Positions 1 through 64,000 of a stretch of DNA of 64,000 bases are shown here, in pieces (the first letter of the stretch is position 1; every line of letters starts with the position of its first letter). The DNA is from Myxacorys almedinensis A (lineage in GTDB: Bacteria; Cyanobacteriota; Cyanobacteriia; Leptolyngbyales; Leptolyngbyaceae). A model generated the notes under the pieces. The model was not told where the DNA came from, did not search any database, and saw only the letters and a list, made by a program, of their open reading frames with translations. Made by a program: the position numbers and the translations under genes. Location: positions 1 to 64,000 of the forward strand of contig NZ_WVIE01000018.1 in the NCBI RefSeq assembly GCF_010091945.1, in the 5' to 3' direction.

Positions 1-650
1 AATCAAAGTCGTGGCAATCACCGAGCCGACTCCTGGCACAGTTTTGAGCAAAGTGATACGAGATTGCCATTCGGCTTGAGCTTGACTGAGTTGCTCAATT
101 TCCTCATCGAGCTCCTGAATCTGCTCTTCGAGCCATTCAATGTGACGTTCAATGTTCTGACGCATCTTCGCTCGTAGACTCGCGCGACGATTTTTCTCAG
201 CGCTCAGCATCTCTACCAGTTGGCGGCGACGAGTGACTGCATCTTGCAGTGCTCGGTCTTGATCACTGGCTAACACAGTAATCGGCGGTTGGATTGCTTC
301 CCCAAAGTGAGCTAAGACCGCTGCATCAATGCGATTAGGCTTCGCCAAACTCCGCAGGACACAGTTTTAGCAAGTTTGCCGCTGGCTTTGGCAAAGTCTC
401 GCCCTTGCCGAGGATTGATGATCGAGATCGCCATGCCTGCATTCTGGAGTGCTTGCGCGACCTCTAGTTCCAAGCCGCCCGTTGATTCCACAATCACTTG
501 TTGGATCTCGAACGTTTGCAGTCGCTTCACCAACTCTGCGATGCCTGACGCTTGATTGGCAACTTGAAACTGTTCCCCACTCGGTCGCAGGTAAACGTCC
601 AATGTCGCTTTACTGACATCAATCCCGACCCACTGCGATGGTTGTTGCAC
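1..650 (-). pseudogene. IS110-family transposase, frameshifted and cut by window edge
   Basis: This encodes an IS110-type DEDD recombinase. The N-terminal part starts at a GTG (648-650) preceded by a GGAGGT ribosome-binding site (656-661) and reads VGIDVSKATLDVY, the typical first acidic motif. It continues to the KLAKT motif near 363. The frame is then broken by a 26-bp insertion (336-361). Beyond it the other frame resumes with NRIDAAVLAHFGEA, a coiled-coil stretch, and KTVPGVGSVIATTLI, the start of the C-terminal transposase domain, which runs off the window at base 1. Seen: the split frame. Inferred: the copy is inactive unless the frameshift is bypassed. Confidence 0.9.
336..361. repeat. 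26-bp insertion disrupting the IS110 transposase
   Basis: Uninterrupted IS110 proteins read KLAKTDRIDA at this point. Here 26 bases separate the KLAKT codons from the RIDA codons, shifting the frame by two. The insert contains the small hairpin GGCTTCGCC and the string ACTCCGCAGGAC. Size and context resemble the small dispersed repeats known from Nostoc-type genomes. I saw no second copy in this window, so the repeat identity is inferred. Confidence 0.55.
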
Positions 651-880
651 CCCTAACCTCCAGTTGAATTGAATGAGTCGAAGTCTGCACTCTTTCTGGC
701 TCCATGCGGACTTCAAGTCCAGGCGATTTTACGAGTTCTCAGCACTTCGAGCAGGCGTGGCGACCCAAGCTTGCGGACGGTTTTATAAAACCTGGGGGTT
801 TGCGGTCTACCACTCTCTCAACATACCAGGGGTCGTATCAAGACTTGGGGGCAGCCCTCCCTCGTTTAATTTTTAATTCC
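651..880 (-). ncRNA. IS110 noncoding left end, candidate bridge RNA region
   Basis: About 230 bp lie upstream of the transposase start with no plausible coding frame. IS110-group elements encode a structured bridge RNA in the noncoding end upstream of the recombinase gene, and this region is in the right place. Two perfect palindromes are visible: GGACTT-C-AAGTCC (708-720) and GGTTTTATAAAACC (779-792). The outer boundary near 870-880 is a guess because no target-site junction can be read. The RNA itself is an inference from family knowledge. Confidence 0.4.
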
Positions 881-899
881 TGAGGGATAAGGGCGCGAC

Positions 900-1700
900 T
901 TATTGGGGATCGAAGGTGAACTGATGAACCCTGAACGAGGGTTCTGGAGACTCAGCCGACGAGCTACAGGTTGGGCTATAGCGTGCGCTGAGTGCGCCCA
1001 CAAAATCGCTGTCTAGTTCTAATTCTTGCAGATACCACTGCTGAGTGCTTTCGTTGGCAGGCAGCCGTTGAAACCGAGCCGATTGCTCAACGGATAGTGA
1101 GATTTCCAAGTCGCCAAGTTTGCCTAATCCATCGCCTGTGGCCTTTAAATAAGCTTCTTTGCATGTCCAATATCGAAAGAACAGTCGCGATCGCTGGTGG
1201 GCTTCTGCATCGCAAATGGCGGCATGTTCGATCGCCGAAAAAAAGCGGCGGGTTAAAGCCTCTAAGCGATCAACGTTTCGGATCTGCTCGATATCAATTC
1301 CAACTGTGCGATTGGCTCTGCCAAGTTCCGAAGCATCGCGGCTGAGGATATAAAGTGCTCGGTCTTGCGAGTGCGCCACGTTGAATTGCAACGCCTGACA
1401 ATTGTACGCCTGACAACTCAACAATGCTGGTTTGCCATGCACACCATAGCTAAACGTTAACGCTTGCGGCAAGCAATCTAGGTAGCGGGAAAGCAGCGAT
1501 CGCAGGATGCCGCGTCCGGCAATGAAGCGATCGCGGTGTACGTGAAATTGGAACCGATCTGCTCGAAGACGCTCATCGCCTGAAAGCGTCTGTGCAAATG
1601 CGGCTAATGAATCAGACTCAACATCCAATCGCGCTTGCCAGACATGAAGATCGTACGGCTTTAGGATTAATAAATCAGGGGGTGTTTGCCAATCATTCAC
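900..1700 (-). CDS. 4'-phosphopantetheinyl transferase, Sfp/HetI type
   Basis: This enzyme transfers the phosphopantetheine arm of CoA to a serine of acyl or peptidyl carrier proteins in the cytoplasm. The Sfp signature is present: VGIDIEQI (magnesium-binding acidic residues) in the middle, then FFRYWTCKEAYLKATGDGL about 50 residues later (WxxKEAxxK motif). I chose the GTG at 1698-1700, giving about 266 residues, because GAAGG lies 7 bases upstream; a TTG at 1736 would add 12 residues. It is the Sfp-length class, so it could serve fatty acid synthase and any PKS/NRPS systems. The start overlaps a 14-bp tandem repeat and lies just downstream of the membrane-protein gene ending at 1711. Confidence 0.88.
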   Translation of the reverse strand: MNDWQTPPDLLILKPYDLHVWQARLDVESDSLAAFAQTLSGDERLRADRFQFHVHRDRFIAGRGILRSLLSRYLDCLPQALTFSYGVHGKPALLSCQAYNCQALQFNVAHSQDRALYILSRDASELGRANRTVGIDIEQIRNVDRLEALTRRFFSAIEHAAICDAEAHQRSRLFFRYWTCKEAYLKATGDGLGKLGDLEISLSVEQSARFQRLPANESTQQWYLQELELDSDFVGALSARYSPTCSSSAESPEPSFRVHQFTFDPQ

Positions 1701-1723
1701 GCGACAACCTTCACGCGACAACC
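1696..1723. repeat. tandem duplication, 2 x 14 bp
   Basis: TTCACGCGACAACC occurs twice head to tail (1696-1709 and 1710-1723). It spans the junction between the stop of the membrane-protein gene and the start of the phosphopantetheinyl transferase gene. The duplication supplies the GAAGG upstream of the transferase GTG. Confidence 0.9.
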
Positions 1724-2388
1724 TGTGTTGGTTCAAGTGTTTGAGTATGAGACTGCTCGATCGTTGGAGGGCGCAGTGCCAAATAGGTTACAGCACCCAA
1801 TAACGGAACGAAGGCAACTGCCCAAAACACTTTTTGGTTCTTGATCCCCCGTCGTGCCATGTCATCGGTTAGCAAGACCGGAAACAGCAGAATCAATGCA
1901 CAGAAATCTAAACTCATGACGTTGATAAACCGGCTGGTCTGCCACTGTTCCACAAAATTGCTCCAGTTGCCTTGAGTTATGCCATAACCGAGGAGCGCGA
2001 TCGCGGCAACGGCAACGAATACTCCGGTGATGCGCGAATCTAAAATCTTTAAGAACCAGGTTTTTTGACCCTGAAATAGAGGATTGGGGTTGCGAAAAAT
2101 CAAATAGGGCAATAGCGCAAAGGCTCCGACCGCAAATGAGGCGCTTGTGAATAACCAAGCAGGAATCTTTTGCCCCCGACCATCGAGAAACGTCAGGCAA
2201 CTATACATCAAAGGCAGCACACCCATGATATTAAACAGTGCCACAATCAGCGGATTAATGCCCTCAATCTTCCCAGTAGACAGATTCTTGATTAGCTCAA
2301 ACGTATCTGGCTGATTGGGTGGCGCAAGAAAGAACGCATAGCCAACAAAGCCGATCCACACCAGAGTCAGGACAATTTTTGTTTTCAT
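1711..2388 (-). CDS. conserved multi-pass membrane protein
   Basis: This is a protein of about 225 residues with roughly six hydrophobic segments, starting MKTKIVLTLVWIGFVGYAFFL and ending in a short hydrophilic tail. A conserved-looking polar stretch, LLTDDMARRGIKNQKVFW, lies before the last membrane segment. The overall look matches cyanobacterial and plastid membrane proteins of unknown function (the DUF2834 group is one possibility, not confirmed). Two adjacent ATGs (2389-2391 and 2386-2388) are possible starts; no strong ribosome-binding site decides between them. The stop lies 10 bp before the phosphopantetheinyl transferase start, so the two are probably cotranscribed. I cannot assign a function. 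Confidence 0.75.
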   Translation of the reverse strand: MKTKIVLTLVWIGFVGYAFFLAPPNQPDTFELIKNLSTGKIEGINPLIVALFNIMGVLPLMYSCLTFLDGRGQKIPAWLFTSASFAVGAFALLPYLIFRNPNPLFQGQKTWFLKILDSRITGVFVAVAAIALLGYGITQGNWSNFVEQWQTSRFINVMSLDFCALILLFPVLLTDDMARRGIKNQKVFWAVAFVPLLGAVTYLALRPPTIEQSHTQTLEPTQVVA

Positions 2389-2425
2389 CATAATTTCATT
2401 TGTCGCGCCAAGCACCGAGCACGGT

Positions 2426-2500
2426 TTTGTACACTCAAGCTTTGTACACTCAAGCTTTGTACGCTCAAGCTTTGTACGCTCAAGCTTTGTACACTATTTC
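2426..2500. repeat. 15-bp tandem repeat, four copies plus a partial
   Basis: The unit TTTGTACACTCAAGC is repeated head to tail at 2426, 2441, 2456 and 2471. The third and fourth copies carry one A-to-G change (TACGCTC). A partial fifth copy (TTTGTACACT) starts at 2486, and two looser TACACTAC echoes follow to about 2527. It lies upstream of the membrane-protein gene and of cutA, which diverge from here, so promoter spacing could be affected. Confidence 0.92.
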
Positions 2501-2575
2501 TTCTACACTACAGATTTCGTACACTACAAGTTAGGAACGTTAGGTTTTATTGTAATTGCCCAATTGTAATTGCCC

Positions 2576-2905
2576 ATGACAGACCCAACCGGACACTACG
2601 GAGTGATTTTGGTAACAGCGACCTCTCAGCAAGAAGCCGAGAAAATTGCCCAAACGCTCATTTGCTCTAAGCTTGCTGCCTGCGCGACGCTTTTTCCTGT
2701 GCAATCGATCTACACCTGGCAAGGAGACATGCATCAGGATCAAGAGTGGCAGCTATTCATCAAATCAGATTTAGATCGTTTTGATGAGTTAGAAGCGACA
2801 ATTCGCCAACTTCACTCTTACGAAGTGCCGGAGATTATTGCATTGCCGATTGTAGCTGGGTCGCAGCCTTATTTACACTGGATATCTCAACAGGTCGGGC
2901 AATGA
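2576..2905 (+). CDS. cutA: divalent-cation tolerance protein CutA
   Basis: This is a 109-residue cytoplasmic protein of the CutA1 family, which forms trimers and is linked to copper and divalent metal tolerance, although its biochemical role is unsettled. Visible family features are the opening YGVILVTATSQQEAEKIAQ, LAACATLFPVQSIYTWQG and the C-terminal SYEVPEIIALPIVAGSQPYL, which is the highly conserved CutA signature. The ATG at 2576 is preferred to a TTG six bases earlier. The stop overlaps the start of the next gene (ATGA), so cutA and the acetyltransferase are translationally coupled. Confidence 0.93.
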   Translation: MTDPTGHYGVILVTATSQQEAEKIAQTLICSKLAACATLFPVQSIYTWQGDMHQDQEWQLFIKSDLDRFDELEATIRQLHSYEVPEIIALPIVAGSQPYLHWISQQVGQ

Positions 2906-3390
2906 ATAGGATTCGTGCTGCCACCGAGGCTGATTTGCCCGCGATCGTTGCCATTTACAACAGCACCATTGCGAGTCACATTGTCACTGCCGATGTTGAA
3001 CCTGTCACCGTTGAAAGTCGGCTGGAGTGGTTGCAGCATCGTCCGCGTTATCGCCCGGTGTGGGTGATGGAACTAGATGCAGCGATTGCCGGATGGCTCA
3101 GCATCCAATCGTTTTATGGCAGACCTGCCTATGCCCAAACGGTGGAATTGAGCCTTTATGTATCGGAGCAAAGGCGGCGGCAAGGCGTGGGCAAAACCTT
3201 GTTAGCGTATGCGATCGCACAAAGCCCATCTTTAGACATTTCAACCCTGCTCGGCTTTATTTTTGCTGAAAATCAGCCCAGTATTCATCTCTTCAACCAG
3301 TTTGGCTTTGAGCAATGGGGCTTTTTGCCCACCGTTGCTCACATTGAGGGAGAAGACCGCAATCTCGTCATTTTGGGCAGAAAGATTTAG
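2902..3390 (+). CDS. GNAT N-acetyltransferase, phosphinothricin-acetyltransferase-like
   Basis: This 162-residue protein belongs to the GNAT superfamily, which transfers acetyl from acetyl-CoA to amines. It begins IRAATEADLPAIVAIYN and contains the acetyl-CoA-binding motif A as RRRQGVGKTLLAYAI. The downstream FIFAENQPSIHLFNQFGFEQWGFLP matches the substrate-binding end of the pat/bar (YncA, L-amino acid N-acyltransferase) branch. The true substrate cannot be read from sequence. It starts within the cutA stop codon (ATGA overlap). Its stop lies only three bases from the end of the convergent nuclease gene. Confidence 0.88.
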   Translation: MNRIRAATEADLPAIVAIYNSTIASHIVTADVEPVTVESRLEWLQHRPRYRPVWVMELDAAIAGWLSIQSFYGRPAYAQTVELSLYVSEQRRRQGVGKTLLAYAIAQSPSLDISTLLGFIFAENQPSIHLFNQFGFEQWGFLPTVAHIEGEDRNLVILGRKI

Positions 3391-3392
3391 CG

Positions 3393-4889
3393 TTACGCAG
3401 CCCCTTCGTTGGCAATGATTTGCACGGTGGTCGATGCGGTTTCTAGAAATGTTGCCAACCACTCTTTGACGACATAGGTTGCGCGGCAGTCATCTTCGTT
3501 GTATGTCAAAATCGAATCTAAATACTTGCGATCGCGCGTTTCTAGCCACTGGGCATACCAATAAATCGATTGCGCTCCGTTGGCGCTAGAGTCTCGCCAA
3601 TCAAAGCCAAGCCAACGGGCAATGTGTTTTAGGGCATAACTCTCAACCGGAAGGGTCACAGCCTGAGTCACACGATCGTGCAAATCAATGAATCGCGCTA
3701 ACAACGGTCGAATCAGTTCATCCGGCGTTTCGTACAGTTTGCCAAGTCGCTCGACAGTTTGAGTTTCGTAGGGGCAAAAATGAAAAATGGGCGCATCAGG
3801 ATACGCCCACACTAAGTCTAAAAATTGTTGCCAAACCCTGGCTTCTTGATTGGGGGATTCGGCAAGCAGGGGATGATAGGTTTCGGTCTGTTTTATTCGG
3901 TCAACCGCCAATATTCCGTGGAGGTAAACGAGATTGAGTCCTGGCTCAGCTTCAATGTCAAAGTAAAGCTCTATGGGCACGGTTGGAAGGGGCTGTATGT
4001 AAAAACTAGCGTGACCAGAGCTATACGCGAGGCTTTCTCCCAGCATTGCCACATTATAGAGCGTCGATCGGGCTTGCCTAACCAATTTGTGAGCCGTCTC
4101 GCGCCCAAATCCGGGTAAGGGTTCTAGCTGGGTTGGCGAGGTTTGTGCTAGCGCTTCAACCGTGGTCAAATTCAGCGCTTGGAGTTGAGCGTAGCGGCTC
4201 TGAGTCACCCCAGGCAGCAGCGACAGATGGCGATCAGACTTTGCGATCGCATAACAGTGGCTATACCAATGACACAAACTGCACCGACTGCGAGAAATAA
4301 AAACTTCCGGCTCTTGGGCGTGCCTCAGAGCAGCCAAAGCCCCATCGACAATCTCCTGCATTCGAGGAACCGCTTCCCACAAATCAACCTCAAACAGCCC
4401 TCGCCCTCGTAGTTGCAGCCACGCCGTTTCGCACCATTCTTGCTGCACTGCCGCCAACACCATCACATGATAGGCGGCGATGATTTGATATTCCTGCTTG
4501 GGGCGTTTGCTGAGTTTCACCTCGGTTGGGACGTAGAGCCAATCGCCAAAGGCGGAGTACCCAGGCTGCTTGATCAGTAAATCAGGAATGCTAACGAGAG
4601 TAACACCTTGGGCGTCGGTCGTTAAAACGCCTTGAGAGATGCACTCTACTCCTTCCTGCATGAGTTGGAGCGTTTCTTGCGCCCCGCTCAACCAATCTCC
4701 GTGGGGATATTTGGGGCGATGGTGAGTTTGGCTCTCTAACACCTGCCGCCGATGGGTCGTGCTGTCTTGAATTAACTTTGCTAGATAATCGTTTGGCGGA
4801 TCTTTTTGCTGGGCATCTCCAAATGTATCGAGGAATGCTCGACGGCTGCATCGCTGATAATTTAGGAGGAGGTCAGCAGTTAGAAACAT
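3393..4889 (-). CDS. TM0106-family RecB-like nuclease with RNase H-type domain
   Basis: This 498-residue protein combines three modules. The N-terminal part is a Cas4/RecB-like PD-(D/E)xK nuclease: Cys14 in YQRCSRRAFLD, TEVKLSK as the catalytic ExK, QIIAAYH as the QxxxY motif, and CSLCHWYSHC giving three more cysteines for a likely 4Fe-4S cluster. A helix-hairpin-helix follows (LEPLPGFGRETAHKLVRQA). The C-terminal third is a YprB-type RNase H-like exonuclease, with LYFDIEAEPG and YNEDDCRATY carrying acidic residues. The domain plan is that of the TM0106 family, whose biological role is unclear (DNA processing or repair is an inference). It is a single gene, convergent with cutA-GNAT. Confidence 0.88.
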   Translation of the reverse strand: MFLTADLLLNYQRCSRRAFLDTFGDAQQKDPPNDYLAKLIQDSTTHRRQVLESQTHHRPKYPHGDWLSGAQETLQLMQEGVECISQGVLTTDAQGVTLVSIPDLLIKQPGYSAFGDWLYVPTEVKLSKRPKQEYQIIAAYHVMVLAAVQQEWCETAWLQLRGRGLFEVDLWEAVPRMQEIVDGALAALRHAQEPEVFISRSRCSLCHWYSHCYAIAKSDRHLSLLPGVTQSRYAQLQALNLTTVEALAQTSPTQLEPLPGFGRETAHKLVRQARSTLYNVAMLGESLAYSSGHASFYIQPLPTVPIELYFDIEAEPGLNLVYLHGILAVDRIKQTETYHPLLAESPNQEARVWQQFLDLVWAYPDAPIFHFCPYETQTVERLGKLYETPDELIRPLLARFIDLHDRVTQAVTLPVESYALKHIARWLGFDWRDSSANGAQSIYWYAQWLETRDRKYLDSILTYNEDDCRATYVVKEWLATFLETASTTVQIIANEGAA

Positions 4890-5020
4890 GCCTATAAGCT
4901 AACAGAAATTAGCCAAAACGGGAGCAGAATTGAGGTAAAGGAGATTAGGAGGTTAATTATTAATTGCTAACAGTTAGGGCAATTAAGATGGGATTTGTTT
5001 AGTCTAAAACATAATCTCGA

Positions 5021-6214
5021 ATGACAAGTGTTCCTTTGACAACACCTCAACTTGAACGTCTGCGATCGCACTTTCCTTATTTAGGAGAAAAAGCGTATTT
5101 TAACTATGGGGGGCAAGGCCCGATGGCGAGCCGCGCGATCGCGGCAACCACCCACGCCCAAGACTATGTTCAGAAAGTCGGACCCTTTTCGGGCGCGGTG
5201 AATGGGTGGCTCAGTCAGGAGGCAAGTCAAACCCGTGGTGCCATCGCCCAAGAACTCGGCACAACGCCAGACACCATTACCCTAACGGAAGATGTCTCGG
5301 TGGGGTGCAATATTGCCCTGTGGGGCATCGACTGGCAACCGGGCGATCGCTTGCTGATGACCGATTGCGAACATCAAGGCATTATTGCGGCAGTTCAAGA
5401 GCTTCAGCGGCGGTTTGGGCTAGAAGTTTCAATTTGTCCGATTCTAGACACTCTAAATTCAGGCGATCCTGTCGCTGTGATTCAACAGCATCTCACGCCC
5501 AAAACCCGCTTAGTGGTGCTCAGTCATATTCTGTGGAACACTGGACAGGTCTTGCCTTTAGCTGACATTGTGAAGGTGTGTCATGGGTTTCCTGCCCGTG
5601 AGCAGATTCGGGTATTGGTCGATGCGGCGCAATCGGTGGGGGTTTTGCCGCTGAACCTGACGACATTGGGGGCAGATTTTTATGCCTTTACGGGGCACAA
5701 GTGGTGGTGCGGACCGGCGGGTGGTGGTGGGTTGTATGTGCGCCCCCAAGCGCGAGACAACCTAAGCCCAACCTTTATCGGCTGGCGCAGCATCATGACC
5801 AATGCAGTCGGCGATCCGGTGTCTTATCACTCTGACGGGCGGCGCTATGAAATTGCCACCTCTGCGGTGCCGTTGTATGCCGGGTTGCGAGAGGCGATCG
5901 CGCTTCATGCCCAATTCGCCACCGCCGAAGAACGCTATCGCCTGATCTGCGATCGCAGTGCCTATCTTTGGCAACGGCTCACCGACCTTCCCACCATTAC
6001 CTGCCTGAAAACGTCTCCTCCCGAAGCGGGTCTGGTCTCGTTTCAAACCAATAGCGGAAAGCATCAATCTCTTGTGCAATATCTCGAAGAAAAAAAGTGT
6101 TTTGTTCGCACGATTCTAAATCCAAATTGCGTTCGCGCTTGTGTTCACTATTTCACTACCGATTCTGAAATAGATAGCTTAGTAGAATTTATTTCTATGA
6201 GTTTAACATCGTAA
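5021..6214 (+). CDS. class V aminotransferase / cysteine desulfurase-like PLP enzyme
   Basis: This 397-residue fold-type I PLP enzyme has FTGHKWWCGPAGGGGLYVRP, where the lysine would form the Schiff base, RVLVDAAQSVGVLPLNL as the PLP-binding Asp/Gln region, and LTEDVSVGCNIALWGI near the N-terminus. It begins with EKAYFNYGGQGPMASRAI, typical of isopenicillin-N-epimerase-like or cysteine-lyase-like members. The family includes cystine/cysteine C-S lyases and desulfurases; there is a Cys (KKCFVRTI, PNCVRACVHYF) in the C-terminal region, but I cannot tell the substrate. The next gene begins about 80 bp downstream on the same strand, so an operon is possible. Confidence 0.85.
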   Translation: MTSVPLTTPQLERLRSHFPYLGEKAYFNYGGQGPMASRAIAATTHAQDYVQKVGPFSGAVNGWLSQEASQTRGAIAQELGTTPDTITLTEDVSVGCNIALWGIDWQPGDRLLMTDCEHQGIIAAVQELQRRFGLEVSICPILDTLNSGDPVAVIQQHLTPKTRLVVLSHILWNTGQVLPLADIVKVCHGFPAREQIRVLVDAAQSVGVLPLNLTTLGADFYAFTGHKWWCGPAGGGGLYVRPQARDNLSPTFIGWRSIMTNAVGDPVSYHSDGRRYEIATSAVPLYAGLREAIALHAQFATAEERYRLICDRSAYLWQRLTDLPTITCLKTSPPEAGLVSFQTNSGKHQSLVQYLEEKKCFVRTILNPNCVRACVHYFTTDSEIDSLVEFISMSLTS

Positions 6215-6296
6215 TTTAACTCATCGTTTTGCATTGCAAGCTGGGTTAGTATTGCAATCTAGCATTTTAGTCTATTGTCTTCTCAATCATTCACTT

Positions 6297-7382
6297 ATGC
6301 GACACTCCATTCTCTATCTTGCAATTACAAACCATGGTTTTGGTCATGCCACCCGTGCCGCCGCGATCGCGGCAGAAATTCAACGCCTTAATTCAGAAAT
6401 TGTCTTGATCTTGGCAACCACTGCGCCGCGATCGGTACTCGAAGCGTATATTCCTGGCGACTTTATTCACCGTCCTCGCGCGTTTGATGTTGGCGTGGTG
6501 CAACACGACAGTCTCACGATGGACAAAGAAGCCACCTTAGAAAAATTAAAACAAATTCGCAAGCAGCAGCGATCGCTGATCGCCTCCGAAGTCACTTTCC
6601 TAAAGCAAAACCGCGTTGGGCTAGTGTTGGGCGACATTCCACCCTTAGCGGCTCCGATGGCGAAAGCAGCAGGCATTCCAGGATGGATGATGGGCAACTT
6701 TGGCTGGGATTTTATCTACCGTGATTGGGGCGGCGAGTTTATCGAAATGTCAGAGTGGATCGGCGAGTGCTTTAGCCAGTGCGATCGCGTGTTCCGAATG
6801 CCATTCCACGAATCGATGAGCGCGTTTCCTCACATCGAAGATGTTGGGTTAACAGGGGTTAACCCTAGGGTTGATGCCGCTGAACTTAGCTCTAAATTTG
6901 CGCTAGAAAAAACGCCTAAAGAAAAAATTGTCCTGATGACTTTTGGCGGCTTGGGACTCGATCGCATCCCCTACGAAAATGTTCAACACTTCCCAGATTG
7001 GACATTTATTTGTTTCGATCTAGCGGCTCCAGACTTCCCTAACCTGATTCGGGTTGACGATCGGTTCTACCGTCCGATTGATTTCATGCCCTTATCGGGT
7101 CGCCTTATCTCTAAACCAGGCTACAGCACGTTTTCAGAAGCCTGTCGCTTTGATGTGCCGATCATCAGCCTCACCCGTGAAGGCTTTGCCGAAGCTCCGA
7201 TTTTGCTAGAAGGCATCCAAGCCTATGCCGAGCATCAGATCATCACACCCCAAGCTTTTTTTAAGGGCGATTGGAGCTTTCTCAACCAGCCCATGACATC
7301 GCCGCGTCAGCCAGAGCGGCTTGCCAAAGATGGAAATCGCGCGATCGCTCAAGCAGTGATTGACTACTTTGAAACTCTCTAA
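6297..7382 (+). CDS. MurG/GT28-like glycosyltransferase
   Basis: This 361-residue protein starts at ATG 6297 (MRHSILYLAITNHGFGHATR), with the N-terminal GHA loop of GT-B enzymes. The C-terminal half has VLMTFGGLGLDRIPYENV and LISKPGYSTFSEACRFDVPII, the nucleotide-sugar-binding and GG/KPG motifs seen in MurG-like and MJ1255-like transferases. A TTG 63 bases upstream is an unlikely start. The acceptor is unknown. It lies about 400 bp upstream of apcA, but nothing in the sequence links it to phycobilisomes. Confidence 0.8.
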   Translation: MRHSILYLAITNHGFGHATRAAAIAAEIQRLNSEIVLILATTAPRSVLEAYIPGDFIHRPRAFDVGVVQHDSLTMDKEATLEKLKQIRKQQRSLIASEVTFLKQNRVGLVLGDIPPLAAPMAKAAGIPGWMMGNFGWDFIYRDWGGEFIEMSEWIGECFSQCDRVFRMPFHESMSAFPHIEDVGLTGVNPRVDAAELSSKFALEKTPKEKIVLMTFGGLGLDRIPYENVQHFPDWTFICFDLAAPDFPNLIRVDDRFYRPIDFMPLSGRLISKPGYSTFSEACRFDVPIISLTREGFAEAPILLEGIQAYAEHQIITPQAFFKGDWSFLNQPMTSPRQPERLAKDGNRAIAQAVIDYFETL

Positions 7383-7780
7383 AGCGCAAGTTGCCGTCTG
7401 CTAAGCCCATCTCTGTAGCCGAAAATGGCGTTCTGACAGCTTTCTACCTTAGCAAGCCAAGCCCTATGGCAACCTCTCCAAAAAGAAAGATCTCCCTCTC
7501 TCTCAAAGCTGAGGAAAATTATTAAAAAATGTTGCGAAGCAACCAGGAAGGTGAACAAAATGCCGCAGAATGATTGCGGAAGGTAATTAAGTCGAAACGC
7601 TTGCATAGCCAAGATTACCGGAAGGGGTGTCGGGCAATATTACAAGTATTTCCAGACCAAAACCTGAGCGCTGATCATTTCAGCACCCAGAGATGGCTCT
7701 CAGTAAGTAGACTTAATCAAGCCATTTGGGGAACTCCCGTTTAAACACATTCGGTTACATTCTTTCGGAGGAATCCATCA
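7383..7780 (+). promoter_or_regulatory. intergenic region upstream of apcA
   Basis: This 398-bp stretch holds no credible gene and must carry the apc promoter and leader. A clear Shine-Dalgarno GGAGGA (7768-7773) sits in front of the apcA ATG. I could not identify -10/-35 boxes with confidence. Long untranslated leaders are common for apc operons. Confidence 0.6.
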
Positions 7781-8266
7781 ATGAGTATTGTCACGAAGTC
7801 AATCGTGAATGCAGATGCTGAGGCTCGCTATCTCAGCCCCGGCGAATTGGATCGGATCAAAGGCTTCGTCACCACTGGTGAAAGACGCCTACGCATCGCT
7901 CAAACCCTGACCGACTCTCGTGAGCGCATCGTCAAGCAAGCTGGCGATCAGTTGTTCCAAAAGCGTCCTGATGTGGTTTCCCCTGGCGGCAACGCTTACG
8001 GCGAAGAAATGACTGCAACCTGCCTGCGCGACCTTGACTACTATCTGCGTCTCGTCACCTACGGAGTTGTTTCCGGTGATGTAACCCCGATCGAAGAAAT
8101 CGGCATCGTGGGTGTCAAGGAAATGTATAACTCGTTGGGAACCCCCATCCCTGCTGTTGCAGAAGGCGTTCGCGCGATGAAGAACGTAGCTGCTTCGTTG
8201 CTGTCTGGTGAAGACGCATCTGAAGCTGGCGCTTACTTCGACTATGTGATCGGTGCAATGCAGTAA
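7781..8266 (+). CDS. apcA: allophycocyanin alpha subunit
   Basis: ApcA is the alpha chain of allophycocyanin, the phycobilisome core pigment that passes excitation energy to the terminal emitters. The 161-residue sequence is the canonical length and starts [20 protein letters not shown]. Cys81 lies in [16 protein letters not shown], the thioether attachment site for phycocyanobilin. The start has a GGAGGA ribosome-binding site. apcB follows 70 bp downstream and apcC follows that, giving the standard apcABC order. apcE is not present upstream, where a glycosyltransferase gene lies instead. A bilin lyase homologue that could act on this subunit is encoded at 37042-37656. Confidence 0.98.
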
Positions 8267-8336
8267 TTGGCACTGGGCTAACCCCCATTCACCAGATTCT
8301 TTTGATCAATACCACGCGACTTACGGGAATTTAAAC

Positions 8337-8822
8337 ATGCAAGACGCAATCACCTCTGTAATTAACACTTCCGACGTTCAGGGCAAATACCTGGATTCTT
8401 CTGCGCTCGAAAAGCTCAAGGGCTACTTTGCAACTGGCGAATTGCGCGTTCGTGCCGCTACTGCAATCAGCGCTAACGCGGCTGCGATCGTCAAAGAAGC
8501 CGTGGCTAAGTCCTTGTTGTACTCAGATATCACCCGTCCCGGTGGCAACATGTACACCACCCGTCGCTATGCAGCTTGCATCCGCGACCTCGACTACTAC
8601 CTCCGCTACTCCACCTACGCCATGTTGGCTGGCGATCCTTCTATCCTCGATGAGCGCGTGCTCAACGGCTTGAAGGAAACCTACAACTCCTTGGGCGTTC
8701 CCGTTGCAGCTACCGTTCAGTCGATCCAAGCGATGAAAGAAGTTACTTCTGGATTGGTTGGTGCTGATGCTGGTAAGGAAATGGGCGTTTATTTCGACTA
8801 CATCTGCTCTGGCTTGAGCTAG
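8337..8822 (+). CDS. apcB: allophycocyanin beta subunit
   Basis: ApcB pairs with ApcA to form the (alpha-beta)3 trimers of the phycobilisome core. The 161-residue protein starts [20 protein letters not shown] at ATG 8337; upstream in-frame codons back to 8253 are not part of the gene. Cys81 in [16 protein letters not shown] binds phycocyanobilin. Asn71 in GGNMYTTRR is the residue that is gamma-N-methylated in beta-type phycobiliproteins. It is cotranscribed with apcA. A 413-bp gap separates it from apcC. Confidence 0.98.
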
Positions 8823-9235
8823 AACAAACCGCAGACGTTTGAACGATGAATGGCGAACTTGAAATTCAGAGTTCAGCGTTTTAAAAGAGGCTTTGGAAGT
8901 CTGGTGTGGATATTAAATCGTCAAAGGCTGAGCGTTTGGTTTTAGCGATTTAACATCGACTCTCGACTTCCAACCCTTTAAACAGCCATGTTGGTTTAAC
9001 TAAGCAAACAATTGTGCGATTAGCGCAGAGCGCAACTCGAAGGAATCGCTTTGAGATTTGTTAAGCCACTCTCAGCAGTGCGATCTCAACGATTGATTTT
9101 TCAGAATTTTCTATTTCCATTGACGAGGCGGTTGAGTATTCATCTCTCATTCCTCCTCTTCACTTTGCGTCAGTGTTGCCGCAAGGTGTCCTTTATTTCA
9201 CCCCGTCTAGCTTTACTCAGGAGAGAAGAAGACCC
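8823..9235 (+). promoter_or_regulatory. apcB-apcC intercistronic region with long inverted repeat
   Basis: This 413-bp gap is long for an apc operon and has no convincing gene (a 62-codon frame at 9051-9239 lacks family features). TTGGAAGTC (8893-8901) and GACTTCCAA (8965-8973) form perfect 9-bp arms around a 63-base loop. Such a stem could act in mRNA processing, stability or attenuation, setting apcC expression below apcAB. That role is inferred. Confidence 0.45.
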
Positions 9236-9439
9236 ATGAGAATGTTCAAGGTTACTGCCTGCGTTCCCAGCCAAACTCGCATCCGCACCCAACGGGAACT
9301 GCAAAATACGTTTTTCACCAAACTGGTTCCTTACGAAAACTGGTTTAAAGAGCAGCAGCGAATTCAAAAAATGGGTGGCAAAATTGTCAAGGTTGAATTG
9401 GCAACGGGCAGACCTGGAGCAAACACGGGTCTGGCGTAA
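9236..9439 (+). CDS. apcC: phycobilisome core small linker LC7.8
   Basis: ApcC is the 7.8-kDa core linker that caps allophycocyanin trimers at the ends of core cylinders. The 67-residue protein starts MRMFKVTACVPSQTRIRTQR and contains RELQNTFFTKLVPYENWF and KMGGKIVKVELATGRPG, the canonical CpcD-like linker domain. The start at 9236 has a purine-rich AGGAGAGAAGAAG upstream. It is followed by an intrinsic terminator. Confidence 0.97.
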   Translation: MRMFKVTACVPSQTRIRTQRELQNTFFTKLVPYENWFKEQQRIQKMGGKIVKVELATGRPGANTGLA

Positions 9440-9496
9440 CGAGCCAAAGCTGGATTGGTACAGCATTCTAAAGTTTAGCTAACTCTGAGCATTAGC

Positions 9497-9525
9497 AGGA
9501 GGTTATTTAGATGACCTCCTTTTTT
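9497..9525 (+). terminator. intrinsic terminator of the apc operon
   Basis: A 7-bp stem AGGAGGT (9497-9503) pairs with ACCTCCT (9514-9520), with extra weaker pairs inside the loop. It is followed directly by a run of T ending at 9525. It lies 58 bp after the apcC stop on the + strand. Confidence 0.85.
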
Positions 9526-9591
9526 CATGGGCGGAATTCTTTCATGGGCGGAATTGCCCGCCTCTTCTCTGGTCAAGAATCTGGTCAAGAA
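9524..9591. repeat. two adjacent tandem microduplications
   Basis: A 17-bp unit beginning TTCATGGGCGGAATT is duplicated at 9524-9556 (second copy differs at its end). Just after it, TCTGGTCAAGAA is duplicated exactly at 9568-9591. Both lie between the apc terminator and the end of ligA. Confidence 0.88.
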
Positions 9592-9614
9592 AGAGGGTAT
9601 CTGAGCTTAGACTT

Positions 9615-11762
<2,148 letters not shown>

Positions 11763-11933
11763 TCATGCAGAGACATCACTGGACTGTATGTTGCTATGAA
11801 GAAGAAGTCTTGAGCAGAAATGCTAGACGAGATAGAGGGCGATGCCAAACATAGGTTAGACAGAGGCACGAACCGTACCGAACTTAGGGTCGTGAATTAA
11901 ATAGCTTGCGATGGTGATGACCTGCGTTCGCCC

Positions 11934-12551
11934 CTATCTACCGGCAACTGCCTCTATTGGCAGCCGCTCAGTGGGAAGCAACGGCTCCTGAACGTCGAGC
12001 GATCGCGGAAAATGTTCATCCACCAACGTAGACATATCTTTGGCGCTCACTTTGCTATACCGCACCTTTCCTGGCATAAAGACGAAATTAGGACCTTTGC
12101 TGCAAGCCTTCATGCACCCAGTTCCCTTGACGGCTACTTTGTCTGATAGAGTGCGATCGCTGAGCGCTTGGGAAAGAGCTTGGCAAGCCGCTTTGCCACC
12201 TCGCTTCATGCAGCTTGATTTTTGGCAGTAGAGAACGCTCATTTTTCCAGGTTTTGTTTGAGCAGCAGACGGCACTTCTATAGCTTCACCAGAGGCGAGA
12301 GAAACCGAAATCGCCTTCATTTTCACTGCGCCAGTCTTTGAGTCACGCTTTTGCATGCCTACAACTCGGATTAAGTCACCCGGCAACAGCGATCGCTCAA
12401 GGCTCAATCTTGATTCTTTCGTCACCTTGATCGAAAATTCTGCATCAGGGGTGACTAGCTCTAGGCGCTTAATTTTATAGCCATCTTTGAAGACATAGCC
12501 GAGAAAGCGTCCCTCTAGCTGAAACTGAGATTCCTTGTGGCTCTTGCTCAT
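11934..12551 (-). CDS. thioredoxin-like [2Fe-2S] ferredoxin domain protein
   Basis: This is a two-part protein of 205 residues. The N-terminal ~90 residues look like an OB/RNA-binding-type beta domain (FQLEGRFLGYVFKDGYKIKR...). The C-terminal half is a NuoE/HoxE-like thioredoxin-fold ferredoxin with cysteines in YCQKSSCMKRGGKAAC and GTGCMKACSKGPNFVFMPG. The spacing of the CQKSSC and GCMKAC clusters fits a 2Fe-2S site. Cyanobacteria commonly carry such stand-alone ferredoxin-like proteins; their partner is unknown. It stands alone between ligA and a repeat-rich gap. Confidence 0.82.
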   Translation of the reverse strand: MSKSHKESQFQLEGRFLGYVFKDGYKIKRLELVTPDAEFSIKVTKESRLSLERSLLPGDLIRVVGMQKRDSKTGAVKMKAISVSLASGEAIEVPSAAQTKPGKMSVLYCQKSSCMKRGGKAACQALSQALSDRTLSDKVAVKGTGCMKACSKGPNFVFMPGKVRYSKVSAKDMSTLVDEHFPRSLDVQEPLLPTERLPIEAVAGR

Positions 12552-12915
12552 TGCAATAACGTGTAAGTAGAAGTGAACATCAACCTAGAGTTAGATCTCA
12601 ACCGAAGAGCGATTCAACAACAGATTGAATCCTGCACGGGCGAGACTTATTGAGCAATCTAGTCCAAGACTTGTAGTCGCAACCCATGAGTTACAGAGTT
12701 CAGCAGTTGCGAACGCCATCTTGATTATTGCGAAATTGCGTCAATAATAACTTACTACAAACATATCTCAATTTCTCCCGGTTGCAAACCCTCCCCCTTG
12801 AGAAATGATAGGAAAATTGCTACGACAGTAAAGCCCTTTTTATGGGGCTGGCAGAACTGCCTACCGCAGAGTTGCCCCATATTGCATCCCTACGCCGCAT
12901 CTGTGCATCAGCGCG

Positions 12916-13101
12916 CTAGTAGATTGTCAACTTTGAGTTGAGGGGTGAGAGGGTAGAGGGGTAGATGGAGATACTACCCATCCACTCATCCACTCATCCA
13001 CTCATCCACTCATCCACTCATCCACTCATCCACTCATCCACTCATCCACTCATCCACTCATTGATTCCCAGTCCATCATTTCAATCTTGACAGACCACTA
13101 G
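12916..13101 (+). mobile_element. MITE-like inverted-repeat element, copy A
   Basis: The element begins CTAGTAGATTGTCAACTTTG and its other end, read on the minus strand, begins CTAGTGGTCTGTCAAGATTG. These form imperfect terminal inverted repeats of about 22 bp. The interior is G-rich on the left and C-rich on the right and includes ten tandem copies of TCCACTCA. A second full copy with both ends lies at 31148-31289 in the opposite orientation. It is too short (186 bp) to encode a transposase. Confidence 0.75.
12981..13060. repeat. 8-bp tandem array, ten copies
   Basis: TCCACTCA is repeated exactly ten times without interruption inside inverted-repeat element A. Other copies of the element contain only short, imperfect versions of this motif, so the array probably expanded locally by slippage. 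Confidence 0.95.
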
Positions 13102-13120
13102 GGCGGTCTATTATGGCGGC

Positions 13121-14617
13121 TTATCTGAAGCTGTGGGCGGGTTCTAGCGGTAAAAATAGAGTAAACACCTCGCCTTGTTCGGGGCGTTCTCGCACGATCA
13201 GCTTTGCACCAAGGGCATGAAACAAATTTTTGGTGGCGCTGAGATTGAGGCTGAGATTTCCCGTTTCAGGTTGAAACATCAAAACTTGTCCCAACGACTT
13301 TAGAAGCGGGGCATGGTGCTTATACGACCCAGATGCATGGTCAGACGGTTTTTCGTCTTGCACCTGAGACTGAAGCTGCAACTTGAGTTGATGCCCTGCC
13401 AGCGAAACCTCAACCTGAATTCGGCTACCTGATGGCAAACTCCGCGCCGATCGCTCAATCAAACTGGTGAGTGCTTGATCAAGCATCGTTGGATCGCTGA
13501 CGACGGGGGGCAACTGCTGCGGCAAAATCACCTCCAATGTCAGGTTGCGTTGACAGGCTTGCTTTTGCCAGCGCGGAATGCTCTGCGCTAACATTTCCGA
13601 AAGGGAGGTCGGCGCAAGAGAGGTCGTTTCAAGTTTTGTTGCCGAGGTTTCAATCTCAACGGCGCGGAAGATCAGCCCAAAGCGATCGATCTGTTCACTG
13701 CATTCGCGATCGATGATTTCCAACCGCTTAACCGCATCGGGAGGCAAATCTCGGCGCTTGAGCAGCAGGCGGGTAAAGGTTCTGATCGTGGTAAGAGGGG
13801 TACGAATTTCGTGGGCGATCGCTTGCAACAGTTCCACATCCAAACTTTTGAGCGACTCTGGCATCTGCGCTGGAGCGGCGCTCTGATGGGGGTGGCGGTG
13901 GCTCTGCGATCGCAGCAGGGTCGGAGCCTCTTCAAACTCTGGCAGATGGCGCAGCAGCGTATGGCTAAACTGAGACACAACCCGGTAGTCTGGTGCAACG
14001 GGCGAAAATTTTTCGTAGAGAGCATCTAGCTTTTTCAGATGCGCGGGGTTCATCAACATCACCCGCAGCCGCAGATTTTGCCACAGTTGAGCAATGACAT
14101 CCGGATCAAACGAAAACGAGAAGGCAGGCGCTTTGTTGGCATCTTCGCCCAAAACCATCACCAAGCTAAACTGGCGAGTCAGCACTAAGCAAAATGGCTC
14201 TGCCGCGATCGGATCTCCTGGCAAGACTGACAGCGTAGCGTTTGTCCCTTCGGAGATGTCTGAGTCATCTAACGCGGGAAGAAGCTGAAATGGCAAGCCA
14301 GTGAGAATCGCTAAAGGATTGGCAGTAAACGACCAGGTTGAAAAGCGCGCAAGCAGGTCAGGCTGGCTTAAAACCGGAAGCGGGGCCGACAACACTACCC
14401 CTTGGAGCGGGGCGGAGGATTCTGAGGTTTTCAGCAGAGACTGCAACGCTGCGATCGCACCAAACCATTCTCGCTCTGCCCGAAGTTGCTTTTGGGCAAT
14501 CGAGTTGGCATCACGGGATGTCTCTAACGGATCTGCGCCAGACACACCAGACGTTCTATCCGCATTATCGCTGTGCGCTAAGATCTCGCTTAGGGTTGGG
14601 AAAATCCACTGGGGCAT
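13121..14617 (-). CDS. histidine-kinase-like protein with degenerate ATPase domain
   Basis: This 498-residue cytoplasmic protein has no membrane segment. Residues 1-250 form an unassigned sensory region. A HisKA-type helix carries the phospho-acceptor His269 in LLQAIAHEIRTPLTTIRTF. The following ATPase domain is eroded: where an N-box asparagine is expected the sequence reads TSLIERSARSLP, and the DxGxG and GxGL boxes are absent (SLNLSATKNLFHALGAKL instead), although the final strand GEVFTLFLPL is normal. Known: these boxes bind ATP. Inferred: it is a pseudokinase or scaffold that needs a partner for phosphorylation. No response regulator is adjacent. Confidence 0.8.
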   Translation of the reverse strand: MPQWIFPTLSEILAHSDNADRTSGVSGADPLETSRDANSIAQKQLRAEREWFGAIAALQSLLKTSESSAPLQGVVLSAPLPVLSQPDLLARFSTWSFTANPLAILTGLPFQLLPALDDSDISEGTNATLSVLPGDPIAAEPFCLVLTRQFSLVMVLGEDANKAPAFSFSFDPDVIAQLWQNLRLRVMLMNPAHLKKLDALYEKFSPVAPDYRVVSQFSHTLLRHLPEFEEAPTLLRSQSHRHPHQSAAPAQMPESLKSLDVELLQAIAHEIRTPLTTIRTFTRLLLKRRDLPPDAVKRLEIIDRECSEQIDRFGLIFRAVEIETSATKLETTSLAPTSLSEMLAQSIPRWQKQACQRNLTLEVILPQQLPPVVSDPTMLDQALTSLIERSARSLPSGSRIQVEVSLAGHQLKLQLQSQVQDEKPSDHASGSYKHHAPLLKSLGQVLMFQPETGNLSLNLSATKNLFHALGAKLIVRERPEQGEVFTLFLPLEPAHSFR

Positions 14618-14870
14618 ACTGACACACTCATTCCGTCCTGCTTATGAGCTTATCGACATTTATCTCTTAACAGAGATCGTAGAACCGAACTGAAAGAGAC
14701 GCAATGACCGGACAAGATAGGAGTTTTGGGTAGGCAAACGCCAAATTAGTCCCAATCTATCAGTTCCACTCGATCAGTCTCAATATTATTAGTCCCAATC
14801 GATCAGCCCCAATTTAGTGTTGATACAAGATTCACTCCCTGACGCCTCCCACATTCCCTCACCTTCTTTT

Positions 14871-15653
14871 ATGGACTGGCAAGAAATCTCTGGTAATTGG
14901 ATCTTAGTACCCAACCAACCGATCGCAATTATTCACTTTTTGGGGGGTGCTTTTGTTGCAACGGCTCCCCAACTCACCTATCGACGCCTGCTAGAGTGCC
15001 TCGCAAACCAGGGGTACGTTGTGATTGCAACCCCTTTTGTCAATACGTTTGACCATGTAGAGATTGCGCGATCGGTGCTGGGTCAGTTTGAGCAAGCTCT
15101 CCAGATCTTGCGATCGCGCACGCTGCAAAACCGCTATCTTCCGATCTATGGCATGGGGCATAGCCTGGGCTGCAAACTTCACTTGTTGATTGGGAGCGTC
15201 TTCCCCGTCGAGCGGGCAGGAAACATTCTCATTTCCTATAACAACTATTCTGCTCGTGATGCTGTGCCCTTGGTTGAGCAGTTTAGCCAATTCCTCTCGC
15301 CACAGGTATTTTCGGTAGAATTTACGCCATCTCCCCTTGAGACGACTCAGATGGTGCGCGATCGCTATCAAGTCCGCCGCAATTTGGTCATCAAATTCTC
15401 AAACGATACGCTGGATCAGACCCTCAGCCTTGCCGCCGTCCTCGAACAAAAGTTTCCGAATATGGTCGTGTCTCGTCGTCTGATCGGCAGCCATCTCACG
15501 CCTTTAGGACCCGACCTTAAATGGCAAACAGGACAAATTTTTACCCCGTTTGATGCGATCGGGCAGTGGATGCGCCAAGAACTGTACCGCGAACTCCAAG
15601 CCCTCGAACAAGATATCCTCCTATGGCTTGATCCTCTCCGCCACCCCAAATAA
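14871..15653 (+). CDS. DUF1350 family alpha/beta-hydrolase-like protein
   Basis: This protein of about 260 residues belongs to the DUF1350 family, common in cyanobacteria and plastids. The start MDWQEISGNWILVPNQP (ATG 14871) matches the family's usual beginning; a GTG at 14817 would add 18 residues. IIHFLGGAFVATAPQLTYRR is the family hallmark. YGMGHSLGCKLHLL contains a GHSLG nucleophile elbow, suggesting a serine hydrolase fold. The substrate is unknown. The 5' region carries AGTCCCAATC repeats (about 14748-14812). Confidence 0.85.
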   Translation: MDWQEISGNWILVPNQPIAIIHFLGGAFVATAPQLTYRRLLECLANQGYVVIATPFVNTFDHVEIARSVLGQFEQALQILRSRTLQNRYLPIYGMGHSLGCKLHLLIGSVFPVERAGNILISYNNYSARDAVPLVEQFSQFLSPQVFSVEFTPSPLETTQMVRDRYQVRRNLVIKFSNDTLDQTLSLAAVLEQKFPNMVVSRRLIGSHLTPLGPDLKWQTGQIFTPFDAIGQWMRQELYRELQALEQDILLWLDPLRHPK

Positions 15654-15736
15654 CCTCATCCTATCCCTGCTGCTGTGGTGTCTCTCGCTGCCCGTCTTAT
15701 GCTAAGCTTTTTGAGTCTAAATCCAAGAACCTAATC

Positions 15737-16093
15737 ATGAGTTTCCCAGAATCGGAAGCGGGCACAAGTTCATCGACCTTAATGGACATTGAGGCAGTTC
15801 AGAAAGCCCTCAATCGGTCTAGAGCCTCCGTCTATCGCTATTCCAACACCGATCCCGACGCGCTCAACCCCCCCTACAACCCCGATCGACTCAATCCCGA
15901 ACTCCGCCAAAGCCCCAACGAGCCGCTCACGTTTCACCCTAACGAAGTCGCGCGCTTTGCCAAAGACGTTTTAAGAATCAAGCAAGTGACCATCGAAATT
16001 CAGGAACAGCAGCCTAACAAAACCCAAGAACTCTTGCAGGCAATTCTTCTAGAGCTTCAAGCCATCCACCACTCGCTGAAATCTCGCCCTTAA
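15737..16093 (+). CDS. small protein with predicted helix-turn-helix
   Basis: This 118-residue protein carries DIEAVQKALNRSRASVYRYSNT near residues 15-40, which looks like a MerR/excisionase-type DNA-binding helix-turn-helix. It continues with FHPNEVARFAKDVLRIKQ and a helical C-terminal tail (QELLQAILLELQAIHHSLKS). It resembles conserved cyanobacterial small regulators sometimes labelled as resolvase-like, but no recombinase catalytic residues are present. The target is unknown. Confidence 0.7.
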   Translation: MSFPESEAGTSSSTLMDIEAVQKALNRSRASVYRYSNTDPDALNPPYNPDRLNPELRQSPNEPLTFHPNEVARFAKDVLRIKQVTIEIQEQQPNKTQELLQAILLELQAIHHSLKSRP

Positions 16094-16275
16094 GGGTGAC
16101 TCAACGCAGATGCCGATCTTCTTTAATCAAGATTGTTCAACTAGAACAGGAAATAGCGGCGAATGTCGCTAAGATTGTTTACAGAAGCGAACTATTTTGC
16201 TTTATCTTGGGCTAACTAAATGAGACTGCCGGGTTTTGGTTTGGTTAGTCTAGCCGAATTGGTTAAATAAGCTTT

Positions 16276-16458
16276 ATGCAATCAGGTAGCCCGACTACCA
16301 GCCCATCAGGGGAATCTGCTCACAGGTTTGCAAATCTAGTTGGCTCTGCGATCGCGCTAGTCACGTTGGTCTTGCCCCTCATTACGATCGCGTACTACAC
16401 TCCCAACGTCACCCCATCCCTCCCACCCCCTGCGGTTAAGCTCGGTGCTAAGCGTTAG
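16276..16458 (+). CDS. possible small single-span membrane protein
   Basis: This is a 60-residue frame from ATG 16276 with one clear membrane helix (NLVGSAIALVTLVLPLITIAYY) between a Ser/Pro-rich N-terminus and a proline-rich tail ending in basic residues. No strong ribosome-binding site is visible. The helix and its position between two unidirectional genes make it plausible, but a chance frame cannot be excluded. Confidence 0.5.
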   Translation: MQSGSPTTSPSGESAHRFANLVGSAIALVTLVLPLITIAYYTPNVTPSLPPPAVKLGAKR

Positions 16459-16659
16459 CGGCTTGATGCTGAAACCGACTTGATAAGGAGACCTAAGCTC
16501 AGATCGAGCCGAAGGCAACTCCCAGGTTCGGCATCTTCTCCATCGCAAGTCTTGCTCGATGAGATGGAATCGGTGACAATGGACGCACCTCCCATCCCCT
16601 CTGAGAAATCGCTATGATCAGATGAGATGGGATAGAGAGTGAATTCTGAGGCTGAGTCC

Positions 16660-17307
16660 ATGACATCGTATGCAACCTCCACTGCCAGAGCCGACATGAG
16701 CGAATTGCGTCGCCTGAAGACGCTATTGCCGCCCGAATTGCAAAGCTGGGTCACGATCGAAGTGACCACTGCCGTTAACCCTCCCCTCATCACCAGCGAA
16801 GAGATTGGTCGTGATGAAGTGGAGATTCAGCTTGACATGCCCAAATGGGATCAATTGGCGATCGATCAGCGAAATCTCCTGTTTTGGCATGAAGTGGCAA
16901 GGGTTCAGGCAGATACGATTCCTAAAGATGGTTGGGAGATGGCCGCTTTGGCGATCGGGCTGGGGGGCGCGGTCGGCGAACTGTGGGTGCAAGATGGGCT
17001 GTTGCTGATTTTGGCGGTGGGTCTGTCGGGGGTTGCAGGGTGGCGGCTGTATCAGAAAAATAACAGCGATCGCAGCACTCAAGAAGCAATTGAGGCAGAC
17101 GAACGCGCGATCGCCCTAGCGACTCGGTTTGGCTATACCTTGCCCAATGCCTACAAAAGCTTGGGGAGTGCTCTCAAAACATTAATCGATCAAACCCCCA
17201 AAAAGCGCCAGCGTTCTAAATATCAAGCGCGGCTCGATGCGCTGAAGAAAAGTGCCGCCAAAGCGAAAGCCAAGATGAGATCGGCGGCTCCAGCCGACTT
17301 TCAGTAA
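16660..17307 (+). CDS. DUF3318 domain protein
   Basis: This protein of about 215 residues starts at ATG 16660 (MTSYATSTARADMSELRRLK); a GTG 21 bases earlier or the ATG at 16696 are alternatives. The conserved core reads LKTLLPPELQSWVTIEVTTA and FWHEVARVQADTIPKDGWE. Two hydrophobic helices follow (AALAIGLGGAVGELW, LLLILAVGLSGVAGW), then a lysine-rich helical tail (KKSAAKAKAKMR). It belongs to the cyanobacterial DUF3318 family with no known function. An intrinsic terminator follows. Confidence 0.82.
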   Translation: MTSYATSTARADMSELRRLKTLLPPELQSWVTIEVTTAVNPPLITSEEIGRDEVEIQLDMPKWDQLAIDQRNLLFWHEVARVQADTIPKDGWEMAALAIGLGGAVGELWVQDGLLLILAVGLSGVAGWRLYQKNNSDRSTQEAIEADERAIALATRFGYTLPNAYKSLGSALKTLIDQTPKKRQRSKYQARLDALKKSAAKAKAKMRSAAPADFQ

Positions 17308-17354
17308 GCCACAATCGTGGGGAGTGATTCCTAAACGTGTGGATAACCGACCCT

Positions 17355-17389
17355 ATGGATGAGAATTTAACTTCTCGTCCATTTGTTTT
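17355..17389 (+). terminator. intrinsic terminator after DUF3318 gene
   Basis: ATGGATGAGAA (17355-17365) pairs with TTCTCGTCCAT (17372-17382) through an 11-bp stem with one T-G pair and a 6-base loop. A T-rich tract (TTGTTTT) follows immediately. Confidence 0.7.
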
Positions 17390-17474
17390 AGGATTGGTAG
17401 CCAATATTGCTCAGTGTTTCTCAGTAGAATAATTCGCTAAGATTCATTAGTTGCCCGATATCAGGAGTAATCTT

Positions 17475-18554
17475 ATGGCTTTTAAGGTTAGCGCTCTAAA
17501 CCTGCCTCTCATCAGAAAAGGATCAACCGGACTCGCGGTGATCGCCTGGCAGCGATTTTTGCAAGAGCAAAATTATCCCATTGGAGGCGTAGATGGCGGC
17601 TTTGGCAGCACCACCGAAAAAGTCACCATTTCCTATCAACAAAAAAATGGGCTTGTCGCGGATGGCATCGTTGGCGGTGGAACCTATGGCAAAGCATTAT
17701 CCCAAGGATTTGTGTACTGGGTGGCGGGTCTCACCTCGGCTAAACTGCTGGAGTATTTAAACTTTGGCGCGACTGAAGTTAGAAATTTACAGCAAAGCTT
17801 GAGTGCGATCGGCAACCTGACGCCCCCCTTGGGCGCAGATGGCGCTTTTGGAACGATCAGCACGAGGGGCTTAGCCGAAACGTATAAGGTTTTGGATGTC
17901 AGCTTTCGCCCCAAACTCGATCAGCAGCTTGCGGCTTCTACCAAACAAAAGCTGGGATCAGATTATCAAACCGCGCTCACCATTCTCACTGAATATGCTC
18001 GGCGGCAGCGATCGCGTCTGAGCGGGGCACAGTGGGTGCGATATTTTCCGGCTAGTAGCTCGCTAGATGACCTTGCCTCTCCGTTTCGGCAACGGGCGCA
18101 AGCGTTCCAAAAAGCCTTGCTAGATGCGGGCGCTAGGGTGACCATCACCAACACCTATCGTCCGCCAGAGCGAGCGTATATGATGCACTATGCGGTGTTG
18201 CTAAACAATCGCGACCTTTCTCCCGCTAGGGTGCCTGCGATGCTGGGTATCGATATCGAGTGGGTGCATTACTCAGACCCAATTTCCTATCAGGCGGCGC
18301 GAGACATGGTGCGCGCGTTTGATATTGGCAGCAACCCGGCAGCCCTGCGATCGCGCCATACTCAAGCCCTCGCAGTTGACTGGGGGATCGAATGGAACGG
18401 CACCCTCAACATCCGCAATGGCAATGGCACACTGGTTAGTATTGGGGCACCGCGCAACGGGGATCAAAATCCTCGATTGTGGGATGTGGGAGCAAGCTAT
18501 GGAGTTTATAAGTTGGAGTACGATCCACCGCACTGGTCGGTAGATGGATATTAA
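17475..18554 (+). CDS. peptidoglycan-binding protein with M15-like carboxypeptidase domain
   Basis: This 359-residue protein starts at ATG 17475 with AGGAG upstream; an ATG-like start 24 bases earlier is less likely. Residues ~10-75 form a peptidoglycan-binding domain (GSTGLAVIAWQRFLQEQNYP...DGGFGSTTEKVTISYQQKNG) and ~90-160 a second, weaker one (VRNLQQSLSAIGN...DGAFGTISTRGLAE). The C-terminal half resembles M15/VanY D,D-peptidases: SRHTQALAVDWG supplies a zinc-binding His and Asp, and DPPHWSVDGY the last His. A cell-wall hydrolase role is inferred. No signal peptide is evident. The next gene starts 11 bp downstream. Confidence 0.78.
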   Translation: MAFKVSALNLPLIRKGSTGLAVIAWQRFLQEQNYPIGGVDGGFGSTTEKVTISYQQKNGLVADGIVGGGTYGKALSQGFVYWVAGLTSAKLLEYLNFGATEVRNLQQSLSAIGNLTPPLGADGAFGTISTRGLAETYKVLDVSFRPKLDQQLAASTKQKLGSDYQTALTILTEYARRQRSRLSGAQWVRYFPASSSLDDLASPFRQRAQAFQKALLDAGARVTITNTYRPPERAYMMHYAVLLNNRDLSPARVPAMLGIDIEWVHYSDPISYQAARDMVRAFDIGSNPAALRSRHTQALAVDWGIEWNGTLNIRNGNGTLVSIGAPRNGDQNPRLWDVGASYGVYKLEYDPPHWSVDGY

Positions 18555-18565
18555 CGGAACAAGTC

Positions 18566-20356
18566 ATGCTGTTTTTGCGCCTGCGTCACTTTTTAATGGC
18601 TCCTCTTGATCAAAGCGATCCGCCCTGCGATCGCGGGGATCAGGCTTTAAAGAGAGTCGCGGCGCGCCGCCTGTCAGAGCGATGCAAAGCGTCTGTGCAG
18701 GTTGGGGTTTGGCTAGCGTTAAACCTGGGTGTTGCGCTCTATTACGGCAGTTTAGGACTCCGAAGAGCGTTTAGAACCGAGTATGTGGTGCAAGACGATG
18801 CCCGGGAGTATGTGTTTTGGATGCAGCAATTTGTCGATCCGGCGGTGCTGCCTCACGACCTGATTGCCGACTACTTTAAATCGATTACGCCTCTGGGCTA
18901 TGCGGCGATCTATCATCTCGTGGCGATGTTTGCCATTGAACCCCTGGTGTTGAGTAAAATTTTGCCGATTTTGCTGGGTGCGATCGCAACGCTCTACGGG
19001 TTTGGCATCTGTTTGCGGCTGTTTCCGGTTCCGGTGGCTGGCTTTGTGGCGATGGTGTTGCTCAATCAGAGCCTATGGTTTAGGGATGACTTGAGTTCTG
19101 CGACTCCTAGAGCGTTTGTGTATCCGCTATTTTTGGCATTTCTCTATTATTTGGTGCGAAACCAGCGGCTAGGGGTGATCGTGACGGTCGTGCTTCAAGC
19201 ATTGATTTATCCGCCGTTGGTGTTGATTGCGATCGCGCTCTTGTTTTTGCGGCTGTGGGAGTGGCAGCGTTGGCGACGACCTCGTTTTCAGCCCCAACAT
19301 CTGCTCGTGTTTGGCTGGGCAGCCAGTTTAGGCGGTTTGGCGTTGCTGCCTTATGCAGTCTCTTCGGCAGAGTTTAGCCCGATCGTCACGGCGGCTGAGG
19401 CTTGGACGATGCCAGAACTGCATCCCGGTGGGCGGCATCCTTATTTTGATGGCAACCGTTGGCAGTTTTGGCTGACCGGGCAGCATAGCGGCATTTTACC
19501 GCCGTTGTTGCCGCCGTTGATTTGGGCAGGGGTGGCGTTGCCGTTTATGGTGCGATCGCAGCGGTTTCCGTTGGCGGTGCGCCTCCGTCGGGAAGCCGGA
19601 GTTTTGACTCAAACGGCGCTGGTGTCTCTGGGGCTGTTTTTCGCTGCCCATGCAGTGCTGCTAAAGCTGTTTTTTCCGACTCGGTACACGACGCACACTT
19701 GGCGAATGGTGTTGGCGATCGCAGCGGGAATTGTACTGACGATCGGGCTGGATGCTCTGCTAGTCGCCTGTGAAACGCTCGCCACGTCTCATCGTTGGAT
19801 CTCCGTTGGATGGAGAGTCGCGATCGCGGGAGCACTGGGAGCACTGTTGATGCTGTTTCCAGCGATGTCGCGAGAATTTCCGGCAACAAACTATCGGGCG
19901 TCTGGTGAGGCGGCGCTTTACGAGTTTTTACAGCAGCAGCCTCTAGATAGCCTGATTGCAACGCTTTCGGATGAGGCAAATAATATCCCCACGTTTGCTA
20001 AACGGTCTGTGTTGGTCGGAAAAGAGTATGCGTTACCGTTTCATCTGGGTTTCTATCGGCAGATTCGGCAGCGCACCCTGGAGTTGATCGAGGCGCAGTA
20101 CAGTCCAGATTTAGCACCGATGCGTCAGGTAATTCGCAAGTATGGGGTTGATTTTTGGCTGCTCGATCGCGGGGCGTTTGTGCCAGAGTATTTGCAGCAT
20201 AAGTCTTGGCTTCAAAGCTTCCAGCCTGCGTTTGATCACGCTACGCTGAGCTTGCAGCAGGGGAAGATCCCAGGGTTAACGACACAAATTAAAGCCTGCT
20301 CAGCATTTGAGAGCGAGAGCGTGATTGTGCTGAGGGCAAGTTGCCTCGACTCATAG
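18566..20356 (+). CDS. multi-pass membrane protein, possible GT-C glycosyltransferase
   Basis: This 596-residue integral membrane protein has about ten hydrophobic segments. The first extramembrane loop reads EYVVQDDAREYVFWMQQFVD; paired acidic residues in this loop are typical of GT-C enzymes using lipid-linked sugars. A soluble C-terminal domain (~440-596) follows the last span. Starts at ATG 18566 or ATG 18596 are both possible. It follows the peptidoglycan-binding gene closely on the same strand. A cell-envelope glycosyltransferase is the best guess. Confidence 0.65.
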   Translation: MLFLRLRHFLMAPLDQSDPPCDRGDQALKRVAARRLSERCKASVQVGVWLALNLGVALYYGSLGLRRAFRTEYVVQDDAREYVFWMQQFVDPAVLPHDLIADYFKSITPLGYAAIYHLVAMFAIEPLVLSKILPILLGAIATLYGFGICLRLFPVPVAGFVAMVLLNQSLWFRDDLSSATPRAFVYPLFLAFLYYLVRNQRLGVIVTVVLQALIYPPLVLIAIALLFLRLWEWQRWRRPRFQPQHLLVFGWAASLGGLALLPYAVSSAEFSPIVTAAEAWTMPELHPGGRHPYFDGNRWQFWLTGQHSGILPPLLPPLIWAGVALPFMVRSQRFPLAVRLRREAGVLTQTALVSLGLFFAAHAVLLKLFFPTRYTTHTWRMVLAIAAGIVLTIGLDALLVACETLATSHRWISVGWRVAIAGALGALLMLFPAMSREFPATNYRASGEAALYEFLQQQPLDSLIATLSDEANNIPTFAKRSVLVGKEYALPFHLGFYRQIRQRTLELIEAQYSPDLAPMRQVIRKYGVDFWLLDRGAFVPEYLQHKSWLQSFQPAFDHATLSLQQGKIPGLTTQIKACSAFESESVIVLRASCLDS

Positions 20357-20382
20357 ATTGACGTGGGCTAAACAAGAGTGAG

Positions 20383-21618
20383 CTAGTACACTCTGCCGCG
20401 CCAGGTGGTGGGAGCCTGGGTAGACGAGAGGAAGATGCGGAGAACTGCTAAGGGGTCGGCGAGGGGAGAAAGCCAGAAGAGCCAGCGAAAGGAGGCTTGA
20501 GAAAGATCGTAGGACGGCGCGATCGCCCAATTTAAGGCAATCCGAATGGCGACTAAAAAGCCGTTGATGCCAAGGGCGAGCAAGGCTGGGAGCGTCGTGT
20601 TTCCCTGGGTCACGAGGAAACCGCAGATCCCAAGTAAGACTATCGGTAGTCCTTGAACTGCCGTCAACAGCCAGAGGTCGCCCCAAACTTGAGCCACCGG
20701 AGCCGCATCTTTGAGATCGAGCGATCGCCCCCATTCATTCCAGGTTTCTGTCATGCCGTCATACATTCGCACTTTTAGCACATTGGCTCCGTCGAGAAAG
20801 CCAACTTTAGCCCCACGAGCAGCGGCATGCCGAACCAGCGTCACATCATCACAAAAAGAATGGCGGGCACTGGTATAGCCCTCTAACTCCACGAGCAGCG
20901 ATCGCTTGCACAGACAGCATTGCCCGTTTGCCATCTTTCGCTCTGGCGGATTGTCTTGATCACCAGCAGGTCCAAAACGATAGACCAACGTCATCAGTAA
21001 AGCAGGCTGTAACCAGATTTCGCCCGGATAGTTGAGGATGAAGCGGGGCGAGAGGGTGATCAGGTCATAATCTTCTGCGATCGCGGTTTCTAACAAACTG
21101 CACACCAACCCCGGATGGGGAATTGTATCAGCATCAATTCCTAAAATCCATTCACTGTGGGGAGAGCTTGCCAAAAAACCAGAATGCAGTGCCCACGGAC
21201 GCCCAACCCATCCAGACGGCAGCGGCTCGTCGGTTATCAGGCGAAACCGTGGATCGCGGCGTTGCGCCTCGATCACCAGATCCGGAGTGCCATCGGTTGA
21301 GCAGCTATCGACCACCGTGATTTCTCGAACTTCGTAAGTTTGGCGCGTCAACCCTTCAAGACACGGGGCAATTCGCTTGGCTTCATTGAGCGTCGGCACC
21401 ACCACACTGACCAAGCCCAATAGCTCTGGTCGGGCAGATGTGGAATTGAGCGGAAGCTGCCGAGTCGGGCCTTTGAGCAGCCGAGAAAGCAGAATCGCGA
21501 TCGCAGGAATCTGAATCAGCAGCAGCCCCACCAAAACAGCATCTTGTCCCGAAAATGCAAAAGCCTGGGCATCGGCAAACCCCAGGCAGTCAAGTCCCAA
21601 CCGAAAAAATACAAGCAT
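20383..21618 (-). CDS. cruG: myxol 2'-O-glycosyltransferase CruG
   Basis: CruG is a GT2-family enzyme that attaches the sugar to myxol to make myxoxanthophyll. After an N-terminal membrane helix (VLVGLLLIQIPAIAILLSRLL) the catalytic domain shows SVVVPTLNEAKRIAPCLEGL, EWILGIDADTIPHPG (DxD-like) and a late GFLDGANVLKVRMYDG, followed by C-terminal membrane segments. I chose ATG 21618 for about 411 residues; a GTG at 21687 would add 23 and run through a palindrome. It lies directly downstream of cruF on the same strand, as in other cyanobacteria, which supports the assignment. Confidence 0.88.
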   Translation of the reverse strand: MLVFFRLGLDCLGFADAQAFAFSGQDAVLVGLLLIQIPAIAILLSRLLKGPTRQLPLNSTSARPELLGLVSVVVPTLNEAKRIAPCLEGLTRQTYEVREITVVDSCSTDGTPDLVIEAQRRDPRFRLITDEPLPSGWVGRPWALHSGFLASSPHSEWILGIDADTIPHPGLVCSLLETAIAEDYDLITLSPRFILNYPGEIWLQPALLMTLVYRFGPAGDQDNPPERKMANGQCCLCKRSLLVELEGYTSARHSFCDDVTLVRHAAARGAKVGFLDGANVLKVRMYDGMTETWNEWGRSLDLKDAAPVAQVWGDLWLLTAVQGLPIVLLGICGFLVTQGNTTLPALLALGINGFLVAIRIALNWAIAPSYDLSQASFRWLFWLSPLADPLAVLRIFLSSTQAPTTWRGRVY

Positions 21619-21662
21619 CAATTCAGCAGTCCCCCAAAAGTCCAACCCCAATCCCAAAGTAA

Positions 21663-21683
21663 AGACGTTCTGGCAGAACGTCT
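21663..21683. promoter_or_regulatory. perfect palindrome upstream of cruG
   Basis: AGACGTTCTG and CAGAACGTCT are perfect 10-bp arms around a single G. The site is in the cruF-cruG junction, 45 bp before the chosen cruG start. It could be an operator or an RNA hairpin between the two cistrons; the function is inferred. Confidence 0.55.
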
Positions 21684-21778
21684 CCACCCTCTCGGATCAA
21701 CCTATCAGATCACTCAAATCAACCTGTCAGAAATCAACCTGTCGGATCAATCCCTAACGGTAGCAACATACCAACCGG

Positions 21779-22723
21779 TTACTTTTGAGAAATACCAACC
21801 GTAACAGGCGGCACATCTGCGCCTCGGTTAGCTGCTGCCAGCGGCGTTTGCAGAGACGTTGCCAGCGTTGGAGTTGAGGTCGAGCCAGCCATAGCCCACA
21901 GCGCGATCGCGGGGATGACCCCCAAACTTGCACTCAGTGCCGTAGGAATCCAGAATCGAGAATCTAGCTGAGCGATCGTGATAATAGCTCCAAACGCAAA
22001 ATTGATCAGGTAAACCGCCAAGGGCACCATCAACTGAGCGCGGCTGAGATAGAGAGACCCTTTTCCCCAAAACAGAGACGCCACCGCCATAAAAATGGCT
22101 CCGGTACCAAACCAGCCCGATAGATTGCGGTATGGCATGCCAAAAAATGCGCCAGCCTCTTTAAATTCCCAAAATGGGTAAGGCGTTTGGCTCATTGCCG
22201 GATCGAGCACAAAATCCCAAGCGGTGAGCAAGATCGAACCCAGCGTTATTGCCCCCACCACCGTTGCCCATACCGGCAGTTTCAAGCGTTCTAACCCTGC
22301 CCGCGCCAGCACATAGCAACACATGCCCACATAAAACCAGGACAGCGGAATCGTGAACGGCACAAGCCCAGCAATTTTATACCCCAACCCACTGAGGTAG
22401 CCATACGCACCAAAGGGAAACCCTGTACTCGTTCCCAGCAATTCGCTGCCCAGAGAGAGCATGATGGTGGGCAACATAAAGGTCAGCCAGCGCCACACGC
22501 CAAAGGTGCGATAGGCGTAGAGGCTAACCGTAATCGTGCCGAGCAGAATATAGGCGACTCCTCCATTTGCCATGCTCCAGCCAAACGCTGACATCCCAAA
22601 GGCTGGAAGGGCTTGAATAAAATCAGAATTGGGCAACACCAACAGCAATCCTGCTAGACCAAATGCTAACGATACGCTATGACCGATGAGACAACCGCGC
22701 TCAATAGTAACTAGATGCTTCAT
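21779..22723 (-). CDS. cruF: gamma-carotene 1'-hydroxylase CruF
   Basis: CruF hydrates the psi end of carotenoids at C-1', an early step towards myxoxanthophyll in the membrane. The 314-residue protein is entirely hydrophobic apart from loops and begins MKHLVTIERGCLIGHSVSLA. Family motifs include SLGSELLGTSTGFPFGAYGY, VPFTIPLSWFYVGMCCYVLA, AWDFVLDPAMSQ and FWEFKEAGAFFGMPYRNLSG, whose Asp and Glu residues fit the CruF/CrtC-like superfamily of the DUF422 type. cruG follows downstream. Confidence 0.93.
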   Translation of the reverse strand: MKHLVTIERGCLIGHSVSLAFGLAGLLLVLPNSDFIQALPAFGMSAFGWSMANGGVAYILLGTITVSLYAYRTFGVWRWLTFMLPTIMLSLGSELLGTSTGFPFGAYGYLSGLGYKIAGLVPFTIPLSWFYVGMCCYVLARAGLERLKLPVWATVVGAITLGSILLTAWDFVLDPAMSQTPYPFWEFKEAGAFFGMPYRNLSGWFGTGAIFMAVASLFWGKGSLYLSRAQLMVPLAVYLINFAFGAIITIAQLDSRFWIPTALSASLGVIPAIALWAMAGSTSTPTLATSLQTPLAAANRGADVPPVTVGISQK

Positions 22724-23146
22724 ACGGGACTCCTGTGAAAATGGGGCATTGAACCATGCCTGCCTATAAGTTTACAAATCTTTAACGTGTTTCTCGCGAT
22801 CGCACAGCATTTTTCTAGAATTCCTAAGAAGCTATTGAACCAGAAATGAGGGTTCATTTCTAATTTGTAATAGAGTTGCTGAGGTAACTCCAGCTTTTTT
22901 AGCTCAGTTTGGCTCGTCTTGGCTCATCGGTGCAGTCTTGGTTTTATCTCGGTTCAACTTTGCTCTCTGGGCTAAAAATAATTTGTAATTTAGGCGACTC
23001 TAAGCGGTGCGATCGCTGATTCCACAGGTTTTTTGTGCCCCATCAGTATCCGCTTTAAACCCTAAATGACAACCTACAAATTACGAATTAGGTTAAAATC
23101 CCTCAAGCTCGTCATAACTCGTCATAACAGGTACGACTGAACTTAA
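22724..23146. promoter_or_regulatory. divergent intergenic region cruF / permease
   Basis: This 423-bp region holds promoters for two divergent transcripts and no gene. GAGTT (22873) and AACTC flank GCTGAGGT and are followed by a T-rich CAGCTTTTTT, resembling a short terminator-like hairpin. CTCGTCATAA is duplicated in tandem at 23108-23127. AATTTGTAAT-like words occur three times. I found no convincing Zur or Fur box. Confidence 0.5.
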
Positions 23147-24163
23147 ATGAATCAACTGAACAATGCGTTCACCCTCTTCCTCAGCTTGTTGGTTGAGGCG
23201 ATTCCATTTTTGTTATTGGGGGTGGTGCTCTCTGGATTGCTGCAATTTTTTGTCGATGAACGACGCTTGCTCTCCCTAATGCCCAAAAATTCTTTGCTTG
23301 GGGCTTTAGTCGGGAGTTGTATTGGTTTTTTGTTTCCCGTTTGCGAATGCGGAAATGTGCCCGTGGCGCGCCGGTTGCTGATGCAAGGTGCGCCGGTTCC
23401 GGTTGCCATCGGGTTTTTGCTAGCGGCTCCAACCATTAACCCGATTGTGTTTTGGGCAACCTGGACGGCGTTTCGCGGGCAGCCCGAAGTGGTGCTGTAT
23501 CGGATTGGCTTTTCGTTGTTTATTGCTACAACGATCGGCTGGGTGTTTGGCACCCAGAAAGATGTGCGCCCTCTGTTGCAGCCTGCCTTGGCGTCGGTGT
23601 TGTCCTACCGGACTCAAACCTCTGGTGGGCGCGGAAGTGGCGCGTCTACGATCCTGCAATCGGGGACTTATTTTCTAGGACAGAGCGCCAAACCGTTGAT
23701 TACTGACCCGTCTGAGCTACAGGCGGCGATGGTGGCAACGGCGGCAAAACCGACCAGTTATCGCCTGCGGCTGTTGCTCGATAACACGGTTCAGGAGATG
23801 CGGGAATTGGGCAGCGTTCTGATTATCGGCAGCGCGATCGCGGCGATTATTCAAGTCTTTGTACCGAGAGACGTGATTCTCAGCTTGGGGCAAAGCCCGG
23901 TCACATCGATTCTGGCGATGATGCTGTTGGCGGCTGTCGTGTCGATCTGCTCAACCGTGGATTCATTTTTTGCCCTCTCGTTTGCCTCAACGTTTACCAG
24001 TGGCGCGCTCGTGGCGTTTCTGGTGTTTGGTCCCATGATTGACCTCAAGGCTGTCGGGTTGATGCTCTCGATTTTCAAGCCAAAAGCGATCTTTTATTTG
24101 TTTCTGCTGGCGGGGTTGCTGACGTTTCTCCTGACTCTGTTTCTAAACTTGTACATTAGTTAA
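23147..24163 (+). CDS. DUF318 / ArsP-type permease
   Basis: This 338-residue membrane protein has eight or more predicted spans. PVCECGNVPVARRLLMQG carries the conserved cysteine motif, and FLLAAPTINPIVFWATW the conserved PTINP motif, of the PF03773 permease family. Members include ArsP, which exports organoarsenicals, and YcgR/YcgQ-linked permeases in Gram-positive bacteria. The next gene (24171) encodes the usual partner, so the pair probably forms a transport system. The substrate is not known. Confidence 0.88.
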   Translation: MNQLNNAFTLFLSLLVEAIPFLLLGVVLSGLLQFFVDERRLLSLMPKNSLLGALVGSCIGFLFPVCECGNVPVARRLLMQGAPVPVAIGFLLAAPTINPIVFWATWTAFRGQPEVVLYRIGFSLFIATTIGWVFGTQKDVRPLLQPALASVLSYRTQTSGGRGSGASTILQSGTYFLGQSAKPLITDPSELQAAMVATAAKPTSYRLRLLLDNTVQEMRELGSVLIIGSAIAAIIQVFVPRDVILSLGQSPVTSILAMMLLAAVVSICSTVDSFFALSFASTFTSGALVAFLVFGPMIDLKAVGLMLSIFKPKAIFYLFLLAGLLTFLLTLFLNLYIS

Positions 24164-24170
24164 TTTGGGT

Positions 24171-24965
24171 ATGGCTCGACTGTCTTTTCGCTCCTTCCTT
24201 CCGTGGCTTGATGTGCTCGCGATCGCAGCGTGGGGCATTGTGTTGCTCAAGTTTTGGCTGACAGGTCAGCTTTTTTTGCTGATCCATCCCAATTACAACT
24301 GGCTGACGATCGCGGCGGCATTTACGCTGTTGCTTGTCAGTGGTCTGAAGGCTTTTTTTATTTGGAGGGCAAGTCAGCGGCTTGGACGCCAAAGCTCGCC
24401 ACCGATGCAGCATGTGAGCTTGTTTCCGCCGGGGTGGGGGAGCGCGCTGATGTTGGGGATGGCGATCGCGGGGCTGGTATTTACCCCTCAAGCGTTTGCC
24501 AGCCAAACTGCCCTTGATCGAGGGCTAACCGATACGCTCACCTCCACGCGGGTCAACCCCCAAGCCTTTCGCAGTTCTACTCGTTCTGAAGATAAAAACT
24601 TAATAGACTGGATTCGATCGCTTCAGGTGTATCCCGAACCCGATGCGTACACGGGGCAAAAGGCAAAGGTGCAAGGCTTTGTCGTCTATCCACCTAATTT
24701 GTCAGAGCAATATTTTCTGCTGACCCGGTTTGTGATCACCTGCTGCGCGGCGGATGTTTATCCGATCAGTTTGCCGGTAAAGTTAGCCGGTGGCGATTCT
24801 AAGACGGGGCTTCCTGCCGCCAATCGCCAGACGTACGCAGCAGATTCTTGGGTCGAGGTGGAAGGTCAGATGATCACCGAAACCCTAGACGGGAGACGGC
24901 AACTCACAATTCAAGCCACTGCGCTAAAGCCCGTGCCAACGCCGAAGAATCCTTACGATTATTGA
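24171..24965 (+). CDS. TIGR03943-family protein, permease partner
   Basis: This 264-residue protein has two N-terminal membrane helices (DVLAIAAWGIVLLKFWL, WLTIAAAFTLLLVSGL), a third hydrophobic stretch near residue 90, then a soluble domain. That domain includes KAKVQGFVVYPPNLSEQYFLL and FVITCCAADVYPISL, whose CC pair is a family hallmark. This DUF1980/TIGR03943 family is regularly found next to DUF318 permeases (YcgQ with YcgR). It starts 7 bp after the permease stop. Metal transport or homeostasis is an inference from partner families. Confidence 0.85.
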   Translation: MARLSFRSFLPWLDVLAIAAWGIVLLKFWLTGQLFLLIHPNYNWLTIAAAFTLLLVSGLKAFFIWRASQRLGRQSSPPMQHVSLFPPGWGSALMLGMAIAGLVFTPQAFASQTALDRGLTDTLTSTRVNPQAFRSSTRSEDKNLIDWIRSLQVYPEPDAYTGQKAKVQGFVVYPPNLSEQYFLLTRFVITCCAADVYPISLPVKLAGGDSKTGLPAANRQTYAADSWVEVEGQMITETLDGRRQLTIQATALKPVPTPKNPYDY

Positions 24966-25025
24966 GCCAACGGCTGGTATCCCTTCCCCCTCAATTCCTG
25001 CCTAGCTAGATGGGTCTGCACACCC

Positions 25026-25823
25026 TCACCGGCTCACAATGCCAGACCACTGTACCTTTTTAAGCTTTTCCCGACGATAAGAAAAAAAGTGGATTGGATC
25101 TTGGTAAGTGCAGTGCGGCGCGATCGCAATTTGTTCGGGCATCAGCCCCATCTGCTCTAGCTGCATCCGATTCACATGGCGAACATCTAATCGCACTCGC
25201 CCTGGCGTCTCATCCGGCAAAATTGGAGAATCGGGTAGCTGGAGTAACGCCGCTATTTTTTCGGCTTCGGGCATCTCGGTTGGCAACGTCGCCACGGTCG
25301 CCCCGACTTCGATTGCCACCGGGAGAGACACCTGATACACTTCACCCGAAATTGCCGGACCGAAAGCAACCCGGAGGTCTTGCAGGTCGCCCCCTTGGGC
25401 ACAAAGCCGTGCGATCGCTGTCGGAATAATTTTCTGAGCCGTGCCCCGCCAACCGGCATGAATGCCAGACACTTGACCGGTTCTAACATTGGCAATCAGC
25501 ACCGGGGTGCAGTCTGCGCTACATACCCAGACGGCTTGATTGGCGTGTTCAGAAATTAACCCGTCGGCTTGAGCCAACGCTTCTAAATTGGCTCCCCCCG
25601 CCGTTGCATTGTCTCTAGGGGGAAGTTCAGATGGGGCAAGCACCCGGCTGCCATGAACTTGATGAGTGCGATAGGGTTGGGCGTCGGGGCTGAGCACGGG
25701 GGTAAGATCGACCGGCGATCGCGGCGAAAATTGCTGCGTAAAAAATCCGTGTTGCCACGGTTCCAGTAAGCTACAGGTGAGGTAGGGAAGCGCGTTCCAG
25801 GTTTGCCAGTGCCAAGTATGCAT
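25026..25823 (-). CDS. pgeF: peptidoglycan editing factor PgeF (laccase-domain protein)
   Basis: PgeF/YfiH-family proteins were once annotated as polyphenol oxidases; the E. coli member is a hydrolase that removes wrongly incorporated amino acids from cell-wall precursors. The 265-residue protein (start MHTWHWQTW at 25823) has the expected metal-binding residues in YRTHQVHGSRV, VWVCSADCTPVLI and GIHAGWRGTAQKI, plus FGPAISGEVYQV. It converges with the permease operon and diverges from birA. Confidence 0.9.
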   Translation of the reverse strand: MHTWHWQTWNALPYLTCSLLEPWQHGFFTQQFSPRSPVDLTPVLSPDAQPYRTHQVHGSRVLAPSELPPRDNATAGGANLEALAQADGLISEHANQAVWVCSADCTPVLIANVRTGQVSGIHAGWRGTAQKIIPTAIARLCAQGGDLQDLRVAFGPAISGEVYQVSLPVAIEVGATVATLPTEMPEAEKIAALLQLPDSPILPDETPGRVRLDVRHVNRMQLEQMGLMPEQIAIAPHCTYQDPIHFFSYRREKLKKVQWSGIVSR

Positions 25824-25885
25824 AAAGACCAAAATGAAGAACCAAAGAGAGAATTTTATGGTAACGTTATCGACGTTTCGGTAGA

Positions 25886-25925
25886 GTGTCCTGACCGTGT
25901 TTAAAGTGTCCTGACTGTGTTTTTA
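25886..25925. repeat. tandem duplication, 2 x 20 bp, at the birA start
   Basis: The unit beginning GTGTCCTGACCGTG occurs at 25886-25905 and again, with a few changes, at 25906-25925. The proposed GTG start of birA (25917) lies inside the second copy. Confidence 0.85.
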
Positions 25926-26807
25926 GATCGTCAACGGCTCGAAGCAGCATTAAGAGTTGCCTGTGAATGTTCTACTCTGCCCATTAGCGCCGATCGGCTG
26001 CCCGCACACCCCGCTAGAAAAACCGCACCCAAGCTGTATTTATTTGATGCGATCGCGTCTACAAACCGCACCCTCTGGGAACTCATCGACCAGCATTCCC
26101 TCCCCGAAGGCTCCTTAGTTCTCGCGCGCCAACAACACAACGGCAAAGGGCAATGGGGTCGCCAATGGCTTTCACCGCCGGGTGGTTTGTATTTATCGAC
26201 AGTGCTGTATCCAAATTTACCGTTAGAATTTAGTGCTCACTTAACCCTCTGCACAGCTTGGGGCATTGCCAAGGCTTTACGAGAAATTCCGGGTTGCCTC
26301 AGTGGAACTACGAATAAGATTGCAGTCGGTTTGAAATGGTTAAATGATCTTGTCCTGAATGGGCGAAAACTGGGTGGAATATTGACAGAAACTCGAATTC
26401 AGCGCGATCTGACAGAGCTTAGCAGTGCCCCTCGCATCACCAAAGCGGTTGTGGGAGTTGGCATTAATTGGCGCAATCCTGTTCCAGAGCCTGGAATCAA
26501 TCTTCAAAGCGTTCTTCAGGAACAACCTGTGCCCCTAATCGAGTCCCTAGAAATGCTGGCGGCGATCGTGACGATTGGCGTGCTGTCGGGGTATCAGCAC
26601 TGGCAGCAGGTTGGCATCGGTTCGCTGCTTCCCGAATATGAAGCTTTGCTCATAAACATGGGGCAGTCGGTGAAGATTGCCGATCGCCTGGGCACGATTA
26701 CAGGCGTTAGTGCCACTGGGGCTTTGCGGGTTCAGTTTCCCCCCCAACCCAATCAGGTCGATGAAATCTTCATAAAACCCGGTGCGATCAGTCTGGAATA
26801 TGGTTAA
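25917..26807 (+). CDS. birA: biotin--[acetyl-CoA-carboxylase] ligase
   Basis: BirA adenylates biotin and attaches it to the biotin carboxyl carrier protein of acetyl-CoA carboxylase. The protein is about 296 residues and lacks the N-terminal repressor helix-turn-helix, so it is a monofunctional ligase. Motifs are FDAIASTNRTLWEL, VLARQQHNGKGQWGRQWLSP (the GRGRxGR-type biotin-AMP loop, here GKGQWGR), LKWLNDLVLNGRKLGGIL and VVGVGINW. The start is a GTG inside a tandem duplication with no clear ribosome-binding site, so the first residues are uncertain. Confidence 0.92.
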   Translation: MFLDRQRLEAALRVACECSTLPISADRLPAHPARKTAPKLYLFDAIASTNRTLWELIDQHSLPEGSLVLARQQHNGKGQWGRQWLSPPGGLYLSTVLYPNLPLEFSAHLTLCTAWGIAKALREIPGCLSGTTNKIAVGLKWLNDLVLNGRKLGGILTETRIQRDLTELSSAPRITKAVVGVGINWRNPVPEPGINLQSVLQEQPVPLIESLEMLAAIVTIGVLSGYQHWQQVGIGSLLPEYEALLINMGQSVKIADRLGTITGVSATGALRVQFPPQPNQVDEIFIKPGAISLEYG

Positions 26808-26930
26808 TTAGTGTAGATACCCTCCGAAATTTCTCGGAATCTATTTTTTAGCGATCGCCGCGATCGCGCCATCACCTGTCAAACCCTTCTGTAAATACCC
26901 CTATCATATTGCGCCTGAGGAGACTCAACG

Positions 26931-28178
26931 ATGACCCAGCAATCCAATTCACCTGCTAAAGCGATGTGCAGTCGTAAAGCTTTAATCAAACGCCTGGGCT
27001 GCCTCAGTAGTCTTAGCGTGTTTAGCAGTGGAGTTGCCCTTGCTCAAGTTCCTTCTCCTGCGGTTTCTGTTGCTCCAGTCCCGGTTGCTTCTCCTATTGC
27101 TTCCCCGGCGGCTTCCCTACCAACGGACGCACCAGTTGTTTCTGTGCAAGCCAAACCGCCTGTAGTCGTCAACGTTAAGCCCAATCCTGCCGCTATTATT
27201 ATTGCCCCTCCAGAGACGGCAGTCGTAGAACAAGCCTCGCCGTCGCCTGCTCCTGATGCGGCAACCGAAGCACCTGCGATCGCGCCCATTACTCCAGAGA
27301 CAGCGCCCGATCTGATTGGTCAGCCTCCCATGTCAAACGGCTATGAAGCCCCAGATGCCGTAGTGTTCTCAGAACGAGCTTCTGGCTGTGAGTTCTCCGT
27401 CCAAGCAGGTCAGGTTAGCGGTTGCGGTGCCCCAGCTAAGCCCCCTGTAGCCCGCACTAAACCATCGGGCATTGCCAACACCATCTCCAAGGTGATCTCA
27501 GGGGTTGTCCGCCCCACGTTTGCCGAGGCTACGGCACCAGCAAGCCTAGAGGCAGCATCTGCCCAAACTGGCTCAGATGGGTCGCCGAGTGGCGCAGCTT
27601 GGAATGGCAGCAATACGGCAATTGGCAGCGCTTATAGCACGGTTCAGTCTTACTACAACCGCACGATTCGCCCGCTTGGAATGCCTGGAAATGGGAATGT
27701 CAGGCTTCTCTATCCGCTCTCACTTCCAGCGGCAATTACGTCGTTTTTTGGCTGGCGCATTCACCCCATTAGTGGAGCACATCGCATCCACACCGGAACC
27801 GATTTAGGTGCACCGATGGGAACGCCGGTTTTAGCTGCCTTAGCAGGTCGTGTGATTATGTCGGGCTGGATGGGGGGCTACGGCGTCGCGATCGGGCTAG
27901 AACATACAGACGGCACCCAGCAAACGCTGTACGCTCACTTGTCTGAAGTCTTTGTCAAACCAGGGGATATTGTGCCGCAAGGAACCGCGATCGGGCGGGT
28001 AGGCAGCACCGGAAACTCAACCGGACCGCATCTGCACTTCGAGTTTCGGCAACAAACTCAAGACGGCACCTGGATTGCTCAAGATGCTGGGTTTGCCCTA
28101 GAACAGTCAATGGCGCAGTTGGCAAAATCGTTGCAGGTCAGCCAACTTCAGCCAACTCAAAAAACGGCTGCTAATTAA
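26931..28178 (+). CDS. secreted M23 (LytM) metallopeptidase
   Basis: This 415-residue protein starts at ATG 26931 with AGGAG upstream. An N-terminal hydrophobic stretch (LSSLSVFSSGVALAQ) is a signal peptide. It is followed by a long Pro/Ala/Val-rich linker (~40-230) likely to span the periplasm or wall. The C-terminal M23 domain has all zinc ligands and catalytic residues: SGAHRIHTGTDLGAP, TLYAHLSEV and GPHLHFEFR. It would cleave peptidoglycan cross-bridges or activate amidases; intact ligands argue for an active enzyme. Confidence 0.92.
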   Translation: MTQQSNSPAKAMCSRKALIKRLGCLSSLSVFSSGVALAQVPSPAVSVAPVPVASPIASPAASLPTDAPVVSVQAKPPVVVNVKPNPAAIIIAPPETAVVEQASPSPAPDAATEAPAIAPITPETAPDLIGQPPMSNGYEAPDAVVFSERASGCEFSVQAGQVSGCGAPAKPPVARTKPSGIANTISKVISGVVRPTFAEATAPASLEAASAQTGSDGSPSGAAWNGSNTAIGSAYSTVQSYYNRTIRPLGMPGNGNVRLLYPLSLPAAITSFFGWRIHPISGAHRIHTGTDLGAPMGTPVLAALAGRVIMSGWMGGYGVAIGLEHTDGTQQTLYAHLSEVFVKPGDIVPQGTAIGRVGSTGNSTGPHLHFEFRQQTQDGTWIAQDAGFALEQSMAQLAKSLQVSQLQPTQKTAAN

Positions 28179-28282
28179 CCAGCGTTGGGGGTGGTGCCCT
28201 CGCCTCCTCCCTGTTCTGGCATAGACTGAAAAATCGGGCGCGATCGCGCCTGTCAAAACCGTTGTTAGGTTCTGGCTCCCCC

Positions 28283-28948
28283 TTACAAATACCCATGCTC
28301 TGCCAAAAATGACGGAGAGATGCGATCGGGCATTGCCAACGACTGCCCTGATCCTAGAAATTTCTCAACATACTTGCCCAAAATATCGCCCTCTAAATTC
28401 ACCCAATCTTCGGGGTTGAGGTGAGACAAATTGGTCGTGGCATAGGTGTGCGGAATCACCGCCACCGTGAACCAAGCGCCATCAGGGGCACATTCTGCGA
28501 TCGTCAGACTAATGCCATTGACCGAAATACTGCCTTTAGGGAGAACATATCGTGCCACAACGTCACTCTGAGTCGCAAACGTGATGTCCCAAGAGGTTGC
28601 TGTCTGCACGGCAGAGCGGAAGATTCCTACGCCATCAACATGCCCGGTTACAAAGTGACCCCCCAGCTTGCTACCAACTCGGAGCGACGTTTCAATATTG
28701 ACTCGCTTTTCCGTGTCGCCCTTTTGCCCCAGCGTAGAGCGGCGAACCGTTTCGGGGGAAACATCAGCAGTAAAGCCATCGGCACCGATCTCTGTTACGG
28801 TAAGGCAAATCCCATCGACAGCAACACTATCTCCGATCGCTAAATCCTTTAAAGGAAGAGCAGCGGATGGGTCGGAACATGTGATCTGAACCTGATCTGC
28901 GCTCAGTAGGGTCAGGGTGCCAACGGTTTGAATAAGTCCAGTAAACAT
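28283..28948 (-). CDS. ribE: riboflavin synthase alpha chain
   Basis: This enzyme dismutates two 6,7-dimethyl-8-ribityllumazine molecules to riboflavin. The start is MFTGLIQTVGTL at 28948, the universal beginning, giving 221 residues; a longer upstream frame is not needed. The two internally repeated lumazine-binding domains are visible: VAVDGICLTVTEI with FTADVSPETVRRSTLG, and ISVNGISLTIAECA with FTVAVIPHTYATTNLS. GGHFVTGHVDGVG marks the second barrel. It is monocistronic; no FMN riboswitch-like structure was recognised upstream. Confidence 0.95.
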   Translation of the reverse strand: MFTGLIQTVGTLTLLSADQVQITCSDPSAALPLKDLAIGDSVAVDGICLTVTEIGADGFTADVSPETVRRSTLGQKGDTEKRVNIETSLRVGSKLGGHFVTGHVDGVGIFRSAVQTATSWDITFATQSDVVARYVLPKGSISVNGISLTIAECAPDGAWFTVAVIPHTYATTNLSHLNPEDWVNLEGDILGKYVEKFLGSGQSLAMPDRISPSFLAEHGYL

Positions 28949-29425
28949 GAACAACGCTACGGTAACAAAGGTGCAGAGCGGAGGGCGAATGGAGCCATTT
29001 GTCTCCAGATTGAGCAATGATCGAGTAACGCCAGAGTGCTTACCTCCACGCTACACTTTATACCCCATTGTCGAGGAGTAACCCGTATTTTTCTCTTACA
29101 ACCCTAGACTTTCATTACTAGACGATCTAAAGTCGAGAATCCCATTTCTGTCATTTTGCCGACTAGCCTCTCGGTTTTTGGCGAAAATAATGATTGAGGT
29201 AGTATTAATTTTAATTAATCTCAGGGACTTAGTGAAATATAGAAGTGTCCTTGATTTTGTCAAATTCTAGGCTGGATCATTTAGGATCAACGTAGACAGG
29301 GCATACTTGTGGCTTACCCCTTTAGACGTGTTCTCTCTACAGAGAGACGGGTCTAACTTAGTGACCCCCTGCTGGTTTCCTGACACCGTAGTATCCCTTT
29401 GCCGAGGAGTTCAGAGGCTGTACCG
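28949..29425. promoter_or_regulatory. divergent intergenic region ribE / DUF151
   Basis: This 477-bp region separates divergent ribE and the DUF151 nuclease gene and has no gene. A composite hairpin is present at 29323-29355: outer arms TAGAC and GTCTA, inner arms CTCTC and GAGAG. It lies 71 bp before the nuclease ATG and could form in its leader RNA. Confidence 0.5.
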
Positions 29426-29932
29426 ATGATTGAAATGAAGGTCGCTGGAATTGCGTTAGACGCTGCTACTCGAAGCCCGATCGTCCTTTTGAAGGATTCA
29501 ATCGACCGACGAGCGCTTCCTATCTATATTGGACAAGATCAGGCAAAAGCAATTGTCAGCGTCCTAGAAAACCAAGCTCCTCCCCGCCCCCTCACGCACG
29601 ATTTGTTTGTCAATTTGATGGAAGCGTGGGACATGGTGCTGGAGAAGGTTATTATTCACTCATTACAAGATAATACATTCTATGCGGTGCTTGTCGTCAA
29701 GCAAGGGGAGGCGAGACGCGAGATTGATTCGCGCCCAAGCGATGCCATTGCGATCGCGCTTCGCACCGATAGCCCAATTTGGGTGATGGAAGAAGTCATC
29801 GCCGATGCCTCAATTCCGGTGGATCGCGATGCCGATGAAGCCGAACGGCGCGCCTTCCGAGAATTTATCTCAACCCTGAGTCCCGATGATCTGATTCAGA
29901 AAGGGCGCTTTAGTAGCGGAGAAGCGCAGTAG
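29426..29932 (+). CDS. DUF151 bifunctional nuclease-domain protein
   Basis: This 168-residue protein has the BFN/DUF151 fold: MIEMKVAGIALDAATRSPIV, LPIYIGQDQAKAIVSVLE, RPLTHDLFVNLMEAWDM and EIDSRPSDAIAIALRTDSPI. Plant homologues have nuclease activity on RNA and DNA; bacterial roles are little known. ATG 29426 is chosen because MIEMKVAG is the usual family start; a TTG at 29399 would add nine residues. It is followed 6 bp later by the aldo/keto reductase gene, so they form an operon. Confidence 0.88.
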   Translation: MIEMKVAGIALDAATRSPIVLLKDSIDRRALPIYIGQDQAKAIVSVLENQAPPRPLTHDLFVNLMEAWDMVLEKVIIHSLQDNTFYAVLVVKQGEARREIDSRPSDAIAIALRTDSPIWVMEEVIADASIPVDRDADEAERRAFREFISTLSPDDLIQKGRFSSGEAQ

Positions 29933-29938
29933 ACCCCC

Positions 29939-31126
29939 GTGGATTATCGTCGTTTTGGCAAGACTAACCTGCTCTATTCTGTCTTCTCGTTGGGGACGAT
30001 GCGGTGTTTAGCCTCTGAAGCGATCGCGGTGGAGACGATACATCAAGCAATTGCCCTCGGCATCACGCATGTTGAAACCGCTACAGGCTACGGAAAAAGT
30101 GAAGAATTTGTAGGCGTGGCACGGCGGAGTGGATTGGCTGACAGTAAGGTAGCTGACGGTGAAGCTGCCGATCATCTCAGAGAGCCGCGATCGCTGTATC
30201 TCACTACCAAGATTCCGCCGACGCCCGATGCCGATGCGATGGAGCGTTCGATCGACCAGTCGTTGCAGCGCTTAGGAGTTGATGCGCTCGATAGCTTAGG
30301 CATTCACGGCTTAAATACCTGGGAACATCTGGCTTGGGTGACTGCCAACGATGGTTGTATGCGCGCCGTAGACAGAGCGATCGCCGATGGTCGGGTGCGC
30401 CACGTTGGATTTTCAACCCACGGCTTTCTAGAATTGATTTTGGCGGCAATTGACACAGATTTATTCGAGTTTGTCAACTTACACTACTCGCTGTTTTTTG
30501 GGAGAAATGAACCCGCGATCGCGCGGGCTAGTGCCAAAGACATGGGCATCTTTATCATTTCTCCTGCCGATAAAGCAGGAATGCTTCACACGCCGCCCCA
30601 AACGCTAATCGACCTGTGCCAGCCCTATTCTCCATTACAGCTAAACTATCGGTTTCTCCTCAGCGATCCGCGCATTACGACTCTCAGCGTCGGAGCCGCC
30701 AATCCTCAAGAGCTACACGAGCTAGAAGCACTGCTCACAGTGTTCTGTAACGCGGGGGGGCAAGCGCTGACCCCAGAGGAATCAGGCGCAATTGAGCGGC
30801 TCAAAACCCATCAGGCAAACGTGTTGCAAAGCGATCTGTGCCGCCAATGTTATGCTTGCCTGCCCTGCCCCGAAGAGATTCATATCCCCGAAGTGCTGCG
30901 GCTGCGAAATTTAGCCGTTGGCTACCAGATGCAAGCCTTTGGAGAATACCGCTACCGCATGTTTGAAAATGCAGGACATTGGTTTCCAGGAACTAAAGCA
31001 AACCGATGTAGCGACTGCGGCGATTGTTTGCCTCGCTGCCCTCACGCGCTCGATATTCCAGCCTTGTTGCGTGACACCCACGAGCGATTGAAAGGCAGCG
31101 CCGGACGGCGGCTATGGCAAGACTAG
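29939..31126 (+). CDS. aldo/keto reductase with C-terminal ferredoxin domain
   Basis: This 395-residue protein starts at GTG 29939 (DYRRFGKTNLLYSVFSLGTM). The AKR barrel shows the family opening, DSLGIHGLNTWEHL and VRHVGFSTHG. Catalytic-type residues are hard to assign: the usual tyrosine region reads THVETATGYGKSEEF. The C-terminal ~100 residues carry two cysteine clusters, CRQCYACLPCPEEIHIP and CSDCGDCLPRCPHALDIP, typical of two 4Fe-4S sites. Such AKR-ferredoxin fusions are widespread in cyanobacteria and of unknown substrate. Confidence 0.88.
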   Translation: MDYRRFGKTNLLYSVFSLGTMRCLASEAIAVETIHQAIALGITHVETATGYGKSEEFVGVARRSGLADSKVADGEAADHLREPRSLYLTTKIPPTPDADAMERSIDQSLQRLGVDALDSLGIHGLNTWEHLAWVTANDGCMRAVDRAIADGRVRHVGFSTHGFLELILAAIDTDLFEFVNLHYSLFFGRNEPAIARASAKDMGIFIISPADKAGMLHTPPQTLIDLCQPYSPLQLNYRFLLSDPRITTLSVGAANPQELHELEALLTVFCNAGGQALTPEESGAIERLKTHQANVLQSDLCRQCYACLPCPEEIHIPEVLRLRNLAVGYQMQAFGEYRYRMFENAGHWFPGTKANRCSDCGDCLPRCPHALDIPALLRDTHERLKGSAGRRLWQD

Positions 31127-31147
31127 GACAGAGCGTTTCAGGGCATT

Positions 31148-31289
31148 CTAGTGGTCTGTCAAGATTGAAATGGGGGACTAACTAAAAGTGGATGGGTTAG
31201 AGAGTCGATGGGTGGATGGGTCGCTCAGTAATCCCCTCATTCACCCCTCCCCTCATTCACCCCTCGACTTAACGTTGACCATCTACTAG
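31148..31289 (-). mobile_element. MITE-like inverted-repeat element, copy B
   Basis: This is the second complete copy of the CTAG-bounded element, in reverse orientation to copy A. Its left end is CTAGTGGTCTGTCAAGATTG, identical to the minus-strand start of copy A. The right end, on the minus strand, starts CTAGTAGATGGTCAACGTT. The interior differs in length (142 versus 186 bp) and lacks the ten-copy 8-mer array but keeps GGATGGGT/ACCCATCC-type words. Its right end overlaps the stop codon of the next gene. Confidence 0.75.
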
Positions 31290-31693
31290 TAGCGTCGCCC
31301 TTTCCAAAAAATGCCGAGAATAATGCCGATGAGAACCGGGTAGTTGGGAGCAGGCAGCAGGGGAGCAGGCAACCCAAGCAGGGATTTTAGAAACAGGCAC
31401 AGAACCAGACAGGGCACGAGCGCCCAAAGGAGCGCGTTGGTGATCACAAGTTGACGAAACCATCGCGTTATAACCACTACTGCCAAAGCTCCAAGCCCGA
31501 CGGCACTGGCTAAGCGAACGAAAATTTCTAACGGCGAATTGAGAATCTGGACGGCAACCACTCGAAGGGGCGGGGCTAGAAAACTCAGAGCGATCAGAAA
31601 ATCAATCGCGATCGCAATTAAGGTCGTCAGCAATGCCGCCTGAAGGAGGGGAATCCAAGGCAAATATTTGAGCGATCGCAGCGGATTGGACAT
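31286..31693 (-). CDS. small conserved membrane protein
   Basis: This 135-residue protein has three to four membrane helices: PLLQAALLTTLIAIAIDFLIAL, FVRLASAVGLGALAVVVITRWF, ALLWALVPCLVLCLFLKSLL and YPVLIGIILGIFW, ending KGRRY. It looks like a conserved cyanobacterial membrane protein without known function. The TAG stop lies within the CTAG end of inverted-repeat element B. Confidence 0.7.
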   Translation of the reverse strand: MSNPLRSLKYLPWIPLLQAALLTTLIAIAIDFLIALSFLAPPLRVVAVQILNSPLEIFVRLASAVGLGALAVVVITRWFRQLVITNALLWALVPCLVLCLFLKSLLGLPAPLLPAPNYPVLIGIILGIFWKGRRY

Positions 31694-31726
31694 GGTGTTA
31701 ATGACGGCACTCTTTCGGTTTAAAGA

Positions 31727-31858
31727 TAGGACTTACGCATTGGCAGCGGATTGGGTAACAGATGTACCGGATAAAAAGACCAGGTTGCTATTTCATCCGT
31801 TCATGCGCTACGTCTGCTCTCCCATCCGTTGCTAACGAAAAGCGTTGCGTAAATCCTA
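31727..31858. mobile_element. MITE-like element with TAGGACTTACGCA ends
   Basis: The 132-bp stretch begins TAGGACTTACGCA and ends TGCGTAAATCCTA, terminal inverted repeats of 13 bp with one mismatch. Inside, GCGGATTGGG and CCCATCCGTT are again nearly complementary, so the whole can fold as a hairpin. Such ends are shared with cyanobacterial insertion sequences in my recollection. It is too short to encode a transposase, so it would be nonautonomous. Confidence 0.65.
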
Positions 31859-31876
31859 GTTTAAATGCCTTCTGCT

Positions 31877-31983
31877 CTAGTAGATGGTCAACGTTGAGTC
31901 GATGGGTAAATGAGTGGATGAGTCGATGGGCTAGATTCCTTCCCGACCCATCCACCCATCCCCTCTCCACCATGCACTCCTAG
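31877..31983 (+). mobile_element. MITE-like inverted-repeat element, degenerate copy C
   Basis: It begins CTAGTAGATGGTCAACGTTG, matching the left end of copies A and B, and keeps the G-rich left arm (GATGGGTAAATGAGTGG) and C-rich right arm (CGACCCATCCACCCATC). The expected right end (TTGACAGACCACTAG) is missing; the boundary at 31983 is set only by a final CTAG. I read it as truncated or decayed. Confidence 0.5.
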
Positions 31984-32143
31984 CCCCTCTCCCCCTATCC
32001 AGCACCCAACACCGGCACCCAACAAAGGGAAGAAGCTCTTTCGATGGATAGATGCTGATTTGTTTAACTCTGTATTTTGATAAGATTTGATAAGAGCAAA
32101 GTTGAATGTTGAATAAAGTAGGCAATCTACAAACTCAGATCGA

Positions 32144-35053
32144 ATGCACGATGAATCTGTGTTTCAGGTGGTAAGAAGCTCTGGTAGCAAGGATCAGCGC
32201 GAGACCTTCGAGCAGGGTGAAGCTGGCATGGTGTTTCAAGGAGCAGACGGGGCTGTCCAAGGGTGTGACCCAGCGGCAGCAAGGCTGTTGGGCTGTTCCT
32301 CTGAGCAGATCATCGGTAAAGCGCCTTTCGATTTGCTGGGGCAGCCGGTTCACGTTGATGGCTCTCCTGTTCTGGCTACCGATCAACCTGCGATCGCGGC
32401 TCTGCGCTCTGGCAAACCTTGTCACAACATCGTGATGGGTGTTCACCGTCGCAATGGTGAGTTAATCTGGCTCCGCGTCAATGCAACTCCTCTATTTCAG
32501 GGCAACGCCGCCTCAGCGTATGGGGTGGTGACTACCCTCAGACCCCTTCGCGCCGAAACGATAGGCTCAGAAACGCCCGGTTCTGCGATCGCGCCGCCAG
32601 AAGACGCACCGGGTTCCAACCAACTTAACGCTGACCTGAGTCGGCTTAAAACCAAGCTCGACACCATTAGGCAAACCCTAGATCACGATGTCAGCGCGAT
32701 CGCCGCACAGCTAGGACACCAGCATCGGCTGCATCATCAACAATTGGCAGAGATCGAAGCCATCTATGCGACGGCTCCTGTCGGGCTATATTTTGTCGAT
32801 CTCAACTTTCGTTACGTCCGCGTTAACAATCTCCTGGCTGAGATTAATGGCACCCCAGGCTCCGAGCACATTGGTCGCTCGTTTCGTGAGGTCTTGCCCG
32901 AACTTGCCGACCATGTTGAACCCCTATTTCGGCAAGTTATCGCCACCGGCGAACCCATCATCGATCTAGAAGTGTGGGGAACTAATCGCGCGCAGCCTGG
33001 CATCGCGCGAGCTTGGCTGTCGAGCTATTACCCGTTTAAGGTCAACGGTCAGGTGTTGGGCATCAACGGGGTTGTGCAAGAAATCACCGATCGCAAGCGC
33101 ATCGAACAGGCGCTAAAAGAGACCGAGACTCGCTTGCGTCACTTTGCCGATTCTGACGTGATTGGGATCGTATTTGCAGATATCTACGGCAACGTGAGCT
33201 ATGCCAACGATGAATTTTTGCGGATCGTGGGCTATTCTCGCCGAGAGTTTGAGGCTGGACATGTGGGCTGGGCGGCGATTACACCGTCAGAATGGTTGTC
33301 GATTGATCAGCAACATATCGCGGAAGCCAAGACCCGCGGAACCTGCACGCCGTATGAAAAAGAATACGTTCGGAAAGACGGAAACCGGGTGTGGGTGCTG
33401 ATCGGCTATACATTGCTAGGTGAAGCGCGAGACGAAGCGGTGGCGTTTATTCTGGACATTAGCGATCGCAAGCGAGGTGAGGCAGCCGCGCGCCAAAGCG
33501 AACAACACCTCCGGGCCCTTGCGGATGCCATGCCCAACATTTTTTGGACGGCTCGCCCCGATGGATCGCTTGATTACTTTAACCAGCGCTGGTACGACTA
33601 CACTGGCATGACGCTAGCCGAAGCCCAAGGCTGGGGGTGGCAATCGGCGCTGCATCCTGATGACCTGAATCTCTGCCTTGATCGGTGGCGAGACTCGCTT
33701 CGCACGGGCGAAGACTATCTGATAGAGTACCGCTTTCGCCGTGCCTGTGATGGGCAATATCGCTGGTTTTTGGTTCGTGCTTTCCCCCTACGCAATGAGG
33801 ATGGGCAGATTGTCCGATGGTTTGGGTCAAATACCGATATTCACGAGCAGAGGCTGGCCGTAGAAGCGCGCGATCGCTACGCCGAAGAAACCCTGCGCGC
33901 CTTAGCCCAAGAACAATCTGCCCGCAAAGAAGCTGAAACCGCCAACTCTCTTAAGGATGAATTTCTCGCTGTGCTCTCTCACGAACTGAGAACGCCGCTC
34001 AATCCGATTCTGGGATGGTCTAGGCTGCTGCAAACCGGGCGGCTCAGCCCCGAAAAAACCAAAGATGCCCTCGCCACGATCGAGCGCAACGCCACCCTGC
34101 AATCTCAACTAGTCGAAGATCTGCTCGACATGTCTCGCGTGATACGTGGCAAACTGACCTTAAATCAGTTCCCTATCGGGCTAGGGTTTGTGGTGTCTGC
34201 CGCCCTCGAAACGGTTCGCTTGGCGGCTGATGCCAAAACGATTTGCCTGAACGCGACGCTCGATCCTACCACCCGCTCGGTGCTGGGGGATGCCAGCCGG
34301 TTGCAGCAGGTGTTTTGGAACCTGTTATCGAATGCGGTCAAATTTACGCCGGAGGGAGGGCAAATCGACGTGAGCCTGGTGGAAATCGGCACGCAGGCGC
34401 GAGTTCAAATCAAAGACACGGGGATTGGGATCGATCCGCAGTTTTTACCCCACATGTTTGAGTATTTTCGGCAAGAAGACGGCTCGACAACCCGCAAGTT
34501 TGGCGGCTTGGGATTGGGACTTGCGATCGCGCGGCAAATCGTGGAACTCCACGGCGGCACCATTCGAGCCGAAAGCGCCGGGGAAAATCAAGGTGCTACG
34601 TTTACGGTTGAGATCCCTCTGGTGCAAGCACCCCCAGACCAGCAAGGGCAAGACTTTCCATCATCATTACGACCTTCTCCCCTCGCAGGCATTCGCGCTC
34701 TGGTTGTAGATGATGAGGTTGACGCTCGGAGTATCATCGCGTTTTTGCTAGAAGATGCAGGCGCGATCGTGCGGGTGGCATCGTCTGCGCCGGAAGCCTT
34801 AGATGCGTTGGAAAGGCAGGAAACTGACCTCCTGATCAGCGATATTGGCATGCCCGACCTAGACGGCTACGATCTGATCCAAACGGTGCGGGCGTCTGGG
34901 TCAACCATTCCTGCGATCGCACTCACGGCCTATGCCTCAGATGGTGATCAGCAGCGTGCGATCGCGGCCGGATTTCAGCAGCACCTATCCAAACCGGTGA
35001 ATCCGGATGATGTAATTGCGATCGCGCTGGAACTTCTGCAAGACTCGGCATAA
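32144..35053 (+). CDS. multi-PAS hybrid sensor histidine kinase / response regulator
   Basis: This 969-residue cytoplasmic hybrid kinase has no membrane helices. About four PAS domains occupy residues ~25-135, 218-325, 338-450 and 462-590, with a short coiled coil near 165-210 and PAC ends such as ITDRKRIEQAL and ISDRKRGEAAA. HisKA follows with the phospho-acceptor near residue 613 in FLAVLSHELRTPLNPILGW. The ATPase domain has NLLSNAVKFTPEGG, DTGIGIDPQFLP and GGLGLGLAIARQI, all intact. A receiver domain ends the protein (ALVVDDEVDARSI, phospho-Asp near 900 in LLISDIGMPDLDGY, then SKP). The signal is unknown. Confidence 0.95.
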   Translation: MHDESVFQVVRSSGSKDQRETFEQGEAGMVFQGADGAVQGCDPAAARLLGCSSEQIIGKAPFDLLGQPVHVDGSPVLATDQPAIAALRSGKPCHNIVMGVHRRNGELIWLRVNATPLFQGNAASAYGVVTTLRPLRAETIGSETPGSAIAPPEDAPGSNQLNADLSRLKTKLDTIRQTLDHDVSAIAAQLGHQHRLHHQQLAEIEAIYATAPVGLYFVDLNFRYVRVNNLLAEINGTPGSEHIGRSFREVLPELADHVEPLFRQVIATGEPIIDLEVWGTNRAQPGIARAWLSSYYPFKVNGQVLGINGVVQEITDRKRIEQALKETETRLRHFADSDVIGIVFADIYGNVSYANDEFLRIVGYSRREFEAGHVGWAAITPSEWLSIDQQHIAEAKTRGTCTPYEKEYVRKDGNRVWVLIGYTLLGEARDEAVAFILDISDRKRGEAAARQSEQHLRALADAMPNIFWTARPDGSLDYFNQRWYDYTGMTLAEAQGWGWQSALHPDDLNLCLDRWRDSLRTGEDYLIEYRFRRACDGQYRWFLVRAFPLRNEDGQIVRWFGSNTDIHEQRLAVEARDRYAEETLRALAQEQSARKEAETANSLKDEFLAVLSHELRTPLNPILGWSRLLQTGRLSPEKTKDALATIERNATLQSQLVEDLLDMSRVIRGKLTLNQFPIGLGFVVSAALETVRLAADAKTICLNATLDPTTRSVLGDASRLQQVFWNLLSNAVKFTPEGGQIDVSLVEIGTQARVQIKDTGIGIDPQFLPHMFEYFRQEDGSTTRKFGGLGLGLAIARQIVELHGGTIRAESAGENQGATFTVEIPLVQAPPDQQGQDFPSSLRPSPLAGIRALVVDDEVDARSIIAFLLEDAGAIVRVASSAPEALDALERQETDLLISDIGMPDLDGYDLIQTVRASGSTIPAIALTAYASDGDQQRAIAAGFQQHLSKPVNPDDVIAIALELLQDSA

Positions 35054-35139
35054 GATCACCGTCTGATTGCCTGTTAACCGTTACTCTAAAGTCACTTACG
35101 CTAAATTACTGTGTCGAACCGATTCGAGACTCTTGTGTT

Positions 35140-35880
35140 ATGCACCCACCCTCTCAGCTAGCCCCGCCCCTCTCAACCGTATTCAAAATTTTGGGGGTGA
35201 GTGTTTTGCTGATGGCAACCGGAACCGCCCAACGTGCCCCGCGTGCGATCGCGGCAGAGCGACCTACGACCGTTTCAAAAGTGTCTAAAAGCGCTGCGTC
35301 CCCATCGGCATTAGCGCCATCGCCAGAGCCGTTTGACCTTGCCTACATCGAAGCAGGCATCTGTGCTGCGTCTGTCAAAGGCATCACCGAATCTTCGATT
35401 TCAGAATCGGGACTGGCGGTTCCTAGCTTTTGGTGGGTCAGAGATGAAATTGCCGCCCAAGCCCAATTTGGCAAACGGCTGATCGATGGGTGGTTGGCGT
35501 GCCCAGGGCAAAACGGACGAGCCAATCGCGTTGATTTTCTGGTCAATCAGCAGGTGTGGAGTTTGCTCGACTATTTAGAACGCTATCAGTTTGTGCATCG
35601 CCTCGGAACCGTTGCCGGAGACTATCACCACAATGTCCGAATCTTCAATCGGCAGGGGGCGTTGTTAGCGGGCTATACCTGCGGATTTAGCCCCAACATT
35701 GCCGCCAAAACAGCCGAAACGCATCAGGACTTTCGCCGAAAGGAAGCAGCAACCCTACCCGAAGCACAACCTGCGCTCATCTGTAGCTTAGCCCTCGAAT
35801 CTACCAGCAATTTTAGTTTTCGGGGACGCACTACCCCTGACGGGTTTGCGCCCACAAGGAGCGATACTGCTCAACCGTAG
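35140..35880 (+). CDS. exported conserved hypothetical protein
   Basis: This 246-residue protein has a hydrophobic N-terminal segment (FKILGVSVLLMATGTAQRA) that looks like a signal peptide or anchor, then an Ala/Ser/Pro-rich linker to about residue 65. The rest is globular, with conserved-looking VPSFWWVRDEIAAQAQFGKR, LIDGWLACPG and QVWSLLDYLERYQFVHRLG. I do not recognise a named domain. Its 3' end overlaps the convergent substrate-binding-protein gene by 50 bp. Confidence 0.72.
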   Translation: MHPPSQLAPPLSTVFKILGVSVLLMATGTAQRAPRAIAAERPTTVSKVSKSAASPSALAPSPEPFDLAYIEAGICAASVKGITESSISESGLAVPSFWWVRDEIAAQAQFGKRLIDGWLACPGQNGRANRVDFLVNQQVWSLLDYLERYQFVHRLGTVAGDYHHNVRIFNRQGALLAGYTCGFSPNIAAKTAETHQDFRRKEAATLPEAQPALICSLALESTSNFSFRGRTTPDGFAPTRSDTAQP

Positions 35881-36997
35881 GCTCAGAGAGCGGTTCTAGA
35901 AATTCACTCTGGTTGAGCAACGTTTTAGCATTGGGCAACAAAACGGGGTTGCGCCGCAATGCATCGGGGAAAGAGTCGGGATTGAGCGCCGTCAAAATTG
36001 GAGAAGTTGCCCGGCTCAGCAAGGAAATCTGCGGCGCGATCGCAGGTTGCCAGCAAAAATTAATCCACTGCGACAAGGCTGAATTCTGAGCGGTTTCAGA
36101 ACGACCCCTACTAGCAGGGCGAACCCAGAGATCCGCCCAAAGTGCTGTTCCTGATGGTGGAAAGACCGCTTTGATTTGAGAGTAGCGACGCATGGCAGAC
36201 AGCACATCAGACGACCACCCCACCGCCACCCAAGTATCATTCAAAACTAAGGGCTGCATATAGGTGTCAGAACTGTAGAACTTGGCTTGCTGATGCAGCG
36301 CTTTTAGCTCAGCGTTGAGGGTGTCAACCGTGCTGAGATCGGGTGTATTGTAGGATCTGCCAAGCTTTTTCAGCGTTAGCCCAATGGTTTCTCGGGGCTG
36401 ATCGAGCAGGGAAATTCGCCCCTTCAAATCTTCCCGCCACAGGTCAGCCCAATCGGTCGGCGGCTCAAGATTTTGCTCTCGAAAGATATCCTCGCGGTAG
36501 GCAATCACGGTGCTGCCCCACAGGTACGGTGCACCCCACACCTGACCCGTGGCGGCGAAGAGACCTTGATCGGTGCGAGTGACGAGCGATCGCCATTTTT
36601 CCGGGAGGTGCTGCCACTGATCCCACCCCGACGGATCGAGCGGCTGAATCAGCCCTTGGCGAATTGCCGTGGTCAGCCAATAATCTCCTAGGGTAGCTAA
36701 ATCGGGAGCGCTCAGATCTCGACCGCCCACAAACGGCACCCAGCCTGGAATCGGTGACCGAGGCGGCGGCTCAACCTGCCGTTTCCACTGTTGCAGCAAC
36801 GCAAAGAGGTCTTGCAACTGATCTTCTGGTTTAAAGTCGATCGCGGCGTGATCAAACTGCTTGCGAAATTGATCGACAAGTTGCAACGGGACTGAATCTC
36901 GCCGCGATCGCACACGCAACACATCCCCCGCAGGGCTGCACCCCGCTAACGACACCCCAAGCGCTGCCGTTCCTACTAAAAAACTCCGTCGATCCAT
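35831..36997 (-). CDS. periplasmic substrate-binding lipoprotein, PotD-like
   Basis: This 388-residue protein starts MDRRSFLVGTAALGVSLAGCSPAG: a twin-arginine-like signal and a lipobox (LAGC). The mature part resembles polyamine/iron-type family 1 solute-binding proteins, with WGAPYLWGSTVIAYREDIF, a hinge-like VAVGWSSDVLSAMRRY and IKAVFPPSGTALWADLWVRP. No ABC permease or ATPase gene is nearby, so partners must be encoded elsewhere or the protein has another role. The next gene downstream in the window, 45 bp away on the same strand, is a bilin lyase homologue. Confidence 0.85.
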   Translation of the reverse strand: MDRRSFLVGTAALGVSLAGCSPAGDVLRVRSRRDSVPLQLVDQFRKQFDHAAIDFKPEDQLQDLFALLQQWKRQVEPPPRSPIPGWVPFVGGRDLSAPDLATLGDYWLTTAIRQGLIQPLDPSGWDQWQHLPEKWRSLVTRTDQGLFAATGQVWGAPYLWGSTVIAYREDIFREQNLEPPTDWADLWREDLKGRISLLDQPRETIGLTLKKLGRSYNTPDLSTVDTLNAELKALHQQAKFYSSDTYMQPLVLNDTWVAVGWSSDVLSAMRRYSQIKAVFPPSGTALWADLWVRPASRGRSETAQNSALSQWINFCWQPAIAPQISLLSRATSPILTALNPDSFPDALRRNPVLLPNAKTLLNQSEFLEPLSEPTVEQYRSLWAQTRQG

Positions 36998-37041
36998 ACC
37001 TTCGTTCCACGCTTTCGGTTGATCTGTTGATGGGTCTGCAT

Positions 37042-37656
37042 TTATTTTCGCTCAACGCCAAAGCCAATCAAGGTGATGTCTGAGGGGGGGTAGCCTGGCT
37101 CTGGTCGGTTGTAGGTGACGATTGTACGGAGACGAACATCCGGAGAAATCAGCCGCATTTGATCAACCGCCACCGAGCGCTTGTACTGCGTCGTCATTTC
37201 CAGGGTTTGTCGGGTGGGCTGGTAGGTAAACCGACCCGCGATCGCGCCTGCTTCAGAATACCCTTGATCCCGTAGATAGAAGCCCTGAATCACGTCACCG
37301 TCTGCCACTTCAGAGACGACCGGAAGCACCAGCGCCTCACCCGGCACAGCCTGACTCACATAGGGGTCTGGCACAAACAACGCTTTGAGGCTCATCGCCA
37401 CCTGTTCACCCGTTTCGGATACGGTGTCAAATGCGATCGCAAAACCAGGACAGATGCTCCCCGCCTCGATCCGCTGGGGATCGATCCCCAGGGTCTGAGA
37501 CGGGGTGAGCAGGCGTTGCGCTTCGGCATCGGTTAGCCGATGGACATGAAACTTGGTGAAAGAGCGCTCAATCTCACCACTGGGCATCGAGTGATAGGTT
37601 CTTTCGCTCTTCCAGACGCCAGAGCAAGCGTCAAAAAATTCTTGAAAACTGAGCAT
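37042..37656 (-). CDS. CpcS/CpeS-family phycobiliprotein lyase
   Basis: S-type lyases are lipocalin-like proteins that attach phycocyanobilin or related bilins to Cys-82-type sites of beta-phycocyanin and allophycocyanin. The 204-residue protein begins MLSFQEFFDACSGVWKSERT, the family opening (FF...S.G.W.S.RT), with HSMPSGEIERSFTKF next. QGFYLRDQGYSEAGAIAGRF, ETTQYKRSVAVDQMRLISPD-like strands and the late RTIVTYNRPE complete the barrel. Whether it is CpcS, CpcU or CpeS type cannot be decided here. ApcA and ApcB encoded at 7.8-8.8 kb are potential substrates. Confidence 0.9.
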   Translation of the reverse strand: MLSFQEFFDACSGVWKSERTYHSMPSGEIERSFTKFHVHRLTDAEAQRLLTPSQTLGIDPQRIEAGSICPGFAIAFDTVSETGEQVAMSLKALFVPDPYVSQAVPGEALVLPVVSEVADGDVIQGFYLRDQGYSEAGAIAGRFTYQPTRQTLEMTTQYKRSVAVDQMRLISPDVRLRTIVTYNRPEPGYPPSDITLIGFGVERK

Positions 37657-37733
37657 TTCTTTTCTGACGGGGGATCTTATGAACGAGTGTGACAGACGAA
37701 GCGGGTTTGATGAATCTTAACTTCTGATGAGTT

Positions 37734-38264
37734 TTACTGCTGCAAGGTTTTCCAGCGATCGCGGTGAATGCCGTAAACCAACGCTTCCCCTCCCATTATC
37801 TCGGCTGTGCCTTCGAGGGTTTCTCCAATTTTCTCTGCCACCCGCCGAGATGCCAGATTTTCAGGACGAATCAAACTGATGATATGAGATTGACTCAGCG
37901 CTTCAAATCCGTAGCATAGGGCGGCTTGAGCGCCTTCAGTGGCATACCCTTTTCCCCACACGGCACGGCACAGCGACCAGCCGATTTCAAACCCCACCCA
38001 GCCCTCTGGGTTCCAAAACCCCACCCGACCGACCATCGTTTGCGTCTGGCGCTCTTCCACTGCCCACATACCATAGCCGCGCAACTGCCAATGCCCTACC
38101 ATCGTTGCTAGCGATCGCCATGCCTCTGGGCGGGAAAGGGGTCTTCCCGTCCCGATGTGCCGCATCACGTCTAGATCGGCGCTCATGTCTGCGTAGGCAT
38201 CTAGATCGGTTTCACAGAGTTCTCGCAAGATAAGGCGCGGTGTTTCCAGGTTGGGAATCTGCAT
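37734..38264 (-). CDS. GNAT acetyltransferase, RimJ/RimL-like
   Basis: This protein of about 176 residues starts at ATG 38264 (MQIPNLETPRLILRELCETD), the usual RimJ/RimL beginning; a GTG at 38288 is an alternative. It contains IGWSLCRAVWGKGYATEGAQ as the acetyl-CoA loop and ISLIRPENLASRRVAEKIG as motif B. Members acetylate ribosomal protein N-termini or small amines; the substrate is not predictable. It stands alone upstream of the bilin lyase gene on the same strand. Confidence 0.88.
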   Translation of the reverse strand: MQIPNLETPRLILRELCETDLDAYADMSADLDVMRHIGTGRPLSRPEAWRSLATMVGHWQLRGYGMWAVEERQTQTMVGRVGFWNPEGWVGFEIGWSLCRAVWGKGYATEGAQAALCYGFEALSQSHIISLIRPENLASRRVAEKIGETLEGTAEIMGGEALVYGIHRDRWKTLQQ

Positions 38265-38742
38265 TTCTGCTCTGTATCTAACGGGCACTGCATTGAGTTT
38301 ATCTAAAAAACGCTCGGTTCTGAGGCAGAATTTTTATCTCGATCCTCTAGTCAAGATGAGGGGATCACTACTTTAGCAATGGGGATCAAGGGAAGCCAAA
38401 TAAAGATTTTTGTTGATAGAAATCAAGTCATCGATTCATCGTTCTGAATAAGGGCTTAATATCTATTTTTATCTCACTAAATTTTGTACATTGCGGACAG
38501 GGCTAATCTCTATACAGCGCCTTGAATCGAGGATTATTTAACTTAAATCTAATAAAGTAGTTAACTGTTAATTTCGTTGTTTATTTTACATTTTGTATGA
38601 AAGATAAAAGTAGTTACTTAGCCTTTGTTTAGCTAAATTTTGATAAGAATACAAAAAGTTAAATGAATCAGGAATTAGTCAGCAAAACGATTTTTTTTGT
38701 CTACCATAGACCGTAGAAAATCACAGAGTAACAGATTAATCA
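38265..38742. other. AT-rich intergenic region
   Basis: This 478-bp gap separates the GNAT gene from the coiled-coil protein gene, which diverge. It is AT-rich, especially 38400-38700, with no credible gene, repeat or RNA structure that I could recognise. It must contain both promoters. Confidence 0.6.
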
Positions 38743-39114
38743 ATGGACACGCTTCAATCGCAAATTAATACGCTCGATAGCAAGGTTGATTCTGTTCATC
38801 AGGTCGTTGAACAGCTAAGTCTTAGCCTTGCTCAGGTTCTCGCAGAGATGAAGGTAGCGCCCGGAAGCTCTGTGAATCGTGCTTCTTTTGGGGGTGGTTC
38901 TGGGCGGTATGCCAGCGTAGGGTATCGCCAGGTGGACACCTTAGAGCACAAGGATGTGTTGTTAGATGATGGGCAAGCCGATCCCGCGACTCACGGTGGG
39001 GATAAAAGTCTTTCGCTAGAGGTTCAGGTTCAGCGGCTCACCGCCCAACTGACCGCCGCCTATAACCGAATTGCCGCCCTTGAAGAACAGTTACTATCGC
39101 AAAGAATTCAGTAA
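38743..39114 (+). CDS. small coiled-coil protein
   Basis: This 123-residue protein has a heptad-like N-terminal helix (LQSQINTLDSKVDSVHQVVEQLSLSLAQVLAEM) and a C-terminal helix (VQRLTAQLTAAYNRIAALEEQLL), joined by a Gly/Ser-rich linker. This composition suggests an oligomerising structural or scaffolding protein. No family was recognised. It converges with the CobT-like gene. Confidence 0.65.
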   Translation: MDTLQSQINTLDSKVDSVHQVVEQLSLSLAQVLAEMKVAPGSSVNRASFGGGSGRYASVGYRQVDTLEHKDVLLDDGQADPATHGGDKSLSLEVQVQRLTAQLTAAYNRIAALEEQLLSQRIQ

Positions 39115-39131
39115 GCAAACACAAACGACTA

Positions 39132-40298
39132 TCACTCGATTTCTTGTTTTTTCTGTTGCTCTATCAACTGTTCGATCGCACCTAGCAACTCTTTCTGTCT
39201 CCAGGTTGCGTAAAGGTGAGCCGCGATCGCTAAGCCGCCCGCACCTACCCCTTCTTTGACGTAGCCCTGCTCATACATCTGAAGCTGAGAAAATCGCGAA
39301 GATGCCAAGCTGAGGGGGGTTGCTAAAAGTGGAACCGCTGCGATCGCTTTCGCTAATCCGATGGTGTCTCCGGTCGGGTCTTCTGCAACCCAGCGCGTTG
39401 TCCCGATCACCACATTTTTGGGGTTCCACAGGGGTGCATCTTGGGCTGCGTTGGTGGGATGCCCAGCCGCGCAAATGGCTCTAGCCAGGGCGTAAACCGC
39501 CAGCATTTGGGTTCCGCCTGCGAGCAGCACACCACAGCTACGGCTCGCGGCGATCGTCATTCCTGCTGCCACAACCTGCATCGGATCGCCAATCGCCGCC
39601 AGTAGATCGAGGGGATGAACGAGATCCCGTCTGTTTTTGAGAGTCGCTAAGCCTTGCCGAACGACCGCCAATTTTTGTCCATGATTGCAAACCGGATGGC
39701 TGCTGTTTACCTTTGCGATCGCATTAATTCCCAACCCCAACAGCACCGCAAGCGCCGTCGTCGTTCCCCCGACCACACACTCCCCCAGGATCACATAACG
39801 CTCCTCAGACTGCGCGGCTAGGTGCTCGCCCCACCTTAGCCCTTGCCCAAACAGATGCTCAACAACAGGGCGATCCATAGCTTGCCCCGTGCTGAGGCAA
39901 CGAGCAGGTTTGCCGTTTAGATCGATCATCGCTGCCCGCAACGTCAGTGGCATCGCAGAAATAGCTGGAAGATCAGGCAACCCAGCGTTAAACACCTGCA
40001 CCGGGATCGAGAGCGCTTCGACCACTGCGCGTGAGAGGAACACGGGAGATGCCCCAGCGACAAGCGGCGGCAGAGGAAATGCTGGGTTACGCTGAACGCC
40101 ATTGATCAGAAACTCAGCATCTGCGATCGCGGTATATTGTCGATCCTCCGGAGTTGCTCCTGCCGCAGAGATTCCTTCAATCAAGCCAGTTTCTGTAAAT
40201 CCCACCACGCACGCAAAGCAGGGCAGTTTCCCGGCATGTCGCTCTAGCCAGTGCCCAGCCACCGCACGCTGAGTGTAAACCGAAATGAAATCAATCAT
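39132..40298 (-). CDS. TIGR00303 family CobT-like phosphoribosyltransferase
   Basis: This 388-residue protein resembles nicotinate-nucleotide--dimethylbenzimidazole phosphoribosyltransferase (CobT), which makes the alpha-ribazole phosphate of the cobalamin lower loop, but belongs to the TIGR00303 group found in archaea and cyanobacteria. Visible motifs are YVILGECVVGGTTTALAVLLGLG, GDPMQVVAAGMTIAASRS and GVLLAGGTQMLAVYALA. Cyanobacteria make pseudocobalamin with adenine, so the base used here is open. It ends an apparent three-gene operon behind two membrane proteins. Confidence 0.87.
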   Translation of the reverse strand: MIDFISVYTQRAVAGHWLERHAGKLPCFACVVGFTETGLIEGISAAGATPEDRQYTAIADAEFLINGVQRNPAFPLPPLVAGASPVFLSRAVVEALSIPVQVFNAGLPDLPAISAMPLTLRAAMIDLNGKPARCLSTGQAMDRPVVEHLFGQGLRWGEHLAAQSEERYVILGECVVGGTTTALAVLLGLGINAIAKVNSSHPVCNHGQKLAVVRQGLATLKNRRDLVHPLDLLAAIGDPMQVVAAGMTIAASRSCGVLLAGGTQMLAVYALARAICAAGHPTNAAQDAPLWNPKNVVIGTTRWVAEDPTGDTIGLAKAIAAVPLLATPLSLASSRFSQLQMYEQGYVKEGVGAGGLAIAAHLYATWRQKELLGAIEQLIEQQKKQEIE

Positions 40299-40318
40299 TC
40301 AGGAAATCAACCCAAAAC

Positions 40319-41065
40319 TCAATCATTGTCAAATAACACTTGAACCCACCGAGGCGGACGCGGAATTGGCGTCTTCAAGCGATCGAAGAGGTACCACGCC
40401 ACCAAATGCACCATTGAGACATAGACGACGCTACGCAGCACAATGATCAGAAATGCAAATAGCTGAATTACTTCTAGCGAAGGTTGAAGCAGCAGTCCCA
40501 GTCTGGTGAAAATCCACTCTAAAAGATTGGTGACCTGCACCGTTCCATAAAGCCACAAGTCTTCGCCTAACAAAATCGACCCCAGCCACAGGCGAAAGAA
40601 ATCTCCAAAAACGCTGAGCAACGCACTGATCGGGATCGAAACTGCCCACCTCACCCGGCGATACCACAGCACGCCCAGCAAAACGCCCAACAGCCCAAAC
40701 GGAATCACAAACTGAATACTCCGCGGAGGGCCGACCAACACCGACAGCAGTAACCCCGAAACTAGCGCCCCCATCCACGCGGCGCGGTTGCCCCATCGCA
40801 AATACACCATCGCGATCGGCACTGGAAAAAACACTTGCAACACCGGACCCATCGGGAAATACGAGTTTACCAGCCAAATTAGACTAGATGCACTCGCCAG
40901 AAATGCGGTCTCTACCATCATGATCGGGCTGGATGGATCAACCTGTCTGACCAAGGGTTGCCTCGGCGCATCGATCGCTGGTTCTGGCTCTAAGTCAGGA
41001 ATCCAGTCGTCATCTAGATCCAATGGATCAACTCCGGTGGATGGATCGTTGGGCAAATCGCTCAT
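40319..41065 (-). CDS. DUF2232-type membrane protein
   Basis: This 248-residue protein has an acidic N-terminal tail (LDLDDDWIPDLEPEPAIDAP), then six or so membrane helices, including FFPVPIAMVYLRWGNRAAWMGA and LLSVLVGPPRSIQFVIPFGLLG. The architecture matches the DUF2232 family, distantly similar to ECF-transporter substrate-binding (S) components. It overlaps the upstream membrane-protein gene by 38 bp and lies 20 bp before the CobT-like gene. A role linked to cobalamin precursor uptake is a guess from context. Confidence 0.78.
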   Translation of the reverse strand: MSDLPNDPSTGVDPLDLDDDWIPDLEPEPAIDAPRQPLVRQVDPSSPIMMVETAFLASASSLIWLVNSYFPMGPVLQVFFPVPIAMVYLRWGNRAAWMGALVSGLLLSVLVGPPRSIQFVIPFGLLGVLLGVLWYRRVRWAVSIPISALLSVFGDFFRLWLGSILLGEDLWLYGTVQVTNLLEWIFTRLGLLLQPSLEVIQLFAFLIIVLRSVVYVSMVHLVAWYLFDRLKTPIPRPPRWVQVLFDND

Positions 41066-41438
41066 GCAATAGATCGAACGAGAGGGGCAAATCTACTCTA
41101 GTGCAAATTTTGACTAGCGAATGGAGGAGTTGCGCCATGCTGCCTCGACTCAAAAGCGCCCATAGATTTATGGCTAGGCACAGACAGCCCAAGCCCAGCA
41201 AGATATAGGTGGGAGGCATCACAACGCCAATAATGAACCAGGTGAGAACGTGCAACACCATCAATCCGGCAACAAAAGCCGCGATCGCAATGCTCAGCCG
41301 AACTTGCCTAACTGGGCGCTGCAACCCCGTTAACACCATTGTTGTCAACGTTGCTAACAGATTTGCTGGCACCAGAAAGGCGCACACCGCAATGCAATGA
41401 GCGCGAGAAAACTCAAACAGGAGGGCAACATCTAGCAT
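41028..41438 (-). CDS. conserved small membrane protein
   Basis: This 136-residue protein has four predicted helices (CIAVCAFLVPANLLATLTTMV, LSIAIAAFVAGLMVLHVLTWF, IIGVVMPPTYILLGLGCLCLA and a short last one) and a hydrophilic C-terminus. It is the first gene of an apparent operon with the DUF2232 protein (38-bp overlap) and the CobT-like enzyme. No function is known; conservation of its neighbourhood would be informative. Confidence 0.72.
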   Translation of the reverse strand: MLDVALLFEFSRAHCIAVCAFLVPANLLATLTTMVLTGLQRPVRQVRLSIAIAAFVAGLMVLHVLTWFIIGVVMPPTYILLGLGCLCLAINLWALLSRGSMAQLLHSLVKICTRVDLPLSFDLLHERFAQRSIHRS

Positions 41439-41731
41439 TGAGTAATTTTCTTGATCACGACTGCAATAGTGCTGATCTTGGCACTAGCGATCGCAAACTT
41501 CCCTTTTCATCCACTAATCTTTATGAATGGCAAGCTCTAAAGCTGAGAACCCGCTCCAAGATTAAGTTTTTTTAAGAAAAACAAATATTTTTTGGCTTTA
41601 TTAAATATGGCTTACACTACTCATCAGCGTTGCTTACATAAAGCTGGATGAGATTCTTATAAGACATCCCTTTACTTCGCGCTGTTTCTGGCTTATAGGC
41701 AGAGCATCACATTTCATGAGGTTTAGTTGGG
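41439..41731. other. divergent intergenic region
   Basis: This 293-bp AT-rich region lies between two divergent genes. No structured RNA, including a cobalamin riboswitch, was recognised in the minus-strand leader of the membrane-protein/CobT operon. Confidence 0.5.
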
Positions 41732-42376
41732 ATGATAGAGTCAAAAGTAGTGCAGCTTACTGACGTTCTAGCCGCTTATGCCAACGGAGAGCGAGATTTT
41801 CATCAGACCCATTTGCAAGGGCTTGACCTGAGCCATACGCGACTGATTGGCGCTAATTTTGGGCGTGCCTGTCTAGTCGAGGCAAATTTTACGGGGGCGC
41901 TGTTGAAAGGCACAAACTTTAGCAAAGCTGATCTAACTCGTGCCCTTCTGTGGGGGGCTGATTTAGAAGGAGCCGTCTTGATTCGGGCAGAGTTGAGCCA
42001 TGCTGTTTTGACGCAAGCTCACATCGCCCAAGTCGATCTGCATGGCGTGGTGCTGGTTGCCGCCGATCTGCGGTTTGCCAATTTGAGTTACGCCGATCTA
42101 ACCGATGCCAACTTAAATGGCGCAGATTTACGTTATGCCGATTTGCGTGGTGTCAACTTGGCGGGTGCAACGCTGCAAAACGCAAATTTGACCGGTGCTA
42201 ACCTAAATGGTGCAGATCTGACAAATGCGGTACTTAATGGAGCTACGTTGATGGGTGCAAAGCTAGAGCATGCACAACTGAACTACATTCGTTTAGACCA
42301 TTGTTTAGAGTATGTTGATTTAAGCGAGGCAAATGTGATGAAGATGCCGTTATCGCTAGATGAACGCCGGGCTTAG
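41732..42376 (+). CDS. pentapeptide-repeat protein
   Basis: This 214-residue protein is dominated by A(D/N)LXX repeats from about residue 30 to 190 (for example ADLTRALLWGADLEGAVL and ANLTGANLNGADL), predicting a right-handed quadrilateral beta-helix. The N-terminal VLAAYANGERDFHQTHLQGL matches the short leader of many cyanobacterial members and of the larger pentapeptide protein at 57736-59256. Such proteins are common in cyanobacteria and mostly unassigned. Monocistronic. Confidence 0.92.
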   Translation: MIESKVVQLTDVLAAYANGERDFHQTHLQGLDLSHTRLIGANFGRACLVEANFTGALLKGTNFSKADLTRALLWGADLEGAVLIRAELSHAVLTQAHIAQVDLHGVVLVAADLRFANLSYADLTDANLNGADLRYADLRGVNLAGATLQNANLTGANLNGADLTNAVLNGATLMGAKLEHAQLNYIRLDHCLEYVDLSEANVMKMPLSLDERRA

Positions 42377-42842
42377 ACTGAGCTAATGCTGGCATTCGAT
42401 TTACTTAAATAAGCAGTCGATTAACGGTTCGATTGTCTTTCCATATCTGTATTTTGCTAATTGGTGTAGCGGAAACAGCCTTGGATACTCAGCAGTTTTT
42501 CTACGAATGATAGATCACTAAGTTTTTGGATTATGTATCGGTAAAATAAGTGCATTAACGACAAATCAAGAGAAATTCATAAGCAGTTAATGGAATGCTA
42601 GGGTTACTCGGCTCTGATTATTCTGGCGATTAGTTTAACGATCATATTAGTAAATCGCTAGATTAATCAGTCATTGAATTCATTAGATGTTCTCAGGGCT
42701 TAAAAAATGATTAGGATCTCCGATCGCTGAGCCAAAGCATTTGCGGAAATTACCCGTTAGTCGTGACTGTTGTTAGTTCAAATCATGATCGGTGTACTCT
42801 GCATGAAGACCCGATGAACTTAGGTATCAGAATTTAGAGCGT
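42377..42842. other. AT-rich intergenic region without gene
   Basis: This 466-bp stretch between two same-strand genes is AT-rich and rich in stop codons. I saw no gene, repeat or terminator with a stable stem. It probably holds the promoter of the aspartic protease gene. Confidence 0.55.
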
Positions 42843-43472
42843 ATGCATCAGTCACGATTTAAGCGCTTTTTAGGTACGGTTAAGATTGCCCAATATGTGG
42901 TGATGTCAGTTGCGATCGCGATGCCTACTGTTATCGTTGTTCAACGGGCAACAGCAACTCAACTCTTTCTCAACCTCACCTTTGATGACCCCTGCTATTG
43001 GGTGACATCATCAGGGCAGCGAGTTGGTTTGGGGCAGCTATGCGGTAACGCGCCTCCCAAAAAAACAGCGCCAATTCGACAGGTGGGCAAGCGTAGTAGC
43101 GATGGCATCATTCGGGTGCCGATCAAACGCCGCATCGCCTCGACCCCTGTGATTGAAGTCATATTAAATGGTGTGTATCCCGCAGAGATGATTGTCGATA
43201 CCGGAGCCAGTTCATCGCTCATTACCCAGGTCATGGCGCAACAGTTGAACATCAAACCCATTAGAACCCTACAAGCAGGCATTGCAAACGGCAGCGTTGT
43301 CCAGTTTCCGGTTGCTCGGGTGCGATCGATGTCAGCCGGTGGGTTAACAACCAATAACCTAGAGGTTGCGATCGCAGACCAAATGGATGTCGGACTGCTC
43401 GGACACGATTTTTTCGGCAAATACGACATCAAAATCAAGCGCGACGTCGTTGAGTTTTATCCTCAACAATGA
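42843..43472 (+). CDS. exported retropepsin-like aspartic protease
   Basis: This 209-residue protein begins with a hydrophobic segment (IAQYVVMSVAIAMPTVIVV) acting as signal or anchor. The catalytic motif is AEMIVDTGASSSLIT (DTGAS) near residue 120, with a typical GLLGHDFFGKYDIKI near the C-terminus. A single DTGA indicates a homodimeric retropepsin-like protease, a group common in cyanobacteria and proteobacteria with unknown substrates. Confidence 0.88.
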   Translation: MHQSRFKRFLGTVKIAQYVVMSVAIAMPTVIVVQRATATQLFLNLTFDDPCYWVTSSGQRVGLGQLCGNAPPKKTAPIRQVGKRSSDGIIRVPIKRRIASTPVIEVILNGVYPAEMIVDTGASSSLITQVMAQQLNIKPIRTLQAGIANGSVVQFPVARVRSMSAGGLTTNNLEVAIADQMDVGLLGHDFFGKYDIKIKRDVVEFYPQQ

Positions 43473-43620
43473 CTCAAAGCCGTTCTCACTTGCCCAAGCC
43501 ACGCGCCTCCCTAGGCACCCATCTACTCATCTACTCAGGCACACACTACTGTTGTTTCGTGATGACCCCTAAGGTAAGCAGCCCGTCTGCCATGCGTTTG
43601 AGCAGCACTTCAATATCTTG

Positions 43621-44169
43621 TCAAGGCTCTCGAAGTAAATGGGTAGGTAAGCCATCGATGCTAACTTGGTTTTTGACCCGCCAATACTCTTGTAAACCCT
43701 CGCTGCCTTTGTGAGTTGCCCAGTCAATTAAAGAAGAGCGATCGCTCACAAAGTCATACACCGGAACTCCTAGCCCACAGGAGGTTTGCACCGATGCGAT
43801 CGCAAGCGTGACCAGTTGCCGCGTTCCTGGCAGCATGGGAAACCCAGACAATAAGTCTTGCCAAGCCTCGTCTCCAGGACGAATCACCTGACCTTTGCCA
43901 TAGAGGCGCAAAATCAGCGGCGCATCTTGAAAACTGCAAAACATAATCGTCATTCGCCCGTTTTCAATCAGATGAGCACTCGACTCGTTGCCGCTTCCCG
44001 TTAAATCAAGGTAGGCAACGGTTTGAGGCGTGAGAACCCGAAACGTGTTGATGCCCTTGGGAGAAAGATTGACGCGCCCATTTGTAGGAGCAGTTGCAGT
44101 GAAAAAGATGTGCTGTTCAGCGATGAATTGCTGAAGAGACTCCGTGAGTTCCGGATAGAACTTTGCCAT
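43621..44169 (-). CDS. pyridoxamine 5'-phosphate oxidase-related FMN-binding protein
   Basis: This 182-residue protein has the split-barrel FMN-binding fold: QHIFFTATAPTNGRVNLSPKG at the N-terminal flavin site, AYLDLTGSGNESSAHLIENGRMTIMFC as the core, then PLILRLYGKGQVI. It belongs to the general-stress/PNPOx-like group rather than true PdxH. Substrate unknown. A 43-aa-wide CSFQDAP region has the only cysteine pair with TSCGLG. It converges with the aspartic protease gene. Confidence 0.85.
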   Translation of the reverse strand: MAKFYPELTESLQQFIAEQHIFFTATAPTNGRVNLSPKGINTFRVLTPQTVAYLDLTGSGNESSAHLIENGRMTIMFCSFQDAPLILRLYGKGQVIRPGDEAWQDLLSGFPMLPGTRQLVTLAIASVQTSCGLGVPVYDFVSDRSSLIDWATHKGSEGLQEYWRVKNQVSIDGLPTHLLREP

Positions 44170-44220
44170 GTCAGAACGGTAACGATAACGAATTTTACCA
44201 TCCTATCGGAAATGTTTTGA

Positions 44221-44352
44221 TATAGCGTTGCTGTGCTGATGCTCACAACTCTCCGCTTCCCTCTTTCAAGCTAGGAAAACGATTGAGAGGTTTAAGTTGA
44301 GTGAATTTTAACGGATTGAACAACGTAGGCGACAGCGCTGAACAACGCTATA
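44221..44352. repeat. possible MITE bounded by TATAGCGTTG inverted repeats
   Basis: TATAGCGTTG (44221-44230) and CAACGCTATA (44343-44352) are perfect 10-bp inverted repeats enclosing a 132-bp noncoding stretch. Inside the right end GAACAAC also occurs twice (44319 and 44339). It fills the gap between the FMN-binding protein gene and the HMA-fold gene. The single copy makes mobility uncertain. Confidence 0.4.
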
Positions 44353-44362
44353 GCAAACCAAT

Positions 44363-44563
44363 TTAGTATCCGCTAATTTTGTAGCCTGCTGCGGTCACAA
44401 CTTGCTTGAAGGTCTCCTCAGAGGCTTTTGCGTCGATCGTTACCATTTTTTCGGGGATATCAATCTCTACTCTGGCGTCAGGCTCGTGGGTCAGGATCGT
44501 TTGTTTAATGTTTTCTGCGTCTTCTGAACTATTTAGAGTGGGAACGTGTAGTTTTAATGCCAT
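44363..44563 (-). CDS. HMA-fold small protein lacking metal-binding cysteines
   Basis: This protein of about 66 residues, starting MALKLHVPTLNSSEDAENIK, has the ferredoxin-like fold of copper chaperones: EDAENIKQTILTHEPDARVEIDI, then KMVTIDAKASEETFKQVVTAAGYKI. The metal-binding loop, normally GMxCxxC, reads VPTLNSSEDAENI and contains no cysteine. It therefore cannot bind copper in the usual way. An upstream ATG (44590) would add nine residues. Confidence 0.75.
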   Translation of the reverse strand: MALKLHVPTLNSSEDAENIKQTILTHEPDARVEIDIPEKMVTIDAKASEETFKQVVTAAGYKISGY

Positions 44564-44689
44564 AACCGTTTCATTAAGTAAGAACTTCATTACCTGTTAA
44601 ATATGAAGGTTCGCGCTTTACAGTTCGCCTTGCCTAAGATAGATTTTTATGGGTACTGAACTAAGAAACAAGACGGTTGGGTATCTGAT

Positions 44690-45832
44690 TTAGCGTTTGG
44701 CTTCATCGAGCCAATCTCCGAACAACGAAATGATGAGGAATGCTAACGCAACCGCGATCGCAACTAATCGGCTATTAACTGCTCCAAAATAAGAAACGCT
44801 AAGGAAAACACTTAAGCCAATAACGATACAGGCTGGAAGTTTCGTTTTAACTAATGCGTTAACAAGATTCTGCAAATCCCTAGAGCGCTTCATCTTCTCA
44901 ATTGGGGCTTTGCTAAACACATAGGATTTCAATCGCTTTAATTTCACTAAGGCAAATAGTTTGCTTTGGGTAGCAGCACAGAAATCAGATTGCAACAAGA
45001 GTGCCTGATCGAAACTGGCGATCGCACCTTCAAACTGTCTGCTCTGCCGCAAGGCTAAGCCGCGACGATGCCAGAGGTTTGGATCTTGAGGCTGAAGCTT
45101 GAGTGCCTGATCAAAACTGGCGATCGCGTCGTCAACTAGTCCCAATTTTTGCAAGGCGATCCCGCGATTGGCTAAAACTTGGGCATTCTCAGGCATTAAT
45201 TTAAAGGCGCGATCGTAACTTTCTACTGATTCGTCGTAGCGTTTGAGTTTATATAAAACATTGCCACGACTTTGCCAGTCTTCGGCATGCTCAGCCTGAT
45301 CGAGCAGGTAATCGTAACAGCCGAGGGCTTCTTTATGTCGATGAAGCGCCCACAATTGCGCGGCTCGTTTCCGCCACGCTTCGGTCTCTGCGGGATTACA
45401 GTCAATCGCTTTGCTGTAGCTTTCTAGCGCTTTGTGAGGATTGGTTCGGGCTAGATCGCCCTGACCTACCCAGGCTTGAGCACAGGTTGGATCGAGAGTT
45501 AAAGCATGGTTAAACGCCGCGATCGCAGCGTTTGGGCGCTTTACCCGTTGGAGAATTTGCCCCCGCAATACCCACGCTTCAACCCATTCGGGCTGCAACT
45601 CAAGGGCACGATCAACGCTGACTAATGCCGCTTCAAATTGCTTTAATTGGGTGAGCACCTGGGCGCGGTGATGCCATACCGCAGGACAATCGGGCTGAAG
45701 ATCTAACGCGCGATCGTAAGCCCTCAGAGCGGCTTCAAAATCATCGACCTTGGCGCATTCCGCTCCCGTTTGCAAAAGAGAGGAAAGAGCCAACTCCCGG
45801 TCTTCTAGCCAAAATTCTTCATTCTCGCTCAT
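44690..45832 (-). CDS. TPR-repeat protein with C-terminal membrane anchor
   Basis: This 380-residue protein is made of about eight tetratricopeptide repeats (for example FEAALRAYDRALDLQPDCPAVW and YDESVESYDRAFKLMPENAQVL) from residue 20 to 285. A basic linker and two hydrophobic helices end it (PACIVIGLSVFLSVSYFGAV and LVAIAVALAFLIISLFGDWL). It should be a membrane-anchored adaptor with the TPR array facing the cytoplasm; partners unknown. It is divergent from rpiA, sharing a short promoter gap. Confidence 0.9.
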   Translation of the reverse strand: MSENEEFWLEDRELALSSLLQTGAECAKVDDFEAALRAYDRALDLQPDCPAVWHHRAQVLTQLKQFEAALVSVDRALELQPEWVEAWVLRGQILQRVKRPNAAIAAFNHALTLDPTCAQAWVGQGDLARTNPHKALESYSKAIDCNPAETEAWRKRAAQLWALHRHKEALGCYDYLLDQAEHAEDWQSRGNVLYKLKRYDESVESYDRAFKLMPENAQVLANRGIALQKLGLVDDAIASFDQALKLQPQDPNLWHRRGLALRQSRQFEGAIASFDQALLLQSDFCAATQSKLFALVKLKRLKSYVFSKAPIEKMKRSRDLQNLVNALVKTKLPACIVIGLSVFLSVSYFGAVNSRLVAIAVALAFLIISLFGDWLDEAKR

Positions 45833-45878
45833 GGCATCTAGTAGACTGACTGTTGATTATCAAGTTTAAACAATCGAT

Positions 45879-46598
45879 ATGAGTGCTGAAACTGATCCCG
45901 TTAAATTAATGAAACAGCAGGTTGGGTATGCTGCTGCCCAACGAGTTCAATCTGGTTCTATTGTAGGGCTGGGAACTGGTTCCACTACCGCTTACGCCAT
46001 TCAAGCGATCGGCGAACGGCTCCAGTCGGGCGACCTAAAGGATGTAAAAGGGGTGCCAACCTCGTTTCAAGCCATTGTGCTAGCTCGCCAGTATGGAATT
46101 CCTCTGGTGTCGCTCGACGAGATTGATAAGATTGATGTTGCGATCGATGGGGCAGATGAGGTCGATCCGCAAAAGAATTTAATCAAAGGCGGCGGCGCAG
46201 CGCACACTCAGGAAAAGATTGTCGATTGCTTGGCAGATCAATTCATTGTCGTCGTCGATAGTGGAAAGTTGGTCGATCATCTCGGTTCAACCTTTTTACT
46301 GCCAGTAGAAGTGTTGCCGATGGCAGTAACGCCAGTGATGAATGCGATTAGAAAGCTGGGTGGCAGCCCTGAACTGCGGATGGGGGTGAAGAAAGCAGGC
46401 CCCGTCGTGACTGATAACGGTAATTTGGTCGTGGATGTGAAGTACGATCGCATCGACAACCCAAAAGAGTTGGAGCAGACGCTGAACAACATTCCTGGCG
46501 TTTTAGAGAATGGTATTTTTGCCGGAGTAGTGGATGTCGTGTTGATTGGAGAAGTGAAAGACGGTCAACCCATCGTTCGTGACATGGAGCACGTTTGA
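45879..46598 (+). CDS. rpiA: ribose-5-phosphate isomerase A
   Basis: RpiA interconverts ribose 5-phosphate and ribulose 5-phosphate, feeding both the Calvin cycle and the pentose phosphate pathway. The 239-residue protein has [40 protein letters not shown] (catalytic Asp/Glu) and [22 protein letters not shown]. These are diagnostic for RpiA, and the length is standard. Start ATG 45879. Confidence 0.96.
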
Positions 46599-46812
46599 GT
46601 TTGGGTTTTGGGCTGAATCCAGGTCAAGCTCGAAACCTAACGCCTTAAGGCAACCGTATCTAGAAATGGCAGATACAGACACGACGAAACGTTAAAAAAG
46701 TCTGCCAAAAGCTAGGTGAATCCCATTTGCCTACACACTATTACATAGTCAGGTTTTTAGCGTCTTTTTCACGACCGAGCCTGCAACCGTTTCATGCTGG
46801 GATTGACCTGCT

Positions 46813-49263
46813 ATGTATCAGCTTATTCAATCGGTATTGCACGATCGCGAGGAAACCCGCGCTTTGCATCAGGTGATTGCTGCTCTCATCGCCGCCGAGG
46901 ATGGAGTTACTGAGCAGATGTCAGCAAGGCATTACTTCCTGCACAACGATATTTTGCGGTGCTTTGAAGCGGGCTGTCAGCAGCAGCAAAAACCCGCCCA
47001 CTTCTACCATTCATCGGCAATCGGGCGGCTGATCCATTGCACCCACGAACTGATCTTGGAAGGAGATGATGTATGGTTTGTGCTGCGACCGTGGATTGGC
47101 AGCCAGCAAATTTGGCGCTTTGATCGTGACCTGACTACCCCTACTCTGATGACACCCAGCGCCTTGCTTGATGCCCGCGATCGCTGGGTAGGTCGCTATC
47201 AGCCTAACTTGGTCGAGCTTGATCTTAGTTCGTTCTACAAAAATGAACCCAGCATCAGCGATCCCCGCAGCATCGGGCAGGGCGTTGCCTTTCTCAATCG
47301 CTATTTAGCCCATCAAGTCTCCGACAATCCTCAATATTGGCTGCAAACCACGTACGATGTCTTGAGCCATCAGGTCTGCGATGGCATTCCATTGATGCTC
47401 AACGATCGCATTCAATCGGGCGAAGAACTGGTGCAGCAGGTTAAAGCTGCGATCAAGTTTTTGGGAACGCGATCGCGCCACGAAGCCTATGAACTGTCTC
47501 ACCCTGAAATGCAAGCGCTAGGCTTTGAGCCAGGATGGGGTAACAGCGCTGGTCGTGCCCAAGAAACCCTAGAGCTACTCGACTACTTCATCACCACCCC
47601 TGAGCCTGCCATTCTAGAAGCGTTTGTAGCCCGCTTTCCTTCTGTCTTTCGAGTCACCCTCGTGTCGATTCACGGCTGGATTGGGCAGCAAAACGTCGTC
47701 TTGGGGCGTCCTGAAACCCTGGGACAAGTGGTTTATGTCCTAGAACAAGCCCGTGCCTTAGAAAAAGCATTGCACGAAGAAATCCGGCTAGCGGGGCTAG
47801 AGTTTTTGGGCATTCAGCCGCACATCGTCATTTTGACGCGCCTGATTCCGAACTGCGAAGGCACCCAGTGTGAACTGCCCGTCGAGCAAGTAGACGGCAC
47901 GCAAAACGCCTGGATTTTGCGGGTTCCATTTCGAGAATTTAACCCCAAGGTCACAGAGAACTGGATCTCTAAGTTTGAGATTGCGCCCTACCTAGAACCC
48001 TTTGCGATCGATGCCGAAGCCGCCTTGGTCAAACATTTGGGAGGTCGCCCAAACCTGATCATTGGCAACTATAGCGATGGCAACCTGGTCGCCTTCTTGC
48101 TATCACGACGGCTAAACGTGACCCACTGCAACATTGCCCACGTTCTGGAAAAACCCAAACATCTATTTAGCAATCTCTATTGGCACGAGTTAGAGCCGCA
48201 ATATCATTTTTCGTCCCAGTTTACCGCCGATCTGATCAGCATGAATGCGGCAGATTTTGTCGTCACGTCGTCTTACCAAGAAATTGTCGGCACGCCCGAT
48301 ACTTTGGGGCAGTACGAGTCTTACAAACATTTCACCATGCCCGGACTCTATCACGTCTTGGATGGCGTGGATTTGTTCAGTCCAAAATTCAATCGCATTC
48401 CGCCCGGAGTCGATGAAGCGGTGTTCTTTCCCTATTCAGACAAGCAGAAGCGCTCAAACGAGTCAGGCATCTGGCTAAATGAGCTAGTGTTTGTTCAAGA
48501 AGAAGAGCGCATTTTGGGCAAGCTCGACGACCCCACAAAGCGACCGATCTTATCCCTCGCGCCGATTACAGTCAGCAAAAATCTGACCGGATTAGTTCAG
48601 TGTTTTGCAGAACATCCAGAATTGCAAGCGCGGTGTAACTTGATTTTAGTCACCAACAAGCTCCAAGTTGACGAAGCCGCAAGCGCGGAGGAAGCTGAGC
48701 AGATTCAAAAACTTCACGGGTTGATTGAGCGCCATCAGTTGCATGGCAAAATTCGCTGGGTTGGCATTCGCCTCAGCGTTCGAGACATGGGCGAGATGTA
48801 TCGAGTGATTGCCGATCGCAGGGGCATTTTCATTCACTTTGCGCTATTTGAAGCCTTTGGACGCACAATTCTCGAAGCGATGGTGTCTGGGTTGCCCACC
48901 TTTGCAACCGAGTTTGGTGGTCCGGCAGAAATTATTGAAGATGATAAATACGGGTTTTTGATCAATCCCACCAATTACAGCGATGCCACCCGAAAAATGA
49001 TCGAATTTCTTGATCGCTGTGATGCCGATCCGTCCTATTGGCAAGAGGTCAGCGATCGCGGCATTCAACGCGTTCACGACGACTACACCTGGCAACTCCA
49101 CACCAAGCAACTGTTGTTATCGACCAAACTTTACAGTTTCTGGAACTACCTCCACCGCAACGATCGCGAATCGCTGTTGCGCTATTTAGAGCTTATCTTT
49201 CATCTCATCTTTAAGCCGAGAGCCGCCACAATCTTAGAAAATCATATGTCTAGAGAACGGTAA
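46813..49263 (+). CDS. divergent sucrose-synthase-like GT4 protein
   Basis: This 816-residue protein aligns along its length with sucrose synthase (sucrose + UDP/ADP to fructose + NDP-glucose). Conserved parts are the donor/fructose region LGQVVYVLEQARALEKAL, His443 in NIAHVLEKPKH, QYHFSSQFTADLISMN, GQYESYKHFTMPGLYHVLDG, and the E-X7-E pair E680/E688 in ALFEAFGRTILEAM with EFGGPAEII. But the nucleotide-binding motif, normally MARLDRVKN, reads LAPITVSKN (P584 at the position of the phosphate-binding arginine; K589 kept), and the following GGD loop reads VTNK. It may be a paralogue with altered donor or no synthase activity. A GH65-phosphoglucomutase gene follows 75 bp downstream. Confidence 0.82.
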   Translation: MYQLIQSVLHDREETRALHQVIAALIAAEDGVTEQMSARHYFLHNDILRCFEAGCQQQQKPAHFYHSSAIGRLIHCTHELILEGDDVWFVLRPWIGSQQIWRFDRDLTTPTLMTPSALLDARDRWVGRYQPNLVELDLSSFYKNEPSISDPRSIGQGVAFLNRYLAHQVSDNPQYWLQTTYDVLSHQVCDGIPLMLNDRIQSGEELVQQVKAAIKFLGTRSRHEAYELSHPEMQALGFEPGWGNSAGRAQETLELLDYFITTPEPAILEAFVARFPSVFRVTLVSIHGWIGQQNVVLGRPETLGQVVYVLEQARALEKALHEEIRLAGLEFLGIQPHIVILTRLIPNCEGTQCELPVEQVDGTQNAWILRVPFREFNPKVTENWISKFEIAPYLEPFAIDAEAALVKHLGGRPNLIIGNYSDGNLVAFLLSRRLNVTHCNIAHVLEKPKHLFSNLYWHELEPQYHFSSQFTADLISMNAADFVVTSSYQEIVGTPDTLGQYESYKHFTMPGLYHVLDGVDLFSPKFNRIPPGVDEAVFFPYSDKQKRSNESGIWLNELVFVQEEERILGKLDDPTKRPILSLAPITVSKNLTGLVQCFAEHPELQARCNLILVTNKLQVDEAASAEEAEQIQKLHGLIERHQLHGKIRWVGIRLSVRDMGEMYRVIADRRGIFIHFALFEAFGRTILEAMVSGLPTFATEFGGPAEIIEDDKYGFLINPTNYSDATRKMIEFLDRCDADPSYWQEVSDRGIQRVHDDYTWQLHTKQLLLSTKLYSFWNYLHRNDRESLLRYLELIFHLIFKPRAATILENHMSRER

Positions 49264-49337
49264 GTCAATTACAATCCCATTGGTTTGTCCCCCGCTCTAC
49301 CCCTGCTTCAGTCCTTCTTCCCCGGAGCTTCTTGCCC

Positions 49338-52268
49338 ATGAATATGTCCGAACGTCCTCATTCCCTCATCTACACAGACTGGACGGTGATCGAGCCGCAT
49401 TTTGACCCCACACTTTTGCACGCTAGAGAAACGGTTTTCACCATTGGCAATGGCTATTTGGGCACGCGCGGCAGTTTTGAGGAAGGTCACCCGCAAGCGA
49501 TGGCTGCCACGTTGATTCATGGGGTGTATGATCACGTTCCGGTAGTGTATACCGAGTTGGTCAACTGCCCCGATTGGTTACCCCTGGTGATCACGATCGA
49601 GGGCGATCGCTTCCGCCTTGATCAAGGAGAGGTGTTGAGCTACGAACGCAGCCTTGATTTACAGCACGGGCGGTTGAGCCGTTCGGTGCGCTGGCGTAGC
49701 CCTGCCGGAAAAACCATCGACCTACACTTTGAGCGGTTTGCGAGTTTTGCCGACCAGCATGTGTTGGCGTTGCGCTGCCAGATCACCCCGGTCGATTTTG
49801 AGGGATCGATCGAGGTGCAGGCAAGCATCAATGGCTATCCTGAAAATCAAGGGTTTAATCATTGGGAGTCGATTGGTCAGGGTGCGACTCGGCATGGAGT
49901 TTGGCTGCGCGTCCGCACTCGTACGTCTCGGATCGAACTGGCGATGGCATCGGGCATGAATTTATCTGGTGCGGAAGGCTCTCCCCAAACGGCAAATGTT
50001 CCAGGATACCCAACGCTACTGACATCGTTTTTTGCATCACCCGATCAAACGGTTACGATTGAGAATGTGATTACGGTCTACACGTCTCGTGATGTGGAAG
50101 CACCAACGCAAGCGGCTCAAACTAAGTTAGCAGATCTGCCCAGTTATGCAGACTTGCGATCGCAGCACGAAGATGCCTGGAAACAAGCCTGGGAAAACAG
50201 TGATATTTTGATCGAAGGCGATGTTAAGTCTCAGCTTGCCGTTCGCTACAATATCTTTCAACTGTTGATCAGCGCTGCAAAGCACGATGATCAGGTCAGC
50301 ATTCCTGCAAAAACCCTATCCGGATTTGGCTATCGCGGACATGTTTTTTGGGATACCGAAATTTTTATTTTGCCTTTTTTCACCTACACTCAGCCTGCTC
50401 TGGCACGAAATCTCCTGACTTACCGCTATCACACCCTAGAGGGTGCGCGGCGCAAGGCGGCTCACTATGGGTTTAAGGGCGCAATGTATTCGTGGGAGAG
50501 CGCCGATACGGGCGATGAAGTCACCCCGCGCTGGGCACTGCCAAACGATCCTTACGCCGAAGATATTCGGATTTGGTGCCGCGATCGCGAAATTCATATC
50601 AGTGCTGACATTGCCTACGCCGCCTGGAACTATTGGCAAGCAACGGGCGACGATGACTGGATGCGCGATTATGGAGCAGAGATTATTCTAGACACGGCTG
50701 TGTTTTGGATGAGCCGTGTCGAGTGGAGCAACCGCCACGAACGCTACGAGATTCGCGAGGTGATTGGCGCAGATGAGTACCATGAACACGACGTAAATAA
50801 CAGCGTGTTTACCAATCGTTTAGCTCAATGGCATTTAGAAAAAGCGATCGCGGTTTACGATTGGTTAAAACAACACCACCCACAACGCTTAAGCGATCTG
50901 GAGAAGAAACTCAAAATCACCCCCGAACGGCGATCGCGATGGCAAGATATTGCCAAAAACCTCTGGATTCTCGACAGTCCATCAGGGTTGATCGAGCAGT
51001 TTGAAGGATTCTTCGATCTCAAAGACATTAACCTCAACGATTACGAGCCTCGCACCAAATCCATTCAAGCCCTGATCGGCATTGAAGAAGGCAACCGTCG
51101 CCAAGTGCTGAAACAGCCCGATGTGCTGATGCTGCTGTATCTGATGCGTCAATCTCAGGAGTTTCCCTACAGCCCAGCCGCTGTCGAGAAAAATTGGGAC
51201 TACTATGCACCGCGCACCGACATCACCTACGGGTCTTCGTTGGGTCCTGCCATTCACTCGATTCTTGCGTCAGACTTGGGGAAATCGGTCGAAGCTTACG
51301 ATCGCTTTATGCAAGCCGCGCTTGTGGATTTAGAAGACACCCGTGGCAACGCATCAGAAGGCATCCACGGCGCATCGGCAGGGGGAATTTGGCAGGTTGT
51401 CGTTTTTGGCTTTGGCGGTATTCAACTTGGCGATCGCCATCCCGTCGCCAACCCCCATCTTCCCCCTGGGTGGAGTCGTCTCAAATTCCGCTTGCACTGG
51501 CGCGGCAAATGGCACGACTTTGACCTCAAACCCAACCCAACCCAACACCTCCCAGCCCCTATGACTCCTCCTCCCCCCTCCTCGCCTCGCCTCCCCATTC
51601 GCGGCGTGATCTTTGATCTCGATGGCGTTCTCACCGATACGGCAGAATACCACTACCGCTCTTGGCAACGCCTCGCCGACGAAGAAGAGCTTCCGTTTGA
51701 TCGAGACGCTAACGAAGCGCTGCGCGGGGTGTCTCGCCGCGAGTCGCTGATGCTGATTGTGGGCGATCGCACCTATTCTGAAGCCCAGCTACACGAGATG
51801 ATGGAGCGCAAAAACGGCTACTATGTGGAACTGATTCAAACCGTTTCCCCCCATGATTTGCTGCCAGGGGCGCTGACGCTATTAGAAGAGTTGAGACAGG
51901 CGGGCATTAAAACCGCGATCGGGTCTGCCAGCAAAAATGCTCGCCCTGTGGTTGAGAAATTGGGGATCGCGGATCAGGTCGATGCGATCGCAGATGGCTA
52001 CAGTGTCGAGCATCCAAAGCCTGCTCCTGATCTTTTCCTGTTTGCCGCCCAAGAACTTGGGCTTGACCCTGGCGAATGTGTGGTGTTTGAGGACGCCGCC
52101 GCCGGGGTAGAAGCGGCTCTAGCGGCGGGTATGTGGGCAGTGGGGCTAGGTCCGGAAGAACGAGTTGGGGCAGCGCATGTTGTCTTGCCCAGTTTGGCTG
52201 ACATGCACTGGAGTGCTGTGCAAGAAAGGGTGCAGCAAGCTTCTCATCAAGAGTGTGCCAATTCATAA
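49338..52268 (+). CDS. GH65 disaccharide phosphorylase fused to beta-phosphoglucomutase
   Basis: This protein of about 976 residues starts at ATG 49338 (CGGAG upstream). Residues ~1-735 are a GH65 inverting phosphorylase of the trehalose/maltose/kojibiose group: FTIGNGYLGTRGSFEE, FWDTEIFILPFFTYTQP, the catalytic acid near E479 in IGADEYHEHDVNN, and the phosphate-site DITYGSSLGPAIHS. A proline-rich linker (TPPPPSSPRLP) leads to a HAD beta-phosphoglucomutase: GVIFDLDGVLTDTAEYHYRSW (nucleophile Asp ~760), GVSRRESLM, IGSASKNARPVVEKLG, EDAAAGVEAALAAG. The fusion would convert an alpha-glucoside to beta-glucose-1-phosphate and then glucose-6-phosphate in one chain. The disaccharide is not identifiable from sequence. 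Confidence 0.92.
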   Translation: MNMSERPHSLIYTDWTVIEPHFDPTLLHARETVFTIGNGYLGTRGSFEEGHPQAMAATLIHGVYDHVPVVYTELVNCPDWLPLVITIEGDRFRLDQGEVLSYERSLDLQHGRLSRSVRWRSPAGKTIDLHFERFASFADQHVLALRCQITPVDFEGSIEVQASINGYPENQGFNHWESIGQGATRHGVWLRVRTRTSRIELAMASGMNLSGAEGSPQTANVPGYPTLLTSFFASPDQTVTIENVITVYTSRDVEAPTQAAQTKLADLPSYADLRSQHEDAWKQAWENSDILIEGDVKSQLAVRYNIFQLLISAAKHDDQVSIPAKTLSGFGYRGHVFWDTEIFILPFFTYTQPALARNLLTYRYHTLEGARRKAAHYGFKGAMYSWESADTGDEVTPRWALPNDPYAEDIRIWCRDREIHISADIAYAAWNYWQATGDDDWMRDYGAEIILDTAVFWMSRVEWSNRHERYEIREVIGADEYHEHDVNNSVFTNRLAQWHLEKAIAVYDWLKQHHPQRLSDLEKKLKITPERRSRWQDIAKNLWILDSPSGLIEQFEGFFDLKDINLNDYEPRTKSIQALIGIEEGNRRQVLKQPDVLMLLYLMRQSQEFPYSPAAVEKNWDYYAPRTDITYGSSLGPAIHSILASDLGKSVEAYDRFMQAALVDLEDTRGNASEGIHGASAGGIWQVVVFGFGGIQLGDRHPVANPHLPPGWSRLKFRLHWRGKWHDFDLKPNPTQHLPAPMTPPPPSSPRLPIRGVIFDLDGVLTDTAEYHYRSWQRLADEEELPFDRDANEALRGVSRRESLMLIVGDRTYSEAQLHEMMERKNGYYVELIQTVSPHDLLPGALTLLEELRQAGIKTAIGSASKNARPVVEKLGIADQVDAIADGYSVEHPKPAPDLFLFAAQELGLDPGECVVFEDAAAGVEAALAAGMWAVGLGPEERVGAAHVVLPSLADMHWSAVQERVQQASHQECANS

Positions 52269-52343
52269 TTTGCCGTGAGTTCGACCGAGTTCCTTGGCTG
52301 CGATCGCAGATCATCTATATCGAACTCAGGTCAGTTTACAAAA

Positions 52344-54047
52344 TCAAGAGGGGGGTTCTCTCAGAAGGCGAGCGATCCAGTGGCTGGCGATCGGCATTCT
52401 CCACCCTGTGCCAAAGGCGCGATCGGTGACTTTCAACCCCGGCGGAGATTGTTTGCGCTTAAATTCAGCAATTCTGACTAACGTTGCTACTCGTTCAACC
52501 ACGTCGGCATCGTGTCCGGCTTGCACAATCTGCGCGATCGCATGGTGGTGATGAATCAATCGATCCAAAATATCGTCTAACACGTCGTAAGATGGCAAAG
52601 AATCTTGATCTTTCTGTCCGGGTCGCAGTTCGGCACTGGGCGCTTTGGTGAGCACGTTGGGCGGAATGGGAGCTTGGTCTTGCTGATTGAGCCATTCACA
52701 GATAGCGTAGACCTTGGTTTTGGGAACGTCTGCGATCGCGGCGAGTCCGCCATTCATATCGCCGTATAAGGTGCAATAGCCGACTGCCACTTCTGACTTG
52801 TTGCCTGTCGAGACCAACAGATGACCAAATTTGTTGGAGATTGCCATTAGCAAGGTGCCGCGAATGCGAGACTGAAGATTTTCTTCCGCTAAACCCACGG
52901 GGGTTTCGGCAAACAGGATGTCTAAGCTGCTGTCATAGCATTCCATCAAGGTTCCAATGGGAAGCGTTTGAGTTGGGATACCAAGGTTTTGCGCCAAGGC
53001 GATCGCATCGTCAATGGAATGATCCGAACTGTAGGGCGACGGCATGAGAACGCCTAGAACCTGTTCTGCGCCCACTGCTGCCGCCGCGATCGCGGCGACC
53101 AACGATGAATCAATTCCACCGCTCAAGCCCAACACGATTTTAGAAAAACCGCACTTTCGCACATAATCACGAACACCCAGAACCAAAGCGGCGTAAAGTT
53201 CTGCGGCTTCAGTCTCAACACAGGGCGCGATCGTACCGGGTAAAAAATCGTGAGTGTGGATATCATATTCAACCACCAGCCAATCGGCTTCAAACCCACG
53301 GGCACGGGCGAGAAGATGCCCAGCGCGATCGCAGACAATGCTGCGTCCATCAAAAATTAAATCATCATTGCCACCCACTTGATTGGCGTAAATCATCGGT
53401 TGATGAAACCGTTTCGCCCCGTGTTGCAGCAACCGTTCTCTCAAGCGTTGTTTACCCACTGTAAATGGTGATGCAGAAAGATTCACTGTAAAATCAACGC
53501 CAGCATTAGCAAGATCGGCAAGGGGATTGAGATCGTAAGTTCGTTTTCCCCAAAATTCCTCATCGTTCCACAAATCTTCGCAAATGGTAACGCCAATGCG
53601 AACGGTAGAAGAATTCCAATCGAGCACGAAATGGTTTGGTTGCTCGCCCGACGCAAAATATCGGTGTTCATCAAACACATCGTAGGTTGGCAGCAAGCGC
53701 TTGTGAAAAACTTGGCGAATCTGCCCGTTCTCAAGTAGAGCCACGCTATTGAATAGCGGTTTTTCGCCCTTTTGGTGCGATCGCGCATTCACTTCAACCG
53801 TTCCAACCAAGACCGCTAACCCCGCAGGAATCGCCTGTGCCAATTTCAGCAGCGTTGTTGCCATCATTTGCACAAAGCTCGGATCGAGCAACAGATCGCG
53901 AGGCGGATAGCCACAGAGCGACAGTTCGGGGGTGAGCAGCAGGCGGATGCCCTCGTCAGCCGCCCGATCAGCCGCCGCCAGAATTTTTTGGGCGTTGCCA
54001 TCGAGATCTCCGATCGTCGGATTGAGTTGTGCGATCGCAATGTTCAT
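52344..54047 (-). CDS. nadE: glutamine-dependent NAD synthetase
   Basis: NadE amidates nicotinate adenine dinucleotide to NAD using ATP and glutamine. The N-terminal carbon-nitrogen hydrolase domain (~1-260) starts MNIAIAQLNPTIGDLDGN with catalytic-type Glu (LLTPELSLCGYPPRDLL), Lys (VFHKRLLPTYDVF) and Cys (VGVTICEDLWNDEE, here IGVTICEDLW). The C-terminal synthetase domain has VLGLSGGIDSSLVAAIAAAAVG and STGNKSEVAVGYCTLYGDMNGG. I chose the second ATG (54047) because AAGGA sits 5 bases before it; the first ATG (54050) is inside the hepT stop overlap. It is the last gene of the NAD operon and is translationally coupled to hepT. Confidence 0.95.
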   Translation of the reverse strand: MNIAIAQLNPTIGDLDGNAQKILAAADRAADEGIRLLLTPELSLCGYPPRDLLLDPSFVQMMATTLLKLAQAIPAGLAVLVGTVEVNARSHQKGEKPLFNSVALLENGQIRQVFHKRLLPTYDVFDEHRYFASGEQPNHFVLDWNSSTVRIGVTICEDLWNDEEFWGKRTYDLNPLADLANAGVDFTVNLSASPFTVGKQRLRERLLQHGAKRFHQPMIYANQVGGNDDLIFDGRSIVCDRAGHLLARARGFEADWLVVEYDIHTHDFLPGTIAPCVETEAAELYAALVLGVRDYVRKCGFSKIVLGLSGGIDSSLVAAIAAAAVGAEQVLGVLMPSPYSSDHSIDDAIALAQNLGIPTQTLPIGTLMECYDSSLDILFAETPVGLAEENLQSRIRGTLLMAISNKFGHLLVSTGNKSEVAVGYCTLYGDMNGGLAAIADVPKTKVYAICEWLNQQDQAPIPPNVLTKAPSAELRPGQKDQDSLPSYDVLDDILDRLIHHHHAIAQIVQAGHDADVVERVATLVRIAEFKRKQSPPGLKVTDRAFGTGWRMPIASHWIARLLREPPS

Positions 54048-54391
54048 CATGATCCTTGGTTTAATTCCTGAAAAATGGCGGTTACTCTAAGCTTCAAATC
54101 AGGTAGATCTGCCTCTACAATTGCCCAAACAACTTCTACATTAATTCGGAAATATTCATGAACTAAAACGTTTCGTAAACCAACGATTTCTACCCAAGGC
54201 AAATCAGGATATTGAGCCTTAAACTCTACTGATAGTGCTCTAGCCGCTTCTCCAATAACTTGAAGATGGTACACAACCCAAGTTTGAATCAGTTCATCTT
54301 GTTCAAAGACTTGTTTCCCTTGCGCTGCATATTGCTCGATCCGACCGATCGCTTCCGAAATATCTAGCCGTCTTTCGCTGTCATTTCTCAT
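54047..54391 (-). CDS. hepT: HEPN-domain toxin HepT (DUF86)
   Basis: HepT-type HEPN toxins are small RNases inactivated by AMPylation of a tyrosine by their MNT partner. The 114-residue protein has the Rx4HxY motif as RNVLVHEYF near residue 75, plus LIQTWVVYHLQVIGEAARALS, which is typical of DUF86. It starts within the stop of the MNT gene (ATGA at 54388-54391). Its own stop overlaps the ATGs of nadE (ATGATG at 54045-54050). All residues of the RNase and target-tyrosine motif are intact, so an active toxin is likely. Confidence 0.92.
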   Translation of the reverse strand: MRNDSERRLDISEAIGRIEQYAAQGKQVFEQDELIQTWVVYHLQVIGEAARALSVEFKAQYPDLPWVEIVGLRNVLVHEYFRINVEVVWAIVEADLPDLKLRVTAIFQELNQGS

Positions 54392-54678
54392 AGAGAGACT
54401 GCCTCTTTTAAAACCCGTTCTCGGATTCGATCTTTCAATCCTCCATCTGTTGCAACATCCACTTTACGTCCTAGCAAATCTTCTAAATCTAGAATTAGCC
54501 CGACCGGGAACCAAGAACTGCGATTTTCACCCATCTCGACTAGAAAATCGATATCGCTATCGGCTCGTGCTTCGCCTCGTGCCACGGAACCAAATACTCG
54601 CACGTTGTAGGCTCCGTGTTGGGCTGCAATCGCTAATATTTCTTCTCGTTTATCGGCTAATAATTCGTCGATTCCCAT
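54388..54678 (-). CDS. mntA: MNT-domain nucleotidyltransferase antitoxin MntA
   Basis: MntA-type minimal nucleotidyltransferases transfer AMP groups from ATP to the tyrosine of HepT, switching it off. The 96-residue protein shows VFGSVARGEARADSDIDFLVEMG (the GSxxRG-x-SDxD signature) and a third acidic position in GRKVDVATDGGL. GGAG lies 8 bases before the ATG at 54678. It overlaps hepT by four bases. It lies 47 bp downstream of the NrtR-like regulator, and an inverted repeat (54700-54715) sits in that gap. Confidence 0.92.
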   Translation of the reverse strand: MGIDELLADKREEILAIAAQHGAYNVRVFGSVARGEARADSDIDFLVEMGENRSSWFPVGLILDLEDLLGRKVDVATDGGLKDRIRERVLKEAVSL

Positions 54679-54699
54679 GGTGGTTTCTCCGTGAGAGAG

Positions 54700-54715
54700 A
54701 CACGCTGTATCGTGT
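54700..54715. promoter_or_regulatory. inverted repeat upstream of mntA
   Basis: ACACG and CGTGT flank a 6-base centre (54700-54715), 22 bp before the mntA ATG and 10 bp after the regulator stop. It could be an operator for toxin-antitoxin autoregulation or a small RNA hairpin between cistrons. The arms are short. Confidence 0.4.
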
Positions 54716-54725
54716 TTCTACCTGT

Positions 54726-55469
54726 TTATATGAATACCAACGGTTTGTCTTTGAATGGGGCAAACGCTTCGGCGTCAAATCGGTACAAACTGGCAGGACG
54801 ACCTGCACCCCGCGACACTTTCACTTTCGTATCCGCTAAAAAACCCAATTTTAAAAGGCGCGATCGAAAGTTAGAATAATCTGAAAAATTTTCGCCCAAA
54901 ACCGTGGTGTAAAGCTGATACAAATCGCTCAGCGTAAAGACTTCAGGCAACACATCAAACGCGACCGGACTATACTCCAATTTGTTTTTTAATCGACCAT
55001 GCCCGTATTCCAAAATTTTGTTGTGATCAAACGCTAATTGCGGCAACTGATCCAAGGGATACCAAGCAATTCCACTCACGCCATCAGCAATCAGTTCGGC
55101 ATCGGCAAATCGTACCAGCGCAAAATAACTGACTGAGAGGTAGCGCACCCCATAGCTATCTTCTGCCTCTCGCGGATCGCGATCGGGGCCTCCAAACGTG
55201 TACAGTTGCTCTAGATAAAGATTGCGGACTCGAATCTTCTCCGCCAAAATTCGGTAAGATGCATCTTCCAACGATTCCCCCTGACGCACCAGCGTAGCAG
55301 GCAGGCTCCACTGACCCAAAAACGGCTCTTCTTGGCGCATCACCAGCAGCACCAGCAGGCGATTTTGAGCCGTATCTACGGAAAAGATCGCGTTATCAAC
55401 GCCGACTCTAAAATCTGCAAGGCTCTCTCCTGCTAATGGACTGGCTGTTTTTTTATAGGTACGTCGCAT
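54726..55469 (-). CDS. nrtR: NrtR-like NUDIX transcriptional regulator of NAD metabolism
   Basis: NrtR regulators combine a NUDIX-like sensor of ADP-ribose or related metabolites with a winged helix. The 247-residue protein starts MRRTYKKTASPLAGESLADF at 55469. The NUDIX region reads QWSLPATLVRQGESLEDASY followed by RILAEKIRV, where catalytic NUDIX boxes have RELxEExG; loss of the glutamates suggests sensing without hydrolysis, as in many NrtR proteins. The C-terminal ~70 residues (FTLSDLYQLYTTVLGENFS ... FRSRLLKLGFL ... GAGRPASLYRF) match the NrtR winged helix. It overlaps nadD by 37 bp and lies within the NAD operon, as regulators of this type do. Confidence 0.88.
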   Translation of the reverse strand: MRRTYKKTASPLAGESLADFRVGVDNAIFSVDTAQNRLLVLLVMRQEEPFLGQWSLPATLVRQGESLEDASYRILAEKIRVRNLYLEQLYTFGGPDRDPREAEDSYGVRYLSVSYFALVRFADAELIADGVSGIAWYPLDQLPQLAFDHNKILEYGHGRLKNKLEYSPVAFDVLPEVFTLSDLYQLYTTVLGENFSDYSNFRSRLLKLGFLADTKVKVSRGAGRPASLYRFDAEAFAPFKDKPLVFI

Positions 55470-56029
55470 CCGTAAAGTTGCTCCCGATCGATATATGCTT
55501 GAATCGCGTGGGTGACTCCGGTTAGATCTTCCTGCGTGCGGTATGCTGTTGAGGATACTTCCGGAACGGCAATCTCTGCGATCGCAACGGTTGCCCCCAT
55601 CTGCCGCAAGCGCTCTACATCGGCGGCGTCTAGAGAATAACCCGATCGCGGCACAATCAACACGTTGACATGCTGCAACAGTTCCTCGACATGAAACCAT
55701 TTCGGCAATTGCCGTGCCACGTCAAACCCCACGATCAGCGTAAATTCTGCACCTTGCCAGCGCTGTTTCGCCCGTTCCACGGTCACCACCGTTCGAGCAT
55801 GGCTCAATTCTGGATACACCCAAACATTATGCTTGGGACAGTGCAAATCTTGAATCAGCAGCCGCAGCATTTGAGTGCGATGCTCAAGGGGGGTTTGATC
55901 AGCTTTGAATGGGTTATCGGCAGCCCACACTGCAATTTCGTCAAACTGCGGGGAGAGCGATCGCAAAATCTCTAAATGTCCGATCGTGGGAGGATCAGCA
56001 CTGGTGCCAAAAAGCGCAATCGTCAGCAT
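55433..56029 (-). CDS. nadD: nicotinate-nucleotide adenylyltransferase
   Basis: NadD adenylylates nicotinate mononucleotide to nicotinate adenine dinucleotide, the substrate of NadE. The 198-residue protein starts MLTIALFGTSADPPTIGHLE at 56029, with the nucleotidyltransferase (T/H)xGH motif as TIGH. EIAVWAADNPFKADQTPLEHR, FTLIVGFDVARQLPKWF and VSSTAYR (ISSTxxR-type) complete the fold. An upstream extension to 56092 is possible but not family-like. It follows pncB by about 70 bp and overlaps nrtR. Confidence 0.94.
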   Translation of the reverse strand: MLTIALFGTSADPPTIGHLEILRSLSPQFDEIAVWAADNPFKADQTPLEHRTQMLRLLIQDLHCPKHNVWVYPELSHARTVVTVERAKQRWQGAEFTLIVGFDVARQLPKWFHVEELLQHVNVLIVPRSGYSLDAADVERLRQMGATVAIAEIAVPEVSSTAYRTQEDLTGVTHAIQAYIDREQLYGCDVPIKKQPVH

Positions 56030-56098
56030 AGTTTGGATAACACTGGAAGGATTGTCAATCACTACTCTGACAGTAGCGCATTCCATCGTCAAACCGTT

Positions 56099-57448
56099 CT
56101 AGCGCGACCGATGGCGCGTCTGCTCGGTAAGCTCAAAAAGTGCAGATGACAGTTCAACAGAAACGGGCTGAGCCGCCTCAAACTGACGAGCCGCGATCGG
56201 CAAACTCTGCACAGACCGAGCCGTGCGCTGGGCAATTTCGCTCAGGCTTTCTGGCTTCGCTAGTGGCTGTCCTTGCTTACAGACAAGCTGTAAAAGCGGC
56301 ATCTCCAACCGCGAAGATTCGGAAATAAGACCCAACCGATCTTGGGCAATCACTCCACTTTCAAACCGCCGAAACACTTGCTTCCGCCCCGGATAGGTGA
56401 CTTTTCCAGGGGACTCTTTCATCACCGGAATGCCATCAATTTCGACCAATTTATAAACACCGTTCACTGGAGACCCCGATACTAGCTGCGTGCCCACCCC
56501 ATACCCATCGATACAGGCCCCCGCCGCTCTCAACTCTAAAATCTTATATTCATCCAAGTCGCCGCTGGCAAAAATTGCAATCCCAGGCAACAGGTCTCGG
56601 ACTTGCCGAGACAGAGAAACCAGATCCCCCGAATCAATGCGGACACCGGCTAAGGTTCCGGTACCATCGCTCAGGTGGGAGGACAGTTCACGCGCCGCTG
56701 CGATCGTATCGTACGTATCGATCAGCAACGGTGCACCCGGAAAGTAGCGATGAAATGCGGTAAACGCTTGGGCTTCTGTCCCTTCAGTGGCGCTCAATGC
56801 CATCACTAGCGCATGCGCCATCGTTCCGGTTGGCTGGCGATCGAGCTTTAAGGCTGCCAGCACATTGGAGGTTGCATCTAGCCCTGCCGCTAGCGCCGAT
56901 CGCGCTGCCCAAAGTGAGGCTTGGGGGCTAAAGGCGCGGCGCGTCCCAAACTCTAGCAAGGTGGCTTCATCTCCCGCCGCATCGCGCATTCGAGCCGCAC
57001 GAGTGGCAACCAAGGTCTGATAGTTGATGGTATTGAGAAGGTAGGTCTCAACCAGTTGCGCTTGCCATAAGGGAGCCTCAATTCTCAAAATCGGCTCATT
57101 GGGAAAGACAGCGGTTCCTTCTGGCACGGCCCACACATCCCCCGTAAATCGCCCATTTTGCAGCAGTGCCCAAAAGTTTTGGGGGGCATGATCAAAGATT
57201 CCACTCGTTTTCAGCGATTCAATTTGGGCAGGGCTAAACGTTAGCTTCTTTAAATAGTCCAATGCTTGAGCCAGTCCCATCGCGATCAGGTAGCCAAAGC
57301 CTGGGGGCAGCCGCCGCACCGTAAGCTCGAAACTTGCTTGACGCTGATCCAAGCCTTCTCCTACATAGCAAGCTGCCATTGTAAGCTGATACAAATCGGT
57401 CAGAAGGCTATAGTCTTCTGGGGTTATTGTCAGTTCGGTGTCTTCCAC
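56099..57448 (-). CDS. pncB: nicotinate phosphoribosyltransferase
   Basis: PncB makes nicotinate mononucleotide from nicotinic acid and PRPP with ATP, the entry to NAD salvage. The 449-residue protein starts at a GTG (57446-57448) with AGGAG upstream (EDTELTITPEDYSLLTDLYQ). Family motifs are LTDLYQLTMAACY, LEFGTRRAFSPQASLWAARSAL, AGLDATSNVLAA, TGTMAHALVMAL, LLIDTYDTIAAAR, GVRIDSGDLVSLSRQVRDLL and FASGDLDEYKI. It is the first gene of the operon; two candidate operators lie upstream. Confidence 0.95.
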   Translation of the reverse strand: MEDTELTITPEDYSLLTDLYQLTMAACYVGEGLDQRQASFELTVRRLPPGFGYLIAMGLAQALDYLKKLTFSPAQIESLKTSGIFDHAPQNFWALLQNGRFTGDVWAVPEGTAVFPNEPILRIEAPLWQAQLVETYLLNTINYQTLVATRAARMRDAAGDEATLLEFGTRRAFSPQASLWAARSALAAGLDATSNVLAALKLDRQPTGTMAHALVMALSATEGTEAQAFTAFHRYFPGAPLLIDTYDTIAAARELSSHLSDGTGTLAGVRIDSGDLVSLSRQVRDLLPGIAIFASGDLDEYKILELRAAGACIDGYGVGTQLVSGSPVNGVYKLVEIDGIPVMKESPGKVTYPGRKQVFRRFESGVIAQDRLGLISESSRLEMPLLQLVCKQGQPLAKPESLSEIAQRTARSVQSLPIAARQFEAAQPVSVELSSALFELTEQTRHRSR

Positions 57449-57531
57449 CCGTCTCTCCTAGAATGATCAAGGGTTTTGTGAACAGAGTCTTCAAGGGGCT
57501 GGGAGGCTTAATAGTGCGATCGCATCTCTAG

Positions 57532-57554
57532 ATTATAGTTATTTTAACCAAAAG
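57532..57554 (-). promoter_or_regulatory. candidate operator/promoter site 1 upstream of pncB
   Basis: The + strand core TATAGTTATTTTAACCAAA (from 57534) contains the near-palindrome GTTA-TTT-TAAC. On the minus strand it supplies TATAAT as a -10 box, with TTGACT 15 bases upstream as a -35 box. A near-identical sequence recurs at 57649-57671. I infer an NrtR operator overlapping the pncB promoter. Confidence 0.5.
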
Positions 57555-57648
57555 TCAAGAGCCTAAAATCCTGCGATAGGTCGATTTTTGGCGCGAAAAT
57601 TGCACAAAACCCCTAATAACGCCTAAAAATAACGGTTTATGCTAAATA

Positions 57649-57671
57649 ATTATAGTAATTTGAACAAAAAT
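57649..57671 (-). promoter_or_regulatory. candidate operator site 2 upstream of pncB
   Basis: The core TATAGTAATTTGAACAAAA (from 57651) matches site 1 at most positions over about 20 bp, 117 bp further from pncB. It also provides TATAAT on the minus strand. Duplicated sites of this kind fit cooperative regulator binding or a second promoter; the assignment is inferred. Confidence 0.42.
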
Positions 57672-57735
57672 TTTGTTAGAATGCAGCCCTTATCGCCCAT
57701 CAGCAACTTTAATAATCACTGGCGATCGATCACCA

Positions 57736-59256
57736 TTACTGCTCTGCAATACTCCCAGCGTGAAATCCTGTCACAAATGCGATCGCATCCTCTTGAGTCG
57801 GCAACTGAAACGGCGAAGGCTCATGCAGAAACGCCAGATCCTGTTCAGAGGCAGATCGCTGAATGCGCCGCCTGCCAAAATGCGGATTCTCATACACAGT
57901 CAGCATTTGGTTATTTGAATTCATCAACACCGTTCGTGTTGGAGACTGAAAAAACGGAACGCTCCGAATCGCGATCGGAATCGATTGTAGTTGTTTAATT
58001 GCGTTGACCTGCTGAACGTGCTGGCTCAAATTCGTGACAAGCTGCTGAAATTGCTGAAGCCGTCTCAGATCAGACCGAAACACCTGAGATGGAATCGACT
58101 GAATCACCTTCAAAACAGTGTGCGCCGTCGCCTTGGCATCCTCAAACGGAAAAATAGCCACGTAGGCAGCCAGAAAAAGTTGCACATCACTCTCTAACTC
58201 AAACGTCAAAACCGTGCGGCGGCGATAAACCTCAACACTGGGTGCAGGCACAAACTGACCACAATACCGCACAACCTGCTGATAGGTCACCGCCAACGCG
58301 CAATTCGCATCTGCCCCCAAGCGATCATCAATGATCACCTGCACCGTAGGTGGCTTTTCATTAAAATATTCCTGCGGATTCTCGGTTTGAAATTGGTACA
58401 CCTTACTTTGATCTCCATTCTGGCTCAAGTCAATCCAGCGACACACCGCACCCTCAGTTTTCACCCCAAACGGCGAAACCCCATGTAACTTAACGCCCGT
58501 CAGGGTAGACCCACTCAGATCCGCACCCATCCAATCGACCCCAGCAAGGTTAGCGCGAGTCAGATCGACATGCACCAACGTCGCTTCTAATAATGTGGCA
58601 TGGCTCAGATCGGCTCCGGTCAAATTTGCCCCGCTAAATTTTGCACTGCTCAAATCTGCCCATCGCAAATCGGCACCGCTCAGGTCTGCCCACCGCAAAT
58701 TTGCCCCCGATAAATTTGCCCCTTGCAGATTAGCCCGGCTAAGATTGACCTGTCGCAGTTCAGCCGCTCTCAAGTCTGCCCCTGACAAATCCGCTCCGGT
58801 CAGGTCGCTGCTAGACAGGTTTGCTCCTGTTAGATCTGCACACGTCAACTTCGCATGACGCAGAACGCTACGACTAAGATTTGCCTGAGATAAAACCGCG
58901 TGCCGCAGCGTGGCATCCTTTAAATCAGCACTGCCCAAGTTGGCGCTTCGTAACTGTGCGCCGTTTAGCTCTGCGCGCGTCAGATCAGCACTGCTCAAAT
59001 TAGCATCGCTCAAGATGACGCCGCTCAGATCAGCCAACGTCAGATCGGCTCCACTAAAATTGACGCGATCGCACACCGCTCGGCTTAGATTTGCATTGGT
59101 CAGCTTTGCCAAACTGAAGTTAACTCTAGTAAATTTAGCTTGGCTAAAATTGACACCCGTCAAAACGGCTCCGGTCAGCTTGGTGTCACTGAGGGTGCTC
59201 CCAGAAAACTCTCTCTCGCCTGCTGCGTATTTTTCTAGAATATCCTCAGCCTTCAT
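57736..59256 (-). CDS. pentapeptide-repeat protein with C-terminal globular domain
   Basis: This 506-residue protein has a short leader (KAEDILEKYAAGEREFSGSTL) and then about 45 A(D/N)LXX repeats to residue ~270 (for example ADLSGADLRAAELRQVNL), forming a right-handed beta-helix. The C-terminal ~230 residues are non-repetitive: VQVIIDDRLGADANCALAVTYQQV, VEVYRRRTVLTFELESDVQLFL and a Gln-rich helix (RLQQFQQLVTNLSQHVQQVNAI). I do not recognise this domain. It lies upstream of pncB on the same strand, 287 bp away, and diverges from tyrA. Confidence 0.9.
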   Translation of the reverse strand: MKAEDILEKYAAGEREFSGSTLSDTKLTGAVLTGVNFSQAKFTRVNFSLAKLTNANLSRAVCDRVNFSGADLTLADLSGVILSDANLSSADLTRAELNGAQLRSANLGSADLKDATLRHAVLSQANLSRSVLRHAKLTCADLTGANLSSSDLTGADLSGADLRAAELRQVNLSRANLQGANLSGANLRWADLSGADLRWADLSSAKFSGANLTGADLSHATLLEATLVHVDLTRANLAGVDWMGADLSGSTLTGVKLHGVSPFGVKTEGAVCRWIDLSQNGDQSKVYQFQTENPQEYFNEKPPTVQVIIDDRLGADANCALAVTYQQVVRYCGQFVPAPSVEVYRRRTVLTFELESDVQLFLAAYVAIFPFEDAKATAHTVLKVIQSIPSQVFRSDLRRLQQFQQLVTNLSQHVQQVNAIKQLQSIPIAIRSVPFFQSPTRTVLMNSNNQMLTVYENPHFGRRRIQRSASEQDLAFLHEPSPFQLPTQEDAIAFVTGFHAGSIAEQ

Positions 59257-59422
59257 TCACAAACCCCTGTGCCAATGTCCCGAAAACAAATACCCCGAAG
59301 CTAAATCTCCCAGGGGTGCGGTCACATCCCGTCGTTCCCACCGCACCTTATACCGCACCTTACTTGGTGCTAACGTACCCAGATCCAGATCGAAATTACC
59401 TTGTACGAATTTTAAAGGACTT

Positions 59423-60259
59423 ATGAAAATTGGGATTGTCGGGCTAGGACTAATTGGCGGCTCCTTGGGGTTAGACCTGCGATCGCAAGGGCATGAAATC
59501 TTAGGCGTCAGCCGCCAAGAACGCACCTGCCAAATTGCCATTGCCCGGGGCGCTGTCGATGATGCAAGCCTAGAATTGGCTCTACTTGCCGACACAGATT
59601 TAATTTTCGTTTGCACCCCCATTGCTCACATCCCCTCCACCATTGCCGCCCTTATTCCCAAAATTTCTCCTGCCACTGTTTTAACGGATGTCGGCTCTGT
59701 CAAAGCTTCCATCGTCAACGACATCACTCCCCTGTGGCAAAATTTTGTGGGTGGGCATCCCATGGCAGGCACCGCAGAAAGCGGCATCGAAGCTGCCCTG
59801 CACGGATTATTTGCTGGCAACCCCTACGTGCTCACCCCAACAGACGCCACCCCCAAAGCTGCGATCTCGCTCCTCGAATCAATTCTGCGTCCCTTACAAG
59901 TCAAGCTCCACTACTGCCGCCCAGAAGACCACGATCGCGCTGTAGCCTGGATCTCACACTTACCCGTCATGGCAAGCGCCAGCCTGATCGCTGCCTGCAA
60001 CTCCGACCAAGCCATTTCAGAACTAGCACAAACCCTAGCAAGCTCCGGATTTCGCGACACCAGCCGGGTCGGCGGCGGCAACCCAGAATTAGGCGTCATG
60101 ATGGCACAATACAACACCTCAGAAGTGGTGCGATCGCTCCGATCCTACCGCACGCAACTTGATGCCCTGCTGCACCTCATCGAGCACGAAAACTGGGCAG
60201 ACCTAGAAGCATTCCTCAAAGCAACCCACCAAACCCGACCCAACTATCTCAAACCTTGA
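59423..60259 (+). CDS. tyrA: prephenate/arogenate dehydrogenase
   Basis: TyrA oxidises arogenate (the usual cyanobacterial route) or prephenate towards tyrosine with NADP or NAD. The 278-residue protein starts at ATG 59423 with AAAGGA upstream: MKIGIVGLGLIGGSLGLDLR is the dinucleotide-binding GxGxxG. VLTDVGSVKASIVNDI, FVGGHPMAGTAESGIEAA (GGHPMAG) and ISHLPVMASASLI are TyrA hallmarks. An apparent in-frame extension of about 170 codons upstream lies antisense to the pentapeptide gene and is not coding. Confidence 0.94.
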   Translation: MKIGIVGLGLIGGSLGLDLRSQGHEILGVSRQERTCQIAIARGAVDDASLELALLADTDLIFVCTPIAHIPSTIAALIPKISPATVLTDVGSVKASIVNDITPLWQNFVGGHPMAGTAESGIEAALHGLFAGNPYVLTPTDATPKAAISLLESILRPLQVKLHYCRPEDHDRAVAWISHLPVMASASLIAACNSDQAISELAQTLASSGFRDTSRVGGGNPELGVMMAQYNTSEVVRSLRSYRTQLDALLHLIEHENWADLEAFLKATHQTRPNYLKP

Positions 60260-60292
60260 TCTACTTGCCGATCCAAAACCCCCACCCCGTGC

Positions 60293-60317
60293 AGACCTCC
60301 AATCCGGTTGGAGGTCT
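60293..60317. terminator. strong hairpin between convergent genes
   Basis: AGACCTCCAA and TTGGAGGTCT form a perfect 10-bp stem with loop TCCGG, between the tyrA stop (60259) and the end of the convergent gene at 60325. There is no long T-run on either strand, so it may be a bidirectional stop or stability hairpin rather than a textbook terminator. Confidence 0.55.
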
Positions 60318-60324
60318 AAAAATC

Positions 60325-60813
60325 TCACTCCTGACCAGGCGGGCGCATCGCCTCACGCCCAATCATAGTCAACCCTGCAACCCCTAAACTGACCGACCAA
60401 ACATACGGATGCCAATGGTCATGTAGTTGAGCAACAGCACTCAGTTCAGGATGCAAAATCGACAAGCACAACGCCAGAAACATCGTCATCAAGCCGCCAA
60501 ACCCAACAAAAGCAAGTCCCATCAAAATCCGAGGCGACCTCAGATCAGCGTCAGTAATGCCTTCTAGGTCAAGATGAGCCAATGTCTCAAGCCACGTCTC
60601 AAGCCACTCATCCGCTCGATGAGAAACATCACCCATCGTTAGCGCCACCTGAGATGGCAACAACGGCGCGATCGCAGCTACCGTTCTGACCCGCAGCGAT
60701 CGCTCAGCCTCCTTAAACAGCACCAATGGCTTACGCACCGGAGGTTCAATAAAATCTAACGAACGATCTGATGGCTGAGATCCGTGCTGAGACATCCCTT
60801 GCTCTAGATCCAT
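60325..60813 (-). CDS. hypothetical protein with two C-terminal membrane helices
   Basis: This 162-residue protein has a hydrophilic N-terminal half with an amphipathic stretch (DEWLETWLETLAHLDLEG) and two membrane helices (ILMGLAFVGFGGLMTMFLALC and PYVWSVSLGVAGLTMIG). No family was recognised. An internal ATG six codons in (MSQHGSQPSD) is an alternative start. Monocistronic, convergent with tyrA. Confidence 0.65.
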   Translation of the reverse strand: MDLEQGMSQHGSQPSDRSLDFIEPPVRKPLVLFKEAERSLRVRTVAAIAPLLPSQVALTMGDVSHRADEWLETWLETLAHLDLEGITDADLRSPRILMGLAFVGFGGLMTMFLALCLSILHPELSAVAQLHDHWHPYVWSVSLGVAGLTMIGREAMRPPGQE

Positions 60814-60905
60814 ACTTCCCTACCTATTCCTCAACGCGCTTAGGATCACGTTCATAGGATCAATTGTAGGAAGTTCGCCCCCGATCCGCCGATCATTTTT
60901 TTCAC

Positions 60906-61460
60906 TCATCCATCGCGACCCTGCAACTCATCCAATCTTGCCAACACTTCTCGACTATGCACGATCGGGGTAACGCCCGTAAACGTTGCCCTCAAAACCC
61001 CCGCCGGATCAACAATAAACGTGTGACGCGCTGACCGAATCCCAATCCACGAGCCATACGCTTTGCTCACCAAGCCATTCGCATCAGCCAGCAACGGAAA
61101 CTTTAGCCCCTCAGCGTCACAAAACTCAGCATGAGACGTCACATCATCTGCGCTAATTCCAAGAATCGCAGTACTGCGATCGCCATATTGCGGCAAATCT
61201 TGCTGAAACTTTCGCGCCTCAATCGTACATCCCGGTGTAAAGTCTGCCGGATAGAAATACACCACAACCCACTTACCGCGATACCCTGCTAGCGACACGA
61301 TTCCTTCCCCAGAATTGCTTGGCAGCGTAAAGCCAGGTGCAGGCTGATCAATTGACGGCAACGTTCCACCCAACGCCAAAGCAGGCACTGCACCGCCAAA
61401 ACTCGACAGCAGCACAAAACAGCAAACCCACAAAACACCGAGAAGAGTGCGACGAGACAT
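60906..61460 (-). CDS. PrxQ/BCP-type peroxiredoxin, exported
   Basis: This thioredoxin-fold peroxidase reduces hydrogen peroxide or alkyl peroxides. From ATG 61460 (MSRRTLLGVLWVCCFVLLSS) it has a signal peptide with likely cleavage after ALAL, then PAPGFTLPSNSGEGIVSLAG, WVVVYFYPADFTPGCTIEAR with the peroxidatic Cys in PGCT, and FPLLADANGLVSKAYG. The usual PrxQ resolving cysteine five residues after the first is replaced by Arg (TIEARKF); another Cys occurs in HAEFCDAEGLKF. It likely works in the thylakoid lumen or periplasm. An ATG at 61478 is also possible. Confidence 0.88.
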   Translation of the reverse strand: MSRRTLLGVLWVCCFVLLSSFGGAVPALALGGTLPSIDQPAPGFTLPSNSGEGIVSLAGYRGKWVVVYFYPADFTPGCTIEARKFQQDLPQYGDRSTAILGISADDVTSHAEFCDAEGLKFPLLADANGLVSKAYGSWIGIRSARHTFIVDPAGVLRATFTGVTPIVHSREVLARLDELQGRDG

Positions 61461-61609
61461 AGCAAATATCCTGAGCATAACTTAATAAAAGTTTACCTCA
61501 GTCCTCAACCCTCAATCTCGCTCAGATTCATAGTTTTTCTGAGAAGAGTGGCACACTCCGCCAGCAACCCTCCCCATCAACATTCAGAACCCAGGGCTGC
61601 CGAGCAAGA

Positions 61610-61780
61610 CTAGCGCAACCCAAGCCACGCCAAAACGCCTTGACCCGTAATGTACTCGATCGCAAGGGCAATCACAAACCCAATCATGGCAGCCCGACCA
61701 TTAAGCCGCTCTGCATAATCGTTAAAGCCAAACTTTGGCTCTGAAAATTTAGGGGTTGTAGTCGGTTGGGTGGATGTCAT
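61610..61780 (-). CDS. high-light-inducible protein (HliP/SCP)
   Basis: This 56-residue single-helix protein is translated from ATG 61778-61780 to TAG 61610-61612. The N-terminus is Thr/Pro-rich (TSTQPTTTPKFSEP), followed by FGFNDYAERLNGRAAMIGF, the chlorophyll-binding motif (ExxNGRxAMxGF) shared with LHC proteins. The membrane helix continues FVIALAIEYITGQGVLAWLG. HliPs bind chlorophyll and carotenoid, form dimers in thylakoids and protect photosystem assembly under light stress. Lies upstream of the peroxiredoxin gene on the same strand, 150 bp away. Confidence 0.93.
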   Translation of the reverse strand: MTSTQPTTTPKFSEPKFGFNDYAERLNGRAAMIGFVIALAIEYITGQGVLAWLGLR

Positions 61781-61981
61781 GGGCAGTAGACCTCAGCAAA
61801 AATAAGGAATCAACATCTGTTTCAAGGGAAAGATCAACATTCCAGTTTTACAATTCTTTACCTTGTTGTTCTTATTCTAATCGGGACGGCAGTAAATCGC
61901 TCACGGATCTGCTAAACGGATGGCGGTCATGAAAAATTAGGCACAATAAGCTAGAACCAGAGATCCGTAAGAGAGGGTTAG

Positions 61982-63067
61982 ATGGAAATTGGCGTTCCTA
62001 GGGAAACAAAAGATCAAGAGTTTCGCGTCGGGTTGTCTCCGAGCAGCGTGCGAGTGCTGGTAGAACGAGGACATGCAGTATTTGTCGAGAAAGAAGCAGG
62101 CTTAGGATCAGGGTTTTCTGACTCAGACTATGGGCAAGCCGGTGCAACACTGGTTCCGCTTGCCAAAGACGTGTGGAGCCGAGACCTAGTTGTGAAGGTT
62201 AAAGAACCGCTTGCCTCCGAATACGAATTTCTCCGTAGCGGTCAAATTTTATTTACCTACCTCCATTTAGCCGCCAATCGCAGCTTAACAGAGCGGCTCC
62301 TAGAGTCTGGTGTGAGTGCGATCGCTTATGAAACCGTAGAGCTTCCCGATCGCCGCCTGCCGCTCTTAACCCCCATGAGCATTATCGCGGGTCGCCTTTC
62401 GGTGCAATTTGGCGCACATTTTCTAGAACGGCAGCAAGGCGGGCGAGGCGTTTTGCTCGGCGGCATTCCGGGAGTCAAACCGGGGCGCGTAGTCATTCTT
62501 GGCGGCGGCGTAGTAGGCACAGAAGCCGCACGGATGGCGATTGGCATGGGTGCACAGGTGCAAATTTTAGATATCAACGTCGATCGCTTGTCGTATTTAG
62601 AAACGCTCTTTGGGTCACGCATTGAGCTACTCTACAGCAACGCTAACCACCTCGAAGCCGCAGTTCCTGAGGCGGATCTCCTCATCGGCGCAGTGCTGAT
62701 TTCGGCAAAGCGTGCGCCAACGCTCGTCACCCGTGCATTGCTCAAGCAGATGCGTCCGGGGTCTGTGATTGTGGATGTTGCGGTAGATCAAGGGGGTTGC
62801 ATCGAGACGGTTCGCCCAACATCTCATACGCACCCGACCTATATAGAAGAAGGCGTTGTGCATTACGGTGTGCCCAATATGCCCGGAGCCGTTCCTTGGA
62901 CGGCAACCCAAGCTTTAAATAACACCACGCTTCCCTACGTGTTGAAGCTGGCACATTCTGGCTTAGCCGCTTTAGAAACTGATTCTGTCTTAGCAATGGG
63001 GTTAAATGTGCAGCGCCATCAGTTGATTCATCCTGCTGTGCGAGAAGTCTTTCCAGATCTGGTTTAA
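61982..63067 (+). CDS. ald: alanine dehydrogenase
   Basis: Ald interconverts L-alanine and pyruvate plus ammonia with NAD(H). The 361-residue protein begins MEIGVPRETKDQEFRVGLSP, the family opening, with the substrate lysine in DLVVKVKEPLASEY and catalytic-type His in LFTYLHLAANRSL. The Rossmann motif is VVILGGGVVGTEAARMAIGMGA. The C-terminal part has IVDVAVDQGGCIETVRPTSH and HYGVPNMPGAVPWTATQAL, all typical of Ald. Standard length; monocistronic. Confidence 0.96.
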   Translation: MEIGVPRETKDQEFRVGLSPSSVRVLVERGHAVFVEKEAGLGSGFSDSDYGQAGATLVPLAKDVWSRDLVVKVKEPLASEYEFLRSGQILFTYLHLAANRSLTERLLESGVSAIAYETVELPDRRLPLLTPMSIIAGRLSVQFGAHFLERQQGGRGVLLGGIPGVKPGRVVILGGGVVGTEAARMAIGMGAQVQILDINVDRLSYLETLFGSRIELLYSNANHLEAAVPEADLLIGAVLISAKRAPTLVTRALLKQMRPGSVIVDVAVDQGGCIETVRPTSHTHPTYIEEGVVHYGVPNMPGAVPWTATQALNNTTLPYVLKLAHSGLAALETDSVLAMGLNVQRHQLIHPAVREVFPDLV

Positions 63068-63260
63068 CGGGACACAAACTCGATGCTTTTTCGGGCTATA
63101 AGATAGGTCGTCCACAGGTCTAGAACATTACCCCTCTCTTCTAAGTCGTCTACGTCAGGAAAACACCCTCTCTGCCCCTGTGGGAAAGCAGAACGAGAAA
63201 AATCGAGTCAGACTCACTCTCAAGATCTGCGACTCGTTCACCCCTGCTGCTTCTGGGTCT

Positions 63261-63695
63261 CTACTGAACGTTCCCAGCCTTTACCCACCCTTCTTTATCG
63301 CTCGATCGCAGTCTTACCTTTTGCCAACTGCCATCTTGACTTGTCTCTAACACGATAACCCGCTCATTGTACTCAATGCCACCAATCTGTTCCCCATCAG
63401 GACTATCTCTTAAAATGAGACCAATAGGTTGTGTAACTCGTGCTTCCGTTGCACCCGACGGTAAAGGCTTAGCAGTCGCCGCAGGAGTTGTTGGGGGTAC
63501 TTCTGACTGCTCCACTTTTGCGGCGGTGGGGGCAGGGGTTGCCGCGATCGGTTTGTCATTGGGGTAAATTGGCTTGGGCGGCGGTGCAGCAAGTCTTGCG
63601 ATCATGATGCGGGCGGCAATAAAACCACCTCCTGCGATCATGGCAATGGCTAACAGCAGCCCCATCAGCAATTTGGAAAGACCAGACCAACTCAT
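63261..63695 (-). CDS. membrane-anchored SH3-domain protein
   Basis: This 144-residue protein has an N-terminal membrane helix (LSKLLMGLLLAIAMIAGGGFI), a Pro/Ala/Lys-rich linker (~35-85) and a C-terminal bacterial SH3 domain (LILRDSPDGEQIGGIEYNERVIVLET to DKEGWVKAGNVQ). Such proteins sit in the periplasm and often bind peptidoglycan. The gene starts 46 bp downstream of the AAA ATPase gene and may be cotranscribed with it. Confidence 0.82.
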   Translation of the reverse strand: MSWSGLSKLLMGLLLAIAMIAGGGFIAARIMIARLAAPPPKPIYPNDKPIAATPAPTAAKVEQSEVPPTTPAATAKPLPSGATEARVTQPIGLILRDSPDGEQIGGIEYNERVIVLETSQDGSWQKVRLRSSDKEGWVKAGNVQ

Positions 63696-63740
63696 GAAAC
63701 ATCACCTATTCAACGGCTGAGGTAACGAAAATCTTAACAC

Positions 63741-64000
63741 TCATCCTTCAGGTTGCTGCAATTGGCGCTGAATCAGATCGCTCAGGCTGCTGTGTTTTGA
63801 GGCAAGTCTTGCCTTACCAGCCGAGGCCCACTCTTGGAGGAACTGAATTTGTTCTTTGGCGGTGCGGGCAAGGGGAACGGTTTGGCTAGCGGCTTCTAAA
63901 ATATCGTCGGTGGTGAAATCGCGGTTTTGGCTAAAGCCTAAGTGCATCGCCTCGATCAGGGTCTGCTCAATTTCGGCTCCAGAAAAATCGGGCGTTTCGT
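63741..64000 (-). CDS. C-terminal part of Ycf46-like AAA ATPase (partial)
   Basis: The window ends inside this gene; only the last ~86 residues are present. The first readable codons give ETPDFSGAEIEQTLIEAMHLGF, the sensor-2 region of AAA proteins (FSGAEIE), followed by TTDDILEAASQTVPLARTAKEQ and ending QRQLQQPEG. It matches the end of the cyanobacterial/plastid Ycf46 family of AAA ATPases. In Synechocystis Ycf46 has been linked to inorganic carbon use. The N-terminus and Walker motifs lie outside the window. Confidence 0.82.
   Translation of the reverse strand, partial: ETPDFSGAEIEQTLIEAMHLGFSQNRDFTTDDILEAASQTVPLARTAKEQIQFLQEWASAGKARLASKHSSLSDLIQRQLQQPEG

Follow-up and report, generated by a model that had tools for sequence, protein, structure and literature searches.

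A putative HEPN/MNT toxin–antitoxin pair of mosaic structure between nrtR and nadE in the NAD operon of Myxacorys almedinensis

The NAD operon and its inserted gene pair

The window analyzed here, a stretch of 64,000 nucleotides from Myxacorys almedinensis A (NZ_WVIE01000018.1, positions 1 to 64,000), carries on its minus strand the gene order pncB-nadD-nrtR-mntA-hepT-nadE, as judged from ORF calls and domain matches. Both the order and the coordinates agree with an earlier reading made without database searches (the sequence-only reading). The features of the region are:

57532–57558, minus strand: probable operon promoter TTGACT-15-TATAAT, containing GGTT-(3-9)-ACTATAAT
56099–57448, minus strand: pncB, nicotinate phosphoribosyltransferase (NAPRTase_N, 1e-32)
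55433–56029, minus strand: nadD, nucleotidyltransferase (CTP_transf_like, 2e-11)
54726–55469, minus strand: nrtR, Nudix-related transcriptional regulator (NUDIX, 7e-13; NrtR_WHD, 6e-20; AraR_C, 2e-49)
54388–54678, minus strand: mntA, antitoxin, minimal nucleotidyltransferase (PF01909), mosaic
54115–54524, minus strand: exchanged block covering the 3' half of mntA and most of hepT (54% identity to congener G001)
54047–54391, minus strand: hepT, toxin, HEPN RNase (DUF86/PF01934 by domain match; RX4HXY intact)
54053–54057, minus strand: AAGGA within the 3' end of hepT, a putative ribosome-binding-like sequence serving nadE
52344–54050, minus strand: nadE, glutamine-dependent type NAD synthetase (NAD_synthase and CN_hydrolase), start at 54050 or 54047

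The nadD start was read from the sequence as the ATG at 56029, where the ORF list has a TTG at 56092, and a NadE query found a single match in the host genome. The grouping of NrtR, which combines Nudix and winged helix domains, in one unit with pncB, nadD and nadE marks this as a probable NrtR-regulated NAD operon; it shares with other such operons the placement of nrtR beside these three genes but differs from those of the cyanobacteria examined in carrying a toxin gene, which most of them do not. Of 30 loci compared, 22 have the GGTT-(3-9)-ACTATAAT pattern upstream of pncB, and no shuffled set matched it; no NrtR binding site was identified upstream of pncB.

We consider mntA-hepT to be a genuine class I HEPN/MNT (type VII) toxin–antitoxin pair by its gene arrangement and motifs, its toxicity being putative. 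The PF01909 antitoxin gene precedes the adjoining PF01934 toxin gene, MntA contains GSVARGEARADSDID, which corresponds to GSX10DXD, and HepT contains RNVLVHEY, which corresponds to RX4HXY, these being the class I motifs described in PMC7641770; the motifs are thus intact, as the sequence-only reading had said. The similarity of HepT to the solved HepN toxin chain 5yep was weak (E-value 6.5e-06). In the account given in PMC7641770, the HepT/MntA pair SO_3166/SO_3165 of Shewanella oneidensis has the same PF01934/PF01909 domains, the same RX4HXY and GSX10DXD motifs and the MNT gene upstream; the Myxacorys pair differs in sitting inside a metabolic operon and in being known here from its sequence alone. 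A cyanobacterial pair of the same kind is the HEPN-MNT of Aphanizomenon flos-aquae (Songailiene 2020), which we liken to ours by its description in the citing paper PMC11586414 alone.

Gene junctions and expression

The overlaps reported in the sequence-only reading are real: mntA and hepT overlap by ATGA, and the hepT stop TGA (54049–54047) falls within the ATGATG at the hepT-nadE junction. Because the NadE proteins of relatives align starting at the second ATG, the likelier nadE start is 54047 (1-nt overlap), the other candidate being 54050 (4-nt overlap). As nadE has its own AAGGA, and the hepT-nadE junction RNA had no excess structure over shuffles (z +0.97), translational coupling of nadE to hepT appears possible, not obligatory; the same z-score led us to reject an RNA structure that masks the nadE start and enforces coupling.

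No promoter-like or terminator-like site was found on the minus strand between nrtR and nadE by a scan whose limits exclude a 15-nt spacer such as that of TTGACT-15-TATAAT. A promoter and terminator isolating the pair from nadE had been named as grounds for abandoning a functional link; none was found, but this is weak evidence because the numbers of sites in the scans were close to those in shuffles. A 9-pair hairpin between nrtR and mntA (54696–54719) was discarded as a candidate, since by eye the congener retains just part of it and the shorter spacers of another genus lack it.

Mosaic structure of the cassette

Comparison with the congener G001 revealed that mntA is a mosaic, its 5' half congener-like and its 3' half, together with most of hepT, from another lineage. 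DNA identity to G001 was 88% in nrtR, 76% in the spacer on the nrtR-mntA side and 91% over the first 154 bp of mntA, and beyond the exchanged block it was 94% over the last 33 bp of hepT and 79% over the first 293 bp of nadE. At the protein level the N-terminal half of MntA was 98% identical, its C-terminal half 54% and HepT 43%. In a triplet test, the informative sites inside the block were mostly G263-like (123 versus 35 G001-like) and those outside it mostly G001-like (185 versus 63 G263-like), a contrast that none of 10,000 shuffles equalled. Exchange of the block and collapse of an ancestral tandem array would leave the same pattern.

Distribution and turnover at the nrtR-nadE slot

The locus comparison across cyanobacteria proposed in the sequence-only reading found the pair to be recurrent within the family and mostly missing elsewhere. 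Of the 38 family genomes that could be assessed, 13 have a pair or its remains directly upstream of nadE, 11 of them intact and two damaged (G270 and G263), and the other 25 have no pair; G008 has, in addition to the 13, a probable deletion scar at the slot. Beyond the family, 78 of 82 stretches have no pair, with sporadic slot pairs in one other family. A recent insertion in this strain only, which had been offered as a refuting outcome, is thus rejected. In the two closest genera the slot is filled in all 10 genomes examined (8 intact, 2 damaged), and in some relatives the toxin or the entire pair has been lost with nadE retained. Genome G197 has two tandem pairs, the second apparently beginning at a former nadE start, and the G252 copy is also a slot copy. 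Other genes take up the same slot in some genomes.

A first tree of 79 rows was reduced by 21 (other subfamilies, several of them long-branched) and enlarged by 3 to give 61 rows, the non-slot rows being picked mainly by similarity to the window's HepT and so not a random sample. In it the slot copies fall in two lineages. A single clade of all 17 slot rows, i.e., one origin, was rejected (p-AU 7e-6); a clade of the 14 lineage-I slot rows was not (p-AU 0.245), and for this reason one old insertion followed by losses may explain much of the distribution. The closest relatives carry different cassette types, nine close relatives require at least four type changes, and genera g1 and g6 each have types A and B. 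Purifying selection acts on same-type cassettes: pairs of the same type within a genus gave dN/dS values of 0.04–0.12, compared with 0.05–0.07 for the N-terminal part of NadE.

Interpretation

On balance we favor, with some confidence, the explanation that a class I HEPN/MNT cassette in a recurrent nrtR-nadE slot of a conserved cyanobacterial NAD operon persists as an addiction module embedded in that operon, its likely specificity block being swapped. The cassette, which has no recognizable promoter of its own, would most likely be transcribed from the pncB promoter, and antitoxin, toxin and NadE would then be made in that order from one message through overlapping genes. By analogy with the family, MntA may keep the HepT ribonuclease silent by AMPylating the tyrosine of RX4HXY, and shortage of MntA or ATP would let HepT act. 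Toxicity would follow if only mntA were lost, and many of the possible deletions would hit nadE. The specificity module is likely the C-terminal half of MntA plus HepT, a part to which the natural mosaic junctions point; it would be exchanged as a unit, through recombination or tandem-pair collapse, as the catalytic half of MntA and the nadE start stay put. The suggestion, given in PMC11586414, that the long C-terminal helix of MNT controls its cognate HEPN fits such a block. Counting against addiction are the two damaged slots among 13, the scar-like G008 and the 25 loci with no pair, which indicate that the pair can disappear or was absent from the outset.

The recurrence of the pair might instead reflect its abundance only, a mobile pair having landed in a tolerant intergenic site where it drifts. 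HepT matches in 210 of 291 genomes, the use of the slot by other genes, and the decayed copies and probable scar are in keeping with such a passenger, but the low dN/dS of same-type cassettes and the filled slots of all 10 genomes in the two closest genera make it unlikely. Somewhat less doubtful is a polymorphic defense or anti-addiction locus, in which selection by phage, or by incoming plasmids with cognate toxins, turns over types in the manner of variable specificity genes. The repeated type changes, the swapping of the MntA C-half with HepT while the catalytic half is retained, and the presence of types A and B within g1 and within g6 would fit; drift collapse of tandem arrays gives the same pattern, however, and the sample consists of one genome per species. 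Put in terms of the junction itself, and tentatively, old types (an MntA C-half with its own HepT) may have been kept across genera by diversifying or balancing selection and block-swapped into a fixed frame that runs from the shared catalytic half of MntA to the start of nadE, with the essential operon as docking site.

We regard as very improbable a sensor in which MntA, NadD and NadE share one ATP pool, so that low ATP or NAD frees HepT to slow growth or cut operon mRNA and NrtR and HepT form an NAD-homeostasis circuit. The position and gene overlaps, the purifying selection on the pair and the dependence of Legionella HEPN AMPylation on ATP concentration, as described in PMC11586414, are compatible with it. 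Against it, the pair is missing at most family loci and nearly all of those outside, the toxin has been lost where nadE remains, and MntA would encounter the same ATP wherever in the genome it was encoded. Moreover, the pair type is not specific to NAD operons: another copy lies within the urease operon of the host genome and further copies, by eye, within CRISPR and restriction-modification operons. Neither the locus comparison nor the contexts of other copies revealed a tie between the pair and NAD or ATP sensing, and the functional connection with NAD or adenylate state put forward in the sequence-only reading is not supported.

Relation to known operon-embedded pairs

A toxin coupled to an NAD gene had been called unusual. 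An MNT-HEPN module in a biosynthetic operon is already in print: according to PMC2701414, Thermus thermophilus HB8 has one within its lysine biosynthesis operon and HB27 lacks it; our literature search found no published case with nadE, and to that extent the claim stands. The Thermus case is likewise a pair inserted in a biosynthetic operon, but it is described as a two-strain difference, whereas the slot seen in Myxacorys is occupied in several genera, its cassettes turn over and the pair overlaps nadE. Toxin–antitoxin genes inside the hox hydrogenase operon of Synechocystis, as described in PMC4963859, are also cyanobacterial and embedded in a metabolic operon, though a different one. What is new here is the inner block of another lineage and the turnover of types at the slot, operon-embedded MNT-HEPN pairs themselves being known. 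In close relatives, the cassette at a single chromosomal site in an essential operon is intact, tandem, mosaic or toxin-dead, or has probably been deleted; addiction, operon-locking and the part of MntA that sets toxin specificity can thus be tested there directly. The slot is a natural test case for the spread and persistence of such toxins and, if the junction is indeed a polymorphic toxin–antitoxin locus, an essential operon would provide the docking site at which toxin specificities are exchanged.

The mntA-hepT pair in the NAD operon

On the minus strand of the window we found pncB, nadD, nrtR, mntA, hepT and nadE, in that order and with the expected domains in a domain scan; mntA (antitoxin) and hepT (toxin) overlap by ATGA, the hepT stop codon lies within ATGATG at nadE, and both class I HEPN/MNT motifs, that of HepT and that of MntA, are intact, their definition being taken from PMC7641770. 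Sequence, domain and motif checks thus bore out the order, overlaps and motifs described in the sequence-only reading. The hepT/nadE overlap could be 4 nt or 1 nt, the latter being more likely because NadE proteins of relatives align from the second ATG. The window's genome gave one match to the NadE query and five to the HepT query. Immediately upstream of the operon is a pentapeptide-repeat protein (57736-59256, minus strand, domain scan), and 49332-52268 (plus strand) is a single ORF in which glycosyl hydrolase family 65 domains are apparently fused to a C-terminal HAD hydrolase. Elsewhere, NadE matches in five genomes (G003, G019, G256, G275, G297) were broken near residues 146-149 and 457-460 within a single long open frame (620-649 aa); judged by the alignments, these are lineage-specific in-frame insertions.

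The order pncB-nadD-nrtR-nadE was the most frequent among the loci examined, and a GGTT-(3-9)-ACTATAAT pattern occurred upstream of pncB in 22 of 30 loci compared (0 of 50 shuffled sets). In the window, the pattern makes up part of the following feature:

57558-57532, minus strand: TTGACT-15-TATAAT, upstream of pncB

A scan of the nrtR-nadE interval returned no minus-strand promoter-like or terminator-like site; since scans over the whole stretch yielded about as many sites as shuffles, this is weak evidence. The RNA at the hepT-nadE junction had no unusual structure and AAGGA lies just upstream of nadE, so that nadE translation need not depend on that of hepT.

Distribution and other occupants of the site

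In the family of the window's genome, 42 genomes were searched and 40 had nadE, with stretches from 38 of these besides the window's; leaving out G016 (contig begins inside nadE) and G007 (contig ends at nadE), 38 were assessable. The sequence-only reading had named a recent insertion in this strain alone as grounds for refutation; comparison of loci across cyanobacteria showed otherwise, the pair beside nadE recurring as intact copies or remains in 13 of the 38 family genomes and in six genomes outside it, all of one other family (f24). Eleven family genomes have an intact pair (the window's, its congener G001, G006, G021, G197 with two pairs, G210, G249, G287, G012, G018 and G298), G263 has a truncated hepT, and in G270 both genes are decayed; nrtR was visible on the other side of the pair in 12 of the 13, the G287 contig beginning just before mntA. 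G008 carries a 26-codon ORF matching the mntA start (score 57; best of 30 shuffles 34) and ending in an ATGA overlap with nadE, which we read as a putative deletion scar, although its score against hepT (32) was not above shuffles. Family loci without the pair comprised eight with an NYN/OST-HTH gene (including G236, with no nrtR in its stretch), 13 without insert, and three with neither nrtR nor a recognised insert gene; in G012, G018 and G298 an NYN gene separates hepT from nadE. Beyond the family, 4 of 82 stretches carried the pair or what remains of it, intact in G105 and damaged in G084, G114 and G180, and HepT searches found two more intact cases (G252, G290). Among 80 named loci, five had the pair or remains (Myxacorys californica WJT36-NPBG1, Leptolyngbya sp. 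Prado105, LEGE 13415, FACHB-63 and FACHB-471), all repeating cases already counted; the remaining 75, mostly Nostocales and a few with stretches stopping at nadE, had no pair.

Other genes also occupy the site. An NYN plus OST-HTH/LOTUS gene (putative RNase) lies directly upstream of nadE at, e.g., loci L079, L084, L089, L091, L094, L096-L101, L110, L120, L129, L148 and L160, following mntA-hepT in four of these nadE loci; we also saw a 23S rRNA-intervening-sequence protein (L111), DUF4238 (L096), a NucS-like gene (L098; L100 alike by eye), a DNA methylase (L135; L168 alike by eye) and what looks by eye to be an ATP-binding-cassette protein (L107). At L103 (G180) and L073 (G263) the antitoxin gene is intact and the toxin gene missing or truncated, as expected, in these two cases only, if the toxin were lost first.

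Mosaic cassettes and turnover of types

Compared with G001, DNA identity was 88% for nrtR and 76% for the spacer of 46 bp. Within mntA it was 91% over the initial 154 bp, then fell to 54% over 54524-54115 (the 3' half of mntA and most of hepT); it was 94% for the final 33 bp of hepT and 79% for the initial 293 bp of nadE. In protein, the MntA N-half was 98%, its C-half 54% and HepT 43% identical. With G263 as third sequence, 123 of 158 informative sites inside this block favoured G263 and 35 G001, and outside it 185 of 248 favoured G001 and 63 G263, a split not reached in any of 10,000 shuffles; four other triplets each gave the smallest attainable p, in a test that assumes exchangeable sites and with triplets that have sequences in common. 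In the two of these four that include G210 the transferred stretch was short and mostly in mntA. The window HepT ends in ELNQGS, as does that of G001; the tails of G263 and G287 differ, and therefore the whole hepT end was replaced in these.

Sorted by MntA C-half and HepT, the cassettes fall into three types: A (window, G263, G287), B (G001, G006, G021, first pair of G197) and C (G210, G249, second pair of G197). The two pairs of G197 (L072) are in tandem and differ in type, and the sequence between them, TCATGATGAAAAAG, resembles a one-time nadE start that now runs on as the second mntA.

A joint MntA+HepT tree of 61 rows, an approximation as MntA is itself mosaic, had two lineages (split support 99/98), with 14 rows from the site in one and three (window, G263, G287) in the other. 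A single clade of all 17 was rejected (p-AU 7e-6); a clade of the 14 was not (p-AU 0.245). In a quickly built tree from PncB, NadD, NrtR and the N-terminal part of NadE, which follows the operon genes and not the genomes (G287 left out), nearest relatives were of unlike type (window A/G001 B, support 100; G021 B/G263 A, 100; G210 C/G006 B, 93), and at least four type changes were needed among nine genomes, allowing G197 B or C and scoring G270 as decayed B (27/33 residues like G006).

Within genera, comparisons between cassettes of one type (G018/G298, G210/G249, G006/G021, G006/G197, G249/G197) gave dN/dS of 0.067-0.087 for mntA and 0.038-0.115 for hepT, with 0.050-0.067 for the nadE N-terminal part and 0.018-0.036 for nrtR; on these low values the cassettes appear functional. 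The hepT value for the window and G263 was 0.22, the G263 gene being truncated, and between-genus substitution values are near saturation. Cassette dS was about that of nadE in two comparisons (G006/G021, G006/G197) and below it in G018/G298; for hepT it was also below it in G210/G249 but above it in G249/G197. Inheritance between exchanges therefore looks largely, not uniformly, vertical.

Pairs inside other operons and a possible mechanism

Operon embedding of the pair is not special to NAD. In the window's genome a second pair (L005, G000:C6:51617-54850) lies between ureD and ureA, the latter beginning ~2 bp past hepT, by gene order a toxin-antitoxin inside the urease operon. Among 28 pairs with wide flanks, of 64 away from nadE (ORFs called mechanically; one without downstream room), nine had a co-directional ORF of at least 100 aa with its start at most 100 bp from the hepT stop codon, 12 had one ending near mntA, and seven had both. 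The G014 pair (L039) overlaps a downstream DevR/Csa2 CRISPR family gene (domain scan) by 1 nt and the G193 pair (L045) its downstream gene by 4 nt, an arrangement alike by eye; both follow similar reading frames of at least 392 aa and probably form part of a type I-D cas operon. The gene upstream of the G014 pair had no Pfam match; we take it to be csc3-like. Other pairs presumably follow hsdS/hsdM, recJ and ileS pieces.

A lysine operon containing MNT-HEPN is described in PMC2701414. Our literature search, which covered listings and passages and few subscription journals, turned up neither the pair beside nadE nor block exchange at a single site, and for PMC3710099, PMC2701414 and PMC4963859 the main text lacks the word 'nadE'.

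The mosaics might have arisen from a tandem array that later collapsed at either end, or through import by recombination, for which the same pattern is expected. According to PMC7641770 and PMC11586414, MntA AMPylates HepT, the long C-terminal helix of MNT has been proposed to govern its cognate HEPN, and in Legionella low ATP favours active HEPN. By analogy, MntA of the window pair would AMPylate HepT, and as the exchanged block joins the helix-bearing half of MntA to its own HepT, the partners would stay matched.
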